The translations under genes were made by a program, and so were the position numbers. The notes under the pieces were generated by a model. It made no database searches. It was not told the origin of the DNA and saw only the letters and a program-made list of their open reading frames with translations. From NCBI RefSeq assembly GCF_002564025.1, contig NZ_PDJH01000001.1:1798001-1862000 (forward strand): a DNA stretch of 64,000 nt, read 5' to 3'. Every line of letters starts with the position of its first letter. Position 1 is the first letter of the stretch. The DNA is from Flavimobilis soli. Its GTDB lineage: Bacteria; Actinomycetota; Actinomycetes; Actinomycetales; Cellulomonadaceae. Below are positions 1 to 64,000 of this stretch, piece after piece.

Positions 1-1150
1 GCTCGTCGTCCGGCACGAGCGCGCGGACCGTGCCCGAGTCCGTGCCGACGGGGACGACGCCGCTCGTCGTCCTCGAGCCTCTGGGTTCGAGGCCCCCGTC
101 GACGACGGCGAGGGTGTCACCGGCGGCCGCCGCGCCTGCGAGCGTGCGCTCGCTCGCGGTGCCCGGTGCGGGCAGCGCGAGGTCGTCGCGCCAGCCGCGC
201 ACGGGCGCGGCGCTCGTCGCCGACGCTCCGCGCTGGAAGGGCAGGACGTCGGCCGCGGCGAGCGCGGCGATGTCAGGGTCGAACGGGTCGAGCGCGAACA
301 CCTCGCGCTTCGCCGCGCTCGTGATCAGGGTCGACGCCCACGCCTCTCCGTCGCCGATCCCGGCGGCAGCGGCGTCGACGAGCGCGGGGTCGACGACCCA
401 GGAGACCTCGCGCACGCCTGCCGTCGCGTCGAGGACGCGAGCGAGGCGGCCGGTCGGACCGACGGCTGCGGACATCGTCGCGGACCATTCGTCTGGGTCC
501 GACGGCGTCGCTGCCGGTCCCGTGACGGGGACGAGGATGCTCAGGCGTGCGGCCTGCGTGGCGCCCTCGGGGAACCAGAGCAGGAAGCTGCGGGCGGACG
601 CGACCGTGCCGGTGCTGCGGCTGCCGAGCTCGACGACGATGCCGCGCGGGCCGGATGCCTCGGGGTACGGCAGCAGACGGAGCTCCTCGGCGGCGACGGA
701 GAGCTCGACCTCGCGCGACTCGCCGGGGTCGAGCGGGTCCTCGAGCTCGGTCGTCGTCAGGAGTGTGGCGGCGGGGAGCGTGAGCTCGTCGGCGAACCAG
801 GCGCGCAGCTGCGTGCGCGACTGCAGGCGGTAGCGCACGATCGACAGTGACGCCGTCGGGTCCTCGATCGTCTCGGTGCCGGTGTTGCGCACGGTCGCGC
901 GGACGGTCACCGTGTCCGACGGTGCGACCGTCAGGGGAGCGACGTCCTCGATCGTGACGGGGCTCGGCTCGACGACGACGGGCGACACGGTCGCCGGGCT
1001 GGCTGCGGTGGCAGCCGTCGCGGCCGGGAGCGTCGCCACCGACGTGACGAGCGCGAGGGCGGCCGCGCCGAGCGCGGCCAGGCTACGCGTGAGTACGGCC
1101 CGGCCCTTGTGGACCGGACCGCAGCCGTGGACGACGTCGCGTGTGCTCAC
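1..1150 (-). CDS. DUF6049 family secreted protein (3' end outside window)
   Basis: The reading frame is open from a GTG at 1150 to the left edge, so only the first 383 residues are visible. A hydrophobic stretch ending in an Ala-rich segment (about residues 18-46) looks like a signal peptide or N-terminal anchor. Beta-rich sequence with repeated acidic and Thr/Val positions follows. The GTG overlaps the stop of the upstream NUDIX gene (GTGA), so the two are probably translationally coupled. The order cca / NUDIX / this protein is the usual setting of DUF6049 proteins in actinobacteria, commonly followed by murJ. A cell-envelope role is inferred from that context only; no catalytic motif is visible. 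Confidence 0.75.
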   Translation of the reverse strand, partial: MSTRDVVHGCGPVHKGRAVLTRSLAALGAAALALVTSVATLPAATAATAASPATVSPVVVEPSPVTIEDVAPLTVAPSDTVTVRATVRNTGTETIEDPTASLSIVRYRLQSRTQLRAWFADELTLPAATLLTTTELEDPLDPGESREVELSVAAEELRLLPYPEASGPRGIVVELGSRSTGTVASARSFLLWFPEGATQAARLSILVPVTGPAATPSDPDEWSATMSAAVGPTGRLARVLDATAGVREVSWVVDPALVDAAAAGIGDGEAWASTLITSAAKREVFALDPFDPDIAALAAADVLPFQRGASATSAAPVRGWRDDLALPAPGTASERTLAGAAAAGDTLAVVDGGLEPRGSRTTSGVVPVGTDSGTVRALVPDDE

Positions 1151-1740
1151 CGCGGTCGATCGTCCGGAGAGGCGAAGGGGTCGCCGGGGCCGAACGACGC
1201 GAGGACGTCGGACGCGAGGCGACGCTCGTTCGGGTAGGACAGCCGCGAGCCGAGGTCCTCGAGGGCGATCCACGCGACGTCCTCCGCCTCACCGTCGGGG
1301 TCGCCCTCGACGGTGAGCTCGCCGGAGACGGCTTCGAGGAGGAAGTGGTGGACCGCCTTGTGGACGCGACGGCCGTCGCCTGAGAACCAGTAGTCGATGA
1401 CGCCGAGACGCGTGCGGATCTCGCCGGTGATGCCGGTCTCCTCCGCGATCTCGCGGACGGCGGCCTCCTCCGGGGTCTCCTCGCCCTCGAGGTGCCCCTT
1501 GGGCAGGCACCACTCGAGCCGGCCTGCGCGGTTGCGGCGTGCGATCACGGCGGCGTGCGGGACGCCGTCGATCATCGAGACGACGAGGCCGCCGGCCGAC
1601 GTCTCCTCGACGACGGGAAGCTGCGAGGGCGTCACGGGGACGCTCTGACGTGCGCGTTCGTCAGGGTCGATGCGCAGCGCGTGCCCGCCAGGCGGCGCGG
1701 GGACGCGGTGGCGTCCCTGCGGAGCGGCTGCGGGTTTCAT
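1147..1740 (-). CDS. NUDIX hydrolase
   Basis: A 197-aa protein with a perfect Nudix box (G-x5-E-x7-REU-x-EE-x-GU) at residues 82-104: G82, E88, R96-E97, E100-E101, G103. This box binds the metal and cleaves nucleoside diphosphates linked to another group; the substrate cannot be read from sequence. About 45 polar residues precede the domain. The ATG at 1740 is chosen because the frame upstream runs into the divergent cca gene. It is transcribed away from cca and its stop overlaps the start of the DUF6049 gene, so the two likely form an operon. Confidence 0.9.
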   Translation of the reverse strand: MKPAAAPQGRHRVPAPPGGHALRIDPDERARQSVPVTPSQLPVVEETSAGGLVVSMIDGVPHAAVIARRNRAGRLEWCLPKGHLEGEETPEEAAVREIAEETGITGEIRTRLGVIDYWFSGDGRRVHKAVHHFLLEAVSGELTVEGDPDGEAEDVAWIALEDLGSRLSYPNERRLASDVLASFGPGDPFASPDDRPR

Positions 1741-1821
1741 CACACCACTGTAACGAAGCGCACCGCTCGGATGCGGCCCGAACCGCCCAGGCGGCCCGGC
1801 GGTCTGGCAGGCTTGGACGAC

Positions 1822-3330
1822 GTGAGCCCCGAGAACTCGACCCCTGCCGCCGGTCAGCCCGACGTCGCCGCGCTGACCGAGCTGCGCATGCGCGCGCTCG
1901 ACGTCATCACCGGCCTGCCGCCCGAGGTGCTCGAGCTCGGCCAGGTGTTCTCTGCTGCGGGTCACGAGCTCGCTCTCGTCGGTGGGCCGGTCCGCGACGC
2001 TTTCCTCGGCCGCGCGAGCGCGGACCTCGACTTCACGACGTCGGCACGACCCGACGAGACGATCGCCCTCCTCAAGGAGTGGGGCGACGCGCACTGGGAC
2101 ATCGGCAAGGAGTTCGGCACGATCGGCGCCAAGCGCTTCGCGCGCGCGGGCCGGGGGAGCGGCACGGAGATCGTCGTCGAGGTGACCACGTACCGCGCGG
2201 ACGAGTACGACCCGACGTCGCGCAAGCCGGTCGTGACGTTCGGCGACACGCTCGAGGGGGACCTGTCACGCCGGGACTTCACGGTCAACGCGATGGCGCT
2301 GCGGCTGCCGCAGCTCGAGTTCGTCGACCCGCACGACGGCCTCGTCGACCTCGCTGCCGGCCTGCTCCGTACGCCGATCGCGCCCGAGATGTCGTTCGAC
2401 GACGACCCGCTGCGCATGATGCGCGCGGCCCGCTTCGCCGCGCAGCTCGGCTTCGGCATCGAGCCGGCGACACGTCAGGCGATCGTCGACATGGCGGACC
2501 GCATGTCGATCGTCTCGGCGGAGCGCGTGCGCGCCGAGCTCGACAAGCTGTTGCTGTCCGCGAGCCCGCGCGCCGGTCTCGAGGTGCTCACGGACACGGG
2601 ACTCGCGCGGCACGTGCTGCCCGAGCTCATGCTCATGAAGGAGACGGTCGACGAGCACGGTCGGCACAAGGACGTCTACCAGCACACGCTCACCGTGATG
2701 CAGCAGGCGATCGACCTCGAGACCGGCCCCGAGGGCCCCGTCCCCGGCCCGGACCTGGTGCTGCGCCTCGCGGCCGTGCTGCACGACTGCGGCAAGCCCG
2801 CGACGCGCCGCTTCGAGCCGGGCGGCGGCGTGAGCTTCCACCACCACGAGCTGGTCGGCGCGAAGCTCGCGCGCAAGCGGCTCAAGGAGCTGCGCTACGA
2901 CAAGGACACGATCAAGGACGTCGCCCGCCTCGTCGAGCTGCACCTGCGCTTCCACGGGTACGGCGACGGCGGTTGGACCGATTCCGCGGTGCGCCGCTAC
3001 GTGACGGACGCCGGGCCCCTGCTCGAGCGCTTGCACCGCCTCACCCGTGCCGACTGCACGACCCGCAACCGCCGTCGGGCGCAGCGCCTGTCGGGCGCGT
3101 ACGACTCGCTCGAGGCGCGCATCGCCGAGCTGGCCGAGCAGGAGGAGATCGCGTCGATCCGCCCTGACCTCGACGGCCAGCAGATCATGGAGATCCTCGG
3201 CATCAAGCCAGGACCCCTGGTCGGCCGCGCGTACAAGCACCTGCTCGAGCTGCGCATGGAGCGCGGCCCGGTCGACGCGGAGACGGCGAAGTCCGACCTC
3301 CTCGCCTGGTGGGCGACCCAGCAGGACTGA
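1822..3330 (+). CDS. cca: CCA tRNA nucleotidyltransferase with HD domain
   Basis: A 502-aa class II CCA-adding enzyme that builds or repairs the 3' CCA of tRNA from CTP and ATP in the cytoplasm. The nucleotidyltransferase signature LVGGPVRD (about residues 52-59) and metal-binding DLD at 68-70 are intact. The RNA-binding neck and body region follows, then an HD domain with H321-D322 (LHDCGKP) as in actinobacterial family members. The start is taken as the GTG at 1822; the open frame extends much further upstream but would run through the divergent NUDIX promoter and coding region. Length fits the family (about 480-500 aa). Confidence 0.93.
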
Positions 3331-3454
3331 GCGGCGCTCGCGGGCGGAGCAACGTCGGCCGGGTGACCTCGCTGGCGGAGCAGCTCAGCCCGGATGGCCC
3401 CGCGGGCACCCGGCCCGGCTCGGCCCGGATGACCCCGCAGACGCCCTGCCCGGC

Positions 3455-4765
3455 TCAGCGTGCGGCGGCGACGTCGCGGGGGGCCCGCGCGCCCCGGAGC
3501 CCGTAGACGCCTGCGGTCGCGAGGTACACGACCGTGAGCGTCAGGAAGAGCGCGCGCGACGCGCCTGTGTCCGGGAGGGCGACCGCGGCGAGCGCGGCCG
3601 CGCCGAGCAGCGCGGAGTTGTAGAGGACGTCGTAGAGCGAGAACGCGCGCCCGAGGAACGCGTCGGAGGTGTCGCGCTGCACGATCGTGTCGACGGCGAT
3701 CTTCGCGCCCTGCGAGGACAGCCCGAGCGCCGCGCCCGCGACGAGCATCGTCCACCGCGAGACGTCGACCGCGAGCAGGGCCTGCGCGACGGCGCCGAGC
3801 ACGAGGCACGCCACGATCCAGCCGTGCGTCCCGGTGTAGGGCGACAGCGCGGGGGTCAGCACGACGGCGAGCCCGAAGCCGAGAGCGGTCGCAGCGGAGA
3901 TGGCCGCGAATGTCGCGAGTCCGGCGTCGGCGTCGGCAGGGTCGGCGAGCAGGTTGCGGCTGACGAGGATCGCGGCGACGAGCGTCGTCCCGAAGAGGAA
4001 CCGGTGCACCGCCATGACGACGAGCGCCTGTCCCGGGGTGCCGCGCCGCGCGAGGTACGTCGCGCCGTCGGCGAGCGACACGGCGAGCCGCGCCACGGCG
4101 CGGCGGAACGGAGGAGCCGACGCCGCGTCGTCGGGCCCGAGACTGTCGGGCCCCAGGCGCAGGGCGGCCGCGGCCGCGACGACCATGAGCACCGCGGCGA
4201 CCGTGACGGCTCCGGCGTCCTGCGCGCGTCCTGCAGGGAGGACGAGACCGAGAGCCAGGCCGACGCCCCCGCCCACGCCCGCGGCGACCGCGCCGAGCGT
4301 CGGCAGCAGGGAGTTCGCCGTGAGCAGCTGCGGTCCGTCGACGACGCGCGGCAGACCGGCCGACAGCGCCGCGAGCAGGAACCGGTTGACCGAGAGGTTC
4401 ACGAGGGCCAGCAGGTAGACTGCGACGCCCAGCTCGTCGTCGGGCGGGGTCGTGACCATGAGCGCGACGATCACGAGCGCGACGACCGCGCGCAGCGAGT
4501 TGCCGACGAGCAGCACCTGGCGCCGTCGCCACCGGTCGAGGAACACCCCGGCCCACGGCCCGACGATCGTGAACGGCGCGAGCAGGACCCCGAAGGCGAC
4601 CGCGACCTGGCCCGCGGAGCTCGCCCGCTCGGGCGAGAAGAAGAACAGCGTCGCGAGTCCGATCTGGAACATGCCGTCCGAGCACTGGCTCACGAGCCGC
4701 ACCGTGAACAGGCGCCGGAACCCGGGCAGGCGCACGAGGCGGCGTAGGTCCTGGACGACGATCAT
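3455..4765 (-). CDS. MFS transporter
   Basis: A 436-aa integral membrane protein with about a dozen hydrophobic segments. The loop after the second segment holds a basic DRWRRRQ sequence like the MFS A-motif. The N-terminal LPGFRRLFTVRLVSQCSDG resembles the actinobacterial MFS group similar to macrolide or lysophospholipid exporters. The substrate cannot be told from sequence. It stands alone, reading away from cca's 3' end; the 124 bp between them show no clear structure. A strong hairpin lies just upstream, between its start and the ino1 stop. Confidence 0.85.
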   Translation of the reverse strand: MIVVQDLRRLVRLPGFRRLFTVRLVSQCSDGMFQIGLATLFFFSPERASSAGQVAVAFGVLLAPFTIVGPWAGVFLDRWRRRQVLLVGNSLRAVVALVIVALMVTTPPDDELGVAVYLLALVNLSVNRFLLAALSAGLPRVVDGPQLLTANSLLPTLGAVAAGVGGGVGLALGLVLPAGRAQDAGAVTVAAVLMVVAAAAALRLGPDSLGPDDAASAPPFRRAVARLAVSLADGATYLARRGTPGQALVVMAVHRFLFGTTLVAAILVSRNLLADPADADAGLATFAAISAATALGFGLAVVLTPALSPYTGTHGWIVACLVLGAVAQALLAVDVSRWTMLVAGAALGLSSQGAKIAVDTIVQRDTSDAFLGRAFSLYDVLYNSALLGAAALAAVALPDTGASRALFLTLTVVYLATAGVYGLRGARAPRDVAAAR

Positions 4766-4792
4766 CGCCTCACCCTAGGTGCCCGGAAAGCG

Positions 4793-4835
4793 CGGATGCA
4801 CCGCCCGTCGCGTGTCGCGACGAACGGTGCATCCG
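4793..4835. terminator. Hairpin downstream of ino1, probable terminator
   Basis: Arms 4793-4812 and 4816-4835 pair over 20 bp with two mismatches around a 3-nt loop. The sequence lies 17 bp beyond the ino1 stop and before the start of the MFS gene. On the minus strand the stem is followed by CGCTTTCC, a weak U tract, as is common for high-GC terminators. Its GGATGCAC arms resemble the dispersed family A palindromes, so it may be a diverged member. Confidence 0.6.
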
Positions 4836-4851
4836 TGAAGCCGAGCTGTGG

Positions 4852-5946
4852 TCAGCGCTCGCGCGTGCCAGCGATGAAGGCCTCGAGAGCCGCACGGCCC
4901 TCCTGGTCCTCCATCTGCACGGGCGGGGACTTCATGAAGTAGGTCGCAGCCGAGAGGATCGGGCCACCGATGCCACGGTCCTTGGCGATCTTCGCCGCGC
5001 GGAGCGCGTCGATGATGATGCCGGCCGAGTTGGGGGAGTCCCAGACCTCGAGCTTGTACTCGAGGTTCAGGGGAACCTCACCGAACGCGCGACCCTCGAG
5101 GCGGACGTACGCCCACTTGCGGTCGTCGAGCCAGGCGACGTAGTCCGACGGGCCGATGTGGACGTTGCGGTCCTCCTTCTTGCCCGCGAGGGGGCCGTCG
5201 TGGAGGTTCGACGTCACGGCCTGCGTCTTCGACAGCTTCTTGGACTCCAGGCGCTCACGCTCGAGCATGTTCTTGAAGTCCATGTTGCCGCCGACGTTCA
5301 GCTGGTACGTGCGGTCCAGGATGACGCCGCGGTCCTCGAAGAGACGGGCGAGCACGCGGTGCGTGATGGTCGCGCCGACCTGCGACTTGATGTCGTCGCC
5401 GACGATCGGGACACCAGCAGCCTCGAACTTCGCGGCCCACTCGGGGTCGGACGCGATGAAGACCGGGAGGGCGTTGACGAACGCGACGCCCGCGTCGATC
5501 GCGCACTGCGCGTAGTACTTGGCCGCGACCTCGGAACCGACGGGCAGGTAGCAGATCAGGACGTCGACCTTCGCGTCCTTGAGCGCCTGGACGACGTCGA
5601 CGGGCTCCGCCGTCGACTCCTCGATGGTCTCGGAGTAGTACTTGCCGAGTCCGTCGTTCGTGACACCACGCTGGACGGTCACGCCGAGCGGCGGGACGTC
5701 AGCGATCTTGATGGTGTTGTTCTCGGACGCGACGATCGCCTCGGACAGGTCGAAGCCGACCTTCTTCGCGTCGACGTCGAACGCCGCGACGAACTCGATG
5801 TCCGAGATGTGGTAGTCGCCCATCTTGACGTGCATGAGTCCGGGCACGGTCGAGTCAGCGGGGGTGTTGCGGTAGTAGTGCACACCCTGGACCAGCGACG
5901 CGGCACAGTTGCCGACGCCGACGATCCCGACGCGGATGGAGGTCAT
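4852..5946 (-). CDS. ino1: Inositol-3-phosphate synthase
   Basis: A 364-aa enzyme converting glucose-6-phosphate to 1D-myo-inositol-3-phosphate with bound NAD. This is the first step to phosphatidylinositol and mycothiol in actinobacteria. The N-terminal Rossmann glycine pattern [12 protein letters not shown] (residues 6-17) and the AAFDVD segment typical of the short actinobacterial/archaeal Ino1 type are present. Length matches that group (about 360 aa). It overlaps the stop of the padR-like gene by 4 bp (ATGA), so it is translationally coupled and very likely controlled by that regulator. Confidence 0.96.
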
Positions 5947-6611
5947 CCTCGCTCCTTGTGGTCAGTGCCGGGACGCTTGTCGTCCTCGGCGGTTGTTTCG
6001 TTGGTGGCGGCTACGGTGCGCGTCGAACGCCCCGGGGCCGTCGATCTGGCACGGGCGCGGCCACGGCCACGCTCGGTGTCGATGAGCTCGTCGAGCCAGC
6101 GAACCTCGTGCTCGACCTGCTCGAGACCGTGCCGCTGAAGCTCGAGCGTGTACTCGTCGAGCCTCTCCCGGGTGCGAGCCGCACCCTCCCGGACGTTCTC
6201 GAGCCTCTCGGCGAGGCGGGTCCGCCGCCCCTCGAGGATGCGCAGGCGAGTTTCGGCGTCGGTCTGCCCGAAGAAGGCGAACCGGACGTCGAAGCTCTCG
6301 TCCTCCCAGGCCGAAGGCCCCGACGACGCGAGGACGGTCTGGAGGCGCTCCTTGCCCTCGGCAGTGAGCTCGTACGCGATGCGTGCCCGCTTGCCCGAGA
6401 GCGCGTGCGGCGGTGCGCCCGAACCCTCCGTGCCAGCGATCAGCCCACGTGCCTGCATCGACTTCAGGCACGGGTACAGAGACCCGTACGACAGCGCCCG
6501 GAACGAGCCGAGCAGGACGTTGAGCCGCTTGCGCAGCTCGTACCCGTGCATCGGGGCTTCGTTGAGGAGGCCGAGGATGGCGGTCTCGAGGACCTCGGAA
6601 CGTGCACGCAC
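5943..6611 (-). CDS. PadR family transcriptional regulator upstream of ino1
   Basis: A 222-aa regulator with an N-terminal winged helix ([20 protein letters not shown], about residues 9-28, then the [11 protein letters not shown] recognition region), a C-terminal Vir_regul helical segment (about 110-175) and a basic, low-complexity tail. The start is a GTG at 6611 behind a G-rich stretch. It is the first gene of a two-gene operon with ino1. A perfect dyad sits 31 bp upstream of the start, so it probably represses its own promoter. The inducer is unknown. Confidence 0.9.
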
Positions 6612-6642
6612 GACCTGCCCCCATCCCGCTCATGTCTGATGT

Positions 6643-6665
6643 CGATGTATCGGATCGATACATCG
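6643..6665. promoter_or_regulatory. Probable PadR operator of the padR-ino1 operon
   Basis: Perfect inverted repeat: CGATGTATCG, 3-nt spacer GAT, CGATACATCG. The ATGTAT...ATACAT half-sites match the form described for PadR-family operators. Its position 31 bp upstream of the padR start fits autoregulation. Confidence 0.7.
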
Positions 6666-6854
6666 CCAGGCTAGGACCGTCGACCCGGACATGCAAGCAC
6701 CGGACCCCCCGCCAGCGCGCGCAACTGTGAAGTTTCCGCACAGGCCTCGGGTCCGGCGAGCGAAAACACTGGGCTGAAGCATGCTTGATTCCCAGATGCC
6801 GCCGATGAGCGGCTTAGGGTTCAAGTCGTCGTCCAGTCAGCAGAAGGGTGTGTC

Positions 6855-9215
6855 GTGGGTTCATCCACGAAGCGCAGCGCCACCACGAGCCGCACGGCGG
6901 CTCGTCCGGCCAAGCGCAGGTTCGTCAACTATCCGCGTGCGGGCAAGGGGTCCGTGCGCCGCTGGCTGCCGTCCTGGCGCTTCCTCCTCGGCAGCTTCCT
7001 GTTCGTGCTCGCCGTCGTCGTCGGCGTCGTCGTCACCGCATACGCGACCACGACCATCCCCGAGCCGGCGAGCATCGCGGTCAGCCAGACGACGACCGTC
7101 TACTACTCGGACGGCAAGACCGTCATGGGCCGCTTCGTCGACGAGGCGAACCGTGAGCTCATCCCCGCCGAGGAGATCCCGCAGGTCGTCCGCGACGCGA
7201 TCGTCGCCGCCGAGGACCGCTCCTTCTACGAGAACGCCGGCATCTCCGTGCCCGGCATGGCCCGTGCGTTCTGGACCAACCTCCGCCACGGCACCCGCCA
7301 GGGTGGCTCGACGATCACGCAGCAGTACGCCGAGCGCTACTACACCTCCGGAACCACCTCGGACTACGTGGGCAAGTTCAAGGAGGCCCTCCTCGCAGTC
7401 AAGCTCGCGCAGAAGGAGGACAAGGACGAGATCCTCGCCAACTACATCAACACCATCTACTTCGGCCGCGGCACCAACGGCATCCAGACGGCGGCGCGCG
7501 CCTACTTCGGCATCGACGCGAAGGACCTCGACGTCTCGCAGGCCGCGCTGATCGCCGGCATCATCCCGAGCCCCACGAAGTGGGACCCGCGCTTCGACCC
7601 GGAGAAGGCGAAGGAGCGCTGGAACTACGTGCTCGACGGCATGGTCCTCCTCGGCACCCTCGACCCGGCCGAACGCACGACGCTCGAGTTCCCCGAGACC
7701 AAGGAGTTCAAGCAGAGCAACACGCTCTCGGGCCCCAAGGGCTACATCCTCGACGAGGTCCGCAAGGAGATCGTCAAGAAGACGCCGTTCACGACCGAGG
7801 AGCTCGACACCGCAGGCTTCAAGGTCGTCACGACGATCGACGTCGACGACCAGAAGGCCGTCCAGGCGACGATGAAGAAGAAGGAGCTCTTCGAGGGCTC
7901 CTCGAAGCGGATGCAGACGGCGGTCGTGTCGGTCGACCCGACGAGCGGCGCCATCCGCGCGATGTACGGCGGCAAGGACTACGTCAAGGTCCAGCGCAAC
8001 CGGGTGACGCAGGACAAGGCGCAGGCCGGCTCGACCTTCAAGCCGTTCACGCTCGTCGCCGCGCTCGAGGCCGGCAAGACGCTCGACTACCGTCTCAACG
8101 GCTCGAACATGCGCAAGTTCGAGGGCATCAAGGACCCCGTCGGCAACTTCGCGAACGGGAACTGGGGCTGGATCTCGCTCCTCAAGGCGACGGAGCAGTC
8201 GGTCAACACGGCGTACGTCGACCTCAACCTCCAGCTCGGCCCCGAGGCGACCCGCGACGTCGCGCTCCGTGCCGGCATCCCGTCGGAGACCGACAGCCTC
8301 GACGTCGCCTCCAACGTCCTCGGTGTCTCCTCGGTCCGCGCTCTCGACATGGCTGCCGCGTACTCGACGTTCGCGGCGGAGGGCATGCGTACGGAGCCCT
8401 ATCTCGTCCAGTCGATCTCCGAGCTCAACGGCGACCAGGTCTACGAGGGCGGCAGCGTCCCGAAGCGCGCGTTCGACGCGGACATCATGGCGGACACCAC
8501 GTACGCCCTGACGCAGGTCGTCGAGAAGGGCTCCGGCCAGACGGCGAAGGCGCTCGACCGCCCCGTCGCCGGCAAGACCGGAACCTCGAACTCGAACCGC
8601 TCCGCGTGGTTCGTCGGCTACACGCCGCAGCTCGTCACCGCCGTCGCGATGTACCAGATCGGCGAGGACGGGATCAAGGCAGACCGGATCAAGCCCTTCC
8701 GTGGCTACACGGAGATCACCGGCGGTTCCGCGCCGCTCGACGTGTGGACGGACTACATGACCGCCGCCCTCGACGGCGAGCCGGTGATGGAGTTCCCCGA
8801 GCGCACGAAGCCCGTGGTCAAGAGCACCCCGACCCAGACGCCGACGGCGACGGAGACCGAGGAGCCGACGAAGGAGCCGACGGAGAAGCCGACCAACGAG
8901 CCGACGCAGGAGCCGGACAACGCGACCGTCCCGGGCGGCCTCGTCGGCGCCGACGAGGCCTCGGCGCGCAAGGCTCTGCGCGACGCCGGGCTCGAGCCCG
9001 TCATCAGCTACCAGGAGAGCGAGCAGCCCAAGGGCACCGTGGTCGCGGTGCAGCCGGGCGAGGGCACGCAGGTGCCGGTGAAGTCGAGCATCGTGCTCGT
9101 CGTGTCGAGCGGCCCGCCGGCCAAGCCGGACCCGACGACGCCCCCGCCCGCGGACCCGACCCCGCCCGCTGCGCCGACCACCGAGCCCGCGCAGCAGTCC
9201 CGCGAGGAGGACTGA
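6855..9215 (+). CDS. Class A penicillin-binding protein with PASTA domain
   Basis: A 786-aa bifunctional peptidoglycan polymerase. A basic cytoplasmic tail (about 1-42) is followed by one membrane segment (about 43-65), then a GT51 glycosyltransferase domain with catalytic Glu120 in EDRSFY. The transpeptidase domain has S393-TFK and K574-TG. A Thr/Pro/Glu-rich linker and one PASTA domain (about 690-757) end in a Pro-rich tail. The start is a GTG at 6855. It acts outside the membrane in cell-wall synthesis. The single PASTA domain fits PonA1-like enzymes. It is followed by a strong terminator and then the rpsF operon. Confidence 0.95.
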   Translation: MGSSTKRSATTSRTAARPAKRRFVNYPRAGKGSVRRWLPSWRFLLGSFLFVLAVVVGVVVTAYATTTIPEPASIAVSQTTTVYYSDGKTVMGRFVDEANRELIPAEEIPQVVRDAIVAAEDRSFYENAGISVPGMARAFWTNLRHGTRQGGSTITQQYAERYYTSGTTSDYVGKFKEALLAVKLAQKEDKDEILANYINTIYFGRGTNGIQTAARAYFGIDAKDLDVSQAALIAGIIPSPTKWDPRFDPEKAKERWNYVLDGMVLLGTLDPAERTTLEFPETKEFKQSNTLSGPKGYILDEVRKEIVKKTPFTTEELDTAGFKVVTTIDVDDQKAVQATMKKKELFEGSSKRMQTAVVSVDPTSGAIRAMYGGKDYVKVQRNRVTQDKAQAGSTFKPFTLVAALEAGKTLDYRLNGSNMRKFEGIKDPVGNFANGNWGWISLLKATEQSVNTAYVDLNLQLGPEATRDVALRAGIPSETDSLDVASNVLGVSSVRALDMAAAYSTFAAEGMRTEPYLVQSISELNGDQVYEGGSVPKRAFDADIMADTTYALTQVVEKGSGQTAKALDRPVAGKTGTSNSNRSAWFVGYTPQLVTAVAMYQIGEDGIKADRIKPFRGYTEITGGSAPLDVWTDYMTAALDGEPVMEFPERTKPVVKSTPTQTPTATETEEPTKEPTEKPTNEPTQEPDNATVPGGLVGADEASARKALRDAGLEPVISYQESEQPKGTVVAVQPGEGTQVPVKSSIVLVVSSGPPAKPDPTTPPPADPTPPAAPTTEPAQQSREED

Positions 9216-9219
9216 CACC

Positions 9220-9262
9220 ACGACGGCGGCGCACCTGCACGACGCAGGTGCGCCGCCGTCGT
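9220..9262 (+). terminator. Rho-independent terminator after the PBP gene
   Basis: Perfect 19-bp stem (9220-9238 with 9244-9262) with a 5-nt loop, starting 5 bp after the PBP stop. No real U run follows, as usual in high-GC actinobacteria. Confidence 0.8.
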
Positions 9263-9293
9263 CGTGCCCGGGCTGTGACGTCAGTCCACAGGC

Positions 9294-9323
9294 TTGGTCC
9301 GCAGGTGCTCCACCCGGTACGCT
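9294..9323 (+). promoter_or_regulatory. Candidate sigma-70 promoter of the rpsF operon
   Basis: TTGGTC at 9294-9299 and TACGCT at 9318-9323 are separated by 18 bp. They lie 121 bp upstream of rpsF, leaving a leader of about 110 nt in which an S6:S18-binding structure could form. The pairing is by eye and other boxes are possible. Confidence 0.4.
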
Positions 9324-9443
9324 GGCATCTTGCTGTGCCCTGGTGACGCTCGCCATCGAGACGAGGCCCGGGAACAACGCAGCGACGCACAACCCTCCTG
9401 TCACGGAAGTCCCGTGGCCGCACTGAGTCCATAGGAGGTGGGT

Positions 9444-9800
9444 ATGAGCATGCGTCTGTACGAGCTGATGATCATCCTTGACCCCGAGATCGAGGAGCGC
9501 ACCGTCGCCCCGTCGCTCGACAAGTACCTCAAGGTCGTCACGACCGAGGGCGGGTCCGTCGACAAGGTCGACATCTGGGGCCGCCGTCGTCTTGCCTACG
9601 ACATCAACAAGAAGTCCGAGGGCATCTACGCGGTGATCGACTTCACCGCCACCCCGGCCACCGCCAAGGAGCTCGACCGCCAGCTCGGCCTCAACGAGGT
9701 CGTCCTGCGCACCAAGGTCCTGCGCCGCGAGGAGTCCAAGGTCGCGGCCGTCGCCGCTGCCGACGAGGCTCCGGCCGAGGTTGCTGCCGACGCTTCCTGA
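9444..9800 (+). CDS. rpsF: 30S ribosomal protein S6
   Basis: A 118-aa protein with the S6 fold signature: [12 protein letters not shown] at the start, then the [20 protein letters not shown] segment, and an Ala/Glu-rich tail. It binds S18 in the platform of the small subunit. The start is unsettled: AGGAGG at 9433-9438 lies 5 nt before the ATG at 9444 and 11 nt before the ATG at 9450; family alignments often begin at the second one. It opens the rpsF-ssb-rpsR-rplI operon. Confidence 0.95.
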
Positions 9801-9821
9801 CGTCGACACCTCACCCCCGCG

Positions 9822-9843
9822 CCGTCGGGCGATCGCCTGACGG
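9822..9843. repeat. Short perfect-centre inverted repeat between rpsF and ssb
   Basis: An uninterrupted dyad of 11-bp arms with one mismatch, centred on GGCGATCGCC. Without a loop it is more likely a protein site or chance GC-rich dyad than an RNA hairpin. The GGCGATC arm is shared with the family A palindromes. Confidence 0.3.
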
Positions 9844-9870
9844 ACCGTTACGAAACTCGAAGGAGCAGGC

Positions 9871-10368
9871 ATGGCTGGCGAGACCATCATCACCGTGATC
9901 GGCAACCTCACCGCTGACCCGGAGCTGCGGTTCACCCCGTCCGGTGCCGCGGTCGCCAACTTCACGGTGGCGTCCACCCCGCGCACCTTCGACCGCCAGA
10001 AGAACGAGTTCGTGGACGGCGACACGCTGTTCATGCGCTGCTCGATCTGGCGCGAGGCCGCTGAGAACGTCGCCGAGTCCCTCACCAAGGGCACCCGCGT
10101 GATCGTCCAGGGCCGCCTCGTGCAGCGTTCGTACGAGACCCGCGAGGGCGAGAAGCGCACCGTCGTCGAGCTGCAGGTGGACGAGATCGGTCCTTCCCTG
10201 CGCTACGCCTCCGCCAAGGTCACCCGAGCCCAGCGCTCGGGTGGCGGTGGCGGCGGCTTCAGCGGCGGCGGTGCCCCCTCCGGTGGCGGGTACCAGCAGA
10301 ACGACCCCTGGGCCACCTCCGGCCCGGCGGCCGGCTCGGGCGGTTTCTCCGACGAGCCCCCGTTCTGA
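9871..10368 (+). CDS. ssb: Single-stranded DNA-binding protein
   Basis: A 165-aa SSB. The OB fold spans about residues 1-115 ([20 protein letters not shown], then [18 protein letters not shown]), followed by a Gly-rich flexible linker (about 122-150) and the acidic tail SDEPPF that recruits replication and repair partners. It coats single-stranded DNA. It has a good ribosome site (AAGGAG) 7-8 nt before the ATG. It lies between rpsF and rpsR in the conserved order. Confidence 0.97.
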
Positions 10369-10394
10369 TCCGCACCGGAACCTAGACAAGACGA

Positions 10395-10427
10395 GCCCCG
10401 TCCTTCCTCACGGGAGGCGAGCGGGGC
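10395..10427 (+). terminator. Weak stem-loop between ssb and rpsR
   Basis: GCCCCG at 10395-10400 pairs with CGGGGC at 10422-10427 around a 21-nt loop. It may be an attenuating or mRNA-processing structure that sets ssb against ribosomal protein expression; there is no U tract. Confidence 0.35.
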
Positions 10428-10451
10428 AGAGCACCTGACAAGGAGCACACG

Positions 10452-10688
10452 ATGGCCAAGGCCGTTGTTCGCAAGCCCAAGAAGAAGTCCAACCCGCTGA
10501 AGACCGCGAAGATCGAGGTCGTCGACTACAAGGACACCGCGCTGCTGCGCAAGTTCATCTCCGACCGCGGAAAGATCCGTGCGCGTCGCGTCACCGGCGT
10601 CTCCGTCCAGGAGCAGCGTCAGATCGCCCGTGCCGTCAAGAACGCGCGCGAGATGGCCCTGCTGCCCTACTCCTCCTCGGCTCGCTGA
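10452..10688 (+). CDS. rpsR: 30S ribosomal protein S18
   Basis: A 78-aa basic protein with the S18 core: [20 protein letters not shown], then [19 protein letters not shown]. It pairs with S6 on the 30S platform. The N-terminal [10 protein letters not shown] replaces the zinc-binding Cys pattern, so this is a zinc-independent (C-) form. It has an AGGAG ribosome site and sits between ssb and rplI. Confidence 0.97.
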
Positions 10689-10716
10689 GCGCGCTGAGAC
10701 AGAAAGGCAGAAGAAC

Positions 10717-11166
10717 ATGGCAAAGCTGATCCTCACCCACGAGGTCACCGGTCTCGGTGAGCCTGGCGACGTCGTTACCGTCAAGGACGGTTACGCGCGT
10801 AACTACCTGGTCCCCCGCGGCCTGGCCACGGCCTGGTCCAAGGGCGCCGAGTCCGAGGTCAACGCGATCCGCAAGGCGCGCAAGGCCCGTGAGATCGCGT
10901 CGCTCGAGGACGCCCGTGCGATCCGCGACTCGCTGCAGTCGAAGGCTGTGGTCGTCAAGGCGAAGTCCGGCAAGAGCGGCCGTCTGTTCGGCGCCGTGAC
11001 GACCGCGGACATCGCCGCGGCCGTCGAGGCGTCCGTCGCGCAGAAGATCGACCGTCGCAAGGTCGAGATCGGTCAGCCGATCAAGTCGACCGGTGACTAC
11101 ACGGTCTCCGTCCGCCTGCACCCTGAGGTGTCGGCGAACATCAAGCTCAAGGTCGTCGCCGGCTGA
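10717..11166 (+). CDS. rplI: 50S ribosomal protein L9
   Basis: A 149-aa protein. The N-terminal domain includes [20 protein letters not shown] and the [10 protein letters not shown] signature (residues 27-36), followed by the long helix rich in Ala/Arg/Lys and the C-terminal rRNA-binding domain. It binds 23S rRNA near L1. It is the last gene of the rpsF operon, followed by a strong terminator. In many relatives dnaB follows directly; here a MATE gene on the other strand intervenes. Confidence 0.97.
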
Positions 11167-11181
11167 CGGTGTCGTCCTGAC

Positions 11182-11215
11182 GAGGCCCGGTTCCCCTGCG
11201 GGGGAGCCGGGCCTC
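11182..11215 (+). terminator. Rho-independent terminator of the rpsF operon
   Basis: 15-bp stem (11182-11196 with 11201-11215, one mismatch) with a 4-nt loop, 16 bp after the rplI stop and followed by GTGCTTTGT. Confidence 0.85.
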
Positions 11216-11251
11216 GTGCTTTGTCCGGCGCCGGGCTAGTCCTCTCCCGCC

Positions 11252-11302
11252 CGACGGATCGCCCTCCTGCACATCTCACTTGTGCAGGAAGGCGATCGGT
11301 CG
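11252..11302. repeat. Family A palindrome, copy 1 (plus a degraded half copy)
   Basis: 22-nt arms at 11252-11273 and 11281-11302 pair with two mismatches. They contain GGATCGCC...TGCACA and its complement, as in the copies at 49.3-49.5, 59.8-59.9, 61.7 and 62.4 kb. It lies between convergent rplI and the MATE gene, beyond the rplI terminator. A decayed half (GATCGCCTGGGCGCAC) follows at about 11330-11346. Confidence 0.75.
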
Positions 11303-11369
11303 CCTGCTCCCGGTTGGTGGGCACGGCAGATCGCCTGGGCGCACGGCTCATGTGGATCGAGGCTGTTGG

Positions 11370-12710
11370 TCAGGCGCCCGTGACCATCCAGGCGGTCGAG
11401 CGGGCGCGCAGGCCCGTCGTGAGCGCGCGGGCGAGCATGAAGACGCCCGCGAACCCGACCCACAGCCAGACCATGCCGGCCGCGCCGCCGGGCGCGAGGG
11501 CGCGCACGGCGAGGGCGCAAGGCGCGTAGACGACGAGCGTGAGGATGCCCGCCCACGCGAGGTAGCGGCCGTCGCCCGCGCCGATGAGCACGCCGTCGAG
11601 GACGAAGACCCAGCCGCCGAGCGGCATGAGCACGCCCGCGACGACCAGGCCGGCGACGACGGCGTCCTGCACTGCGGCGTCGGACGTGAAGAGAGGCGCG
11701 AGGAGCGGCCCGAGGGCCGCGACGACGACGCCGAGCGCCGCACCGCCGAGGACTCCCCACTGCAGGCAGCGGCGCAGCACGGCGCGCGTGCGCGCGACGT
11801 CACCCGCGCCGAGCGCGGTCCCGACGAGCGCCTGGGCGGCGATCGCGAGGGCGTCGAGGGCGAACGCCGTCAGGCCCCACATCGCGTTGACGACCTGGTG
11901 CCCGGCGAGCGTGAGCGCGCCGAGGCCCGTCGCGACGTAGACGGTCAGGAGGATCGCGAGGCGCAAGGACAGGGTGCGCACGAACAGCGGCAGGCCCTGG
12001 AGGGCCTGCGCCCAGATGCCTGCACGGTGCGGGCGCAGTGAGGCGCCGGCGCGACGTGCGCCGCGGACGACGACGGCGCCGAGGACCACGGCCATGGCGA
12101 GCTGGGCGACGGTTGTGCCGAGGCCGGAACCGGCGATGCCCATACCGACGAGGTGCACGAGCGTGACCGAGAGGATCGCGTTGAGGAGCGCGCCGCCGGC
12201 GGCGACCCATAGGGGAGTGCGTGTGTCCCGCAGGCCGCGCAGCACGCCTGTCGCGGCGAGGACGAGCAGCATGCCCGGCAGGCCGGGCGCAGACCAGCGC
12301 AGGTAGGAGACGGCGTGCGTGGCGACGTGGCCGTCGGCCCCGAGGACGCTGACGGCCCAGGGGGCTGCGGCCAGGAGCGCGACGGCGAGGGCCGTGCCGA
12401 GGGCGACGGCGAGCCACAGGCCGTCGATGCCGGCCTGCAGGGCTTCGGCTCGCTTGCCGGCGCCCGTGCGGCGGGCGACGGCGGCCGTCGTGGCGTAGGC
12501 GAGGAAGATGCACAGCCCGACGACGGTCATCAGGAGGGTCGAGGCGAGCGACAGCCCCGCCAGCTCCGAGGTGCCCAGGCGGCCGACGACGGCCGAGTCC
12601 ACGAGGACGAAGAGCGGCTCGGCGACGAGTGCGCCGAGAGCGGGGAGCGCGAGCGAGACGATCTGCCGGTCCAGGGACTGACCCCTGGGTGACTCACCCT
12701 GTGGACGCAT
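11370..12710 (-). CDS. MATE family efflux transporter (DinF-like)
   Basis: A 446-aa membrane protein with about 12 hydrophobic segments and two MATE-like halves: IVSLALPALGALVAEPLFVL near the start and a matching segment after the central loop. Such proteins expel drugs or metabolites using Na+ or H+ gradients; the substrate is unknown. The ATG at 12710 is preferred; a GTG at 12731 would add seven residues, and neither has a clear ribosome site. It lies opposite to, and between, rplI and dnaB. Confidence 0.9.
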   Translation of the reverse strand: MRPQGESPRGQSLDRQIVSLALPALGALVAEPLFVLVDSAVVGRLGTSELAGLSLASTLLMTVVGLCIFLAYATTAAVARRTGAGKRAEALQAGIDGLWLAVALGTALAVALLAAAPWAVSVLGADGHVATHAVSYLRWSAPGLPGMLLVLAATGVLRGLRDTRTPLWVAAGGALLNAILSVTLVHLVGMGIAGSGLGTTVAQLAMAVVLGAVVVRGARRAGASLRPHRAGIWAQALQGLPLFVRTLSLRLAILLTVYVATGLGALTLAGHQVVNAMWGLTAFALDALAIAAQALVGTALGAGDVARTRAVLRRCLQWGVLGGAALGVVVAALGPLLAPLFTSDAAVQDAVVAGLVVAGVLMPLGGWVFVLDGVLIGAGDGRYLAWAGILTLVVYAPCALAVRALAPGGAAGMVWLWVGFAGVFMLARALTTGLRARSTAWMVTGA

Positions 12711-12724
12711 GGAAACCAATCTTC

Positions 12725-12864
12725 TGTCCACAGGCCGGATCGTTGGAATCCTGCGGAAAACTCGCCGGTGTTAACGCTCGCCACCATGTTATCCCCGGCT
12801 CTGTCCACAGTCTGTGCACGGCCTGTCCTGCGATTCCCACAGCACTGTCCAGGGCTGTGGATAA
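12725..12864. promoter_or_regulatory. DnaA-box cluster in the dnaB upstream region
   Basis: The 12711-13035 gap holds a perfect DnaA box, TTATCCACA, on the minus strand at 12856-12864. A near box, TTATCCCCG, lies at 12789-12797, and TGTCCACAG sequences at about 12725-12733 and 12802-12810. This suggests DnaA acts on dnaB or MATE transcription. It is not called an origin because dnaA and dnaN are absent and no AT-rich stretch is present. The rest of this gap shows nothing else recognisable. Confidence 0.5.
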
Positions 12865-13035
12865 CTCGGTGGACGGGGCATTCGACCCCACACTCCCCGG
12901 AGCGTACGCTGCGCTGGACCCCACCCTCTTCTCGACGCCCTCCCACCGCGCGGCGCATGTCAGAGGTGGGAGGTAGAAAGTCCGTGGGTGGGCAGAGCCC
13001 CCACGGCGCGGCGAGCACGATGATTGAGGAGTCCC

Positions 13036-14400
13036 ATGTCGGTCGAAGAGCTCGAGCAGTTCGGACGTCCGTCCTCGGGCGGATTCGACCGGACCCCGCC
13101 GCAGGACGTCGCGGCCGAGCAGTCCGTCCTCGGCGGCATGCTCATCTCCAAGGACGCGATCGCTGACGTCATCGAGCAGCTGCGCAGCAACGACTTCTAC
13201 CGTCCCGCTCACGAGACGATCTACGACGCGATCCTCGACCTCTACGGCCGCGGCGAGCCCGCTGACGCGATCACCGTCCTCGCGGAGCTGACGAAGCGCG
13301 GCGAGGCCGGTCGGGTGGGTGGCGCCCCCTACCTCCACGAGCTCATCTCATCCGTGCCGACGGCCGCGAACGCCGGGTACTACGCCCGCATCGTGCGCGA
13401 GCGTGCGATCCTGCGCCGCCTCGTCGAGGCCGGCACGCGCATCGTCCAGCTCGGCTACGCCGCCGACGGCGGCGACGTCGACGAGATCGTCAACAACGCC
13501 CAGGCCGAGGTCTACTCGGTCACGGAAACACGAGCGAGCGAGGACTACGTCGTGCTCGGCGAGGTGCTCGGTGGCACGGTCGACGAGATCGAGGCTGCCG
13601 GTCACCGTGGTGAGGGCATGGTCGGCGTGCCGACAGGCTTCGCGGACCTCGACCGCCTCACCAACGGTCTGCACCCGGGCCAGATGATCGTCATCGCGGC
13701 CCGACCCGCGATGGGTAAGTCGACGTTCGCGATCGACATCGCGCGGTCGGCGGCGATCCGGCACAACGCGACGACGTGCGTGTTCTCGCTCGAGATGGGG
13801 CGCAACGAGATCACGATGCGTCTGCTCGCGGCCGAGGCGCGCATCCACCTGCAGAAGCTGCGCAACGGCTCGCTCGGTGACGACGACTGGCAGAAGCTCG
13901 CGAACACCATGGGCAAGATCTCCGAGGCGCCGCTCTTCATCGACGACTCGCCGAACATGTCGCTCATGGAGATCCGCGCGAAGTGCCGCCGGCTCAAGCA
14001 GCGTCACGACCTCAAGCTCGTCGTCATCGACTACCTGCAGCTCATGAGCTCCGGCAAGCGCGTCGAGTCGCGCCAGCAAGAGGTCTCAGAGTTCTCGCGT
14101 GCGCTCAAGCTGCTCGCCAAGGAGCTCGAGGTCCCGGTCATCGCGCTCTCGCAGCTGAACCGTGGCCCGGAGCAGCGCACCGACAAGAAGCCCGCGATGA
14201 GCGACCTTCGCGAATCTGGGTCGATCGAGCAGGACGCCGACATGGTCATCCTGCTGCACCGTGAGGACGCCTACGAGAAGGAGTCCCCGCGCGCGGGCGA
14301 GGCCGACGTGATCGTCGCCAAGCACCGTAACGGCCCCACGGACACGATCACCGTCGCGTTCCAGGGGCACTACTCACGCTTCGTCGACATGCAGGCGTGA
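13036..14400 (+). CDS. dnaB: Replicative DNA helicase DnaB
   Basis: A 454-aa hexameric helicase that unwinds DNA at the replication fork. The N-terminal primase-interacting domain (about 17-120) starts PPQDVAAEQSVLGGML. The RecA-like domain has the Walker A sequence PAMGKST with K228, Walker B VVIDYLQLM, and the conserved LRESGSIEQDAD segment. No intein is present, although mycobacterial DnaB often has one. The ATG at 13036 is chosen for its GAGGAG site 4 nt upstream; a TTG at 13024 would add four residues. DnaA boxes lie upstream. Confidence 0.96.
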   Translation: MSVEELEQFGRPSSGGFDRTPPQDVAAEQSVLGGMLISKDAIADVIEQLRSNDFYRPAHETIYDAILDLYGRGEPADAITVLAELTKRGEAGRVGGAPYLHELISSVPTAANAGYYARIVRERAILRRLVEAGTRIVQLGYAADGGDVDEIVNNAQAEVYSVTETRASEDYVVLGEVLGGTVDEIEAAGHRGEGMVGVPTGFADLDRLTNGLHPGQMIVIAARPAMGKSTFAIDIARSAAIRHNATTCVFSLEMGRNEITMRLLAAEARIHLQKLRNGSLGDDDWQKLANTMGKISEAPLFIDDSPNMSLMEIRAKCRRLKQRHDLKLVVIDYLQLMSSGKRVESRQQEVSEFSRALKLLAKELEVPVIALSQLNRGPEQRTDKKPAMSDLRESGSIEQDADMVILLHREDAYEKESPRAGEADVIVAKHRNGPTDTITVAFQGHYSRFVDMQA

Positions 14401-14421
14401 GCGCACTGGCGAGGCGCTGAC

Positions 14422-15510
14422 CTACATCCAGCGGTTGCGGTGGAAGAGCAGCCACAGGCTCACACCGAGGGCGACCATGAGCCCCAGCGCCATGGGATAC
14501 CCGAGAGCCCAGTGGAGCTCGGGCATGTGGTCGAAGTTCATGCCGTAGATCGCGCCGACGAGAGTCGGCGCGAAGAGGATGGCGGCCCACCCCGAGATCT
14601 TCTTCATGTTCTCGTTCTGCCGCTGGTTGACGAGAGTCGCGTTGACGTTGAGGATCTGCGTGAGCGCCTCACGCAGCTCGGCGATCGCACCAGTGACCCG
14701 CGTCAAGTTGTCGAGAACGTCCTGCAGGTACGCATGCAGACCCGGGTGGATCTCGAGGTGGCCGGACCCCGCCTGCAGGGCCTCGACGACGTCCATGAGG
14801 GGGACGGCCGCGTGCTGCAGGTCGATGATCTCGCGCGTGAGTCGGTAGATGCGCTCGGCGACCGCGTCGTCGCCGTCGAAGACCTGCCGCTCGATCGCCT
14901 CCCGGTCCACCTCGAGGTCTGCGACGACCTGGACATACCCGTCGACGGCGGTGTTGAGGAAGGAGTGGACGATCGACTCTGCGCCCAGGCGAAGCACGGC
15001 GGGATCGCGCGCCAGCCGTTGGACATCCCCCACAGACTCGCCGTCGCGCGCCTGGCACAGGATGACGACCGTGTTGTCGCGCAGCAGCAGGTGGAACTCG
15101 GTGACCTGCACATCCTCGGTGGGGTCGTCGTACGACGCGAGGCGCGCCACCACGAACAGCACGTCTCCGTAACGCTCGAGCTTGGGTCGCTGACCCGCCT
15201 TGAGCAGGTCCTCCACCACCAGCGGGTGCAGGTCCCACGCCTGGCCAAGGTGAGCGACCTGCTCCGCCGTGGGCATGTCGTACTCCAGGACCACCAGCGT
15301 GTCCCGCTCGGTCGCCGCTGTCGCGAACGCTGCCTCAGCCGCGTCGTCGGATGCTTCGACGCCAACCGTCTGGGACTCGAGAACCTGCCCGTCGCGCAGC
15401 CGGGACACGCGCAACGCCGGGAGGCGCGGTTCGGCAGGGGCTGCGTCGTGCCGTGCTACGAGGTCGAGGAGACGCCGCGAACGGTCGTGACGGGTGAATC
15501 TCGCAGGCAT
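14422..15510 (-). CDS. corA: CorA family magnesium/divalent cation transporter
   Basis: A 362-aa CorA-like channel. The large N-terminal cytoplasmic domain is followed by two C-terminal membrane helices (about 305-325 and 336-356). The selectivity motif YGMNF lies between them, followed by the short HMPE loop. Such pentamers let Mg2+ (or Co2+/Ni2+) in. The basic C-terminal end HRNRWM is typical. It converges with dnaB and no terminator is obvious in the 21 bp between them. Confidence 0.94.
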   Translation of the reverse strand: MPARFTRHDRSRRLLDLVARHDAAPAEPRLPALRVSRLRDGQVLESQTVGVEASDDAAEAAFATAATERDTLVVLEYDMPTAEQVAHLGQAWDLHPLVVEDLLKAGQRPKLERYGDVLFVVARLASYDDPTEDVQVTEFHLLLRDNTVVILCQARDGESVGDVQRLARDPAVLRLGAESIVHSFLNTAVDGYVQVVADLEVDREAIERQVFDGDDAVAERIYRLTREIIDLQHAAVPLMDVVEALQAGSGHLEIHPGLHAYLQDVLDNLTRVTGAIAELREALTQILNVNATLVNQRQNENMKKISGWAAILFAPTLVGAIYGMNFDHMPELHWALGYPMALGLMVALGVSLWLLFHRNRWM

Positions 15511-15563
15511 GTGCTCTCCTCGGGAGGTGGTCCCTTCGAGCCTAGTCAGCCGCTGCCCGCCGA

Positions 15564-15677
15564 TCAGCCGCGGCGCCGCAGCCGGACCACCGGGATGGCG
15601 CGGTCCGTCTTCTCCTCGTACTTCGTGAAGCGCGGCATCGCGCCGCCGCGGATCCCGCGCGGGTGACTGAAGCTCAT
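15564..15677 (-). CDS. Candidate 37-aa basic protein
   Basis: A short frame from an ATG at 15677 with a strong ribosome site (CCGGAGGGGAG, 6 nt spacing). The product is 37 aa, highly basic, with PRGIRGG and PRFTKYEEK segments and ending RLRRRG. It has no membrane segment or known motif. The good ribosome site and ordinary codon choice argue for translation; shortness argues against. It sits between corA and an MFS gene, both on the same strand. Function unknown. Confidence 0.45.
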   Translation of the reverse strand: MSFSHPRGIRGGAMPRFTKYEEKTDRAIPVVRLRRRG

Positions 15678-15741
15678 GGCTCCCCTCCGGCTCGTCCGGC
15701 CTCGGCTGCGGCGCCTCGGGATCAGGTGAGGTGCGGCGACG

Positions 15742-17019
15742 TCAGGCGGTCGCGCGCGTGGCCTCGGGCCGGCGGTGCTGGTCGACGACGGCGTTGAGCC
15801 GCTGCGACATGACGAGACCCAGGACGGCGAGCGCCGTGAGGAAGACGGGGAAGGTCCAGGTGCCGACGCCGCTCGAGAGCAGGCCGAACAGGGGCGGCGC
15901 GAGGGTCGACCCGACATACGCGGCCGCCATCTGGACGCCGATGATCGCCTGCGAGTTCTCGCGGCCGAAGTTCGCGGGCGTCGAGTGGATGATCGCCGGG
16001 TAGATCGGCGCGCAACCGAGGCCCGCGATGACGAGCCCGGCCAGCGCGACGACGTCGGTACCGAGGGGGAGCAGCACCATGACCGTGCCGAGCCCGACCG
16101 TCGTGAAGCCCCAGCGGATGAGGAGGCGGTCCCCGATGCGGTCCGCGACGAAGCCTGCGAGGAACCGTCCGCCGGTCACGCCGAGCAGGAACAGCGACGC
16201 GAACGCGGCAGCCGTTGCGGGGTCGACGGCGCGCTCCGTCACGAGGTACGTCGACGCCCACACCATCGCCGTCGTCTCGAGCGCGCAGTACGCGAAGAAA
16301 GCGACGAGCACGGGCGCAACCCCCGGGATGCGCAGCGCACGGGCGAGGGAGAGCGGCGCTGCGTCGTCGGCCTGCGGCTCAGGCGGGACGTCGGCAGCGT
16401 CGGGCGCCCGTAGCGTGTCGACACGACGCCAGAGCGGGAGCGTCGCGACGAGCGCGACCGTGAGGACGACCTGGATCAGCCCGACCGTGCGGTAGGCACC
16501 CGACCATCCCTGCCCGGACGTGAGCGCGTAGCTCATGATGAACGGGCTGATCGACGCGCCCACGCCCCAGAAGCTGTGGAGCCAGTTCATGTGACGCGCC
16601 GCGTAGTGCAGGGCGACGTAGTTGTTGAGCGCCGCGTCGACCGCGCCAGCGCCCAGGCCGTAGGGGATCGCCCACAGGCAGATCATCCAGAACTGGTCGG
16701 ACAGCGAGAACCCGATGAGCGCAGCAGCCGTCATGCCCACGCTCGTCGCGGTCACCAGGCCCGCTCCGAACCGGCGGGTCAGACGGTCGGACGCGAGGCT
16801 CGAGAGGATCGTGCCGCTCGCGATGACCATAGTGACGATGCCCGCGAACGCGAGCGGCACCCCGAGGTCCTTGTGCATGACGGGCCAGCCGGCACCGACG
16901 AGCGAGTCGGGGAGACCGAGGCTCACGAAGGCGACGTAGATGATCGAGAGAAGGGCCGCATACACAGCGGGTCCTGCCTTTCGCACGGGGGTACGCGGTC
17001 TCACTCGAGGCCGCGTCAA
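15742..17019 (-). CDS. MFS transporter (FucP/sugar-carrier-like)
   Basis: A 425-aa, 12-segment carrier. SLGLPDSLVGAGWPVM near the start and the second-half FLAGFVADRIGDRLLIRWGF loop (motif-A-like) match the MFS group that includes fucose- and glucose/mannose:H+ carriers. The exact substrate is unknown. It reads away from the iron-regulated siderophore operon, sharing a 196-bp intergenic region with two iron boxes, but the boxes lie close to the siderophore gene. Confidence 0.85.
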   Translation of the reverse strand: MTRPRVRPRTPVRKAGPAVYAALLSIIYVAFVSLGLPDSLVGAGWPVMHKDLGVPLAFAGIVTMVIASGTILSSLASDRLTRRFGAGLVTATSVGMTAAALIGFSLSDQFWMICLWAIPYGLGAGAVDAALNNYVALHYAARHMNWLHSFWGVGASISPFIMSYALTSGQGWSGAYRTVGLIQVVLTVALVATLPLWRRVDTLRAPDAADVPPEPQADDAAPLSLARALRIPGVAPVLVAFFAYCALETTAMVWASTYLVTERAVDPATAAAFASLFLLGVTGGRFLAGFVADRIGDRLLIRWGFTTVGLGTVMVLLPLGTDVVALAGLVIAGLGCAPIYPAIIHSTPANFGRENSQAIIGVQMAAAYVGSTLAPPLFGLLSSGVGTWTFPVFLTALAVLGLVMSQRLNAVVDQHRRPEATRATA

Positions 17020-17135
17020 GGAGGAGCGTAACCAGCGCCTCCGACCCGGGTCGAATCGATTTGACGGGGGTCAAGCGGGCGGTTGGCGCGGTCCGTCCCG
17101 TCTCACGGCTGCGCCCGCGACTAGCCACGCCGCAC

Positions 17136-17187
17136 AGGTAAGGCTAACCTTCCTTTTCGTGGCCGTACTGAGGTATGGCTTACCTAC
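17136..17187 (+). promoter_or_regulatory. Two tandem DtxR/IdeR-type iron boxes
   Basis: AGGTAAGGCTAACCTTCC at about 17136-17154 and TGAGGTATGGCTTACCTAC at 17169-17187 both fit the DtxR/IdeR dyad (AGGTNAGSCTNACCT form). They lie 29-80 bp before the binding-protein gene. They predict repression of the operon when ferrous iron is plentiful. A third box of the same type is at 35962. Confidence 0.8.
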
Positions 17188-17215
17188 CATGATCATTCCT
17201 CAGGAGGAGACACTC

Positions 17216-18202
17216 ATGTCACGCGCCCGTCCCCGCGCCCTCGCGGCGATCGCCGTTGCCGCCCTCACGCTCACGGGTTGCGCCACCAGCCAGAGCTCCG
17301 CGAACGAGACGACCAAGCCCTCTACGTCATCCGTCACCGTGGAGGACAACAACGGTTCGCAGACCATCTCCCTCCCGCTGACCTCCGTCGTCGCGACGGA
17401 CAACCGCACGTTCGAGACGCTCGAGTCGTGGGGCGTCGAGCTCAGCGCCGCCGCCGTCGCGCTCATGCCCTCGACCATCGGGTACAAGAAGGACGACTCG
17501 ATCATCGACCTCGGCAACCACAACGAGCCCGACCTCGAGGCGCTCGTCGCCGTCGAGCCCCAGCTCGTCGTCAACGGACAGCGGTTCACGCAGTTCCACG
17601 ACGACATCGCCAAGCTCGCGCCCGACGCGGTCGTCCTCGAGCTCGACCCACGTGAGGGCCAGCCCCTTGACGCCGAGCTCAAGCGCCAGGTCACCGTCCT
17701 CGGCGAGGTCTTCGGCAAGCAGGCCGAGGCCAAGAAGCTCGCCGACGACCTCGACGCCGCCGTCGCACGCGTCAAGGCGGCCTACGACCCCAGCCAGACC
17801 GTCATGGCCGTCACCACGTCCGGCGGCGAGATCGGATACATCGCTCCCAAGGTCGGCCGCACGCTAGGCCCCCTCTTCGACCTCCTCGGCCTGACCCCGG
17901 CCCTCGAGGTCGAGGGCGCGACCGACGACCACCAGGGCGACGACATCTCCGTCGAAGCGATCGCCGACTCCAACCCGGACTGGATCCTCGTCATGGACCG
18001 CGACGCCGCGATCGCGGCCGACGACCCCGCCTACAGCCCGGCCGCCGAGGTCCTCGAAGCCTCTGCACCCCTGAGCAAGGTCACCGCCGTCGCCCAGAAG
18101 CAGCTCGTCTACATGCCCGCCGACACGTACACCAACGAAGGCATCCAGACCTACACCGAGTACCTCAACACGCTCGCCGACGCTTTCGAAGCCGCGTCCT
18201 GA
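17216..18202 (+). CDS. Siderophore ABC transporter substrate-binding lipoprotein (YclQ-like)
   Basis: A 328-aa lipoprotein: signal peptide with lipobox LTGC (Cys22), a short Ser/Thr linker, then a helical-backbone periplasmic-binding fold with VVATDNRTFETLESWGVELS near the start, as in FatB/YclQ/CeuE binding proteins. It would bind a ferric siderophore at the outer membrane face. ATG 17216 follows AGGAGG by 8 nt. It is the first gene of an iron-boxed operon with two permeases and an ATPase. Confidence 0.92.
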   Translation: MSRARPRALAAIAVAALTLTGCATSQSSANETTKPSTSSVTVEDNNGSQTISLPLTSVVATDNRTFETLESWGVELSAAAVALMPSTIGYKKDDSIIDLGNHNEPDLEALVAVEPQLVVNGQRFTQFHDDIAKLAPDAVVLELDPREGQPLDAELKRQVTVLGEVFGKQAEAKKLADDLDAAVARVKAAYDPSQTVMAVTTSGGEIGYIAPKVGRTLGPLFDLLGLTPALEVEGATDDHQGDDISVEAIADSNPDWILVMDRDAAIAADDPAYSPAAEVLEASAPLSKVTAVAQKQLVYMPADTYTNEGIQTYTEYLNTLADAFEAAS

Positions 18203-18251
18203 CCCGCACGGGTGCGCGGCCGCCGTGCCGCGCACCCGTGGGAGACGTCTC

Positions 18252-19259
18252 ATGAGCACCACCCTCGCCCGCACCGCGGGCCCGCCCGACGCCGCCGCGA
18301 CCCCCGCGCGGCGGCGTCCGGGTGCGCTCGGCCTCACGGTCGCGGTCGCACTCACGGCGATTCTCCTCGTCGCCTCTCTGCTCACCGGGGCCTACGACGT
18401 CGTCGGAGCCGACGACGGCGCATGGATGTTCGCCTTGACCCGCGTCCCGCGCACCGCCGCGCTCGTGCTCGCCGGTGCGGCCATGGCGGTCTCCGGGCTC
18501 GTCATGCAGATGCTCACGCAGAACCGCTTCGTCGAACCGACCACCACCGGGACGACCGAGTGGGCAGGCCTCGGGCTGCTCGCCGTGACCATCGTGGCGC
18601 CCACCGCGACCATCGCGACCCGCATGGGCGTCGCCATCGTCACGTCCTTCGTCGGGACGATGATCTTCTTCCTGATCCTGCGCAGGCTCACGCTCACCAG
18701 CTCGCTCGTCGTGCCGATCGTCGGCATCATGCTCGGCGCCGTCGTCGGAGCCGTCTCGAGCTACCTGGCGCTCGCGACCGACACCCTGCAGAACCTCTCC
18801 GTGTGGTTCGCCGGATCGTTCACCTCGGTGTTCCGAGGCCAGTACGAGCCGCTGTGGATCGTCGCGGGCGTCGTCGCCGTGATCGTCGTGGTCGCCGACA
18901 GGTTCACCGTCGCCGGCCTCGGCAAGGACGTCGCGACCAACGTCGGCGTCTCCTACGAGCGGGTCGTGCTCCTCGGGGCAGCGCTCGTCGCTGTGGCCAC
19001 GGGAGTCGTCACGGTCGTCGTCGGCAACCTGCCGTTCGTCGGGCTCGTCGTGCCCAACGTCGTCGCGCTCCTGCGCGGCGACGACCTGCGCTCCAACCTG
19101 CCGTGGGTCTGCGTCCTCGGCGTCGGGCTCGTCACCGCGTGCGACCTCGTCGGCCGGATCGTCATCGCGCCGTTCGAGGTGCCCGTCTCCCTCGTCCTCG
19201 GCATCGTCGGCGCCGTCGTCTTCATCGCCATGATCCTGCGGGGGAGGCGCCGTGGCTGA
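18252..19259 (+). CDS. Siderophore ABC transporter permease 1 (FecCD family)
   Basis: A 335-aa inner-membrane permease with about nine hydrophobic segments. It has the FecCD LTRVPRTAALVLAGAAMAVS segment and the GNLPFVGLVVPNVVALLRG coupling region that contacts the ATPase. It pairs with the next gene as a heterodimer, like YclN/YclO. The ATG at 18252 is preferred over an upstream in-frame start because a GGGAGA site precedes it. It overlaps the next gene by 8 bp. Confidence 0.92.
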   Translation: MSTTLARTAGPPDAAATPARRRPGALGLTVAVALTAILLVASLLTGAYDVVGADDGAWMFALTRVPRTAALVLAGAAMAVSGLVMQMLTQNRFVEPTTTGTTEWAGLGLLAVTIVAPTATIATRMGVAIVTSFVGTMIFFLILRRLTLTSSLVVPIVGIMLGAVVGAVSSYLALATDTLQNLSVWFAGSFTSVFRGQYEPLWIVAGVVAVIVVVADRFTVAGLGKDVATNVGVSYERVVLLGAALVAVATGVVTVVVGNLPFVGLVVPNVVALLRGDDLRSNLPWVCVLGVGLVTACDLVGRIVIAPFEVPVSLVLGIVGAVVFIAMILRGRRRG

Positions 19260-20346
19260 CCTCGTCACGCGCCCCGAGAACGCACGCGGCAGCGACCGGA
19301 CCGTCCTGTCCGCACCCGCGGTCGAGCCGCCCGGCGACGCCGCACCGCGCAGCGCAGGAGCGTTCGCGACCCCGCGCGCCGCACGCCGCTACGCCGCGCT
19401 CGTCACCGGGCTCGTCGTCGTCGCCGTCGCACTCACCGTCGGGTACCTGCTCCTCGACAACCCAGGCCGCCCCGGCACCACCGGACACGCGCTCGTCACC
19501 CAGCGGCGAGCAGCGAGCATCGCCGTCATCGCCGTCGTCGCCCTCTGCCAGGGCCTCGCCACCGTCGCGTTCCACACCGTCACGGGCAACCGCATCGTCA
19601 CGCCGGCGATCCTCGGCGTCGAGGCGCTCTACGTCACCGTGCAGACCGGAGCCGTGTACCTCCTCGGCATCACCGGCGTCGTCGCCCTCCAGGGTGTGCC
19701 GCAGCTTCTTCTCCAGATCGCGGTCATGGTCGCGCTCGCGGTCGGCCTGTTCAGCTGGCTCCTCTCCGGACGCCTCGCGAACCTGCACGTCATGCTGCTC
19801 GTCGGGGTCGTCATCGGCACCGGGCTGCGCTCCGTCTCCAGCTTCATGCAGCGCCTCCTCACCCCGTCCGAGTTCGACGTGCTCACCGCCCGCATGTTCG
19901 GGTCCGTCGCCAACGCCGACGCGTCCTACCTGCCCGTCGTCGTCCCGCTCGCCCTCACGGCGGGTGCTCTCCTCCTCGCGCGCGCCCGCCGCCTCGACGT
20001 CCTCGCGCTCGGGCCTGCCGTCGCGACCGCGCTCGGCGTCGAGCAGAAGCGCGAGAGCCGCATCGTCCTGACGCTCGTCGCGGTCCTCGTCGCCGTCTCG
20101 ACCGCGCTCGTCGGTCCCATGACGTTCCTCGGCTTCCTCGCGGCAACCCTCGCCTACCAGGCCGTCGGGACGTTCAGCCACCGACACGTCATGCCCGTCG
20201 CCGCCCTCACCGCCTTCGTCACGCTCACCGGCGCCTACGTCGTGCTCAAGCACGTGTTCGCCGCCCAGGGCGCGGTCTCGATCATCGTCGAGCTCGTCGG
20301 CGGCACCGTCTTCCTCGTCGTCCTGCTGCGAAAGGGCCGCCTGTGA
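19252..20346 (+). CDS. Siderophore ABC transporter permease 2 (FecCD family)
   Basis: A 364-aa permease, YclO-like, with a 40-residue polar N-terminal extension before the first membrane helix. It shows FecCD features (NRIVTPAILGVEALYV, LSGRLANLHVMLLVGV, TFLGFLAATLAYQ). The start is a GTG at 19252 inside the end of permease 1. Its stop overlaps the GTG of the ATPase gene, so the operon is translationally coupled. Confidence 0.92.
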   Translation: MADLVTRPENARGSDRTVLSAPAVEPPGDAAPRSAGAFATPRAARRYAALVTGLVVVAVALTVGYLLLDNPGRPGTTGHALVTQRRAASIAVIAVVALCQGLATVAFHTVTGNRIVTPAILGVEALYVTVQTGAVYLLGITGVVALQGVPQLLLQIAVMVALAVGLFSWLLSGRLANLHVMLLVGVVIGTGLRSVSSFMQRLLTPSEFDVLTARMFGSVANADASYLPVVVPLALTAGALLLARARRLDVLALGPAVATALGVEQKRESRIVLTLVAVLVAVSTALVGPMTFLGFLAATLAYQAVGTFSHRHVMPVAALTAFVTLTGAYVVLKHVFAAQGAVSIIVELVGGTVFLVVLLRKGRL

Positions 20347-21098
20347 TCACCCTCGACAACGTCCGCAAGGACTACGCGACAGACGTCCGCATCGGACCCC
20401 TCGACGTCACGATCCCCGAGGGGGGCGTCACCGCACTCATCGGTCCCAACGGCGCCGGCAAATCGACGCTCCTGACCATGGTCGGCCGGCTCCTCGGCCT
20501 CGACGCCGGGACCGTCACGATCGCAGGGCACGACGTGACGCGCACGCCGTCGAAGAAGCTCGCGCGCGTCGTCTCCGTCCTGCGGCAGGAGAACCACTTC
20601 GTCACGCGGCTCACCGTCCGTCAGCTCGTCGGCCTGGGGAGGTTCCCGCACTCGTCAGGCCGGCTCACCACCGAGGACGAGCAGGTGATCAGCGACGCGA
20701 TCGACTTCCTCGACCTCCGCGACCTCGAGCGGCGTCACCTCGACGAGCTGTCCGGCGGCCAGCGGCAACGCGCCTACGTGGCGATGGTCCTCGCTCAGGA
20801 GACGCCGTACGTCCTCCTCGACGAGCCGCTCAACAACCTCGACATGCGGCACGCCGTGGCGATGATGACCCACCTGCGTCGCGCTGCCGACACGCTCGGC
20901 AGGACGATCGTCGTCGTCCTGCACGACGTGAACTTCGCCGCCCGGTACTCCGACCACATGCTCGCGCTCAAGGACGGTGTCGTCGTCGAACAAGGACCGC
21001 CGGCTGAGATCATGCGCGACGACGTGCTCACGCGGATCTTCGAGACGCCGGTCGCCGTGGTCGACGGACCGCACGGCCCTGTCGCCTGCTACTGCTGA
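20343..21098 (+). CDS. Siderophore ABC transporter ATP-binding protein
   Basis: A 251-aa ATPase of the FepC/YclP type: Walker A GPNGAGKST (about 35-43), Q-loop at LRQENHF, signature LSGGQRQRA, Walker B VLLDEPLNNLD, and the switch His in VVLHDVNFAARYSDH. The start is a GTG at 20343 overlapping the permease stop (GTGA). It powers uptake of a ferric siderophore through the two preceding permeases. No terminator is apparent in the 124 bp to the next gene. Confidence 0.94.
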   Translation: MITLDNVRKDYATDVRIGPLDVTIPEGGVTALIGPNGAGKSTLLTMVGRLLGLDAGTVTIAGHDVTRTPSKKLARVVSVLRQENHFVTRLTVRQLVGLGRFPHSSGRLTTEDEQVISDAIDFLDLRDLERRHLDELSGGQRQRAYVAMVLAQETPYVLLDEPLNNLDMRHAVAMMTHLRRAADTLGRTIVVVLHDVNFAARYSDHMLALKDGVVVEQGPPAEIMRDDVLTRIFETPVAVVDGPHGPVACYC

Positions 21099-21222
21099 AG
21101 TCGCCCGACGCCGGTATCCCGCCGCGCGCCGTGACCCCGGCGCGCTCAGGAACCCCCACCTGCTCGACGCTCGTGTCCGAAACCCGCCAGACGCCGTCGT
21201 GCTGACGTGGTGGACTGAGGCC

Positions 21223-22857
21223 ATGAGCATCACCCAGGCGCCCCGCACGCCAGGCCGCACGAGCCTCGAGGACCCGCACTTCCTCGAGCGCTACCGCGCG
21301 ATCGACGCCCGTGACGTGCGCTTCGACGGGCAGTTCTTCACCGCCGTTACGTCGACCGGCATCTACTGCCGCCCGTCCTGCCCCGCCCGGACGCCGCGAC
21401 CCGAGAACGTCCGCTTCTACCTCACGTCCGCCGCAGCTCAGGAGGCAGGCTTCCGCGCGTGCAAGCGCTGCCTGCCCGAGGCCACGCCCGGGACCCCCGA
21501 GTGGGACCTGCGCCGCGACCTCGCCGCACGAGCGATGCGGCTCGTGGCCGACGGCGTCGTCGACCGCGACGGCGTCGACGGCCTCGCCGCCCGCCTCGGC
21601 TACACGCCGCGGCACGTGCAGCGCGTCCTCGTCTCCGAGCTCGGCGCGGGGCCGCTGCCCCTCGCCCGCGCCCGGCGGGCGCAGTCCGCGCGGGCACTCC
21701 TCGTCGGCACGGACCTCCCGCTCACGCAGGTCGCCTTCGCCGCCGGCTTCGGTTCTGTGCGGCAGTTCAACGACACCGTCCGCGCGGTGTTCGACGTCAG
21801 CCCCACCGAGCTGCGCGCCCGCGCGCGCCGCCCGGTCACGCCCCACGCCCCGGGGAGCGTGGACCCCCACGTGCGCCTCGACGTCGAGCTGCCCGTCCGC
21901 GAACCGTTCGACGCCGTCGGCACCTTCCGCTTCCTCGCGGCGCGTGCGGTCGCGGGCGTCGAGACGGCGGACGTCGCCGACGACGACGCCCTCACCTACG
22001 CACGCACCCTCACCCTCCCGCACGGCCCCGGCGCGGTCGAGGTCCGCGCCGTGCGCGGACCGGCCGGCTGGCGCCTGGCCGCACGTCTCGAGCTGACCGC
22101 GCTCGCGGACGTCGCCCCCGCCGTCGCGCGCGTGCGCCGCATGCTCGACCTCGACGCCGACCCGGTCGCCGTCGACACCGCGCTCGGCGCAGACCTCGAC
22201 CTCGCCCCGCTCGTCGCGGCGACTCCCGGGATCCGCGTGCCCGGCGCCGTCGACCCGCACGAGCTCGTGGTCCGCGCGATCGTCGGCCAGCAGATCTCCG
22301 TAGCCGCCGCACGCACCCACCTCAGCCGGCTCGCCGCCGCCGTCGGCACCCCGTACGCGTCGAGCATCGACGGCCTCACGACGCTCTTCCCGACCGCCGC
22401 ACAGATCGTCGCGAGCGTCCCCGAGCCCGTCCCGGGCGAGACACTCGACCCCGACCGCCCGTTGCGCCTGCCCGCCGACGCCGTCCGCGCCGTCCTCGCG
22501 ACCGCCCGCGCACTCGTGGAGGGCGAGCTCGCCGTCCACGTCGGCGCCGACGCCGAGACTCTGCACGCCGACCTGCTCACGCGGCCGCGCATCGGCGACT
22601 GGACGGCGTCGTACATCGTCATGCGCGTCCTCGGCGACCCCGACGTGTGGCTCCCGCGGGACGTCGCGCTCGTCGCCGGGGCACGCGCCGTCGGCTTCCT
22701 CGACGGCGGCGTCAGCGTCGCCGCCGCGCACCGTGCGCTCGTCGAGCGCAGCGAACAGTGGGCGCCGTGGCGCTCGTACGCCGTCGTGCACCTCTGGCGC
22801 GCTGCCACGCAGCACGCCGCGACCACGAGCTCCGCAACCCGGAAGGACCCGTCATGA
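21223..22857 (+). CDS. Ada N-terminal / AraC / AlkA fusion, alkylation repair
   Basis: A 544-aa three-part protein. Residues about 20-85 form the Ada zinc domain with the four Cys pattern (YCRPSC...ACKRC) in which one Cys accepts methyl from phosphotriesters. An AraC-type HTH (about 95-200) follows. The C-terminal half is an AlkA 3-methyladenine DNA glycosylase with the helix-hairpin-helix region and catalytic Asp in LPRDVAL. It would sense alkylation and excise damaged bases. The methylguanine transferase part of Ada is missing, but the overlapping next gene (ogt) supplies it. Confidence 0.92.
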   Translation: MSITQAPRTPGRTSLEDPHFLERYRAIDARDVRFDGQFFTAVTSTGIYCRPSCPARTPRPENVRFYLTSAAAQEAGFRACKRCLPEATPGTPEWDLRRDLAARAMRLVADGVVDRDGVDGLAARLGYTPRHVQRVLVSELGAGPLPLARARRAQSARALLVGTDLPLTQVAFAAGFGSVRQFNDTVRAVFDVSPTELRARARRPVTPHAPGSVDPHVRLDVELPVREPFDAVGTFRFLAARAVAGVETADVADDDALTYARTLTLPHGPGAVEVRAVRGPAGWRLAARLELTALADVAPAVARVRRMLDLDADPVAVDTALGADLDLAPLVAATPGIRVPGAVDPHELVVRAIVGQQISVAAARTHLSRLAAAVGTPYASSIDGLTTLFPTAAQIVASVPEPVPGETLDPDRPLRLPADAVRAVLATARALVEGELAVHVGADAETLHADLLTRPRIGDWTASYIVMRVLGDPDVWLPRDVALVAGARAVGFLDGGVSVAAAHRALVERSEQWAPWRSYAVVHLWRAATQHAATTSSATRKDPS

Positions 22858-23387
22858 CCGCCACCGTTGCGCCCGCCACCGCCACCACGCTCGCCACCCC
22901 CGACGGGCCGTTCACCGCGCTCGTGCGCGACGGCGCGGTCCTCGCCTCAGGTTGGACCGACGGGATCGCTGACCTCGTCGCGCTCGTCCACCCGACCCTG
23001 CGGCCGGCCGCCGTCGAGCCGGTCCCGACGACGGACGGCCGCGTCGCCGACGTCGTCGCGGCAGTCTCCGCCTACTACGAGGGCGACCTCGACGCGCCCG
23101 CACGCGTGCCCGTGCGACAGGCGTCCGGCGAGTTCCGGATGCACGCGTGGGACGCACTGCGCGCCGTCGCGCCGGGTGAGGCGATCACGTACACGCAGTA
23201 CGCCGCGCGCGCCGGACGCCCCCTCGCCGTCCGCGCCGCCGCCGGCGCCTGCGCGATGAACGCCGCCGCCCTGTTCGTGCCCTGCCACCGCATCGTGCGG
23301 ACCGACGGCAGCCTCGGCGGCTTCCGCTACGGCCTGCCGATCAAGCGGAGCCTGCTCGACCGGGAGGCGCGGGGTGCCGCGGGCTGA
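22854..23387 (+). CDS. ogt: Methylated-DNA--protein-cysteine methyltransferase
   Basis: A 177-aa suicide methyltransferase that takes the methyl from O6-methylguanine. The active-site motif PCHR with Cys144 and the following GGFRYGLPIKRSLLDREA are intact. The first 75 residues form the usual poorly conserved RNase H-like domain. It overlaps the Ada-AlkA gene by 4 bp (ATGA). The two genes together cover phosphotriester sensing, base excision and direct reversal. Confidence 0.95.
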   Translation: MTATVAPATATTLATPDGPFTALVRDGAVLASGWTDGIADLVALVHPTLRPAAVEPVPTTDGRVADVVAAVSAYYEGDLDAPARVPVRQASGEFRMHAWDALRAVAPGEAITYTQYAARAGRPLAVRAAAGACAMNAAALFVPCHRIVRTDGSLGGFRYGLPIKRSLLDREARGAAG

Positions 23388-23511
23388 TGCCCGCACCGCT
23401 CGACGCCTGCCGGGCACACCGACCGGACAAGGGATGGGGGACGCGGACGCAGACCGCGAGGGGCGGCGCGCGCTCGCGCGGTAGGGTCGAGCCGCACGAA
23501 GGAGGCCCGGA

Positions 23512-24525
23512 TTGGCACGCATCACGATCGCGGACATCGCGCGCCAGGCAGGCGTGTCGACGGGCGCCGTCTCGTACGCGCTCAACGATCGTCCCGGGGT
23601 CTCCGACGAGACCCGGGCGCGCATCGTCAAGATCGCTGCGGACCTCGGCTGGGCGCCGAGCTCGGCGGCGCGCTCCCTCTCGGGGGCCCGCTCCGAGACC
23701 GTCGGACTGGTCCTCGCCCGTGATCCGGCGACGCTCGGCTTCGAGTCGTTCTACATGCAGTTCATCGCTGGTATCGAGACGGTCCTGTCCGAGCGTGGCT
23801 ACGCGCTGCTGCTGCAGGTGGTGCCCGATCTCGAGACGGAGATGCACACGCTCCGGCACTGGCGGGCGGCGCGGCGTGTGGACGGCGTGGTGCTCGTGGA
23901 CCCTCGGATCAGCGACCCACGCATCGACCTGCTGGCAGGGCCAGACCAGCTCCCGGTCGTCGTCGTCGGAGACACGGCGCTCGCGGGTGGTCTCACGAAC
24001 GTGTGGACGGATGACGCTGGCGCGATCCGCGAGAGCGTCCGCTACCTCAGCGCGATGGGGCACCGCCGGATCGCGCGCGTCGCGGGTCTGCGGGATTTTG
24101 GGCACACGCACATCCGTGACGAGGCCTTCCGGGCGGAGGTCGAGGAGCTCGGGCTGGACGGGACGATCGCCCGGACGGACTACACGGCGGTGCAGGGGGC
24201 GACGGCGACGCGCAACCTGCTGACGGCGGGGGAGCGGCCAACCGCGATCGTCTACGACAACGACGTGATGGCGCTCGCGGGCCTCGGTGTGGCGCGCGAG
24301 CTGGCGCTCGAGGTACCGCGTGATCTCTCGGTCATCGCGTGGGACGACTCGCCGTTGTGCGAGGCGACGTACCCGCAGCTGTCGGCGTTGAGCCACGACG
24401 TCGTGCGGTACGGCGGTCATGTGGCGCGCCGTCTGTTCGAGCAGATGGACGGGGCGCCGCGAGGGAGCTTCCTGGACTCGACGCCGGCGCTCAGGCCTCG
24501 GGGCACGACCGGTCGCTGCGGCTAG
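23512..24525 (+). CDS. LacI family regulator of the mannan operon
   Basis: A 337-aa repressor with N-terminal HTH and hinge (TIADIARQAGVSTGAVSYAL, then APSSAARSLSG) and a sugar-binding domain. The start is a TTG at 23512, 6 nt after AAGGAGG. It lies 157 bp before a manno-oligosaccharide-type ABC system on the same strand, and dyads resembling LacI operators lie in that gap. It probably controls that operon in response to a manno-oligosaccharide or mannose; the effector is inferred from the neighbours. Confidence 0.9.
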   Translation: MARITIADIARQAGVSTGAVSYALNDRPGVSDETRARIVKIAADLGWAPSSAARSLSGARSETVGLVLARDPATLGFESFYMQFIAGIETVLSERGYALLLQVVPDLETEMHTLRHWRAARRVDGVVLVDPRISDPRIDLLAGPDQLPVVVVGDTALAGGLTNVWTDDAGAIRESVRYLSAMGHRRIARVAGLRDFGHTHIRDEAFRAEVEELGLDGTIARTDYTAVQGATATRNLLTAGERPTAIVYDNDVMALAGLGVARELALEVPRDLSVIAWDDSPLCEATYPQLSALSHDVVRYGGHVARRLFEQMDGAPRGSFLDSTPALRPRGTTGRCG

Positions 24526-24530
24526 CACGG

Positions 24531-24634
24531 TCGCTTAAGCGCTCGTGCGCGCCGCAGCGCCGAGATTCCATCGATACCACTTCGTTACCTGGCCCTGTTT
24601 ACTTACGCAAACTTAACCGCTTCACTAACGTGAA
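24531..24634 (+). promoter_or_regulatory. Dyads in the mannan operon leader, candidate LacI operators
   Basis: Three dyads: CGCTTAAGCG (about 24531-24540), GTTTACTTACGCAAAC (24597-24612, one mismatch) and TTCACTAACGTGAA (24621-24634). The last two are nearest the binding-protein start at 24683. Which one the regulator binds cannot be decided from one locus. Confidence 0.45.
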
Positions 24635-24682
24635 CGAGCCGGGATGGGCCGGCGCAGTCAACGACGACAGACGGGAAGCACC

Positions 24683-25996
24683 ATGGCAAAGACGCACACG
24701 GTGGCCGCGCTCGCGGCAGTCACCGCGCTCACCCTCAGCGCCTGCGGAGGAGGCGGCGACACCTCCGCGACCACCACCTCCGCCGGCGACCCCACCAAGA
24801 TCTCCGGGGAGATCACGGTCCTGACCAACCGGACCGACCTCGTCGACACCGTCCTCAAGGACTACGTCACCGACTTCAACGCGCTGTACCCGGACGTGTC
24901 CGTGAAGTTCGAGGCGCACACCGACTACGAGGGCGAGGTGTCGATCCGCCTCAACACCGAGGAGTACGGAGACGTGCTGCTCCTGCCGAACGAGGTCACC
25001 AAGGACAAGTTCCCGACCTACTTCGAGCCACTCGGCCAGGTCGACGACTACGTCGACACCTACCGCTTCGTGCGCAGCGAGGGGTCCCTCGACGGGACCC
25101 TCTACGGCATCGCGATCACGGGCAACGCGAGCGGCTACGTCGTCAACACGCGCGTCATGGAAGAGGCCGGCATCACCGCCCCGCCCAGGACCCCCGCCGA
25201 GTTCCTCGCGGCCCTCGACGCCGTCAAGACCAAGACAGGCGCCACGTACTACACCAACTACAAGGACGGCTGGCCGCTCTCGCAGTGGCAGGGCAACCAG
25301 GGCGTCGTCGCCGGACCGGACACGGTCGCCCTCCGCGACGCCGACGACGCGCCGTGGACCGAGGGCAAGGAGATGTACGCCCTCGACAGCCTGCTCTTCG
25401 ACATCGTCGCGAGCGGCCTCTCCGAGCCCGACCCGACCACCACCAACTGGGAAGAGTCCAAGGTCAAGCTCGCCACGGGGGAGATCTCCGCGATGGTCCT
25501 CGGGTCCTGGGCCGTCACCCAGATCCAGGACGCCGCCGAGGCCAACGGTGCCTCGGCCGACGACATCTCCTTCTGGCCCATGCCCTTCGAGACCGACGGC
25601 AAGCTCCGCTCAACCGTCTCGGGTGACTACAAGATCGGCATCAACAAGCACTCCAAGAACAAGGCGGCCGCCCGGGCCTGGCTCGACTGGTTCGTCGACA
25701 AGTCGGGCTACGCGTTCGACCAGGGCGGCGTCTCGCCGCGGCTCGACGGCGACACGCCGGACACGCTCAAGGCCTTCGAGGAGGTCGGCGCCGAGTGGGT
25801 CGACCTCAACCCCGGGACCCCGGGCCAGGAGTCGCTCGACTCCGACATCTACAACGAGGCAGAGATCGACCTCTGGGGCGACAGCTATCGCCGCAAGCTC
25901 GTCGACATCGCACGCGGTGCGGAGAAGGGCGACAAGGCGTCCTACTTTGCCGACCTCAACCAGCGTTGGGCTGACGCTCGCGCCGCGATCGGCTGA
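24683..25996 (+). CDS. ABC transporter sugar-binding lipoprotein
   Basis: A 437-aa extracellular solute-binding protein (family 1): signal peptide with lipobox LSAC (Cys21), Gly-rich linker, then the two-lobed fold beginning GEITVLTNRTDLVDTVLKDY. Aromatic residues in WPLSQWQGNQG and FWPMPFE could stack on sugars. The downstream mannosidase and mannanase indicate a manno-oligosaccharide ligand (inference). A perfect hairpin follows the gene and probably makes it the most abundant product of the operon. Confidence 0.92.
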   Translation: MAKTHTVAALAAVTALTLSACGGGGDTSATTTSAGDPTKISGEITVLTNRTDLVDTVLKDYVTDFNALYPDVSVKFEAHTDYEGEVSIRLNTEEYGDVLLLPNEVTKDKFPTYFEPLGQVDDYVDTYRFVRSEGSLDGTLYGIAITGNASGYVVNTRVMEEAGITAPPRTPAEFLAALDAVKTKTGATYYTNYKDGWPLSQWQGNQGVVAGPDTVALRDADDAPWTEGKEMYALDSLLFDIVASGLSEPDPTTTNWEESKVKLATGEISAMVLGSWAVTQIQDAAEANGASADDISFWPMPFETDGKLRSTVSGDYKIGINKHSKNKAAARAWLDWFVDKSGYAFDQGGVSPRLDGDTPDTLKAFEEVGAEWVDLNPGTPGQESLDSDIYNEAEIDLWGDSYRRKLVDIARGAEKGDKASYFADLNQRWADARAAIG

Positions 25997-26010
25997 CCGA
26001 GCCGCCCGAC

Positions 26011-26043
26011 GTGCGGGGCCCTGCCGCCAGCAGGGCCCCGCAC
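26011..26043 (+). terminator. Intra-operon hairpin after the binding-protein gene
   Basis: Perfect 14-bp GC-rich stem (26011-26024 with 26030-26043), 5-nt loop, between the binding-protein and first permease genes. Such a hairpin usually protects the upstream mRNA or partly terminates, giving excess binding protein. Confidence 0.65.
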
Positions 26044-26082
26044 GCACCCCCACCCGCACGCACCCCGGAGACGAGCGAACGT

Positions 26083-27003
26083 ATGGCCCTGCTGGCACTG
26101 AACACACGACGCGGAACGCGCTCAGGCGCTCCACGCACCCGCCGAGGATGGCGCGTCACGCCCTGGCTGTTCCTCCTCGTGCCGCTGGTTCTCCTGATCA
26201 CCTTCACGTACCTGCCGGTGGTGAACATGATCAGCTACAGCTTCACCTCGTGGGACGGCCTCGACCCCGAGATGAAGAACGTCGGATGGGACAACTACGT
26301 CCGCATCTTCACGCGGCCCGAGATCCTCCGCGTGTTCCTCGTGAGCACCTACTACCTCGCTGGTGCCATCCTCCAGCTCGTCCTCGCCCTGTACTTCGCG
26401 GTGATCCTCAGCTTCAGCACGCGGTTCAGGAACTTCTTCAAGGGAATCCTCTTCTTCCCCTACCTGGTCAACGGCGTCGCGATCGGCATCGCGTTCCTGT
26501 TCTTCTTCCGCCCAGACGGCACGCTCGACGTCCTGCTCGGGATCCTCGGGTTCACCGATACCCCGCTGTGGCTCGGCGATCGCGAGGTGGCGAACTACTC
26601 GCTCGCCGCGACGTCCGTGTGGCGCTACATGGGACTCAACTTCGTGCTCTTCCTCGGGGCGATCCAGTCCATCCCGGAGGAGATCTACGAAGCCGCAGAC
26701 CTCGACGGCGCCACCGGTTGGCACAAGGTGCGGCACATCATCGTCCCCGCCATCAGCCAGATCATCGGCCTGTCGCTGATCCTCGCGATCTCCGGCGCGC
26801 TCTCGGTGTTCGAGATCCCCTTCATCATGACCGGCGGCGCCAACGGCACCGAGACGTTCGTCATCAAGACGGTCGATACGGCCTTCAAGTTCAGGAAGTT
26901 CGGGCTCGGGTCCGCGATGGCCGTGGTGCTGCTGCTCTTCGTGGTGATCATCTCCGTCGTCCAGAAGAAGCTGTTCCCCGAGGAGAAGGGAGACCTGGTG
27001 TGA
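26083..27003 (+). CDS. ABC sugar transporter permease (MalF-like)
   Basis: A 306-aa permease with six membrane helices. The EAA loop is present (EEIYEAADLDGATGWHKVRH, about residues 203-222), contacting the ATPase. The ATG at 26083 follows a GGAG site; an earlier in-frame ATG lies in the intergenic hairpin and is not used here. No ATPase gene is found in the operon, so a shared MsiK-type ATPase encoded elsewhere probably energises it, as is usual in actinobacteria. Confidence 0.93.
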   Translation: MALLALNTRRGTRSGAPRTRRGWRVTPWLFLLVPLVLLITFTYLPVVNMISYSFTSWDGLDPEMKNVGWDNYVRIFTRPEILRVFLVSTYYLAGAILQLVLALYFAVILSFSTRFRNFFKGILFFPYLVNGVAIGIAFLFFFRPDGTLDVLLGILGFTDTPLWLGDREVANYSLAATSVWRYMGLNFVLFLGAIQSIPEEIYEAADLDGATGWHKVRHIIVPAISQIIGLSLILAISGALSVFEIPFIMTGGANGTETFVIKTVDTAFKFRKFGLGSAMAVVLLLFVVIISVVQKKLFPEEKGDLV

Positions 27004-27878
27004 GCACCGGGACCACCACCGCCGCTGCCCGCTGGAGCCGGAGCGTCGCGCCCGTCGCTGGACCGCTCGGCAAGACGCTCAAGTACCTCTCGCTCGCGGT
27101 CGCGAGCGCGGCTGCGATCATCCCGCTCGTGACGCTGCTCTTCGCGGCGCTCAAGACGAGCGAGGAGTTCGCCCGCACCGGACCGCTGGACATGCCGGAG
27201 AACTGGCTGAACCTCTCGAACTTCGCGACCGTGTTCGTCGAGGGAAAGATGCTCCAGGGCTTCCTCAACACGTCGATCATCCTGGTCGTCGCGCTCACCG
27301 GCACGATCATCATCGGGACGATGACCGCCTATGCGGTCGACCGGTTCAGCTTTCGCGGCAAGCGACTCGTCATGGGCCTGTTCCTCGCCGCAACCCTCGT
27401 GCCTGCCGTGACGACGCAGGTCGCGACGTTCAAGATCATCAACGCCCTGTCCCTGTTCAACACGCGGGGATCGGTGATCGTGCTGTTCCTCGGGACGGAC
27501 ATCGTCGCGATCTACATCTTCCTGCAGTTCATGAAGTCGATCCCGCGCTCTCTCGACGAGGCGGCGATGCTCGACGGCGCCAACCGGTTCGCCATCTATG
27601 CGCGGATCATCTTCCCGCTGCTGAGGCCCGCGATCGCCACGGTGATCATCATCAAGGGAATCGCGATCTACAACGAGTTCTACCTCCCGTTCCTCTACAT
27701 GCCGTCGCAAGATCTCGGCGTGATCTCGACGTCGCTCTTCCGTTTCAAGGGCCCCAACGGCTCCGACTGGGAGCTGATCGCGGCGTGCACCGTCCTCGTC
27801 ATCGTCCCCACCCTGATCGCGTTCCTCGCGCTGCAGCGACAGATCTACTCAGGCCTGACCTCCGGAGCCACCAAGTGA
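27000..27878 (+). CDS. ABC sugar transporter permease (MalG-like)
   Basis: A 292-aa permease with six helices and an EAA loop (RSLDEAAMLDGANRFAIYAR, about 180-199). It forms the channel with the MalF-like partner. The GTG start at 27000 overlaps the previous stop (GTGA) and its own stop overlaps the GTG of the mannosidase gene, so transport and hydrolysis are translationally coupled. Confidence 0.93.
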   Translation: MSTGTTTAAARWSRSVAPVAGPLGKTLKYLSLAVASAAAIIPLVTLLFAALKTSEEFARTGPLDMPENWLNLSNFATVFVEGKMLQGFLNTSIILVVALTGTIIIGTMTAYAVDRFSFRGKRLVMGLFLAATLVPAVTTQVATFKIINALSLFNTRGSVIVLFLGTDIVAIYIFLQFMKSIPRSLDEAAMLDGANRFAIYARIIFPLLRPAIATVIIIKGIAIYNEFYLPFLYMPSQDLGVISTSLFRFKGPNGSDWELIAACTVLVIVPTLIAFLALQRQIYSGLTSGATK

Positions 27879-30382
27879 CCCACAGCTCGACCTTCCCGAC
27901 CCCGGCGCTCTCGGCGCAGCGCGTACGGGACCTCCACGACGGCTGGCGGCTGCGGGCCGTGTCCGGACCCGTGCCGGAGCACGTCGCCACCGACGACGTC
28001 CCGGCCACCGTGCCCGGATCCGTGCACACCGACCTGCTCGCCGCCGGACGCATCCCCGACCCGTACCTCGACGACAACGAGCGTGTGCTCGCGTGGATCG
28101 GCCGGACCTCCTGGGAGTACCGCACCACGTTCGCGTGGGCACCGGACGGTCGCGACCGCCACGACCTGGTCTTCGAAGGGCTCGACACGTTCGCGACCGT
28201 GACCCTCAACGGTGTCCACGTGGCGACGACGGCGAACATGCACCGCTCGTGCACGCTCGACGTCCGCGAAGCGCTTCGGGAGGGGAACAACGAGCTCGTC
28301 GTGACGTTCGCGGCGCCCGTGCCGTATGCCGACGCGCAGTCCCTCGCTCTCGGGTACCGCCCCCAGACGGGCAACACGCACCCGTTCAACGCGGTGCGCA
28401 AGATGGCGTGCTCGTTCGGCTGGGACTGGGGGATCGACACCGCGACGAGCGGCATCTGGAAGCCCGTGCGGCTCCGCTCGTGGTCCACGGCCCGGCTCGC
28501 CACCGTCCGCACCGAAGCGCTCCTGCCCGACGGCGCAACGGAGGGTGCGCGCGGCGTCGTGCGCGTGAGCGTGGAGGTCGAGCGCGTCTCCGACGCGCCT
28601 CTCCAGCTTTGCGTCGCCGTCGGTAGCGCCCGGACGAGCGTCGAGGTCCCGGCGGGGGAGACGACGGCGAGCGCCGACGTCATGCTCGAGGCCGTCGCGC
28701 TGTGGTGGCCGCGCACCCACGGGGCGCAGCCGCTGTACGACGTCGCGGTGACGCTCGAGACGGCCGACGGCACGGCGCTGGACGCGGCGCACCGCCGCGT
28801 CGGGTTCCGCACCGTCCGCCTCGAGATGGAGCCCGACGCCGACGGGACCAGCTTCACGTTCGTCGTCAACGACGAGCCCGTCTGGATCCGCGGAGCCAAC
28901 TGGATCCCCGACGACGCGTTCCCGCACCGCGTCACGCGTGAGCGCTACGCCGCCCGGGTGGACCAGGCAGCCGCCGCGAACATGAACCTGCTGCGGGTCT
29001 GGGGCGGCGGCATCTACGAGTCCGAGGACTTCTACGACGCGTGCGACGAGCGCGGCCTGCTCGTGTGGCAGGACTTCCCCTTCGCGTGCGCCGCGTACTC
29101 CGAGGAGGAGCCGCTGCGCAGCGAGGTCGAGGCGGAGGCTCGCGAGAACGTCGCGCGGCTCGCGCACCGCGCGTCCCTCGCCCTGCTCAACGGGTCGAAC
29201 GAGAACATCTGGGGCTACGCGGACTGGCGCTGGGAAGAGCGGCTCGACGGGCGGAGCTGGGGGATCGGCTACTACCTGGAGCTCCTGCCGGCGATCGTCG
29301 CCGAGCTGGCTCCCGGGACCGCGTACACGCCGTCGAGCCCGTGGTCCGGGAGCATGGACGTGCACCCGAACGACCCCTCGCACGGCGCGATGCACTCGTG
29401 GGAGGCGTGGAACCGTCAGCCGATGCGCGTCTATCGCGACGACGTGCCGCGCTTCATGGCGGAGTACGGCTGGCAGGGCCCGCCCACCTGGGCGACCCTC
29501 ACCCGCGCGATCAGCGACTCGCCGCTGACGCCCGACTCGCCGGGCATGGTGGTGCACCAGAAGGCGGCCCAGGGCAACGACAAGCTCGCGTTCGGGCTTG
29601 TCCCGCACTTCCCGCTACCGACCGACATGGACCTGTGGCACTGGGCCATGTCCCTCAACCAGGCACGCGCCCTGCGCGTGGGCATCGGGCACCTGCGCTC
29701 GCACGCGCCCGTGTGCATGGGCTCGGTCGTCTGGCAGCTCAACGACTGCTGGCCCGTCACGTCCTGGGCCGCGGTCGACGGTGACGGTCGACCGAAGCCG
29801 TTGTTCTACGAGCTGGCCCACCAGCACGCCGACCGGCTCGTGACGGTGCAGCCGCGTGAGGACGGTCTCGTCGTCGCCCTGCACGACGACAGTGCCGTGC
29901 CGTGGATCGGCACGCTGACCGTTCGGCGTCTCACGTTCGACGGCCAGGTCCTCGCCGAGCACACGCACGACGTCGAGGTCCCCGCCCGGGGCATCGTCAC
30001 CCTCCAGGTGCCGGACGACGTCGCGACGCCGTCCGACCCGGCCGCCGAGCTGATCGTCGCGAGCCTCGGCGACGACCGCGCCACCTGGTTCTTCGCTGAG
30101 CCCCGCGAGGCACGCCTCCCTGAGCCGGCCTTCGACGTGACGACGGCTACCCGGCCCGGCGCGACGATGGTCACCGTGACCACGGACGCGCTCGTCGTCG
30201 ACCTCGCCCTCCTCGTCGACAAGATCCACCCCGACGCCCGCGTGGATGACATGCTCGTGACGTTGCTCCCGGGCGAGTCCGTGACCTTCACCGTCACGGC
30301 GCCGATCGCCCTCGACGCGGCGGCGCTCGCGGACCCTCGCGTGCTCCGCCACGCCGGCCAGCTCGTCGACAGGAGAATCTGA
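27875..30382 (+). CDS. GH2 beta-mannosidase (intracellular)
   Basis: An 835-aa glycoside hydrolase family 2 enzyme of the beta-mannosidase type. A jelly-roll sugar-binding domain (about 10-180, with FGWDWGIDTATSGIWKPV) and Ig-like domain are followed by a TIM barrel with acid/base Glu443 in NGSNEN and nucleophile Glu530 in MAEYGWQ. There is no signal peptide, so it acts on imported manno-oligosaccharides, releasing mannose from non-reducing ends. The GTG start overlaps the permease stop. Confidence 0.93.
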   Translation: MTHSSTFPTPALSAQRVRDLHDGWRLRAVSGPVPEHVATDDVPATVPGSVHTDLLAAGRIPDPYLDDNERVLAWIGRTSWEYRTTFAWAPDGRDRHDLVFEGLDTFATVTLNGVHVATTANMHRSCTLDVREALREGNNELVVTFAAPVPYADAQSLALGYRPQTGNTHPFNAVRKMACSFGWDWGIDTATSGIWKPVRLRSWSTARLATVRTEALLPDGATEGARGVVRVSVEVERVSDAPLQLCVAVGSARTSVEVPAGETTASADVMLEAVALWWPRTHGAQPLYDVAVTLETADGTALDAAHRRVGFRTVRLEMEPDADGTSFTFVVNDEPVWIRGANWIPDDAFPHRVTRERYAARVDQAAAANMNLLRVWGGGIYESEDFYDACDERGLLVWQDFPFACAAYSEEEPLRSEVEAEARENVARLAHRASLALLNGSNENIWGYADWRWEERLDGRSWGIGYYLELLPAIVAELAPGTAYTPSSPWSGSMDVHPNDPSHGAMHSWEAWNRQPMRVYRDDVPRFMAEYGWQGPPTWATLTRAISDSPLTPDSPGMVVHQKAAQGNDKLAFGLVPHFPLPTDMDLWHWAMSLNQARALRVGIGHLRSHAPVCMGSVVWQLNDCWPVTSWAAVDGDGRPKPLFYELAHQHADRLVTVQPREDGLVVALHDDSAVPWIGTLTVRRLTFDGQVLAEHTHDVEVPARGIVTLQVPDDVATPSDPAAELIVASLGDDRATWFFAEPREARLPEPAFDVTTATRPGATMVTVTTDALVVDLALLVDKIHPDARVDDMLVTLLPGESVTFTVTAPIALDAAALADPRVLRHAGQLVDRRI

Positions 30383-31617
30383 TGCTGCCCTGGACCTCGC
30401 GCCCGACCCACCTCGCGTGGCTCGAGCAGCACACCCGTGACCTCCTCGACTTCGGCCGCGCCGGCCTCGTCGCACCGGGTGGCGGGGCCGCCTACCTCGA
30501 CGACGACGGCCGTCCCGACCCGAGCCAGGGCGTCCAGGCGTGGATCACCTGCCGCACCGTCCACGTGTACTCGCTCGGTGCGCTGCTCGGCGTGCCCGGC
30601 TGCGCTCCCGTCGCGGCGGGTGCGCTCGCGGGCCTCACGGGGGTGCTGCACGACGACGAGCATGGCGGCTGGTTGCACTCCGTCGACGCAGCGGGCGTCC
30701 CCGACAGGGCTTCGGGCAAGTCCTGCTACGACCACGCGTTCGTGCTGCTCGCGGCGTCGAGCGCGACTCTCGCCGGGCTGCCCGGCGCGCGCGACCTTCT
30801 CGACGAGGCGTGCGCCGTCTACCTCGACCGGTTCTGGGACGACGACGCCGGCCGCGCCGTCGACACGTGGGACGTGACCTTCTCCGAGCTCGACGGGTAC
30901 CGCGGCATCAACGCGAACATGCACTCGGTCGAGGCGATGCTCGCCGTCGCCGACGCGACCGGTGACCCCGCGTGGCGCGAGTGTGCCGCGCGTATCGCCG
31001 CGTTCGTCGTCGAGCTCGCGGCCGAGCACGACGGACGCCTGCCTGAGCACTTCGACGCCACGTGGACCGCGGACCTCGAGCTCAACGCCGACCGCCCCGG
31101 CGACCAGTTCAAGCCCTACGGCGCGACGATCGGGCACGGCCTCGAGTGGTCCCGGCTGCTCCTGCATGTCGAGGGCGCGCTCGGCGACGACGCGCCGGAC
31201 GACCTGCTGCCTGCCGCCGTCGCGCTCTTCGACCGTGCCGTCGCCGACGGGTGGGCCGTCGACGGCGCCGACGGCTTCGTCTACACGACCGGCTGGGACG
31301 GGACGCCCGTCGTGCGCGACCGCATGCACTGGGTCGCCGCCGAGGCCACCGCCGCCGCCGACGCGCTCCACCGCCGCACCGGCGAGCAGCGCTACGCCGA
31401 CCTCTACGCGACGTGGTGGGACCACATCGTCACCTACGTCGTCGACCATGAGCGCGGCTCGTGGCACCACGAGCTCGACCCGACGCTCGCGCCAGCCGGC
31501 ACGGTCTGGCCGGGCAAGCCGGACCTCTACCACGCCGTCCAGGCAACGCTCCTGCCGCGCCTCCCGCTCGGCCCGTCGATCGCGCGCGCCGTCGCGGACG
31601 CGGAGGTGGCGTCATGA
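30382..31617 (+). CDS. AGE-family sugar isomerase, probable mannose isomerase
   Basis: A 411-aa (alpha/alpha)6-barrel protein of the N-acylglucosamine 2-epimerase / YihS group. His-containing motifs NANMHSVEAMLA, IGHGLEWSRLLL and MHWVAAEATAAA match the catalytic-site regions of aldose-ketose isomerases. With a mannosidase before it and a fructokinase-type domain after it, the likely reaction is mannose to fructose. It starts at an ATG sharing one base with the previous stop (TGATG). Other aldose-ketose pairs remain possible. Confidence 0.88.
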   Translation: MLPWTSRPTHLAWLEQHTRDLLDFGRAGLVAPGGGAAYLDDDGRPDPSQGVQAWITCRTVHVYSLGALLGVPGCAPVAAGALAGLTGVLHDDEHGGWLHSVDAAGVPDRASGKSCYDHAFVLLAASSATLAGLPGARDLLDEACAVYLDRFWDDDAGRAVDTWDVTFSELDGYRGINANMHSVEAMLAVADATGDPAWRECAARIAAFVVELAAEHDGRLPEHFDATWTADLELNADRPGDQFKPYGATIGHGLEWSRLLLHVEGALGDDAPDDLLPAAVALFDRAVADGWAVDGADGFVYTTGWDGTPVVRDRMHWVAAEATAAADALHRRTGEQRYADLYATWWDHIVTYVVDHERGSWHHELDPTLAPAGTVWPGKPDLYHAVQATLLPRLPLGPSIARAVADAEVAS

Positions 31618-33527
31618 CTCGCTTCCTCGTCATCGGTGAAGCGCTCGTCGACATCGTCCCGGGCGCCGACGGGACGCCCCGCGAGCTCCCGGGCGGCTCG
31701 CTCGCGAACGTCGCGCTGACGCTCGGGCGGCTGGGGCGCGACGTCACGCTCGTGACGTCGCTCGCCGACGACGCGCGCGGCGCGGCCGTGCGGGGCTGGC
31801 TCGAGGCGTCCGGCGTGACCGTCGATGCGCACGCGCCCTCGACCGGCCGCACCTCGACCGCCGCCGTCACGCTCGACGCGCGGGGGGTCGCGTCCTACGA
31901 GTTCGACCTCGCGTGGGAGCTGGGGCTCGTCGACGTCACCCGCGCGGACGTGGTCCACGTCGGCTCGATCGCGACGATCCTCGCACCGGGCGGCTCGGCG
32001 GTCCGCGACGCCGTGCGCCGCGCCCGCGGACGTGCCGTCGTCGGCCTCGACCCGAACATCCGGCCCGCGCTCGTCACCGATCCGCGCGCCGTCCGTGACC
32101 GGATCGAGGAGCTCGTGGCGCTCGCCGACGTCGTCAAGGTGTCCGACGAGGACCTCGCCTGGTTCGCGCCCGGTACCGACCCTGTCGAGGTCGCGCACCG
32201 GTGGTCCGCCTGGGGCCCGGCGCTCGTCGTCGTCACCCGCGGAGGCGACGGTGCCGTCCTGGTCCGTCACGACGGGCGCGTCCTCGACGTCCCGGGTCGG
32301 CGCGTCGACGTCGTCGACACCGTCGGCGCAGGCGACACCTTCATGGGCGCCCTGCTCGACGCGCTGGACGCCCGCGGCGTCCACGGCGCCGACGGCGCCG
32401 CACGGCTGCGACACCTGTCCGACGCCGCGATCGTCACCGCAGCCCGGGCGGCCGCCGCTGCGGCGTCGGTCACCGTCTCGCGTGCCGGCGCGAACCCGCC
32501 GACGCGCGCCGAGCTCGACGCCGCCCTCGGGCCTGTCGCGCCGCCGTCGTTCCCGGGCGCGCCCGTCACGGGCATGACCTGGGGCTGGACGGGCGTGCGC
32601 GGCACGTGGACGGGACCGGCCGCCGACCGGTCGATGGACGAGCTCGCGCCGCTGAACGTCGGCTGGGTGGCGATCGCGTTCGTCGCCCAGCAGGCGACGC
32701 CGACCTCGACCGAGATCGACTTCACCGCCGAGCCCACCGTCACCGACGACGAGGTGCGCGCCGCAGTCCGTGCCGCCAAGGCGCGCGGGCACCGGGTCTG
32801 CCTCAAGCCCGCCGTCGACTCGGCCGACGGCACCTGGCGTGCGTTCATCGGCTTCTTCGACGACGACGTCCCCGGCGAACCCTCCTGGACGCAGTGGTTC
32901 GAGTCCTACACGCGGTTCATCGTCCACCACGCCCGCATCGCCGCCGAGGAAGGCGCCGAGATGCTCTCCGTCGGCTGCGAGATGGTGCGCGCGGACGGGC
33001 GCGAACGCGAGTGGCGCGAGCTGATCGCACAGGTCCGCGCCGTGTACCCCGGCCTCGTCACGTACAACTGCGACAAGTACCAGGAAGACCGCCTGACCTG
33101 GTGGGACGCCGTCGACGTGATCTCGTCGTCGGGCTACTACCCGGCGGGCGCGTGGGAGGCGAACCTCGACCGCATCGAGACCGTCATCGCCAGGGAGGAC
33201 AAGCCGTTCGTGTTCCTCGAGGCGGGCTGCCCCAGCCGCGAAGGATCGCCTGCGCGACCGAACGACTGGTCCCTGTCCGGCGCGCCGTCAGGGGAGGCCC
33301 AGGCGGCCTACCTGGCGGAGATGTTCGAGGCGTGCGCGCGGCGGCCATGGGTCTCCGGCTTCTTCCTGTGGGACTGGCCTGCCGAGCTGTACGCGCCCGA
33401 GGACGCTGCGACCAACGGTGACTACTGCATGTACGCCAAGCCAGGTGCGGCGGTCGTGCGCGACGCCTACGCGACGCTGCGCGCGGGCGCGCGCGTTGCT
33501 ACCTCCGCACCGCCTCCGCTGAGGTAG
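31614..33527 (+). CDS. Fusion: PfkB sugar kinase + GH113-like beta-mannanase
   Basis: One uninterrupted 637-codon frame. Residues 1-305 form a PfkB (ribokinase-type) kinase with the GGSLANVALTLGRLG start and the DTVGAGDTF motif with catalytic Asp241, so probably a fructokinase. A Pro-rich linker leads to residues 321-627, a GH113-like mannanase beginning MTWGWTGVRGTW, with candidate acid/base Glu456 (VGCEMVR) and nucleophile Glu536 (VFLEAGC). The 80-residue spacing equals that of the GH113 type enzyme. No signal peptide. It overlaps the isomerase stop (ATGA). An internal ATG at 32574 could also give separate mannanase. Confidence 0.9.
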   Translation: MTRFLVIGEALVDIVPGADGTPRELPGGSLANVALTLGRLGRDVTLVTSLADDARGAAVRGWLEASGVTVDAHAPSTGRTSTAAVTLDARGVASYEFDLAWELGLVDVTRADVVHVGSIATILAPGGSAVRDAVRRARGRAVVGLDPNIRPALVTDPRAVRDRIEELVALADVVKVSDEDLAWFAPGTDPVEVAHRWSAWGPALVVVTRGGDGAVLVRHDGRVLDVPGRRVDVVDTVGAGDTFMGALLDALDARGVHGADGAARLRHLSDAAIVTAARAAAAAASVTVSRAGANPPTRAELDAALGPVAPPSFPGAPVTGMTWGWTGVRGTWTGPAADRSMDELAPLNVGWVAIAFVAQQATPTSTEIDFTAEPTVTDDEVRAAVRAAKARGHRVCLKPAVDSADGTWRAFIGFFDDDVPGEPSWTQWFESYTRFIVHHARIAAEEGAEMLSVGCEMVRADGREREWRELIAQVRAVYPGLVTYNCDKYQEDRLTWWDAVDVISSSGYYPAGAWEANLDRIETVIAREDKPFVFLEAGCPSREGSPARPNDWSLSGAPSGEAQAAYLAEMFEACARRPWVSGFFLWDWPAELYAPEDAATNGDYCMYAKPGAAVVRDAYATLRAGARVATSAPPPLR

Positions 33528-33553
33528 GCGCGTCCGCGGTCTACCGTGATCCC

Positions 33554-34129
33554 GTGGCTCCTCGACCGGGTGACGAGACGGACGCCGTCGTGCTGGGGTG
33601 GTCGCCCGTCGGCGAGGGCGGCCGCGTGGCGCGCAGGACCTCCTGGTGGTGGGAGGTCGCCTGCGCCCGCGTCCAGGGACGCGCGCCGCAGCACTTGTTC
33701 CACGCGAGCCTGCAGGTCACGACGGCGGGGCGCCGGTACGACGTCGAGCTCGTCCCCGCCTGGGGGACGAGCGAGCGGGACCGCGGCGCCGTCGCGCAGG
33801 GGCCTGTGGGGGCGCGCTGGCTCGGGCGCTCACGGTTCTTCCGCTACGAGGTGCGCACCTGGCCCGACCGGCCGTCGCGTTCCGGCACGGTCCACGAGCT
33901 CAGCCGGGATCCGGACGTCGTCGCGCAGGTCCTCGCGACGGCACCGCAGGTACCGCTGCTCGTGTGGGGGCGTGCCGCCGGACCTTCGGGTGACATCTGG
34001 AGCTCGAACTCGTTCGTGTCGTGGCTGCTCGCCGTGGTCGGCCTGCCGACCGACGTGCCGCCGCCCGACGGCGGCTCCGCACCCGGCTGGACAGCGGGCG
34101 TCGAGGTCGCGCACCTCGGGTTTGGCTGA
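33554..34129 (+). CDS. Conserved-looking protein of unknown function
   Basis: A 191-aa soluble protein starting at a GTG 26 bp after the fusion gene. No known domain is recognised. It has many Trp residues and a C-terminal GDIWSSNSFVSWLLAVVGLP segment that reminds one of permuted papain-like or LRAT-like proteins (a Ser/Asn-rich helix after a short strand), but no Cys is near there. It might be cotranscribed with the mannan operon; the GTG has no strong ribosome site. Function unknown. Confidence 0.6.
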   Translation: MAPRPGDETDAVVLGWSPVGEGGRVARRTSWWWEVACARVQGRAPQHLFHASLQVTTAGRRYDVELVPAWGTSERDRGAVAQGPVGARWLGRSRFFRYEVRTWPDRPSRSGTVHELSRDPDVVAQVLATAPQVPLLVWGRAAGPSGDIWSSNSFVSWLLAVVGLPTDVPPPDGGSAPGWTAGVEVAHLGFG

Positions 34130-34211
34130 CATCCGGCCCGACCGCCGCGGACGCGCGATGATGGACCAGGTCGGGCGTGCGTCCGACCGCCCGCAGACCT
34201 GAGGAGACGAC

Positions 34212-35255
34212 GTGCGAGCAACGATCATGTACGGCGCTGGAGACGTCCGCGTGGAGGAGGTGCCGGACCCGACGATCGTCGAGCCGACCGACGCCGTCGT
34301 GCGCGTCGTGCGCGCGTGCGTGTGCGGCTCCGACCTGCACCCCTACCGGTCGCTGCCCGCGGGCCGCGGCCGGCCCATGGGGCACGAGATGATCGGCGTC
34401 GTCGACGCCGTGGGCTCCGACGTGACGACCGTCGCCCCGGGCGACTTCGTCATCGCGCCGTTCACGTACTCGGACAACACGTGCACGTTCTGCCGTGAGG
34501 GTGTCCACACGTCGTGCAAGCACGGCGGCTACTACGGCTCGAACGGCGTCGGCGGGGCGCAGGCCGAGGCCGTGCGCATCCCGCAGGCGGACGGCACGCT
34601 CGTCAAGACGGGCATCCCGCTCGAGGACGCCGACGACGCGATGCTCGCCTCCCTCCTGACGCTCTCCGACGTGTACCTCACCGGGTATCACGCCGCGCAC
34701 ATGGGCCGCGTGCGGCCCGGACAGATCGTCACGGTCGTGGGTGACGGCGCCGTCGGGCTCAGCGCCGTGCTCGCGGCGCGCGAGATGGGCGCCGAGCGCA
34801 TCATCCTCATGGGCCGCCACCAGGCCCGCACGGACCTCGGGCGGGAGTTCGGCGCGACCGACGTCGTCGCCGAGCGCGGCGACGAGGGCATCGCGCGCGT
34901 CATGGACCTGACCGACGGCGAGGGGTCGCACGTCGTGCTCGAAGCCGTGGGGTACATGCCCGCGTACGAGCAGTCGTACAAGGTCGTGCGCCCGGGCGGC
35001 GTGATCTCGCGCGTCGGGGTCCCGCAGTACGAGGAGGCGCCGGTCGGCTTCCCGTCGCTGTTCGGCCAGAACGTCACCCTCACCGGCGGCGTCGCGCCCG
35101 TCCGGGCCTACCTGGATGACGCCGTCGGCCGCGTGCTGTCTGGGGCGATCAACCCGGGCCGCGTGTTCGACCGGACGGTCACCCTCGACGACGTCGCCGA
35201 GGGCTACCGGCTCATGGACTCGCGCGAGGCGCTCAAGGTGATGGTCAAGCCCTGA
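34212..35255 (+). CDS. Zinc-dependent alcohol dehydrogenase
   Basis: A 347-aa medium-chain dehydrogenase. The catalytic zinc region has CVCGSDLHPY and GHEMIGVV (residues about 36-65). The structural-zinc loop reads DNTCTFCREGVHTSC, with three of the usual four Cys; Asp takes the first place. The Rossmann motif VVGDGAVGLSAVLAA is at about 175-189. It oxidises an alcohol or reduces an aldehyde with NAD(P); substrate unknown. GTG start after a GAGGAG site. Confidence 0.9.
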   Translation: MRATIMYGAGDVRVEEVPDPTIVEPTDAVVRVVRACVCGSDLHPYRSLPAGRGRPMGHEMIGVVDAVGSDVTTVAPGDFVIAPFTYSDNTCTFCREGVHTSCKHGGYYGSNGVGGAQAEAVRIPQADGTLVKTGIPLEDADDAMLASLLTLSDVYLTGYHAAHMGRVRPGQIVTVVGDGAVGLSAVLAAREMGAERIILMGRHQARTDLGREFGATDVVAERGDEGIARVMDLTDGEGSHVVLEAVGYMPAYEQSYKVVRPGGVISRVGVPQYEEAPVGFPSLFGQNVTLTGGVAPVRAYLDDAVGRVLSGAINPGRVFDRTVTLDDVAEGYRLMDSREALKVMVKP

Positions 35256-35286
35256 GCCCGGCCGCGCCCCGCGCCCGGTCGCGCCG

Positions 35287-35372
35287 TGAGGTAGGGCGTT
35301 GGACGCGAGGTAGGTGCTTGCACGCGCGGTAGTGCCCTGGAGGGGCCTACCTTGCGTGCAAGCACCTACCTC
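35287..35372. repeat. Family B palindromic array, copy 1
   Basis: Arms 35307-35337 and 35342-35372 (31 nt each, four mismatches, TGGA loop) are built from GAGGTAGG-type units about 19-20 bp apart, with one extra forward unit at 35287. It lies between convergent genes and its right end overlaps the doxX stop codon. It could act as a bidirectional terminator. Confidence 0.8.
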
Positions 35373-35820
35373 AGCGCGGCTCCGGCCGTGCGCCCTGACC
35401 GCGGACGGCCTGGAGAGCCCCCGTCGACCAGAGCGCCCACGCGACGAGCACCGGCTGGAAGAACAGCCGGCCGAACCGCTTCTCGTCGGTGTCCAGCCCG
35501 AAGCCGTCCTTGTGCTCGACCCACTGCGCGATGTTGCCGGGGAAGATCACGACGAAGAACGCCGCCACGACGAGCCCGACGGCGACTCGCCAGCGTGACA
35601 GCACGACGAGCGACGAGCCGAGGGCGATCTCGACCGCACCCGACGCGAGCACGGTGAAGTCCTTCGCGGGGAACCAGCTCGGCACCTGGGCCTTGAACTC
35701 GTCGCGCGCGAACGTCAGGTGGCTGATCCCTGCAAACAGGAGGGCGAGCCCGAGGCCGACGCGGGCGAGCCGGCGGGGCATCGTGTCGGCGGGCGGAGCG
35801 GCGGTGAGCAGTGTGCGCAT
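35371..35820 (-). CDS. DoxX family membrane protein
   Basis: A 149-aa protein with four hydrophobic segments. The DoxX-like pattern is present: ARVGLGLALLFAGISHLTF, then PSWFPAKDF and ASGAVEIALGSSLVVL. DoxX proteins are linked to quinone or thiol redox at the membrane; the role here is unknown. Its 3' end runs into the family B palindrome, which supplies the stop codon. Confidence 0.87.
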   Translation of the reverse strand: MRTLLTAAPPADTMPRRLARVGLGLALLFAGISHLTFARDEFKAQVPSWFPAKDFTVLASGAVEIALGSSLVVLSRWRVAVGLVVAAFFVVIFPGNIAQWVEHKDGFGLDTDEKRFGRLFFQPVLVAWALWSTGALQAVRGQGARPEPR

Positions 35821-35961
35821 ACCTCCATCGTGGGGGTCGGCGCGGTCTCGCGCGAGCAGGGAAGCGCCCGCTCCGACCGGGCGGAGACCGGCTTGCCCGT
35901 AGCGGCCGTCTCGCGAGGTGACGCGCCCGTTGCGCAGGTCATCCCACGTCCGCTACCTTTC

Positions 35962-35981
35962 CGTGAGGTAAGGCTTGCCTA
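35962..35981 (+). promoter_or_regulatory. DtxR/IdeR-type iron box
   Basis: TGAGGTAAGGCTTGCCTAAT, the same dyad form as the boxes at 17136-17187, 55 bp before the second siderophore operon. It predicts iron repression. Confidence 0.8.
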
Positions 35982-36036
35982 ATGGGTGGATGACGATCTG
36001 CCCCACGTCACCCTCCCCGCAGACCGGAGCACCCCC

Positions 36037-37095
36037 ATGCGTCCCACCAGGATCCTCGCCGCCCTCGCGGCCTCGACCCTCGCTCTCACGCTCGCCGCGT
36101 GCGGCTCGACGACCGAGCCCTCCACCCCGACGAGCGCAGCGCCGACGAGCGCAGCCCCGTCGACGACGGCACCCGCCGCGACCTTCCCCGTCACGATCGA
36201 GCACGCTCTCGGTACGACGACGATCGACGAGAAGCCCGAACGCGTCGCGACCGTCAACTGGGCGAACCACGAGGTGCCGCTCGCGCTCGGCGTCGTCCCC
36301 GTCGGCATGGCCGCCGCCAACTTCGGCGACGACGACGGCAACGGCACCCTGCCGTGGGTCGAGGAGAAGCTCACCGAGCTCGGCGCCCAGACCCCGGTGC
36401 TGTTCGACGAGACCGACGGCATCGACTTCGAGGCTGTCGCCGAGACCGAGCCTGACGTCATCCTCGCCGCCTACTCCGGCCTCACGCAGGAGGACTACGA
36501 CACGCTCAGCGAGATCGCCCCCGTCGTCGCGTACCCCGAAGGGCCGTGGGTCACGTCGTGGCGCGACATGATCCGCCTCAACGCGAAGGCCCTGGGCCTC
36601 GCAGCTGAGGGGGACGCTCTCGTCGCCGACCTGGAGGCGCAGATGACCGCAGCGGTCGCCAAGCACGATGGCCTCGCCGGCACGTCGACGATGTTCCTCA
36701 CCCACGTCGACACCGCGGACCTCAGCCAGGTGTCGTTCTACACGCCGAAGGACACGCGCGCCGCGTTCTTCGAGGACCTCGGACTGACCACGCCCGCGTC
36801 CGTGACGGCGGCGAGCAAGGACCCCGACGCGTTCTCCGGCACCGTCTCCGCCGAGCAGGTCGACACGTTCGACGACGTCGAGCTCATCGTCACCTACGGC
36901 GGCGACGAGATCGTCGCGGCCCTCGAGAAGGACCCGCTGCTGTCGCAGATGCCCGCCGTCAAGGCCGGCGCGATCGTCTCGCTGCCCGGCTCCGACCCGA
37001 TCGGCACGGCCGCGAACCCCACGCCCCTCGCGATCTCGTGGGTCCTCGACGAGTACGTGACGATGCTCGCGGACGCCGCCGCCAAGGTGAAGTGA
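36037..37095 (+). CDS. Siderophore ABC transporter substrate-binding lipoprotein (FepB-like)
   Basis: A 352-aa lipoprotein: signal peptide, lipobox LAAC (Cys22), a Thr/Ser/Pro/Ala linker with TSAAP repeats, then a binding fold starting FPVTIEHALGTTTIDEKPERV, typical of FepB/FhuD-like iron-siderophore proteins. It is the first gene after an iron box and forms an operon with two permeases and an ATPase. It is not close to the YclQ-type protein at 17.2 kb, so the two systems probably take different siderophores. Confidence 0.93.
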   Translation: MRPTRILAALAASTLALTLAACGSTTEPSTPTSAAPTSAAPSTTAPAATFPVTIEHALGTTTIDEKPERVATVNWANHEVPLALGVVPVGMAAANFGDDDGNGTLPWVEEKLTELGAQTPVLFDETDGIDFEAVAETEPDVILAAYSGLTQEDYDTLSEIAPVVAYPEGPWVTSWRDMIRLNAKALGLAAEGDALVADLEAQMTAAVAKHDGLAGTSTMFLTHVDTADLSQVSFYTPKDTRAAFFEDLGLTTPASVTAASKDPDAFSGTVSAEQVDTFDDVELIVTYGGDEIVAALEKDPLLSQMPAVKAGAIVSLPGSDPIGTAANPTPLAISWVLDEYVTMLADAAAKVK

Positions 37096-38132
37096 CCGCG
37101 ACCGCCACCCCCGCGCCGACCGTCGCCCTCGTGCGACGGTCGGCGCGCGTGCGCCTCCTGTGGCTCGCCGTGCTCGTCGCGCTGCTCGTCGCCGCAGGGG
37201 TCACGTCCCTCGCCGTCGGCTCGCGCCAGGTCGCGTGGCACGACGTCGTCGCCGCCCTCGGTGGCGCACGTGACGGGCTCGACCACGCCGCTGTCGCCGT
37301 GCGCGTGCCGCGCACGGCCCTCGCCGCCCTCGTCGGGGCGGCGCTCGGCCTCGCCGGCGCCGTCATGCAGGGCGTGACGCGTAACCCGCTCGCCGACCCG
37401 GGGATCCTCGGCGTGACGACCGGAGCGTCGCTCGCCGTCGTCGTCGGGATCGCCTGGTTCGGGCTGACCACCGCGACGAGCAAGGTGTGGGTCGCGATCC
37501 TCGGCGCCGGGGTGACCGCGGTGTTCGTGTACGTCATCGGGTCGCTCGGCCGCGGCGGAGCGACGCCCCTCAAGCTCGCGCTCGCGGGCGCCGCGACGTC
37601 CGCGGCCCTCTCGTCCTTCATCGCGGGTGTCGTTCTTGGCCGCAACGACATCTCCGGCACCGTCCGCTCGTGGCAGGTCGGCGGCGTGGGCGGAGCGACT
37701 TTCGCGACCATGACTCCCGTGCTGCCGTTCCTCGCGGCAGGTCTCGTCGTGTGCCTTGCGTGCGCGCGCAGCCTCGACTCCCTCGCCCTCGGGGACGACG
37801 TCGCCGCAGGCCTCGGCGAGAACGTCGCCGTCGCGCGCGGTGTTGCGTCCCTCGGCGCGATCGTCTTGTGCGGCGCGGCGACGTCGGTCGCAGGCCCGAT
37901 CGCCTTCGTCGGGCTCGTCGTCCCGCACGCGTGCCGCCTGATCGTCGGGCCCGCGCACCGGTGGCTCCTGCCGTTCTCCGCGCTCGCAGGCGCGTGCCTC
38001 CTGCTGCTGGGCGACGTCGTCGGACGTGTCGTCGCGCGGCCGGAGGAGATCGCGGTCGGCATCATCACCGCGATCGTGGGCGCACCGTTCTTCATCGCGA
38101 TCGTGCGCCGCAGGAAGGTGCGCGAGCTGTGA
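37092..38132 (+). CDS. Siderophore ABC transporter permease (FepD-like)
   Basis: A 346-aa FecCD permease. Signature segments are VRVPRTALAALVGAALGLAG, GVTRNPLADPGILGVTTGAS and GPIAFVGLVVPHACRLIVG. GTG start overlapping the binding-protein stop (GTGA). Heterodimer partner of the next gene. Confidence 0.94.
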   Translation: MTATATPAPTVALVRRSARVRLLWLAVLVALLVAAGVTSLAVGSRQVAWHDVVAALGGARDGLDHAAVAVRVPRTALAALVGAALGLAGAVMQGVTRNPLADPGILGVTTGASLAVVVGIAWFGLTTATSKVWVAILGAGVTAVFVYVIGSLGRGGATPLKLALAGAATSAALSSFIAGVVLGRNDISGTVRSWQVGGVGGATFATMTPVLPFLAAGLVVCLACARSLDSLALGDDVAAGLGENVAVARGVASLGAIVLCGAATSVAGPIAFVGLVVPHACRLIVGPAHRWLLPFSALAGACLLLLGDVVGRVVARPEEIAVGIITAIVGAPFFIAIVRRRKVREL

Positions 38133-39193
38133 CCGCGACCGTCGTCCCGCCCGCGCTCGCGGGGCCCGCGCTCGTCGCGAAGGTCGCTGCCGAGCGCCGT
38201 CGGCGCGCCCGGCGGCGCACCGGCGTGACCCTCGCGCTCGTCGCCGCGATCGTCGTTGTGTGGGCGTTGAGCCTCATGATCGGCAGGACGTTCTACGGCC
38301 CCGGAACCGTCCTCGACGTGCTGCTGGGACGTGACGCGGACGGTGCCACGTTCGCCGTCGGCCGCCTGCGACTCCCGCGCGCGACCCTCGGGCTGCTCGC
38401 CGGAGCGTGCTTCGGCCTCGCCGGCGTGACCTTCCAGACGATGCTCCGCAACCCGCTCGCCAGCCCCGACATCATCGGCATCAGCTCCGGTGCGAGCGTC
38501 GCCGCGACGTTCGCGATCGTCGTGCTCGGCCTCGACGGCGCCCAGGTGTCGCTCTTCGCGATCGTCGCCGGGCTCGGCGTCGCCCTGCTCATCTACGTGC
38601 TGTCCGTGAAGGACGGCGTCGCGGGAACGCGGCTCGTCCTCGTGGGGATCGGCGTCACCGCCATGCTCGAGGCAGTCACGACCTACCTGCTGCAGCGGGC
38701 CTCCGAGTGGGACGTCAACGAGGCCATGCGGTGGCTCACCGGGTCCCTCAACGGGTCGCGCTGGAGCGAGGTCGTGCCCGTGGCCGTCGCGCTCGCGGTG
38801 CTCGGACCCGTGCTCGCAGCGCTCGCACGCGACCTCGAGACGCTGCGCCTGGGCGACGACGCGGCGTCGGCCCTCGGGACGCGCGTCGGCCGCACGCGCC
38901 TCGGCGTCGTCGTCGCGGCCGTCGGGCTCATCGGGTTCGCGACGGCGGCTACCGGGCCGATCGCGTTCGTCGCGTTCCTCGCGGGGCCGATCGCAGCGCG
39001 GCTCGTCGGCCCCAACGGCTCGCTGCTCCTGCCGGCCGCGCTGACGGGCTCGCTGCTCGTGCTCCTCGCCGACCTCGTCGGTCAGCACGGTGTGGGCACG
39101 CGCTTCCCCGTCGGTGTCGTCACGGGCGTGCTGGGCGCGCCGTTCCTCGTCTACCTGATCATCCGTTCCCACCGTGCAGGAGGGTCGATATGA
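38129..39193 (+). CDS. Siderophore ABC transporter permease (FepG-like)
   Basis: A 354-aa FecCD permease with LRLPRATLGLLAGACFGLAG, TMLRNPLASPDIIGISSGAS and GPIAFVAFLAGPIAARLVG. A basic 30-residue cytoplasmic lead precedes the first helix. GTG start overlapping the previous stop. With the FepD-like protein it forms the channel. Confidence 0.94.
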   Translation: MTATVVPPALAGPALVAKVAAERRRRARRRTGVTLALVAAIVVVWALSLMIGRTFYGPGTVLDVLLGRDADGATFAVGRLRLPRATLGLLAGACFGLAGVTFQTMLRNPLASPDIIGISSGASVAATFAIVVLGLDGAQVSLFAIVAGLGVALLIYVLSVKDGVAGTRLVLVGIGVTAMLEAVTTYLLQRASEWDVNEAMRWLTGSLNGSRWSEVVPVAVALAVLGPVLAALARDLETLRLGDDAASALGTRVGRTRLGVVVAAVGLIGFATAATGPIAFVAFLAGPIAARLVGPNGSLLLPAALTGSLLVLLADLVGQHGVGTRFPVGVVTGVLGAPFLVYLIIRSHRAGGSI

Positions 39194-40020
39194 CCGCCGC
39201 CCACACGCTCGCCGCGACGAGCCTGACCGTCGGCTACCGCGACCGGGTCGTCATCGAAGGGCTCGACCTCACCGTGCCGCCCGGAGCCGTGACGGCGATC
39301 GTCGGCGCGAACGCGTGCGGCAAGTCGACTCTGCTGCGGTCGATGTCCCGGCTCCTCGCCCCGCAGCAGGGGCACGTGCTGCTCGACGGCCGCGCCGTCC
39401 ACGCGACGCCCGCCCGGCAGCTGGCACGCACCCTCGGGCTGCTCCCGCAGTCGCCCGTCGCGCCCGACGGCATCACCGTGGGCGACCTGGTCGGCCGCGG
39501 GAGGCACCCGCACCACGGCCTCATGTCGCGGTGGACCGCAGCCGACGACGTCGCCGTCGCGCAAGCCCTCGAGACGACCGGCACGGCCGACCTGATCGAC
39601 CGGCCGGTCGACGAGCTCTCGGGTGGCCAGCGGCAGCGCGTGTGGATCGCGATGGCGCTCGCGCAGCAGACGGACCTGCTGCTGCTCGACGAGCCGACGA
39701 CGTTCCTCGACGTCGCGCACCAGGTCGAGGTGCTCGACCTGCTGACCGACCTCAACCGCGCTCGCGGCACGACGGTCATCATGGTGCTGCACGACCTCAA
39801 CCTCGCAGCCCGCTACGCCGACCACCTCGTCGCAATGGTCGGCGGCGCGGTGCACGCGGCCGGCGCCCCGGGCGACGTGCTGACCGAGGACACGGTGCGG
39901 ACCGTGTTCGGCCTCGAGAGCCGGGTGATCGAGGACCCGACGTCCGGCCGACCGATGATGCTGCCGCTCGGGCGGCATCGTGTGGCGCCGACCGGCGTGG
40001 GCGGTGCGGCGGCGCGCTGA
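39190..40020 (+). CDS. Siderophore ABC transporter ATP-binding protein (FepC-like)
   Basis: A 276-aa ATPase: Walker A GANACGKST, signature LSGGQRQRVW, Walker B LLLDEPTTFLD, and switch His in VLHDLNLAARYADH. ATG overlapping the permease stop (ATGA). It energises the second iron uptake system. The C-terminal 30 residues (DPTSGRPMMLPLGRH) are typical of FepC relatives. Confidence 0.95.
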   Translation: MTAAHTLAATSLTVGYRDRVVIEGLDLTVPPGAVTAIVGANACGKSTLLRSMSRLLAPQQGHVLLDGRAVHATPARQLARTLGLLPQSPVAPDGITVGDLVGRGRHPHHGLMSRWTAADDVAVAQALETTGTADLIDRPVDELSGGQRQRVWIAMALAQQTDLLLLDEPTTFLDVAHQVEVLDLLTDLNRARGTTVIMVLHDLNLAARYADHLVAMVGGAVHAAGAPGDVLTEDTVRTVFGLESRVIEDPTSGRPMMLPLGRHRVAPTGVGGAAAR

Positions 40021-40050
40021 GCCAGCGGTCCGGGAGGGATGTTCACGCAG

Positions 40051-40058
40051 TGTATACA
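40051..40058. promoter_or_regulatory. Candidate PadR operator core
   Basis: TGTATACA, a perfect 8-bp dyad 20 bp before the padR start at 40079, similar in core to the ATGTAT/ATACAT operator at 6643. It suggests autoregulation of the padR-ABC operon. Confidence 0.45.
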
Positions 40059-40078
40059 TCGCGTGTAGTCTCCTGGCC

Positions 40079-40651
40079 ATGACAGTTCCGATGGCGATCC
40101 TCGCCTTCCTGGACAGCGGCCCGACGCACGGATTCGTCCTCAAGCGTCGGTACGACGAGCTGCTCGGTCACGGCCGGGAGCTCAAGTACGGCCAGGTCTA
40201 CGCCACGCTCGCGCGGCTCGAGCGCGACGGCCTCGCTGGCGGAGTGGGCATCGAGCACGGCGACGGCGCCGATCGGAAGGTCTACGCGATCACCCCCGCA
40301 GGCGCGGGCGAGCTCGACGCCTGGCTGAGCTCGCCGCACGTCCCCACAGGCAGGCCTTCGGAGCTCTTCACGAAAGTCGTCCTCGCCCTCGTCGCAGGCC
40401 GCGCCGCCGACGACGTCCTCGACACCCAGCGCCGCGCCTACCTTGCGCGCATGCGCGAGCTCACCGCCGCCCGGCGCGACGGCGACGTCGTCGACCGGCT
40501 GGCCGCCGACTACGAGATCGCGCACCTCGAGGCCGATCTCCGCTGGATCGAGCTCGCAGGCACACGCCTCGAGACGCTCGCGGAACAGGTCCGCGGCAGC
40601 ACGGCGAGCCCGACCGTGCCGGCCAGCACGAGCACCGAGGACGACCGATGA
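40079..40651 (+). CDS. PadR family regulator of an ABC exporter
   Basis: A 190-aa PadR protein: winged helix MAILAFLDSGPTHGFVLKRR and KYGQVYATLARLERDGL, then a C-terminal helical dimerisation segment. Its stop overlaps the ATPase start (ATGA). Such PadR-ATPase-FtsX operons often respond to cell-wall antibiotics or other toxic compounds, with PadR as repressor; the inducer here is unknown. Confidence 0.9.
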   Translation: MTVPMAILAFLDSGPTHGFVLKRRYDELLGHGRELKYGQVYATLARLERDGLAGGVGIEHGDGADRKVYAITPAGAGELDAWLSSPHVPTGRPSELFTKVVLALVAGRAADDVLDTQRRAYLARMRELTAARRDGDVVDRLAADYEIAHLEADLRWIELAGTRLETLAEQVRGSTASPTVPASTSTEDDR

Positions 40652-41340
40652 CCACGCCCGTCCTCACAGGAACCCACCTCGCCAAGGCCTTCGGCGCGAC
40701 GACTGCGCTCGTCGACGCGAGCGTCGCCGTCGCACCCGGGGAGATCGTCGCGATCATGGGACCGTCCGGCTCGGGCAAGTCCACACTCCTGCACCTCCTC
40801 GCCGGTCTCCTGCGACCGGACGCCGGCACCGTCGAGATCGCAGGCGTACGGATCGACACGATGTCGGAGCGGCAGCGCTCCGACGTCCGGCTGCGGCAGC
40901 TCGGCTTCGTCTTCCAGCACGGCGAGCTCGTCCCGGAGCTCACCGTCGTCGAGAACGTCGAGCTGCCGTTGCGCCTCACGGGCGTGAGCGCGCGACCAGC
41001 CCGGGTCCGCGCGCTCGAGGCTCTCGACCGGCTCGGGGTCGCCGGTGAGGCTGACCGTCGTCTCTCCGAGGTGTCAGGGGGACAGGCCCAGCGGGCGGCG
41101 GTCGCCCGCGCGCTCGTGCACGCACCGCCCGTCGTCCTCGCCGACGAGCCGACCGGCGCGCTCGACACGCTCACGGGCGAGCTCGTGCTCGAAGCGTTCG
41201 TCGATGCGGCGCGCGACCAGGGCACCGCCGTCGTCCTCGTCACGCACGACCTGCGCGTCGCGTCCTACGCGAGCCGTGACGTCCTCGTGCGAGACGGTCG
41301 CATCGTCGACCAGGCCGCACACGTCGGCGAGCCGCGATGA
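40648..41340 (+). CDS. ABC transporter ATPase (LolD/MacB type)
   Basis: A 230-aa ATPase: Walker A GPSGSGKST, Q-loop at FVFQHGELVPELTV, signature VSGGQAQRAAVARALV, Walker B VVLADEPTGALD, switch His in LVTHDLRVASYA. This is the mechanotransmission/MacB group that works with FtsX-like permeases. Overlaps both neighbours by 4 bp. Confidence 0.94.
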   Translation: MTTPVLTGTHLAKAFGATTALVDASVAVAPGEIVAIMGPSGSGKSTLLHLLAGLLRPDAGTVEIAGVRIDTMSERQRSDVRLRQLGFVFQHGELVPELTVVENVELPLRLTGVSARPARVRALEALDRLGVAGEADRRLSEVSGGQAQRAAVARALVHAPPVVLADEPTGALDTLTGELVLEAFVDAARDQGTAVVLVTHDLRVASYASRDVLVRDGRIVDQAAHVGEPR

Positions 41341-43358
41341 CATCCCTCGTCGACCTCGCCTGGCGGCTGGCCCGGGCCGGAGGTCGGCTGCGAGTCGGCG
41401 CGCAGCTCGGCGCGAACGTCCTGGGTGGGTTCGTGCTCGCACTCGCCGCGGCTCTGCAGGGCGCCGCCCTGACCGACACCACCTCCGGTTCCGCGCGCCT
41501 CGTGCTCGCCGGCGGGACGGGTGTTGTGCTCCTGCCCCTTGTCATCCTGCTCGTCACGGTCGGCCGGTTGTCTGCCGCGACGCGTGACCGTCGGCTCGCC
41601 TCTCTGCGGGTCCTCGGACTCACTCCCGCGCGGACGCGCACCGTCGGCGCGCTCGAAGCCGGCCTGCTGGCCGCGGCGGGTGCGGTCGCGGGCGTGCTCC
41701 TCGCGATCCCCGTGGCACCGCTGAGCGCAGGGTGGCGGTACACGGTCGCAGGCACCTATCACGGGTTGCCGGAGCCGCTCCGTGTCACTCCATCACTCGC
41801 CGCAGGGGTCGTCGTCGTGCTCGTTGCGACCGCGGGCCTCGCGTCCGTGGCCGGGACGTGGCGGCTCGCGTCCTCCCCCCTTGTTCGGCGTGCCGCGAGC
41901 ACGCGTCGCCTGCCGTTGCCGTGGGCGCTCGCGCCGCTCGGCGCGGGACTCGCGCTCACCGCGTGGCTCGCGGCGGGCATGCCCGGGACCATCAAGACGC
42001 TGGAGCCTGACGGCGCCGTTGTCGGGGGAGCGGTACGTCTCGCCCAGATCCAGGAGTCGGACGTCCCGGTCGGGTTCGTGATCGCTGGCTGCGTGGTGCT
42101 GCTCGCCGTGGGCTCCGCCTATGTGCCGTCGCTCGTCGCGTCGTGGTGCGCGGGGATCCTCGTGGGCACCCGCCGCACGGCCGCAGTCCTTGCAGGTCGG
42201 GGGATGCAGACGGAGCCGACGTCGGTCTCGCGCGTCGTGGCGAGCGTGTCGGTGGTCGTGCTGTTGACGACGTGTGCGGCGGGCTACCTCGGAGCTCTGA
42301 CGTACGACGAGCAGTACCGGCTCGAGAAGCTCGCGGCGGACGGTGGGCCGATCAGCATCCTGCTCGAGGTGGAGGGTGCGGGCGAGGACGACGAGAGCGC
42401 GGCCGTCTCGGAGGTCGGGCGTCCGCACGGCCTGACGGCGGGGGACATCAGGGCTGCGACTGCGTTGCCGCAGGTCCTGGCTGTCGCGCCGTCCTACATG
42501 CGGCTGGATGACGACGGACTGCCCGTCCAGGGCAGCGAGGTGTTCGTCGGCACGTGCGAGCAGCTCGCTCGCCTCGTCGTGGTGACGGGGTGCCGGGATG
42601 ACCGGGCGGCGCACATCGTCGGGCGGGGCCACGAGCGGGCTGCCGACACATCGGTCACGCTCATGAGCCACGTGAGCATCGAGGATCAGGACGCCATCAC
42701 CGTCGACGTCTCCGACGCCCCGATCGTGGCTGACGCCGACGCGACGGGCGAGCTGTGGGAGGGCGTCGTCGGGGGCGGGGGGAGCATCGGACCCGTGCCG
42801 TTCGGCCTCTTCGTGCCGACCGCGCTCCTGGGGGCGGATCCGCCGCCCGTCATGATGGCCACGCTGTTCGCGCACGGCGGCCCCGAGGCAGCGCAGGAGG
42901 TTGCGGACGAGCTCGCGACGCTCGGTGTCGCCGCACACCTGCCCGACCTCGAGACGTACGCGTCCGTGCAGGCGCAGCGTTCGCTGCTGCTGACGTTCGT
43001 CGCGTGGTTCGTCGGCCTCGGGTGCTTGGGGATCGTGCTCGCGGCAGTCGACCGTCAGCAGGAGCGGCGTCGCACGGTGGCCCGGCTCGTCGCCGTCGGT
43101 GTGCCGCCGCGGACCCTCCTCGCCGCGCAGGCCGTGCAGGTGCTCCTGCCGCTGGGTGCCGGAGTCGTCCTCGCTGCCAGCTGCGGCTTGATCCTCGTGG
43201 GGGCGGTCGCCTGGTCGACCGGCACGGGGCTCGGTGTGATCGGCGCGGGGGTGCCGCTCTTCCTCGGCGTCGTCGCGAGTGTCGTCACCCTCGTGCCGCT
43301 CCTCACGCTGCCTGCCGCGACGACCCGGCTCACCCCAGAGCTCCTCCGCGAGGAGTGA
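41337..43358 (+). CDS. FtsX-like ABC transporter permease
   Basis: A 673-aa membrane protein. An N-terminal helix, two FtsX-type three-helix bundles (about 60-180 and 560-670) and a large extracellular region (about 330-540) are visible. [21 protein letters not shown] and [21 protein letters not shown] are the repeated coupling segments. It is the partner of the upstream ATPase. The extracellular part is acidic; the transported or sensed molecule is unknown. Confidence 0.9.
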
Positions 43359-43362
43359 GGCG

Positions 43363-43397
43363 CGTGTCGTGCCGGGGCAGGGGGCCGGCACGACACG
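43363..43397 (+). terminator. Terminator of the padR-ABC operon, with a short tandem repeat
   Basis: Perfect 13-bp stem (43363-43375 with 43385-43397) with a 9-nt loop, right after the FtsX stop. It overlaps a direct repeat of the 13-mer CACGACACGTGGC (about 43389-43414, then a partial third unit). Confidence 0.75.
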
Positions 43398-43495
43398 TGG
43401 CCACGACACGTGGCCACGACGCGCGCCCAGGGCGCGCGGAGACTGCGAGGCAGCCGCCCGTGGACCAGTCGGCCCACCCCGGGGAGGATGAGCAC

Positions 43496-43831
43496 GTGAC
43501 CCTCGCCCGATCGATCATCCTGTTCGTCGTCGCCGCGCTCTTCGAGATCGGCGGCGCCTGGCTCGTATGGCAAGGCGTGCGCGAGCACCGCGGCTGGCTG
43601 TGGATCGGCGCGGGCGTCATCAGCCTCGGGCTCTACGGGTTCTTCGCGACGCTCCAGCCGGACGCGAGCTTCGGCCGGATCCTCGCCGCGTACGGCGGGG
43701 TGTTCATCGTCGGGTCGCTCGTATGGGGCATGGCGGTCGACGGCTTCCGGCCCGACCGGTGGGACGTCCTCGGTGCGCTCGTCTGCCTGGTGGGCGTCGC
43801 CCTGATCATGTACGCGCCGCGGTCGGCGTGA
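43496..43831 (+). CDS. ynfA: YnfA/UPF0060 family membrane protein
   Basis: A 111-aa protein with four membrane helices: [21 protein letters not shown] at the start, [16 protein letters not shown], and [20 protein letters not shown], as in YnfA, a small SMR-like family. GTG start at 43496. An efflux role is suspected for the family. It stands alone between the ABC operon terminator and a pentapeptide-repeat gene. Confidence 0.9.
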
Positions 43832-43854
43832 GGCCGGCGCGGGAGAATCGGTTC

Positions 43855-44514
43855 ATGCCTCCGAAGCGTCCTGTCGTTGCACCGCACCTCAGTCCTCTCA
43901 CCCTCGGCCACCTCGAGCCCGGCAGTGCGGCGGACCTGCAGACCGGCGACGATGTCGAGGCGCTCGAGATCGAGGGCGTGGCCGTCGAGAGACTCGACCT
44001 CACCGGAGTGACGATCCGCGAGTCCCGCCTGGTCGCGCTCGCGGCAGGGGAAGCGGAGCTGCGCTCCGCGCGGCTCCTCGAGACGCGCATCGAGCGGCCC
44101 AACATCCCCGTGCTGCGGGGCGCTCGCGGCTCGTGGTACGACGTCGTCCTCGAAGGTGGGCGCATCGGTGCGTCCGAGCTCTACGACAGCTCGTGGCGCT
44201 CTGTCCACGTGGTCGGCTGCAAGCTCGGCTACGTGAACCTGCGCGGCGCGCACCTGCGCGACGTCATGTTCACCGACTGCACGATCGACGAGCTCGACCT
44301 CGTGCAGGCGAAGCTCGACCGGGTCGCGTTCGCCGACACGACGGTCGGCCGGCTCGACGTGCGGGAAGCGCGGCTCACGGACGTCGACCTCCGCGGTGCG
44401 GAGCTCGACGGTATCGACGGCGTCGCGTCCCTGCGCGGAGCGACGATCGACGGGCACCAGCTCGTCCGCCTCGCGCCGCTGCTCGCGCGGGAGGTGGGCC
44501 TGCGCGTCGAGTGA
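43855..44514 (+). CDS. Pentapeptide-repeat protein
   Basis: A 219-aa soluble protein with regular five-residue periodicity over about residues 45-200: repeats of the type (A/D)-(L/V)-x-x-x, e.g. EIEGV AVERL DLTGV TIRES and VNLRG AHLRD VMFTD. This gives a right-handed beta helix. Some such proteins mimic DNA and protect gyrase; most are of unknown role. ATG start at 43855; 23 bp after ynfA, so possibly cotranscribed. Followed by a family B palindrome. Confidence 0.85.
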   Translation: MPPKRPVVAPHLSPLTLGHLEPGSAADLQTGDDVEALEIEGVAVERLDLTGVTIRESRLVALAAGEAELRSARLLETRIERPNIPVLRGARGSWYDVVLEGGRIGASELYDSSWRSVHVVGCKLGYVNLRGAHLRDVMFTDCTIDELDLVQAKLDRVAFADTTVGRLDVREARLTDVDLRGAELDGIDGVASLRGATIDGHQLVRLAPLLAREVGLRVE

Positions 44515-44533
44515 CGCGCTGCACAGCCTTCCA

Positions 44534-44641
44534 TCGAGGTAGGTGGGTGCACGCAAGGTAGGGGAGTGCGCTCGAGGTAGGGCCCTGGACGGCCCTACCT
44601 TGCGTAAGGGGGCCTACCTCGCGTGCCCGGGCCTACCTCGG
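44534..44641. repeat. Family B palindromic array, copy 2 (largest)
   Basis: Three forward units (GAGGTAGG or AAGGTAGG, at about 44535, 44555 and 44574) face three inverted units (CCTACC, at about 44594, 44613 and 44632) around a centre at about 44587. It lies between the convergent pentapeptide-repeat and SDR genes. Confidence 0.8.
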
Positions 44642-44673
44642 CAAACCCTGCTCGGGCCGGTGACGGCGATCTG

Positions 44674-45318
44674 TCAGTAGGCGACCGTGAAGCGGGTGCG
44701 GCGGTGGGCCGGCCGCTCGATCTCGTCGACGACCGCGATCGCGAAGTCTTCGCCCGAGATGAAGGACGTGCCGTCGTCGTCGGTGAGCAGGACGTCACCG
44801 CCGACGCGGTACGACCCCGTGCGCTCGCCGGGAGCGTAGGAGCCGTAGCCGGCGGCCGGGCTGACCATGAACCAGTCGAGGTCCTCGGCCGAGTCGCGCA
44901 GGGCGTCGAGGACGCCGACCATGGTCTGCGCCTCGGCGCGGAACGCTTCCGGGAACTCGGGGCCGTCGACGAGCAGTGGACCGCCCTCGACGACGTGCAG
45001 CGAACCTGCGCCGCCGATGATCCCGAAGCGGGCGCCGGCCTGCGCGGTGGCCGCAGCAGCGGCGAGGACCACGTCCTGGAAGGTGTCCGTGAGCGGGCCG
45101 CGGGGGGCGAGGGAGTGCACGACGACGTCGGCCCCGTCTGCGACGTGCGCGAGGGTGTCGGCGTCGAGCGCGTCGCCCGTCCGGTACGTGACACCGTCGA
45201 TCTGGTCGGCGGGGAGGGTGCGGCTGATGGACGTCACCTCGTGACCGCGGGCGACAGCCTCGCGGAGGATGTTGCTGCCGGTGTAGCCGGTTCCGCCGAG
45301 CACGGTGATGCGGGTCAT
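44674..45318 (-). CDS. NAD(P)H-binding SDR-like protein
   Basis: A 214-aa Rossmann protein: N-terminal VLGGTGYTGSNILREAVARG nucleotide-binding loop, then VVHSLAP and FGIIGGAGSL segments as in the atypical SDR / YwnB-type NAD(P)H-binding group. Lacks the classical YxxxK pair. Starts at an ATG behind AGGAGG. It is divergent from the HxlR regulator next door, which probably controls it, as in many redox-stress pairs. Confidence 0.9.
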   Translation of the reverse strand: MTRITVLGGTGYTGSNILREAVARGHEVTSISRTLPADQIDGVTYRTGDALDADTLAHVADGADVVVHSLAPRGPLTDTFQDVVLAAAAATAQAGARFGIIGGAGSLHVVEGGPLLVDGPEFPEAFRAEAQTMVGVLDALRDSAEDLDWFMVSPAAGYGSYAPGERTGSYRVGGDVLLTDDDGTSFISGEDFAIAVVDEIERPAHRRTRFTVAY

Positions 45319-45369
45319 GGGTCCTCCTGGGTCTGGTGGGCGCTGCGCGCCGGGGCTATCCTCACCATA

Positions 45370-45404
45370 GGAGAGTCACTCTCCATGCGAAAGTACGCAC
45401 TTTC
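45370..45404. promoter_or_regulatory. Two dyads in the SDR/HxlR intergenic region
   Basis: GGAGAGTCACTCTCC (45370-45384) and GAAAGTACGCACTTTC (45389-45404), both perfect inverted repeats between the divergent genes. They are likely HxlR operators or promoter elements. Confidence 0.5.
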
Positions 45405-45423
45405 CGGTAACCGAGGAGCGACC

Positions 45424-45786
45424 ATGACACAGCCCTGGGACCCCTACGCGCGGGGCTGCCCGTCCCGCGTCGTCCTCGACCGCATCGGCGACCGCTGGAC
45501 CGTCCTCCTCGTCGGCGCGCTCGCTGACGGACCGCGCCGGTTCGGCGAGCTCGCACGCGACGTCGACGGCATCTCGCAGAAGATGCTCACCCAGACGCTC
45601 CGCTCCCTCGAGCGCGACGGCCTCGTGCGCCGCACGGTCCACGCCGTCGTCCCGCCGCGCGTCGACTACGAGCTGACCGACGCCGGGCGCTCCCTCCTCG
45701 GCCCGCTCAGTGCGCTCACCGCATGGGCTGTCGACCACATGGACGACATCGTCGTGGCGCGCGAGCAGTTCGACGCGGTGACGTAG
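45424..45786 (+). CDS. HxlR family regulator
   Basis: A 120-aa winged-helix regulator. The GCPSRVVLDRIGDRWTVLLV start (Cys11 of the type that senses electrophiles or oxidants in some HxlR proteins), the wing and a dimerisation helix are visible. ATG at 45424 with a GAGGAG site; an upstream in-frame ATG at 45385 is inside the dyads and is less likely. It is divergent from the SDR gene. Confidence 0.9.
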   Translation: MTQPWDPYARGCPSRVVLDRIGDRWTVLLVGALADGPRRFGELARDVDGISQKMLTQTLRSLERDGLVRRTVHAVVPPRVDYELTDAGRSLLGPLSALTAWAVDHMDDIVVAREQFDAVT

Positions 45787-45838
45787 ATGCACCCCCGTCC
45801 GACGTCGCGGACCCCCAGGAACGTGGGTAGGGACCGCC

Positions 45839-45979
45839 TTGATCCTCGAGGACGCGCTCGGCCCGTCGCACGGACGGGGCATCGCGTTACCGCTGGCGCT
45901 CGCGGCCGGTGCCGCGGCGTTCGTGGTGGCGCTCTGGCCGCGACGGCCCGGTCGTGGGACCGACTATCGGGCGCCCTGA
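45839..45979 (+). CDS. Candidate 46-aa membrane protein
   Basis: A short frame from a TTG at 45839. After an acidic lead, one clear hydrophobic segment (GIALPLALAAGAAAFVVALW) is followed by a basic tail. The ribosome site is weak and its 3' end overlaps the alkD-like gene by 16 bp on the other strand. It could be real or chance in GC-rich DNA. Confidence 0.3.
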   Translation: MILEDALGPSHGRGIALPLALAAGAAAFVVALWPRRPGRGTDYRAP

Positions 45980-46650
45980 CGGCGGACCATCTCGTCGATC
46001 CAGATCGGCGCGAACGGTGAGACGCACCCGGGCGCTGTCGGGTAGTCCTTGAGCACCTCGAGGCGCTCGCCGATCGCGACCGCGCGCTCGCGGAGCTCGG
46101 GGTGGTGGATGCCGATCGTCGCGAGGCACTCGTTCATCGCCCACTGGAGGCGGTCCGGGGCGTCCTTCATGTGCGTCTCGACCAGGTCGAGCAGGGCGGG
46201 CAGGTCGAGCCCCTCGGGCTTCTTCGCGACGCGGACCGACGTCAGCGCCCAAGCGGCGGCCGTGACTACCGGGTCGGCGTCGTCGAACCACTCCGCGCGC
46301 AGGTCCTCGGCGTGCGGGCTCTTCTTGACGACATAGCTGAGCAGCCAGTCGAGCACCTTCGGCGCCCGCGCCTCGCGCATCATCGTGTCGAGCTCGGCCG
46401 CCGAGAACGCCTTGGGCCGGCAGACCAGCAGCGCGACGAGGCGGGTGGCGGCGTCCCCGGTCGCCCACAGCTCGAGCGCGAGCTCGTGCTGCGTCTTGAG
46501 GCGGGTCGCGACCGCCCGCAGCTTCGTCAGGTTCACGCCGTGCTCGTCGCCGTGCCGCTCGTTGACCGCACGGATCTTCGGGTCCTCGAGCGCGGCGAGC
46601 TCGGCCTGGATCTCGGCGACGGTCGCGGCCGTCTGTGCGTGCGTCGTCAT
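45964..46650 (-). CDS. DNA alkylation repair protein (AlkD-like HEAT)
   Basis: A 228-aa all-helical protein with HEAT-like repeats. DMMREARAPKVLDWLLSYVV-like helices, EWFDDADPVVTAAAWALTSV and a C-terminal helix fit the AlkD-like family that removes bulky or methylated bases. The start is the ATG at 46650; an in-frame ATG at 46680 would add ten residues. The catalytic Asp/Trp set cannot be confirmed by eye. A family B palindrome lies upstream. Confidence 0.8.
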   Translation of the reverse strand: MTTHAQTAATVAEIQAELAALEDPKIRAVNERHGDEHGVNLTKLRAVATRLKTQHELALELWATGDAATRLVALLVCRPKAFSAAELDTMMREARAPKVLDWLLSYVVKKSPHAEDLRAEWFDDADPVVTAAAWALTSVRVAKKPEGLDLPALLDLVETHMKDAPDRLQWAMNECLATIGIHHPELRERAVAIGERLEVLKDYPTAPGCVSPFAPIWIDEMVRRQGAR

Positions 46651-46739
46651 GCGTCGATCCTCACCCGGCGTGCGTGGCAAAGCGAGCCTCCGGCCGGTGC
46701 CGAACAGGGAGCGGCACCAGAGTGGGCGATCGCCTCCGC

Positions 46740-46827
46740 CGAGGTAGGGCCCTGCGCGTGAGTCAGGGCTGTCGAGCGCCCTACCTGACGTACCGACCCC
46801 TACCTCGCGTGGAACCGCCTACCTCGA
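46740..46827. repeat. Family B palindromic array, copy 3 (asymmetric)
   Basis: One good forward unit (GAGGTAGGGCCCTG at 46741), one decayed unit, and three inverted units (CCTACC). It lies downstream of the GH3 gene and upstream of the alkD-like gene. A GGCGATCGCC motif abuts it at 46726-46735. Confidence 0.7.
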
Positions 46828-46900
46828 CGCACTTCCGCCGGGCCCGCCGAACCCGCCCCGGCGCGCCCTCGGGGGCGGGCGCGCCGAGGCAGACGTGGGC

Positions 46901-49180
46901 TCAGGCGACCGTGAAGGCCGCCGTGAGCAGGTCCTCGGTGCGGGAGCTCGGGCCGACGCGCAGCTCGAAGTCGCCCGGCTCGACGACGCGCTGACCGGCC
47001 GCGTTGACGATCGTGCACTCCGCGACAGGCAGCTCGAGGTCGACGACGCGCGTCTCCCCGGGTGCGAGCTCGACGACGCGGTACGTCTTGAGCTCCTGGT
47101 CCGCCCAGCTCGCTGAGGTGACGACGTCGCTCACGTAGACCTGCACGACCTCGCGCGCCGGACGCGTGCCCGTGTTCGTGAGGGTCACGGTGCCGCGGAT
47201 CGTGCCGTCCGCGCTGAGCGCGGACTCGGCGAGCGTGAGGTCGGCGTACTCGACGGTCGTATAGGTCAGGCCCTCGCCGAACGCGAACGCTGTGCGCTGC
47301 GTGAGGTCGGCGTACCGCGAGCCGTGCTGGCCGCGGAGCTGGTTGTAGTACGTCGGCTGCTGGCCGACGTGCACCGCGAACGAGATCGGCAGGCGGCCCG
47401 ACGGCTCGGTGATGCCGAGGAGGATCTCGGCGAGCGCCCGCCCGCCCTGCATGCCGGGGTTGGCCGCCCAGACGAACGCGGCGGCGTCGAGCACGACCTG
47501 CGGCAGCACGTGCGGCTTGGACGCGAGGAGCACGACGACCAGCGGCTTGCCGGTCGCGGCGAGCGCCTCGAGCATGGCGACCTGCCCGCCGAGCAGCTCG
47601 AGCGTCGCCGTGGACTTGCACTCACCGACGAGCTCGATGCGGTCACCGACGACGGCGACGACGTAGTCCGCGTCCTGCGCGGCCGCGACGGCCTCGGCGA
47701 TGAGCGCCTCGTCCGGCCCGGTCGGCGCGGCGACCTTCGGTCGCGGCTGCCCGTCGGGGAAGAACGCGCCGTCCGGGTCGTCGGCGAGCGTGATGATGTC
47801 GGCGCCGCGCGAGTAGGTGACCTCCCAGTCGGCGGGCACGTGGTTGCGCAGCCCGTCGAGGACGGTCGTGACCATCTCGCGCGGGTGCCCGTCCATGAGC
47901 CAAGGCGCCTGGCCGGACGCGCCGGCCCAGTCGCCGAGCGTCGTGTGCGGGTCGTCGGCGTTCGGGCCGACGACGGCGATGCGGCGCGGCGTCGTGTCGC
48001 CGCCGGTGGCGCGTCCGTCGGCCCCGGCGGTGAAGCCGCCGGCGAGCGGCAGCACGCCGTCGTTCGTGAGGAGCGTGATGGAGCGGCGCGCGACGTCGAG
48101 GTTCACGGCCGTGTGCTCGGGGGTGCCGATGACGGCCTTCTGGCGTGCGTCGTCGGGCCTGCGCGGGTCTTCGAAGAGGCCCAGCTCGAACTTGAGGGTG
48201 AGGATGCGAGCGGCGGCGGCGTCGATGAGCGACTCGTCGAGCATGTCGCGCGCGACGGCGTCCTGCGCGCCCTCGAAGAAGCCGGGCGTCGTCATGATCA
48301 TGTCGTTGCCGGCCTTCACGGCCGCGGCGGCGGCGTGCGTGTGGTCGGGCATGAGGTGCTGCTCCCAGATGAGGCGGCCCACGTTGTCCCAGTCGGTGAT
48401 GAGCGTGCCGGTGTAGCCCCACTCGCCGCGCAGCACGTCGTTGAGCAGCCAGTCGTTGAGCGTGATCGGCACGCCGTCGGTCGACTGGTAGCCGAGCATG
48501 AACGTGCGGCAGCCCTCACGGGCGACGCGTTCGAACGGCGGCAGGAACCAGGAGCGCATCTTGCGGCGCGAGACGTCGGCCTCGCTCGCGTCGCGGCCGC
48601 CCTGCGTCTCGGAGTACGCGGCGAAGTGCTTGGCGGTCGCGAGGATCGCCGTCGGGTCGTCGAGGCCTGCGCCCTGGTAGCCGCGGACCATCGCGGACGC
48701 GAGCTCGCCGATGAGGAACGGGTCCTCGCCGAACGTCTCGGAGACGCGGCCCCAGCGCAGGTCGCGGGCGATGCACAGGACGGGGGAGAAGGTCCAGTGG
48801 ATGCCGGTCGCGGCGGCCTCGACGGCGGTGATGCGGGCGGCGCGCTCGACGAGCTCGGGGTCCCAGGACGCGGCCATGCCGAGCTGGGTGGGGAAGATCG
48901 TCGTGCCCTTGAAGAACGAGTGGCCGTGGATGCAGTCCTCGGCGATGAGGAGCGGGATGCGCAGGCGCGTGGTCTCGGTGATCTCGTGGGCCTCGCGGAC
49001 CAGCTCGGGCGAGGTGTGCAGGATCGAGCCGACGTGCTTCTCCTCGATGAGGTGGCGGACGCCGTAGCTCGCGTCGAGCTGGAGCATCTGGCCGACCTTC
49101 TCGGGGAGCGTCATGCGCCCGAGGAGGTCCGCGACGCGGTCGGGGACCGGGAGGGTCGGGTCGAGGTAGGGCAGGGTCAC
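46901..49180 (-). CDS. GH3 beta-glucosidase (intracellular)
   Basis: A 759-aa family 3 hydrolase. The first TIM-like domain has KHFAAYSETQGGRD and the nucleophile region TLITDWDN with Asp263. The second alpha/beta-sandwich domain and a C-terminal fibronectin-III-like domain (about 660-755) follow. No signal peptide. It releases glucose from beta-glucosides such as cellobiose or xylobiose. The start is a GTG at 49180; a CebR-like operator lies 54-67 bp before it, so cellobiose induction is likely. Confidence 0.93.
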   Translation of the reverse strand: MTLPYLDPTLPVPDRVADLLGRMTLPEKVGQMLQLDASYGVRHLIEEKHVGSILHTSPELVREAHEITETTRLRIPLLIAEDCIHGHSFFKGTTIFPTQLGMAASWDPELVERAARITAVEAAATGIHWTFSPVLCIARDLRWGRVSETFGEDPFLIGELASAMVRGYQGAGLDDPTAILATAKHFAAYSETQGGRDASEADVSRRKMRSWFLPPFERVAREGCRTFMLGYQSTDGVPITLNDWLLNDVLRGEWGYTGTLITDWDNVGRLIWEQHLMPDHTHAAAAAVKAGNDMIMTTPGFFEGAQDAVARDMLDESLIDAAAARILTLKFELGLFEDPRRPDDARQKAVIGTPEHTAVNLDVARRSITLLTNDGVLPLAGGFTAGADGRATGGDTTPRRIAVVGPNADDPHTTLGDWAGASGQAPWLMDGHPREMVTTVLDGLRNHVPADWEVTYSRGADIITLADDPDGAFFPDGQPRPKVAAPTGPDEALIAEAVAAAQDADYVVAVVGDRIELVGECKSTATLELLGGQVAMLEALAATGKPLVVVLLASKPHVLPQVVLDAAAFVWAANPGMQGGRALAEILLGITEPSGRLPISFAVHVGQQPTYYNQLRGQHGSRYADLTQRTAFAFGEGLTYTTVEYADLTLAESALSADGTIRGTVTLTNTGTRPAREVVQVYVSDVVTSASWADQELKTYRVVELAPGETRVVDLELPVAECTIVNAAGQRVVEPGDFELRVGPSSRTEDLLTAAFTVA

Positions 49181-49233
49181 GGGAGGGTCCTCTCACGGCG
49201 GCGTCGGCGTCTCGGGCGGTGGCCCGGTTGGTG

Positions 49234-49247
49234 TGGTAGCGCTCCCA
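49234..49247. promoter_or_regulatory. CebR-like operator upstream of the GH3 gene
   Basis: TGGTAGCGCTCCCA, one base from the perfect CebR dyad TGGGAGCGCTCCCA known from Streptomyces. It lies 54 bp before the GH3 start. No CebR-type gene is adjacent, so the regulator would be encoded elsewhere. Confidence 0.7.
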
Positions 49248-49328
49248 CACCGGCACGGAAGAGCATAGTCGAATCGTTCCGACGCGGCCAGGGCCGCTCA
49301 CCAGCCCTTCTGCGCGCTCCGTCTCGCC

Positions 49329-49456
49329 GACCGATCCCCCCGATGCACACGTGACCCGTGCATCCGGGCTGTCCGCCGGTCTGGCTGAGCTGGGCCGAGG
49401 GGGAGTTCCACCGATCGCCCGGGTCCACACGTGAGTTGTGCATCCGGGCGATCGGT
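49329..49456. repeat. Two family A palindromes, copies 2 and 3
   Basis: Copy at about 49329-49374 has core arms CGATGCACACG / CGTGCATCCG and weaker ends. Copy at 49411-49456 has long arms (about 20 nt) starting CCGATCGCCCGG. Both lie in the 354-bp gap between the GH3 and EamA genes, which otherwise holds the CebR-like box and no gene. Confidence 0.7.
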
Positions 49457-49534
49457 CGAAAGGGCCGGGGCGGACCGGGCCGGGCGGACCGCGGCGGAGC
49501 GAGGCGGCAGGGCTCCCGGGGGAGGGCGCGCGGC

Positions 49535-50437
49535 TCAGGGAGCGGGCGCGGCCACGCGATCAGCGTCGGCCGGACGAGGCGGTTCCGGCGCCGTGACCGC
49601 CGAACCCAGGCTCGCCGCGATCACCGCCCCCGCCGCGACCAGGTGCAGCGCGTCGACCGCCTGGCTCAGCAGCAGCCACCCGAACAGCATCGCGATCGCC
49701 GGCTCGAGGCTCAGCATGATCCCGAACGGACGGGGCGACAGCCGCCGCAGCGCCGCGAGCTCGAGCGTGTACGGCACGACCGACGCCAGCAGGCCCATGA
49801 CCAGCGCGAGCCCGACCATCGACGCGTCGCCCCGTACGACGACGGCGTCCGCCGCCCCGAACGGCGCGAGCACGACCGCCGCGACCGCCGTCGCGACGAC
49901 GAGACCGCCCTGGCCGGGAACCGTCCGCGCGACGCGCGAGCTCGCCAGGATGTATGCCGCCCAGAACGCCCCCGCACCGAGCGCGAACGCGACCCCCCAC
50001 GGGTCGAGGCGACCACCGACGTCGTCCGACGACAGCCCGAGCGCCGCGACCCCCGCGGCCGCGAGCAGCACCCACACGAGGTCCTTCGCCCTGCGCGTCA
50101 GCACCGCCGACAGCGCGAGCGGCCCCACGAACTCGATCGTCACCGCCACCCCGAGCGGGATCCGCGCGATCGCCTCGTAGAACATGCCGTTCATCGCCGC
50201 GAGCGTCACCCCGAAGACGCCCGCCGCGCGCCACTGCGCGCCCGTCCACCCGCGCACGCGCGGACGAAAGATCAGCCCCAGCACGACGGCGGCGACGCCG
50301 AGCCGCAGGAACGACACCCCGGCAGGGGACACGTCGTCGAACAGGTGCGCGGCAGCCGCCGCGCCGAGCTGCAGCGAGACGCACGACCCGAGCACGAGCC
50401 CGAGCGCAGGGGCGGACGACGGTCGGGCGCTTCTCAC
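49535..50437 (-). CDS. EamA family transporter (RhtA-like)
   Basis: A 300-aa protein with ten hydrophobic segments in two EamA halves. Segments such as LGLVLGSCVSLQLGAAAAAH and VAVTIEFVGPLALSAVLTRR match the RhtA threonine/homoserine exporter group. Substrate unknown. It is divergent from the ASCH gene. Confidence 0.88.
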   Translation of the reverse strand: MRSARPSSAPALGLVLGSCVSLQLGAAAAAHLFDDVSPAGVSFLRLGVAAVVLGLIFRPRVRGWTGAQWRAAGVFGVTLAAMNGMFYEAIARIPLGVAVTIEFVGPLALSAVLTRRAKDLVWVLLAAAGVAALGLSSDDVGGRLDPWGVAFALGAGAFWAAYILASSRVARTVPGQGGLVVATAVAAVVLAPFGAADAVVVRGDASMVGLALVMGLLASVVPYTLELAALRRLSPRPFGIMLSLEPAIAMLFGWLLLSQAVDALHLVAAGAVIAASLGSAVTAPEPPRPADADRVAAPAP

Positions 50438-50499
50438 GTGACCACTGTCTCACCCGCGCTGGACAGGCCAGGGGCCTGTCGTCGGGGGATCATGAGGTC

Positions 50500-51021
50500 G
50501 TGGACGACGACACGCACGACGCCGCGGGCAGACCCGCCGCGCCCTTCGACATGGCCGCCGCACGCGCCATGTGGGAGGAGTACTCCGCGGCGAACCCGGA
50601 CATCGTCGCCGAGCATCCCGAGTGGGAGGTTGACCGCTTCGCGGACACCGCCGACTACGCGACCGAGATCGTCGAGTGGGTCGAGACGCGGGACAAGCGC
50701 GCGACGTCGGACCTCGTGGACACGTTCCTCCAGCGCGGGGTGCCGCTCCCGCGCGTGGGGGCGCACTGGGTCGTGTGCGACGGGGAGGGCAAGCCGCGCT
50801 ACGTGCTGCGCACCCTGTCGCTGCGCCTCGGCACGATCTGGAGCGCTGACGAGGCGTTCGCCGCCGCCGAGGGCGACGGCACGCTCGACGAGTGGCGCGA
50901 CGTCCACCGCCGCTACTGGACGCGCATCTGCGCCTCGCGCGGCGAGGTGTTCACGGACGCGACCCCGGTCGTCCTCGAGCGGTTCGAGGTGGTCTGGCCC
51001 GCCGCCGTCGCCGACCGCTAG
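50500..51021 (+). CDS. ASCH domain protein
   Basis: A 173-aa protein. The ASCH fold with AEGDGTLDEWRDVHRRYW near the C-terminus and GKPRYVLRTLSLRL in the strand region is clear. ASCH proteins bind RNA or nucleosides; some are amidohydrolases for N4-acetylcytidine. The start is uncertain: a GTG at 50500 is chosen, but an ATG about 16 codons later (FDMAAARAMW) is possible. The 269 bp after it hold nothing recognisable. Confidence 0.82.
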   Translation: MDDDTHDAAGRPAAPFDMAAARAMWEEYSAANPDIVAEHPEWEVDRFADTADYATEIVEWVETRDKRATSDLVDTFLQRGVPLPRVGAHWVVCDGEGKPRYVLRTLSLRLGTIWSADEAFAAAEGDGTLDEWRDVHRRYWTRICASRGEVFTDATPVVLERFEVVWPAAVADR

Positions 51022-51290
51022 GGTGCTCGTGCGCGGCCGCTGACCAGGCCGTCCATGTCGAGCACGACCAGGGACCACGCGCACCGTCAAGGACTGGTCG
51101 TACGAGAAGACCAGGCAGGGTGACCGTCCGGCCCGGTGACCTGCAAGGATCCGCTGGCTCGGGAAAGCTCGCGTGCCTCTGGGCCTCATGTTCGGCCTCC
51201 GGGGTGCCGATGGTGGTGCGGCGGTGCGCGCAGGGGGATCTGAGGGGTCCGGCCGCGCCGCGCTCGGACACCTACTCAGGGAGAATCACC

Positions 51291-52007
51291 ATGTCTGTCA
51301 TCACCTCCGGCGCGCGCAAGCTCGTCGCCACCGCCGCGACCTCCGCGCTCATCCTCACGGGCGCAGCCGTCGCTGCCGCCCCCGCTGGCGCGGCGACCGC
51401 CAAGCCGACCGTCACGATCGGCAAGATCGCCTCCGTCTCCGTCGTCGAGGGCGCGACCGCGACGATCAAGCCGGTCGTCAAGACGAAGGGCAACGTCAAG
51501 GTCACGAGCAAGACCGTCACCGTGACGAAGGACGGCAAGACCGTCGCCAAGAACAAGAAGTCCGCGAAGCTCGGCGCCGGCACCTACACGGTCACGACGA
51601 CCGTCAAGTACAAGACGGCGACCACGAAGCGCACGAACAAGAAGGTCAAGGTCGCGCTCGAGGACGGCATGGCGCCGATGATGTGCAAGACCTCGAAGGT
51701 CAAGAAGATCAAGAAGTTCGAGATGATCACGCACATGGCGGACGTCGCCTGCACGGACCCCAAGTCGAAGGGCACCGTGAGGTACTCGGACGTGTACTTC
51801 GGCTACAACAAGCAGGACCGCGCCTGGTACGGCGCCGACGCCCGAGGCAACGCCATCGCCTTCGAGGACCTGCACCGCACCAAGTCGCAGGAGTCCTACG
51901 TCATCCCGGTGGGCACCCTCAAGGTGTCGGTCAAGACGACGAAGAAGGTCTGGTCCAAGGTCAAGACCAAGAAGTCGACGCAGACCCTCACGATCACCAC
52001 GAAGTGA
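51291..52007 (+). CDS. Secreted Lys/Thr-rich protein of unknown function
   Basis: A 238-aa protein with a signal peptide (about 1-36, cut after PAGAATA). Residues 40-122 are very rich in Lys, Thr and Val with beta-strand alternation (KVTSKTVTVTKDGKTV), like a bacterial Ig-type fold. The C-terminal half has two Cys (132, 154), which could form a disulfide, and aromatic/acidic residues. ATG at 51291 behind CAGGGAGAA. No known family was recognised; the high net positive charge suggests binding to the wall or to anionic polymers. Confidence 0.75.
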   Translation: MSVITSGARKLVATAATSALILTGAAVAAAPAGAATAKPTVTIGKIASVSVVEGATATIKPVVKTKGNVKVTSKTVTVTKDGKTVAKNKKSAKLGAGTYTVTTTVKYKTATTKRTNKKVKVALEDGMAPMMCKTSKVKKIKKFEMITHMADVACTDPKSKGTVRYSDVYFGYNKQDRAWYGADARGNAIAFEDLHRTKSQESYVIPVGTLKVSVKTTKKVWSKVKTKKSTQTLTITTK

Positions 52008-52052
52008 CGCGGCGGGCCGGGCGCTGAGCGCCCGGCCCCTGCTGTCTGCGGG

Positions 52053-52126
52053 CGCCGAGGTAGGGCCATCCGCGCGAGGTAGGGCCATGGAAGGCCCTAC
52101 CTCGCGTGCGAGGCCCTACCTCGGCG
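52053..52126. repeat. Family B palindromic array, copy 4 (most symmetric)
   Basis: A 74-bp nearly perfect dyad centred at about 52089: two forward units (GAGGTAGGGCC at 52057 and 52076) and two inverted units (GGCCCTACCTC). Between convergent genes. Confidence 0.85.
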
Positions 52127-52223
52127 TTCGTCGTCCTGGCCGAAGGTTCGGGACCTCCCGCTGCGCCCCGGTCGTCCCGACGGCGCGGTCTCGACCGAGC
52201 GTGTCATCGCTCTGACGGGGCTC

Positions 52224-53255
52224 TCAGCGGGCGGGTGGGGCCGTCGAGCTGCGCTCGACGAGCGTCGTCTCGACGACGGTCTCGTGCTTTGCCGGGCGCC
52301 CGGCGAGGGTGTCGAGGAGAAGCTGTGCTGCAAGCTCGCCCTGGAGCGCGACCTGCTGATTGACGGTCGTGAGGTCGACGAACGACGAGACGGGGTGGTC
52401 GTCGATGCCGACGATCGAGATGTCTTCCGGGATGCGCAGGCCGCGCCGGACGATCGCCTGGGTGGCGCCGTAGGCGAGCTCGTCGCTGTGTGCGAAGACC
52501 GCGGTGGGCATCGGTTCGCCCCGCTCGGCGCAGCCGTCGAGGATCGAGTCCATCGCGGCGGCGGCCTCCGTGCCGACCCAGGTGATGTTCCGGACGAGGT
52601 TGCCGTCGGCGGCGACGCCGGCGTCGCGCAGCGCCTCGTGCCAGGCGCGCGACCGGCCGGACGCGTCGGGCCAGTCGGGGTGGTGCGGGTCGGTGCCGGC
52701 GATCATCGCGATCCGACGGTGGCCGAGGTCGAGGAGGTGCTGGACGGCCTGCCTCCCCGCCGCGCAGTCGTCGATGTGGACGTTCGGGTAGTCGGCCGTC
52801 TGGCCGCCGGCGGCGACCACCTGGACGCCGAGCAGCTCGAGGCGCTTCTGTTCCGCGGCGTCGACGGGGAAGGCGACGGCGATCACGGCGTCGACCTTGC
52901 GGCGCGCGGGCAGCCGCGTGAGGAAGGTGGCGCGGTCCTCGGGGCCGTCGACGTGGTAGAGAAGCAGGTCCATGTTGGCGCGCGAGAGCACGCGCTCGAT
53001 CCCGGAGACCATCTCGCCGAAGAACCACCGGTTGATGTGCGGGACGACGAGCGCGACACGGCGGGCGGCGCCGCCCGCGAGGCGCTGCGCCTCGGGGGAC
53101 GCGACGTAGTCGAGCTGGCTGGCTGCCTCGAGGACGCGCGCCCGGGTGGCGGGGGCGACGCCGTAGGCGCCGTTGAGCGCGCGCGAGGCCGTGGCGAGGG
53201 ATACTCCGGCGGCCTGTGCGACGTCGTTGAGGCTCGGCGTGCTTCCAGAGGGCAT
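52224..53255 (-). CDS. LacI family regulator of sucrose phosphorylase
   Basis: A 343-aa repressor: HTH LNDVAQAAGVSLATASRALN and hinge SPEAQRLAGG, then the sugar-binding domain. It is divergent from the sucrose phosphorylase gene, with two GCGCTT-centred operators between them. One lies near its own promoter, so autoregulation is likely. The ATG at 53255 has no ribosome site and a TACGAT-like box lies 6 nt upstream, so the mRNA may be leaderless. Confidence 0.93.
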   Translation of the reverse strand: MPSGSTPSLNDVAQAAGVSLATASRALNGAYGVAPATRARVLEAASQLDYVASPEAQRLAGGAARRVALVVPHINRWFFGEMVSGIERVLSRANMDLLLYHVDGPEDRATFLTRLPARRKVDAVIAVAFPVDAAEQKRLELLGVQVVAAGGQTADYPNVHIDDCAAGRQAVQHLLDLGHRRIAMIAGTDPHHPDWPDASGRSRAWHEALRDAGVAADGNLVRNITWVGTEAAAAMDSILDGCAERGEPMPTAVFAHSDELAYGATQAIVRRGLRIPEDISIVGIDDHPVSSFVDLTTVNQQVALQGELAAQLLLDTLAGRPAKHETVVETTLVERSSTAPPAR

Positions 53256-53287
53256 GTGCCGATCGTATGCCCGCCAAGTGCCGAGAA

Positions 53288-53341
53288 GAAAGCGCTTCCG
53301 GAGGGGCGGCCCTTGACCTTGGAAGCGCTTCCGATCATGCT
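53288..53341 (+). promoter_or_regulatory. sucP promoter with two LacI-type operators
   Basis: Operators GAAAGCGCTTCC (53288-53299) and GGAAGCGCTTCC (53321-53332, perfect). A -35 TTGACC (53313-53318) and -10 CATGCT (53336-53341) are 17 bp apart, with the second operator in the spacer. The ATG at 53348 begins 7 nt after the -10, so the sucP transcript is probably leaderless. Confidence 0.75.
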
Positions 53342-53347
53342 GGGAGC

Positions 53348-54832
53348 ATGAAGAACCAGGTTCAGCTCATCACCTATGCCGACCGTCTCGGCGGCGACCT
53401 CGGCGGTACCGCGCGCCTGCTCCGCGACCGTCTCGCGGGCGCGTTCGGCGGCGTGCACCTCCTGCCCTTCTTCACGCCGTTCGACGGCGCCGACGCGGGC
53501 TTCGACCCCGTCGACCACACCGCCGTCGACCCCCGCCTCGGCACGTGGGACGACGTCCGCGACCTCTCCCAGACGCACGACACCGTCGTCGACCTCATCG
53601 TGAACCACGTGTCCGCCGACTCCGCCGCGTTCCAGGACGTCGTGCGCCACGGCACGGCGTCCCCGCACTTCCCGATGTTCCTCACCATGTCGTCCGTCTT
53701 CCCCGACGGCGCGACCGAGGCCGAGCTCGCGCGCATCTACCGGCCCCGCCCCGGCCTGCCCTTCACCGCGATGCGCCTCGGCGACGAGCTGCGATACGTG
53801 TGGACGACGTTCACGCCGCAGCAGGTCGACATCGACGTCCGCTCCGCACAGGGCCGCGCCTACCTCACGAGCATCCTCGACGCCGTCGCCGCCGCAGGCG
53901 TGAGCCTCGTCCGGCTCGACGCCGTCGGGTACGCCGTCAAGACGCCCGGCACCACGAGCTTCATGACCCCTGAGACGTTCGCTTTCATCGAGGAGTTCAC
54001 CGCCGAGGCCCGCGCGAAGGGCGTCGAGGTCCTCGTCGAGGTGCACTCGTACTACCAGCGGCAGATCGAGATCGGTCGGTCCGTCGACCTCGTCTACGAC
54101 TTCGCGCTGCCGCCGCTCGTGCTGCACGCCCTGTACACGGGCGACGGCTCCGTCCTCGCCGAGTGGATGCGCATCCGCCCCCGCAACGCCGTGACGGTCC
54201 TCGACACGCACGACGGCATCGGCGTCATCGACGTCGGCCCCGACCAGACCGTCCGCCCCGGCGAGGCGCCGCGGCCGGGACTGCTCGACGCCACCCAGAT
54301 CGACCAGCTCGTCGAGGGCATCCACGAGCGCACGGGCGGCACGAGCCGGCTCGCGACGGGCGCCGCGGCGTCCAACCTCGACCTGTATCAGGTCAACTCG
54401 ACGTTCTACGACGCGCTCGGCGGGGACGACCGCCGGTACCTCGCGGCCCGTGCCATCCAGGTGTTCACGCCCGGCGTGCCGCAGGTCTACTACGTCGGCG
54501 CGCTCGCGGGCGGCAACGACGTCGAACTGCTCGAGCGCACGGGCGTCGGCCGCGACATCAACCGCCACCACTACACGCTCGCGGAGATCGACGAGGCGCT
54601 CGAGCGTCCGGTCGTGCGCGCTCAGCTCGACCTGTTCCGCCTGCGCAACGAGGTCCCTGCGTTCGACGGCGACGTCGAGGCGAGCCTCGACGGCAGCGTC
54701 CTGACGATGGTGCGCCGCGGCGTCGAGGTGCCCGACGCCGTCGCGACCCTGCGCGTCGACCTCGCCACGGGAGAGGCGGACGTCGAGGTCACCGGCCCGA
54801 CGCCGCGGGCGTGGAGCTCGACGGCCGCCTGA
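53348..54832 (+). CDS. sucP: Sucrose phosphorylase (GH13_18)
   Basis: A 494-aa intracellular enzyme that splits sucrose with phosphate to glucose-1-phosphate and fructose. It begins MKNQVQLITYADRLGG and is close throughout to the Bifidobacterium enzyme. Catalytic Asp191 (RLDAVGY), Glu231 (EVHSYY) and Asp289 (DTHDGIG) are all present. It also has YDFALPPLVLHAL and the loop GLPFTAM. No transporter lies next to it. Probably regulated by the divergent LacI protein. Confidence 0.96.
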   Translation: MKNQVQLITYADRLGGDLGGTARLLRDRLAGAFGGVHLLPFFTPFDGADAGFDPVDHTAVDPRLGTWDDVRDLSQTHDTVVDLIVNHVSADSAAFQDVVRHGTASPHFPMFLTMSSVFPDGATEAELARIYRPRPGLPFTAMRLGDELRYVWTTFTPQQVDIDVRSAQGRAYLTSILDAVAAAGVSLVRLDAVGYAVKTPGTTSFMTPETFAFIEEFTAEARAKGVEVLVEVHSYYQRQIEIGRSVDLVYDFALPPLVLHALYTGDGSVLAEWMRIRPRNAVTVLDTHDGIGVIDVGPDQTVRPGEAPRPGLLDATQIDQLVEGIHERTGGTSRLATGAAASNLDLYQVNSTFYDALGGDDRRYLAARAIQVFTPGVPQVYYVGALAGGNDVELLERTGVGRDINRHHYTLAEIDEALERPVVRAQLDLFRLRNEVPAFDGDVEASLDGSVLTMVRRGVEVPDAVATLRVDLATGEADVEVTGPTPRAWSSTAA

Positions 54833-54889
54833 GCCGCGATCGGGTCGAGCTGCCGCGCTCTCGGCCTGGCGTCTGCGCCGCTCCCTTCG

Positions 54890-54976
54890 CCGAGGTAGGG
54901 GGCTGCACGTGAGGTAGGCCCATGGAGGGCCCTACCGCGCGTGGAAGGCCCTACCTCGTGCACAGGGCTTCCTCAC
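54890..54976. repeat. Family B palindromic array, copy 5
   Basis: Two forward units (CGAGGTAGGGGG, GTGAGGTAGGCCC) and two to three inverted units (GGGCCCTACC, GGCCCTACCTCGTG, then a decayed CTTCCTCACG). Between the convergent sucP and glycerate kinase genes. Confidence 0.8.
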
Positions 54977-55088
54977 GGGAGCCTCCTTACAGGGCCCACT
55001 CATGTGGGGCCGCCTCGCGGGAGAGGACCCGGCCGCGATCGGGGATGAGGCGCAGACGGGGGCCGGGCGACAGGAAGCGCGGACGACC

Positions 55089-56072
55089 TCAGGCGGTCGG
55101 CGCGGCGAGGAGGCGGGCTGTCGCCTCGCGGACCGCCGCGAGCGTGTCCGTGAGCGCCCGGTCGCGGCCGGACGTCTCGACGAGGCTCACGACCGGGAAC
55201 GGCGCGTGCGTCCCGGGCGCGACGTCGCCCACGACTGCCGCGACCGGCACGCCCGCAGCGCGGGCGCGCTCGGCGACGCTCCCGACGACCTTCCCGGCGA
55301 ACGACGTCGCGTCCAGCAGCCCCTCGCCCGTCACCACGAGGTCCGCACGACCGATCGCGGCGTCGAGCCCGACGGCGTCCGCGACCAGGTCGAAGCCCGG
55401 CACCAGCCGCGCGCCGAGCGCCGCGAGGCCTCCCGCCAGACCGCCTGCCGCGCCTGCGCCGGGGATATCCCCGACGTCGACGCCGAAGCGGCGCACGTAG
55501 AGGCGCCGCAGGGCGCCGAGCCGGCGCGTGAGGTTCTCGACCTGGTCGGGCGTCGCGCCCTTCTGCGGCCCGAACTCCCGGGCCGCGTCCTCGAAGCGGG
55601 TCGTGACGTCGCACGCGACGGTGAGCGCGACGCCGTCGGGCAGGGTGCCGATCGCCTCGACCGCGGGCGCGCCACCGTCGGTCATGGCCGAGCCGCCGAC
55701 CGTCACGAGGACGCGCGTGGCGCCCGCCTCGACCGCCGCGCGGACGAGCTGGCCCGTGCCGGCGCTCGTCGCGTCGAGAGGCCGCAGCCGCTGCCCCTCG
55801 AGCAACGCCAGACCGGACGCTCGTGCGGACTCGATCACCGCCGTCGTGCCGTCCAGTCGCCAGCCCGCCTCGACCGGAGCGCCGAGCGGTCCGGTGACGA
55901 CCGTCGTGCGGTTCGGGCCGCCGAGCGCGTCCAGAGTGCCGTCGCCGCCGTCGGCCAGCGGCAGAACCTCGGTCGTGTGGCCGCGCTCCGCGCAGACGGC
56001 CGCGATCGCCGCGGCGACCTCCGGCGCGGTCGCGGTGCCTTTGAGCTTGTCGGGGCAGATCAGGATGTGCAC
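55089..56072 (-). CDS. Glycerate kinase
   Basis: A 327-aa enzyme of the GlxK/GarK family. It begins VHILICPDKLKGTATAPEVA, with LADGGDGTLDAL, VTVGGSAMTDGGAPAVEAIG and VTGEGLLDATSFAGKVVG, the family's conserved blocks. It phosphorylates glycerate, feeding glycolysis. GTG start at 56072. It is 20 bp after the MFS gene on the same strand and probably cotranscribed. Confidence 0.94.
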   Translation of the reverse strand: MHILICPDKLKGTATAPEVAAAIAAVCAERGHTTEVLPLADGGDGTLDALGGPNRTTVVTGPLGAPVEAGWRLDGTTAVIESARASGLALLEGQRLRPLDATSAGTGQLVRAAVEAGATRVLVTVGGSAMTDGGAPAVEAIGTLPDGVALTVACDVTTRFEDAAREFGPQKGATPDQVENLTRRLGALRRLYVRRFGVDVGDIPGAGAAGGLAGGLAALGARLVPGFDLVADAVGLDAAIGRADLVVTGEGLLDATSFAGKVVGSVAERARAAGVPVAAVVGDVAPGTHAPFPVVSLVETSGRDRALTDTLAAVREATARLLAAPTA

Positions 56073-56092
56073 GGGTCCATCCTCCCGGACAG

Positions 56093-57340
56093 CTACCGCG
56101 TCGGGCGCGGGCGGAACAGGGCGAGCAACGCCACGAGGATGATCGCCACCACGCCACCGAGGACGCACAGCGTGCCGTAGCTCCACGCTGACACGACCAC
56201 ACCCGAGAGCACCCCCGCACCCGCCCCGCCCAGCGACACGAGCACGTCGACCGATCCCTGCGTCCGGGCGCGCCGCTCGAGCGGGAGGTTCTCGGCGACC
56301 GCCGTCGTGCCTGCGACGAGGCCGAGGCTCCACCCGAGACCGAGCAGCGCGAGCGCGAACGCGAGCCACGGCACGGACGATTCCGGGGCGAGCCACGCGA
56401 CGAGGCTCGCCGCCAGCAGGGTCAGCCCAGCCAGCCCGGCCACGACGCGAGACCCGAGCCGGTCGACGAGCGACCCCGACAACGGCGACGGCAGGTACAT
56501 CGCCCCGACGTGGATCGCGATGACCAGGCCGGTCGCACCCAGGCCGTGGCCGTGTGCCTTCATGTGGATCGGCGTCATCGTCATGATCGCCGCCATGACG
56601 ACCTGCGTGACGACCATCGTCGTCGCGCCGAGGCGCACGCCCGGCGCAGATCCGTGAGCGCCGTCGTCCTGGGTGTCGCCGGGTGAGGGCTGTGCAGGCT
56701 GCGCCGCGGCGCGCTCGCGGGCGAGCAGGAGCGGGTCGGGTCGCAGCGCGACGGCGAGGATCGCCGCCGCAGCGCCGTACGCGACCGCGGCGAGGAGGAA
56801 GGGCCCGGCGAGGTGCGGGATCGAGACGGCGTCGGCGACGTCGCCCATCACCTCGACGAGGTTCGGGCCCGCGACGGCACCGAGCGTCGTCGCGACGAGC
56901 ACGGTCGAGACGGCGCGGCCGCGGCTCGCGGCCGTCGCGAGGTCGGCGCCCGCGTAGCGCGCCTGGAGGTTCGTCGCGTTGCCCGCTCCGTAGACGAACA
57001 ACGCAGCGAGGAGGAGGACGCCGGAGCCCAGGACGGCAGCGACGATGACGCCGACCGCGCCGAGCGCGCCAGCGAGGTAGCCGAGCGCGAGGCCGGGGCG
57101 TCTGCCGCGCGTCTGCGACACGCGGCCGACGCCCGCGGCGGCGAGCGCCCCGCCCGCAGCGAACAGCGCGGTCGGCAGGCCGGAGAGCGCGGTCGAGCCG
57201 AGCAGGTCCTGAGCGAGGAGGGCGCCGACGGTGACGCCCGCGGCGAGCCCGGCCCCGGAGAGGAGCTGGGCCCCGACGAGGACTCTCAGCGTGCGGCGCT
57301 GGGCGTGCGCGATCTCGGGCTGTTCGGGTGCGATGGCCAC
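56093..57340 (-). CDS. MFS transporter
   Basis: A 415-aa, 12-segment carrier. The central loop (about 205-240) is polar and Asp/Gly-rich. VSQTRGRRPGLALGYLAG is the A-type loop, and VDRLGSRVVAGLAGL is the matching second-half loop. Substrate unknown. Probably in an operon with the glycerate kinase, which might hint at an organic acid, but this is weak. Confidence 0.87.
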   Translation of the reverse strand: MAIAPEQPEIAHAQRRTLRVLVGAQLLSGAGLAAGVTVGALLAQDLLGSTALSGLPTALFAAGGALAAAGVGRVSQTRGRRPGLALGYLAGALGAVGVIVAAVLGSGVLLLAALFVYGAGNATNLQARYAGADLATAASRGRAVSTVLVATTLGAVAGPNLVEVMGDVADAVSIPHLAGPFLLAAVAYGAAAAILAVALRPDPLLLARERAAAQPAQPSPGDTQDDGAHGSAPGVRLGATTMVVTQVVMAAIMTMTPIHMKAHGHGLGATGLVIAIHVGAMYLPSPLSGSLVDRLGSRVVAGLAGLTLLAASLVAWLAPESSVPWLAFALALLGLGWSLGLVAGTTAVAENLPLERRARTQGSVDVLVSLGGAGAGVLSGVVVSAWSYGTLCVLGGVVAIILVALLALFRPRPTR

Positions 57341-57407
57341 CGTCGCAGTCTGTCACCGCGGGCGGACACGGCACCCGGGTGCGGCGCCCTGCCGGAGAAG
57401 GCCTGCG

Positions 57408-57716
57408 TCAGAGGGGGCTCGGAGCGACGACCGTGACGGTCGCGCCGGCGGCCGTGAGGGCGTCGACGAGCAGTGAGGCCTCGGTCTGCGTGTACAGGCG
57501 CGGGAGGTCGGAAGGGGCGGCGAGCGAGAGCCGCTGGCTGGGCGTGAGGCTCGCGTGCGCCTCGATCGCGTGGCGGACGGCGCCGGAGAGAGCGCCGTGG
57601 GCGGCGCCGCCGTCGGCGAGGCGGAGGCTCACGAACGGGGTCGCGGCGGTTGCGGGCCGACGAACATGGGAGGCCGGGGCGTGGGTACGTCCGTCGAGGC
57701 TTGTCGTGATCGTCAT
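57408..57716 (-). CDS. Small protein of unknown function
   Basis: A 102-aa protein without a known motif: polar N-terminal half, then a helical C-terminal half ending TQTEASLLVDALTAAGATVTVVA. An upstream promoter (TTGACG-17-CATGCT) places the ATG at 57716 about 7 nt after the -10, so it is likely leaderless, which supports expression. Starts at 57728 or 57758 are possible but lie in or before the promoter. Function unknown. Confidence 0.6.
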   Translation of the reverse strand: MTITTSLDGRTHAPASHVRRPATAATPFVSLRLADGGAAHGALSGAVRHAIEAHASLTPSQRLSLAAPSDLPRLYTQTEASLLVDALTAAGATVTVVAPSPL

Positions 57717-57723
57717 GCGCACC

Positions 57724-57752
57724 AGCATGGCGCTAAGTAAAGAAAGCGTCAA
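57724..57752 (-). promoter_or_regulatory. Sigma-70-type promoter of the small gene
   Basis: On the minus strand, -35 TTGACG (57747-57752), 17-bp spacer, -10 CATGCT (57724-57729). The same -10 hexamer and spacing occur at the sucP promoter. Confidence 0.6.
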
Positions 57753-57880
57753 GCACACAGGGTGAAAGTGTCATGAATCACTCCCTGCATGGTCAGGACG
57801 GAAGTCTTATGTCGACGTTCACCCGGTGTGCGGTAGCCCCCGACCTGCACAAGCACCAGGATTTCGTTACCTTCTGGGGC

Positions 57881-58648
57881 GTGAAACTCAACCCCGTCTC
57901 TTCTCTTGTCCTCACGGCTGCCCTCGTGGCCAGCCTCGCAGCGTGCTCGTCCGACACCCCCGAGCCCGCCGCCGCGGCGACCACCTCGAGCGCCGCGACC
58001 CCCTCCGACGCCACCGGGACCACCGAGCCCGCCCCGACCACCACCGAGCCGGCCGAGCCCGCGGTCCAGGTTCCCGAGTCGTGCGCCGACGTGTCGACGC
58101 AGAAGGACGCGACGGTCAGCGGAAAGGCGCTCGGCACGTGCATCGTCGACGCGATGACCGCCGTCGGCACCGGGTCGATGGTCGTCGAGGACGGCACCAG
58201 CTCGAGCAACGTCGCCTTCCGCTTCGACCCGAAGTACAGCGCCTACGTGACGGGCGGCGCCGAGGGCGAGCTCGGCGTCATCCTCGAGGAGAAGACCGGC
58301 TGGCTGCGTCAGGGCGCCGAGTGGGTCGAGGAGGGCTCGGGCGACCAGCTCGTCGACGCCACGATCGGCCTCGTCCGCGTCTTCAGCGACCCGCTCGCGA
58401 TCAAGACCTACCTGGCCACGTGCGACACGTGGACGACAGACGGCCTGCGCACCGGCGAGGCCCGCTACGACTGCACCGACACGTTCGAGTTCGCCGGAGC
58501 GACGATGAGCGACGTCTGGTTCACGGTCGACGAGGACTTCCTCGGCGTCGAGTCCGTCGCGACGGCCTCGATGGGCGGCGAGTCGGTCACGACGACGCAG
58601 ACCTTCTACCGCTGGGGCGAGCCGGTCGACATCCCCGACCCGCGCTGA
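57881..58648 (+). CDS. Lipoprotein of unknown function
   Basis: A 255-aa lipoprotein: lipobox LAAC (Cys22), a Thr/Ala/Pro/Glu-rich linker to about residue 65, then a beta-rich domain (about 66-250) that could be LppX/LprG- or LolA-like (repeated ...VVEDGTSSSNVAFRFDPK..., ...EFAGATMSDVWFTVDEDF). Three further Cys (ESCAD, LGTCI, ATCDTW, YDCTD region) may pair. GTG start at 57881 gives a normal signal peptide; earlier in-frame ATGs do not. Confidence 0.8.
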   Translation: MKLNPVSSLVLTAALVASLAACSSDTPEPAAAATTSSAATPSDATGTTEPAPTTTEPAEPAVQVPESCADVSTQKDATVSGKALGTCIVDAMTAVGTGSMVVEDGTSSSNVAFRFDPKYSAYVTGGAEGELGVILEEKTGWLRQGAEWVEEGSGDQLVDATIGLVRVFSDPLAIKTYLATCDTWTTDGLRTGEARYDCTDTFEFAGATMSDVWFTVDEDFLGVESVATASMGGESVTTTQTFYRWGEPVDIPDPR

Positions 58649-58727
58649 CGCGCCGCACCAGGACGACGCCGGGCGCCGCCGCACACCACTCGGGTGCGGC
58701 GGCGCCCGCACGCAACCCCCTGTCCGG

Positions 58728-58943
58728 TCACCAGTCGTGGACCGTACCGTCCGCGAGCCGGTTGTACGGGAGGTAGGCGACCTCGTACGGGTACCTGCCC
58801 GCCTCGTCGACGTCGAGCTCGACGCCGAGACCGGGCTTGTCGCCCGGGTGCAGGTAGCCGTCCGTGAAGGTGAACGACTGCTGAAACACCTCGTTGGTCC
58901 GCTCGCCGTGCTGCATGTACTCCTGGATCCCGAAGTTGTGGGC
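58728..58943 (-). pseudogene. C-terminal fragment of mannonate dehydratase-like enolase-family gene
   Basis: The last about 71 residues of an enolase-superfamily acid-sugar dehydratase (ManD/RspA type): [11 protein letters not shown], then [16 protein letters not shown] and the typical end [14 protein letters not shown]. The upstream part is missing: at about 58940 the sequence switches to a LacI gene fragment on the other strand. It has no start or promoter. It is a remnant of hexuronate use. Confidence 0.85.
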
Positions 58944-59785
58944 TCGTCGCGTCGGACCTGACCAACCCGTTCTTCTTCGAGATCATCCGTGGCGCCGAGC
59001 GCGCGGCCGCTGAGCAGGACTACACGCTGCTCGTCGCGGACGTGAACGAGTCGACCGAGGTCGAGCGGCAGGCGCTCGACCGCACGGCGGGCATCGTCGA
59101 GGGGATCGTGCTCGCGACGTCGCGCCTCTCCGACACGTCGATCCGCGCGATCGCGCGGCGCCAGCCCGCCGTCGTGCTCAACCGCGTGGTCACGGACGTC
59201 CCGAGCGTCGTGACGGACAACGCGCGCGGCATGCGCCGCGCCGTCGAGCACCTTGCGCAGCTCGACCACCGCACGATCACGTACCTCGCCGGGCCGGAGG
59301 CCTCCTGGGCGGACGGCATGCGGTGGCGTGCGGCGCAGGAGGCTGGGCACGAGGTGGGACTGCGCGTGCGCAGGCTCGGACCGTTCGCGCCCACGCGGGA
59401 GGGCGGGCGCGCGGCGGCACGCGCGTTCGCCGGGTCGCGCACGACGGCGGTCGTCGCGTATAACGACCTGCTCGCGATCGGCTTCATGCAGGAGGTGCAG
59501 TCGTGGGGCGTCTCCGTGCCCGGCGACGTATCGGTCGTCGGGTTCGACGACATCTTCGGCGCGGACTTCTGCTCGCCAGCCCTGACGACGGTCGCGGCGC
59601 CGCTCGCCGCGCTCGGCAAGCACGCTGTCACGGTGCTCGCGGAGCGGCTCAGCACGGTGGGGCTGCGGGGCGCCCGGACGGTCGTGCCGCGCCGGCCGGC
59701 GCTGCTGCCTGCGGCGTTGCGGGTCCGCGAGTCGACGGGCCCGCGCCCGCGCCGCCAGCGCGCCTGGACGCCGCCCCCGGCCTGA
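58940..59785 (+). pseudogene. LacI family regulator lacking its DNA-binding domain
   Basis: A reading frame of 281 codons that begins abruptly at [20 protein letters not shown], the usual start of the LacI effector domain; the HTH and hinge (about 60 residues) are absent. Sequence immediately before is the inverted mannonate dehydratase fragment. The rest, to TTVAAPLAALGKHAV, looks intact. No ribosome site lies at the junction. It is best read as a remnant of a divergent lacI/manD pair after an internal deletion. Confidence 0.85.
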
Positions 59786-59830
59786 GCGGAGCTACGCGCC
59801 ACTGTCCGTCCCTCGCCCCCAGCCGCGCCA

Positions 59831-59947
59831 CAGATCGCCTCGTTGCACATGCGAAGCGTGGAGCAGGGCGATCTGTCGGGTGACGCGACTGCGCCTCGGA
59901 TGCACTGATCGCCCAGGTGCACCCATGACGTGTGCATCCGGGCGATC
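59831..59947. repeat. Two family A palindromes, copies 4 and 5
   Basis: Copy at 59831-59876 has arms CAGATCGCC...GTTGCAC with its complement. Copy at 59907-59947 has arms GATCGCCCAGGTGCAC with GTGCATCCGGGCGATC. A half arm CGGATGCAC precedes the second. Between the truncated lacI gene and a lipoprotein gene. Confidence 0.75.
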
Positions 59948-60025
59948 GGTGGTCTGCCGGCGGGTTGATCCACAGGTTCGGGACATATGTGGCGGCGTGC
60001 GTGGCGGATCGCTACCTTGCTCACC

Positions 60026-60673
60026 ATGCCCGCGACCTCCTCGTTCGTCCTGCGCTGCGCCACCGCCGTCTTCGCAGCCGTGCTCCTTGCTGGGTGTACC
60101 GGGGAGGAGGCGCCGTCGCCGACTGCGGCCCCGACGACGCCGGTCGCGAGCACACCTGCGGCGAGCGGCTCGCCGACGGAGGCGCCCACCGCGTCGTCGA
60201 CCGCGGAGCCGGAGATCGAGAAGATCACGACGCCGCCAGCGGTGCCCGTGGACCTCAAGACGCCGGGCAAGGTCGGTTCGAAGGCGGCCGTCGAGTACTT
60301 CGTAGCGCTGTACGGCTACACGTTGAACACGGGCGACACCTCGCTGCTGCGTGCGGCATCGACGGAGACCTGCGACTACTGCAGGAGCCTCGCCGACGGC
60401 ATCGACGCAGAGTTCGACTCGGGCGTTCAGACAGCGGGCGACGCTGCCACCATCAACGTGATCAGACAGCACGAAGGCGAGTCGACCAGTAGTGAGCACG
60501 TTTGGCTGATGGAACTTCACTTCGCGCCCTACGAGACTCTCGCCGCAGACGGCGCCTCCGTGGAGAGCAAAGGTCCCCGTGAAGAGACCCTCGGGCTTGT
60601 CGCAGCATGGGATGGGACCCGGTGGCGAGTAGCGGATTATGTCGACGTGGTCGAGCTGGATCGCAGCTCGTGA
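60026..60673 (+). CDS. DUF6318 family lipoprotein
   Basis: A 215-aa lipoprotein: lipobox LAGC (Cys24), a long Ala/Pro/Ser/Thr linker (about 25-70), then the DUF6318 domain (PGKVGSKAAVEYFVALYGYT, the TETCDYCRSL Cys pair, and the WRVADYV end). Function unknown, outer-surface location. Its stop overlaps the ATG of a PKD protein gene by one base, so they are cotranscribed; the pairing recurs in related actinobacteria. Confidence 0.85.
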   Translation: MPATSSFVLRCATAVFAAVLLAGCTGEEAPSPTAAPTTPVASTPAASGSPTEAPTASSTAEPEIEKITTPPAVPVDLKTPGKVGSKAAVEYFVALYGYTLNTGDTSLLRAASTETCDYCRSLADGIDAEFDSGVQTAGDAATINVIRQHEGESTSSEHVWLMELHFAPYETLAADGASVESKGPREETLGLVAAWDGTRWRVADYVDVVELDRSS

Positions 60674-61608
60674 TGGGGTACCCCGGACAGGTCCACCTGG
60701 TCCTTGCCCTTTCACTCAGTCTCTTTTCGACGCCAGGCGCCCCTGCGTATGTCGGACGCAACTCTCCTCGGCCTGGTGTAGTCGACGCGGCAATTCAACA
60801 CGACGCGGGCGACCAAAAGGGCACATCACGATTCACAAGTTCCGTGAAGAGCCCCCGTCAGATCGAGATCGAAGGAACGGTCCGGGACGCGGACCTCTCG
60901 CCAAGGCCCGTTGGACGCCCCGCCACTGGACCGCCGCTCACCGAAACTCGTGTTCTTGATCCGAACTTCTGCCAGCCGGGATCTCCGCAGGCTTTCGCCA
61001 CCGCGTATATCCAGCTCTGTCTCGACCCCGTCGAGGAATGCCCAGAGGGCGAGGTTCTCCAGCCCGCGCGCGAGACCCGCTCGCGTCCCGCTGGGGACGC
61101 GGAATGGGGGCCTTGGCAGCCGCTGTCGCCCGCGACCTGCGTGATCCCAGGCGAGGGCGACCTCATCGACGACGTGCGCCGCGCCTTCGCCGAGATGACC
61201 ATCACCGCGCCGCCGGTGACCGTGATCGACGGGCGCGGGTGGACCTTCGTACAGATCGACACCATCGTCTACTCCGACGACACGCCCCAGACCCTCACCA
61301 CGACCGTCGGCGGCACGCCCGTCGAGATCCGAGCGACCCCGGTCGAGTGGCGCTGGGACTTCGGCGACAAGACCAAGCCGCTGACCACCACCAAGCCGGG
61401 CGGGCCCTACCCCGACAAGACCGTCACCCACGTTTACACCCGCCTCGGCACCTACACCGTCACCCTCACCACCACCTGGCAAGGCCAATGGCGCCTCGTC
61501 GGCGAAACGCAGTGGCGCGACGTCGACGGGCAGAACACCACCACCAGCACCTCCGAACCCTTCACCACCCACGAGATCCGCACCCGCCTCGTCACACCAC
61601 CCGGCTAG
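60673..61608 (+). CDS. Secreted PKD-domain protein
   Basis: A 311-aa protein: signal peptide (about 1-25), a middle part with paired Cys (NFCQPG, QLCLDPVEECPEG, ATCVIP), and a C-terminal PKD domain (about 215-300) with VEWRWDFGD and VTHVYTRLGTYTVTLTTTW. PKD folds support binding at the cell surface. Starts at an ATG in a TGATG overlap with the DUF6318 gene. Codon use in the first 60 residues is less GC-rich than neighbours. Function unknown. Confidence 0.82.
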   Translation: MGYPGQVHLVLALSLSLFSTPGAPAYVGRNSPRPGVVDAAIQHDAGDQKGTSRFTSSVKSPRQIEIEGTVRDADLSPRPVGRPATGPPLTETRVLDPNFCQPGSPQAFATAYIQLCLDPVEECPEGEVLQPARETRSRPAGDAEWGPWQPLSPATCVIPGEGDLIDDVRRAFAEMTITAPPVTVIDGRGWTFVQIDTIVYSDDTPQTLTTTVGGTPVEIRATPVEWRWDFGDKTKPLTTTKPGGPYPDKTVTHVYTRLGTYTVTLTTTWQGQWRLVGETQWRDVDGQNTTTSTSEPFTTHEIRTRLVTPPG

Positions 61609-61655
61609 ACGCAGGAGGCATCGAGGCGAGCGCCCCAAGGCGGCCAGTCGTGATC

Positions 61656-61696
61656 GATCGCCCGGATGCACACGTCACGTGTGCATCCGGGCGATC
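61656..61696. repeat. Family A palindrome, copy 6 (perfect)
   Basis: Perfect 20-bp inverted repeat with one base between arms (61656-61675 and 61677-61696), the best copy and the basis of the consensus. Between the convergent PKD and FMN reductase genes. Confidence 0.85.
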
Positions 61697-61785
61697 CGTC
61701 GAGCAGGACGCGGGCCGAGAGGAGGGGGGAGCGGGGGCGCGCCTCCTAGACGAGGAGCCCGGCGAGGAGCCCGGGAGTACGCAGC

Positions 61786-62355
61786 TCAGTCGCGCGGCAG
61801 GACCGTCAGCACTCGCTGGATGTGCTCCGCGAACTCCTTCATGAACTCGGTGAGGAACTCGCCCACGGACTCGTCGGTGACGCCGCCCTCGCCGTCGAAC
61901 AGGTCGGGTGTGACGGTGATGTACGCCTCCGGGGAGGTCATCTGGCGGGCGTTGCAGTAGCTCAGGACGCCGCGGAGCGACTGCTGCGCCACCGCCGTCC
62001 CGATCTTGCCGACGGACGCGCCGATCACGGCGGCGGGCATGTGGTCGAACGAGTTCTGGCCCCACGGCCGGGACGCCCAGTCGAGCGCGTTCTTGAGCAC
62101 GCCCGGGATCGAGCGGTTGTACTCGGGCGTGACGAACAGGACCGCGTCCGACGCCGCGATCGCGTCCTTGAGGGCACGTCCCTCGGCGGGGTAGTCGGCG
62201 TCGTAGTCCGGGCTGTACAGCGGGAGGTCCCCGATGGGGATCTCGGTGAGCTCGAGGTTGTCGGGCGCGACCTTCGCGAGCACGCGGCTCAGCTCACGGT
62301 TGATCGACGTGGACGAGAGGCTGCCGACGAAGCAGCCGACCTTGTACGTGGCCAT
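61786..62355 (-). CDS. NADPH-dependent FMN reductase family protein
   Basis: A 189-aa flavodoxin-fold protein: GSLSSTSINRELSR phosphate loop at about 11-24, and TPEYNRSIPGVLKNALDW at about 76-93, the family's flavin-binding motif. It reduces FMN, quinones or azo compounds using NAD(P)H. ATG at 62355 after GGGAGA. Confidence 0.93.
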   Translation of the reverse strand: MATYKVGCFVGSLSSTSINRELSRVLAKVAPDNLELTEIPIGDLPLYSPDYDADYPAEGRALKDAIAASDAVLFVTPEYNRSIPGVLKNALDWASRPWGQNSFDHMPAAVIGASVGKIGTAVAQQSLRGVLSYCNARQMTSPEAYITVTPDLFDGEGGVTDESVGEFLTEFMKEFAEHIQRVLTVLPRD

Positions 62356-62440
62356 CGTTGTCTCCCGGTCGAGGTGTGGTCCTCTCACGGTCGCACCGCA
62401 CCCGCCCGCCCGCACCCCGTGCAAAGGCGCGCGCCTCGCA

Positions 62441-62487
62441 CGGATCGCCCGCATCCACACGTGGTGCGTGCACGAGGGCGATCGGTC
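62441..62487. repeat. Family A palindrome, copy 7
   Basis: Arms beginning CGGATCGCCC and ending GGGCGATCGG with a TCCACACG core; imperfect. Between the FMN reductase start and the fructuronate reductase 3' end. Confidence 0.65.
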
Positions 62488-62503
62488 GGGAACCCCCGGG
62501 GAC

Positions 62504-63622
62504 CTACCGGACGACGAGGACCTGCGCGTGCACGACGGCCGCCACGAGCTCGACGTCGTCCACGAGCGCCGGGTCCATGAGGGCCAGGAGCTCGCGGCTG
62601 GCCGCGCCCGTGGGCGCGCCGATGAGCGGGCGCAGCCGCCCGACGAGCGGATCCGAGAGCGCCGGGCCACCCGCCCGGACGGAGGCGGCCCAGGCCGCGA
62701 GGGCGGCCACGGCGCCGTCGGGCATGCGTCCGGCCGCGCGCTCGCGGCGCAGCGTCGGCAGGATGCGCACGCCGTTGAGCAGGAAGAGCTTGCGCTCCTC
62801 GTACGGCACGACGTCGTCCGTGAAGGTCGCGCCCGCCGTCTCCCAGGCGGGGCGGGGCCCGCGGAACTCGCCGGCGAGGACCCACTCGGCGAAGGGCTCT
62901 GTCGCGACGGGGGCGGCGTCGTCGAAGCCAGCGGCGCGGGCTCGCGCGACGTCCGCGTCCGTCGAGGCCGGGGTGATGCGGTCGACCATCGTCGTCACGT
63001 AGGAGACGTGCTCGTCGGCCCAGGCCTGCAGGCTCGGGTCCACGAGCGATGCCAGGTCGTCGACGACGCCGCGCAGCACCTCGCCGTTCGCAGGCAGGTT
63101 GTCGCACGGCACGACCGTCAGCCCGCCCCCACCGGCAGCGCGCCGCGCAAGGAGGAGCGCGACGATCTTGGCGGGGGCGGTCTGGACGGGTGCGCGCGGG
63201 TTGGCGCGCAGGAGCGCCACGTCTCGCGCGACGTGCGGGTCCTCGTGGTCGATCCCGGAGGCGCCGCGGACGTAGCCGGCCTCGGTGACGGTCGTCGTCA
63301 TGACGGTGACGGCCGGGTCGGCGGCATAGCGCAGCAGGGCCTCGTGGTCGGTGCCGGCGTGAGCGGCGACGAGGGACTCGACCGTCTGGACGCGGTCCGC
63401 ACCCGGGGCGAGCTCGGCGAGCGTGTACAGCCCGTCCTGGGCGCTCAGCGTGTCGGCGAGGGCGCGGGAGCGGCCGGTGAAGGCGGCGATGCCCCACTGT
63501 GCGGCGTCGTCCGCGTGCGCGGTGTACCAGGCCTGGTGCGCGCGGAAGAACGCGCCGAGGCCCAGGTGCACGTGCCGCACGGGCGGTGCCGGGCGGGTGC
63601 GGCGCAGCGGCGCGGCGCTCAC
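62504..63622 (-). pseudogene. Fructuronate reductase (UxuB-like) with internal in-frame deletion
   Basis: A 372-codon open frame of the mannitol dehydrogenase / fructuronate reductase family, usually about 460-490 aa. The N-terminal Rossmann part (HVHLGLGAFFRAHQ) and the PCDNLPANG block are normal. The catalytic-lysine segment ERKLFLLNG (Lys278, Asn283) runs straight into VRILPTLRRERAAGR, which in relatives lies roughly 90 residues later, after a DGSQKLP motif. The catalytic His three residues after the Asn is therefore Arg286. It is probably inactive. GTG start overlaps the uxaC stop. Confidence 0.8.
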
Positions 63623-64000
63623 AGCCCGAACGCTTTCGCCGGGCGGCCGACCACGAGGTCGACGGCGATCTCGGCAGCCTCGTCCTCGTCGAGCCGGTGC
63701 TCGGCGACGAGGCCCGCGAGGAAGCCGGCGTCGAGGCGGCGCGACATGTCGTGGCGCGCGGGGATCGAGCAGAAGGCGCGCGTGTCGTCGATGAAACCGC
63801 TTGTCCGGGAGAAGCCGGCGGTCTCGGTGACGGCGGCGCGCCAGCGCCGGATCGCGTCGGGGGCGTCGAGGAACCACCACGGCGCGCCGACGTAGACGCT
63901 CGGGTAGAAGCCCGCGAGCGGCGCGATGTCGCGCGAGAACGCGGTCTCGTCGAGCGTGAACAGCACGACCGTGAAGCCGGGGCTCGTGCCGAAGCGTTCG
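63619..64000 (-). CDS. uxaC: Glucuronate isomerase, 3' end (5' part outside window)
   Basis: The last about 126 residues of UxaC, running off the right edge. TLDETAFSRDIAPLAGFYPS, VGAPWWFLDAPDAIRRWR, TETAGFSRTSGFIDDTRAF and SIPARHDMSRRLDAGFL all match the family's C-terminal blocks. It converts glucuronate to fructuronate (and galacturonate to tagaturonate). Its stop overlaps the start of the damaged fructuronate reductase, so the next step of the pathway may be lost at this locus. Confidence 0.93.
   Translation of the reverse strand, partial: ERFGTSPGFTVVLFTLDETAFSRDIAPLAGFYPSVYVGAPWWFLDAPDAIRRWRAAVTETAGFSRTSGFIDDTRAFCSIPARHDMSRRLDAGFLAGLVAEHRLDEDEAAEIAVDLVVGRPAKAFGL

Follow-up and report, generated by a model that had tools for sequence, protein, structure and literature searches.

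We analysed a 64,000-nucleotide stretch of the Flavimobilis soli genome (hereafter the window) in which one gene encodes both a PfkB-type carbohydrate kinase and a GH113 glycoside hydrolase. The gene lies in a sugar-use operon, as the earlier note on this DNA had recognized, together with a LacI-family regulator, an ABC importer, a GH2 protein and an AGE-family isomerase. The features of the locus are:

23512..24525, forward strand, LacI-family regulator
24644..25996, forward strand, ABC solute-binding protein
26011..27003, forward strand, ABC permease 1
27006..27878, forward strand, ABC permease 2
27872..30382, forward strand, GH2 protein, probable beta-mannosidase (a label taken from context), start codon unsettled
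30382..31617, forward strand, AGE-family isomerase of 411 aa, YihS/D-mannose isomerase type, its stop overlapping the fusion ATG
31602..31607, forward strand, Shine-Dalgarno-like GGAGGT, 6 bases 5´ of the ATG at 31614, read from the sequence
31614..33527, forward strand, PfkB-GH113 fusion gene, 637 aa, from the open frame and Pfam
31614..32513, forward strand, PfkB carbohydrate kinase domain, fructokinase-like, residues 1-300, from Pfam, alignment and PDB match
32334-32336, forward strand, Asp241 codon of the PfkB domain
32514..32564, forward strand, linker region, residues 301-317, the tail of the last kinase helix and about 12 loop residues, from alignment and model
32565..33488, forward strand, GH113 domain, residues 318-625, from Pfam and the 7dv7 alignment
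32574..32576, forward strand, internal ATG, encoding Met321 in the GMTWGW motif of the first GH113 strand, unlikely to be a start
32979-32981 and 33219-33221, forward strand, GH113 catalytic codons Glu456 and Glu536

The ATG of the fusion gene overlaps the stop of the upstream gene (ATGA), and the frame then runs uninterrupted for 637 codons to its own stop, holding PfkB and GH113 together in a single continuous gene, as had been claimed. Both domains are likewise complete by their Pfam profiles. PF00294 (PfkB) matches residues 1-296 (1.7e-39; 136.4 bits against a cut-off of 25.8; profile positions 1-298 of 302), and PF22612 (GH113) matches residues 321-609 (2.8e-131; 437.6 bits against a cut-off of 27; profile positions 1-289 of 289). 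The PfkB half aligns end to end with the fructokinase chain 7fca (2.8e-64), and residues 318-621 align with the GH113 enzyme 7dv7 (3.5e-110). A GAGD motif with the catalytic Asp is the hallmark of PfkB kinases; here GAGDTF spans Gly238-Phe243, within DTVGAGDTF, with Asp241 inside. By alignment count, Glu456 and Glu536 correspond to 7dv7 chain positions 176 and 256, 80 residues apart in both proteins, and the 7dvj and 7dvz chains carry Ala at position 176, the Glu456 equivalent. The three catalytic residues are thus in place as first reported, and are invariant in the 21 aligned fusions (the window protein and 20 clusters, among them P0021, a partial protein that ends at residue 560).

Because a PfkB kinase needs ATP and the N-terminus is the first kinase strand, both halves should be cytoplasmic, and the fusion protein is presumably so, the signal peptide having been judged by eye. 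In an AlphaFold2 model built with 21 sequences (mean pLDDT 82, pTM 0.87), a helix at 298-305 closes the kinase, 306-317 form a loop, and a strand at 318-325 opens the GH113 domain, parts of which are of lower confidence (several ten-residue blocks at pLDDT 53-69).

The same architecture was found in 20 other clusters among the best 120 of 306 matches, at 66-94% identity. These clusters comprise 109 member sequences by the table counts, and their names include Cellulosimicrobium cellulans, Cellulosimicrobium sp., Oerskovia flava and O. enterophila. A stop or frameshift at the junction in relatives would have counted against the fusion; the 20 clusters read straight through it. A scan of the species genome collection, which required one of two exact peptide patterns and may miss carriers, gave nine PfkB-GH113 fusions in the best 80 of 492 relatives: Flavimobilis rhizosphaerae, Cellulosimicrobium cellulans (two records), C. 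composti, Oerskovia flava, O. douganii (at a contig edge), O. merdavium, Sanguibacter suarezii and Nocardiopsis coralli. There is next to no chance that a sequencing or assembly error joined two genes in the window. P0029, a metagenomic cluster, seems to go out of frame directly behind the kinase and hints that frame errors occur in this gene, and nothing else points that way; against this stand the identical architecture in independent clusters from several sources, the nine named records, and a window genome that is one contig, on which grounds we rejected an artefact.

In the GTDB family of the window genome, a GH113 match is present in 55 of 221 genomes (56 places listed, two of them weak, one of these the sole match of G165). 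The fusion occurs in 11 of the 55, spread over five genera, protein matches having been used instead of long open frames around GH113 genes, which are not proof of fusion. At least four genomes in a sample of 396 from the order (35 from the family, with at most three candidates scored per genome) have a match over both domains, and the four listed all lie within the family. G129, a genome of the same genus, and Flavimobilis rhizosphaerae have identical GH113 domains. The fusion is an inherited trait of a clade, not confined to the window genome.

Both halves look maintained by purifying selection. By Nei-Gojobori counts, dN is lower than dS in both halves in every comparison, covering eight fused relatives (L039-L045 and L047) and three further pairs. 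Against L039, dN and dS are 0.111 and 0.59 for the kinase and 0.120 and 0.45 for GH113; against L040, they are 0.181 and 0.71 for the kinase and 0.161 and 0.70 for GH113. The 17-residue linker region evolves faster, with dN and dS of 0.231 and 0.84, and of 0.337 and 0.92.

The linker had also been said to hold an internal ATG, at 32574, that could give free mannanase. The ATG does exist in frame, but additional initiation there, yielding a free GH113 protein, is very improbable. No Shine-Dalgarno match of at least 4 bases lies in the 20 bases 5´ of 32574, and in the AlphaFold2 model a start at Met321 would cut into the strand at 318-325, within which this residue sits. Unfused relatives also speak against such a start. 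Among the best 80 loci, 71 (L048-L118) are without a PfkB fusion, one of these, L049, having a GH113-AGE fusion; the Met of GMTWGW is present in 70 of the 71, with Ile in the remaining one, and each of the 71 has an in-frame ATG, GTG or TTG further 5´.

Gene orders in relatives form a readable series from separate genes to fusion. Eight of the nine fused loci read binding protein, permease, permease, GH2, AGE, fusion. Sanguibacter suarezii (L045) is the exception: there the fusion follows a LacI gene, with no AGE or GH2 match in its 6 kb flanks; in G207, which carries a GH113 domain identical to the one in L045, AGE and GH2 are both on another contig. Positions compared across the family place AGE directly 5´ of the fusion in 10 of the 11 fused genomes. 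In the 71 loci without a PfkB fusion, GH113 directly follows GH2 in 35, and in most of these 35, the same binding protein and permeases are matched ahead of GH2. A PfkB match (E 1e-10) was found in none of the 71 within flanks of up to 6 kb, a result limited by flank size, because a wider stretch of Isoptericola chiayiensis (L104, with the same GH113 as G133/L129) has one. Both G133/L129 and G175 (L130) have each part as a gene of its own, arranged as AGE, PfkB, LacI, binding protein, permease, permease, GH2, GH113. A separate, adjoining AGE-PfkB pair is present in 5 of 16 fetched kinase loci (L129, L130, L131, L139 and L140), which suggests that the kinase is tied to the product of the isomerase; the other 11, including the next-best kinase of the window genome (L142), are without an AGE neighbour. 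Six separate kinases that we inspected end in SR.GANPP or SRPGADPP plus a few residues, and by this comparison the fused kinase keeps its full C-terminus.

Trees of the two domains are consistent with a common origin of the fused genes. In a kinase tree of 41 rows, of which 13 were chosen from the protein list, the fused kinases form one clade (support 100/97). A GH113 tree built by a quick method from 85 distinct rows, with 15 duplicates and any piece below 80% coverage (O. douganii, for example) removed, unites the fused domains and the unfused Cellulomonas hominis (L048/L123) in a 12-row set with support of 99. The fork that places Cellulomonas hominis within the fused group is weakly supported, and constraining the fused rows to one clade was not rejected (AU p 0.364); this species may either be the closest relative without the fusion or have lost it. 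Its match to the fusion began at residue 278 (L048) or 253 (G033). We considered and rejected a fusion remnant there: GH2 ends in another frame, GH113 starts at an overlapping GTG, and no kinase remnant was seen between them. Nocardiopsis coralli belongs to another family, Nocardiopsidaceae, and has the operon including the fusion, which suggests that it came by transfer.

Given the adjacency of GH2 and GH113 and the existence of separate AGE-PfkB pairs, the simplest history brings the two neighbourhoods together. In an older operon, an AGE-PfkB pair would have come to lie between GH2 and GH113, after which the kinase gene would have run into the GH113 gene; this probably happened once. The gene orders make this the most likely direction of the rearrangement.

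What the kinase acts on bears on how the fusion would work. The closest solved kinase is 7fca, named a fructokinase (E-value given above), far ahead of sulfofructose kinase (9.5e-10), and the best NCBIfam model is also a fructokinase (NF006957), though at 133.5 bits it is below the cut-off of 450, and we file the domain as fructokinase-like only. These matches make it improbable that the kinase acts on another sugar, whether mannose or a ketose other than fructose, for instance sulfofructose, even though PfkB specificity cannot be read with certainty from sequence and sulfoquinovose isomerase belongs to the YihS-type isomerases. The AGE protein encoded upstream matches YihS-type PDB chains at about 1e-100, sulfoquinovose isomerase about equally with the others, and has a conserved His where chain 2zbl has Ala. 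Its best NCBIfam model is D-mannose isomerase (NF051846, residues 7-405), at 432.4 bits, below the cut-off of 600. Cellobiose 2-epimerase was rejected as its identity (4.4e-8 against about 1e-100 for the YihS type).

We consider it likely that the gene encodes a bifunctional cytoplasmic enzyme of manno-oligosaccharide use, with a fusion that probably arose once; its activities, substrates and benefit we infer from the domains and their neighbours. The ABC transporter would import beta-manno-oligosaccharides from outside, where other organisms probably make them. Inside the cell, the C-terminal GH113 domain and GH2 would cut these to mannose, the AGE isomerase would convert mannose to fructose, and the N-terminal PfkB domain would phosphorylate fructose to fructose-6-phosphate. 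The window genome has one GH113 only and no match to GH5 or GH26, so short manno-oligosaccharides are probably scavenged by way of the ABC transporter. In most genomes with the fusion, and in some without it, the kinase is an operon neighbour of the isomerase, which makes mannose to fructose to fructose-6-phosphate the natural reading of the route. Some points weigh against it: AGE and kinase both score under curated cut-offs, most of the 16 fetched kinase loci are without an AGE neighbour, and the phosphomannose isomerase that the window genome also encodes offers mannose another possible route.

The earlier note placed the two enzymes at opposite ends of the pathway encoded by the operon. 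GH113 cleavage and phosphorylation by the kinase would both belong to that pathway, but opposite ends is too strong, because the upstream YihS-type AGE probably supplies the substrate of the kinase and because some intracellular GH113 enzymes release mannose, so that possibly no more than a single step lies between the activities. Such enzymes are described from the gut as exo-oligomannosidases that release mannose from the reducing end (PMC8262883). The GH113 domain here may cut internally or release mannose; endo and exo modes were not separable by sequence in a 2022 survey, which reports activity for 14 of 25 soluble GH113 proteins (PMC9032380).

A closer coupling of the two domains can also be imagined, in which the fusion positions GH113, a docked AGE and the kinase as a metabolon, and mannose released by GH113 is isomerized and phosphorylated locally. 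We regard this as doubtful. The position of AGE directly 5´ of the fusion in nearly all fused family genomes would fit, as would the separate fusion of GH113 to AGE in Cohnella sp. SGD-V74 (L049), further clusters with AGE and GH113 (P0022, P0023, P0025, P0028, P0102 and P0132), and the whole-model pTM, which hints at a preferred domain arrangement. However, the AGE in the other GH113 fusions seems to be of the cellobiose-epimerase type (P0028 carries that name) and not of the YihS type, the Sanguibacter-like G207 encodes its AGE elsewhere, and GH2 should also produce mannose. PfkB kinases can dimerize, and in an equally doubtful scaffold, GH113 would free mannose, the YihS-type isomerase would dock, the kinase would trap its product, and kinase dimerization would give a two-headed mannanase; if so, the Cohnella GH113-AGE fusions would have solved the same problem a second time. 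We favour two ordinary enzymes joined, which is probably the whole mechanism. The two domains would most likely be independent catalysts, and the gain would be synthesis of both in a fixed 1:1 ratio from one start signal.

The usual partners of glycoside hydrolases are binding modules or other hydrolases. A glycoside hydrolase and a sugar kinase in one protein must act inside the cell and would couple chain cutting to entry into glycolysis. The combination is apparently an undescribed architecture of two known families: in line with what the earlier note supposed, no description of a PfkB-GH113 fusion was found in the open-licence literature, searched mainly by title and abstract. The fusion proteins themselves are already public, some deposited simply as 'PfkB family carbohydrate kinase', and our reading gives a hint of function for about a hundred deposited sequences. 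It also suggests that actinobacteria use mannan sugars by a mannose isomerase/fructokinase route.

Each half resembles known proteins. The C-terminal half is like GH113 clade 1, including 7dv7, in having a whole GH113 domain with both Glu residues 80 apart and in being probably cytoplasmic, clade 1 proteins being described as mostly without signal peptides (PMC9032380). It differs in its kinase partner: in the survey tree of 511 GH113 catalytic domains, the vast majority are single-domain proteins, with one CBM8 exception, and the word 'kinase' is absent from that article (PMC9032380). The N-terminal half matches the PfkB fructokinases 7fca and 7cf8 over their full length and shares the GAGDTF/GAGDAF motif with its Asp, whereas those are chains of about 300 residues without a second enzyme. 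As in the mannan pathway outlined for Faecalibacterium and Roseburia, ABC import would be followed by an intracellular GH113 enzyme; that pathway uses GH130 phosphorylases and a mannobiose epimerase, in contrast to the GH2 protein, YihS-like isomerase and fructokinase-like kinase found here (PMC8262883).

The GH113-AGE fusions (Cohnella L049, P0022 and others) offer another parallel, since in them too GH113 is joined to a sugar enzyme that is encoded adjacent to it in relatives; a separate AGE gene is the next downstream match of GH113 in 20 other loci among the best 80. In these proteins, unlike the fusion described here, GH113 is N-terminal (P0022, P0028 and P0132) and the partner looks cellobiose-epimerase-like, marking a separate event. 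Metagenomic clusters also include candidate fusions of GH113 to AGE, NUDIX, aldo-keto reductase, acetyltransferase, GAF and other domains, and for AGE the joining is confirmed in a named genome (L049).

The operon with the kinase-GH113 fusion was also found in Nocardiopsis coralli (locus L044), which does not belong to the family of the other carriers, and its presence there likely reflects horizontal transfer. An operon of the actinobacterial type was present in L071, whose record bears the title Planococcus sp. APC 4015 and which was placed among Microbacterium in the GH113 tree; this record is probably a mislabelled or mixed assembly. P0029, a metagenomic relative (388 aa), apparently loses its reading frame immediately past the kinase, and the remainder resembles GH113 read in the wrong frame. 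This loss appears to be a sequencing error or to mark a pseudogene.

An open frame next to the fusion gene in the window had no match in Pfam or NCBIfam:

33554-34129, open frame of 191 aa, directly downstream of the fusion

GH113 has other partners as well. In Cohnella sp. SGD-V74 (L049:5923-8136), one continuous reading frame encodes GH113 fused to an AGE domain that resembles cellobiose epimerase, and an AGE gene of this kind lies separately, directly downstream of GH113, in 20 other loci. Protein clusters P0022, P0023, P0025, P0028, P0102, and P0132 are related to this GH113-AGE fusion. Putative GH113 joinings were also seen in six metagenomic clusters (P0123, P0129, P0125, P0134, P0135, and P0130), the partners across them being NUDIX, aldo-keto reductase plus ferredoxin, GNAT, GAF, and part of an ABC ATPase domain.
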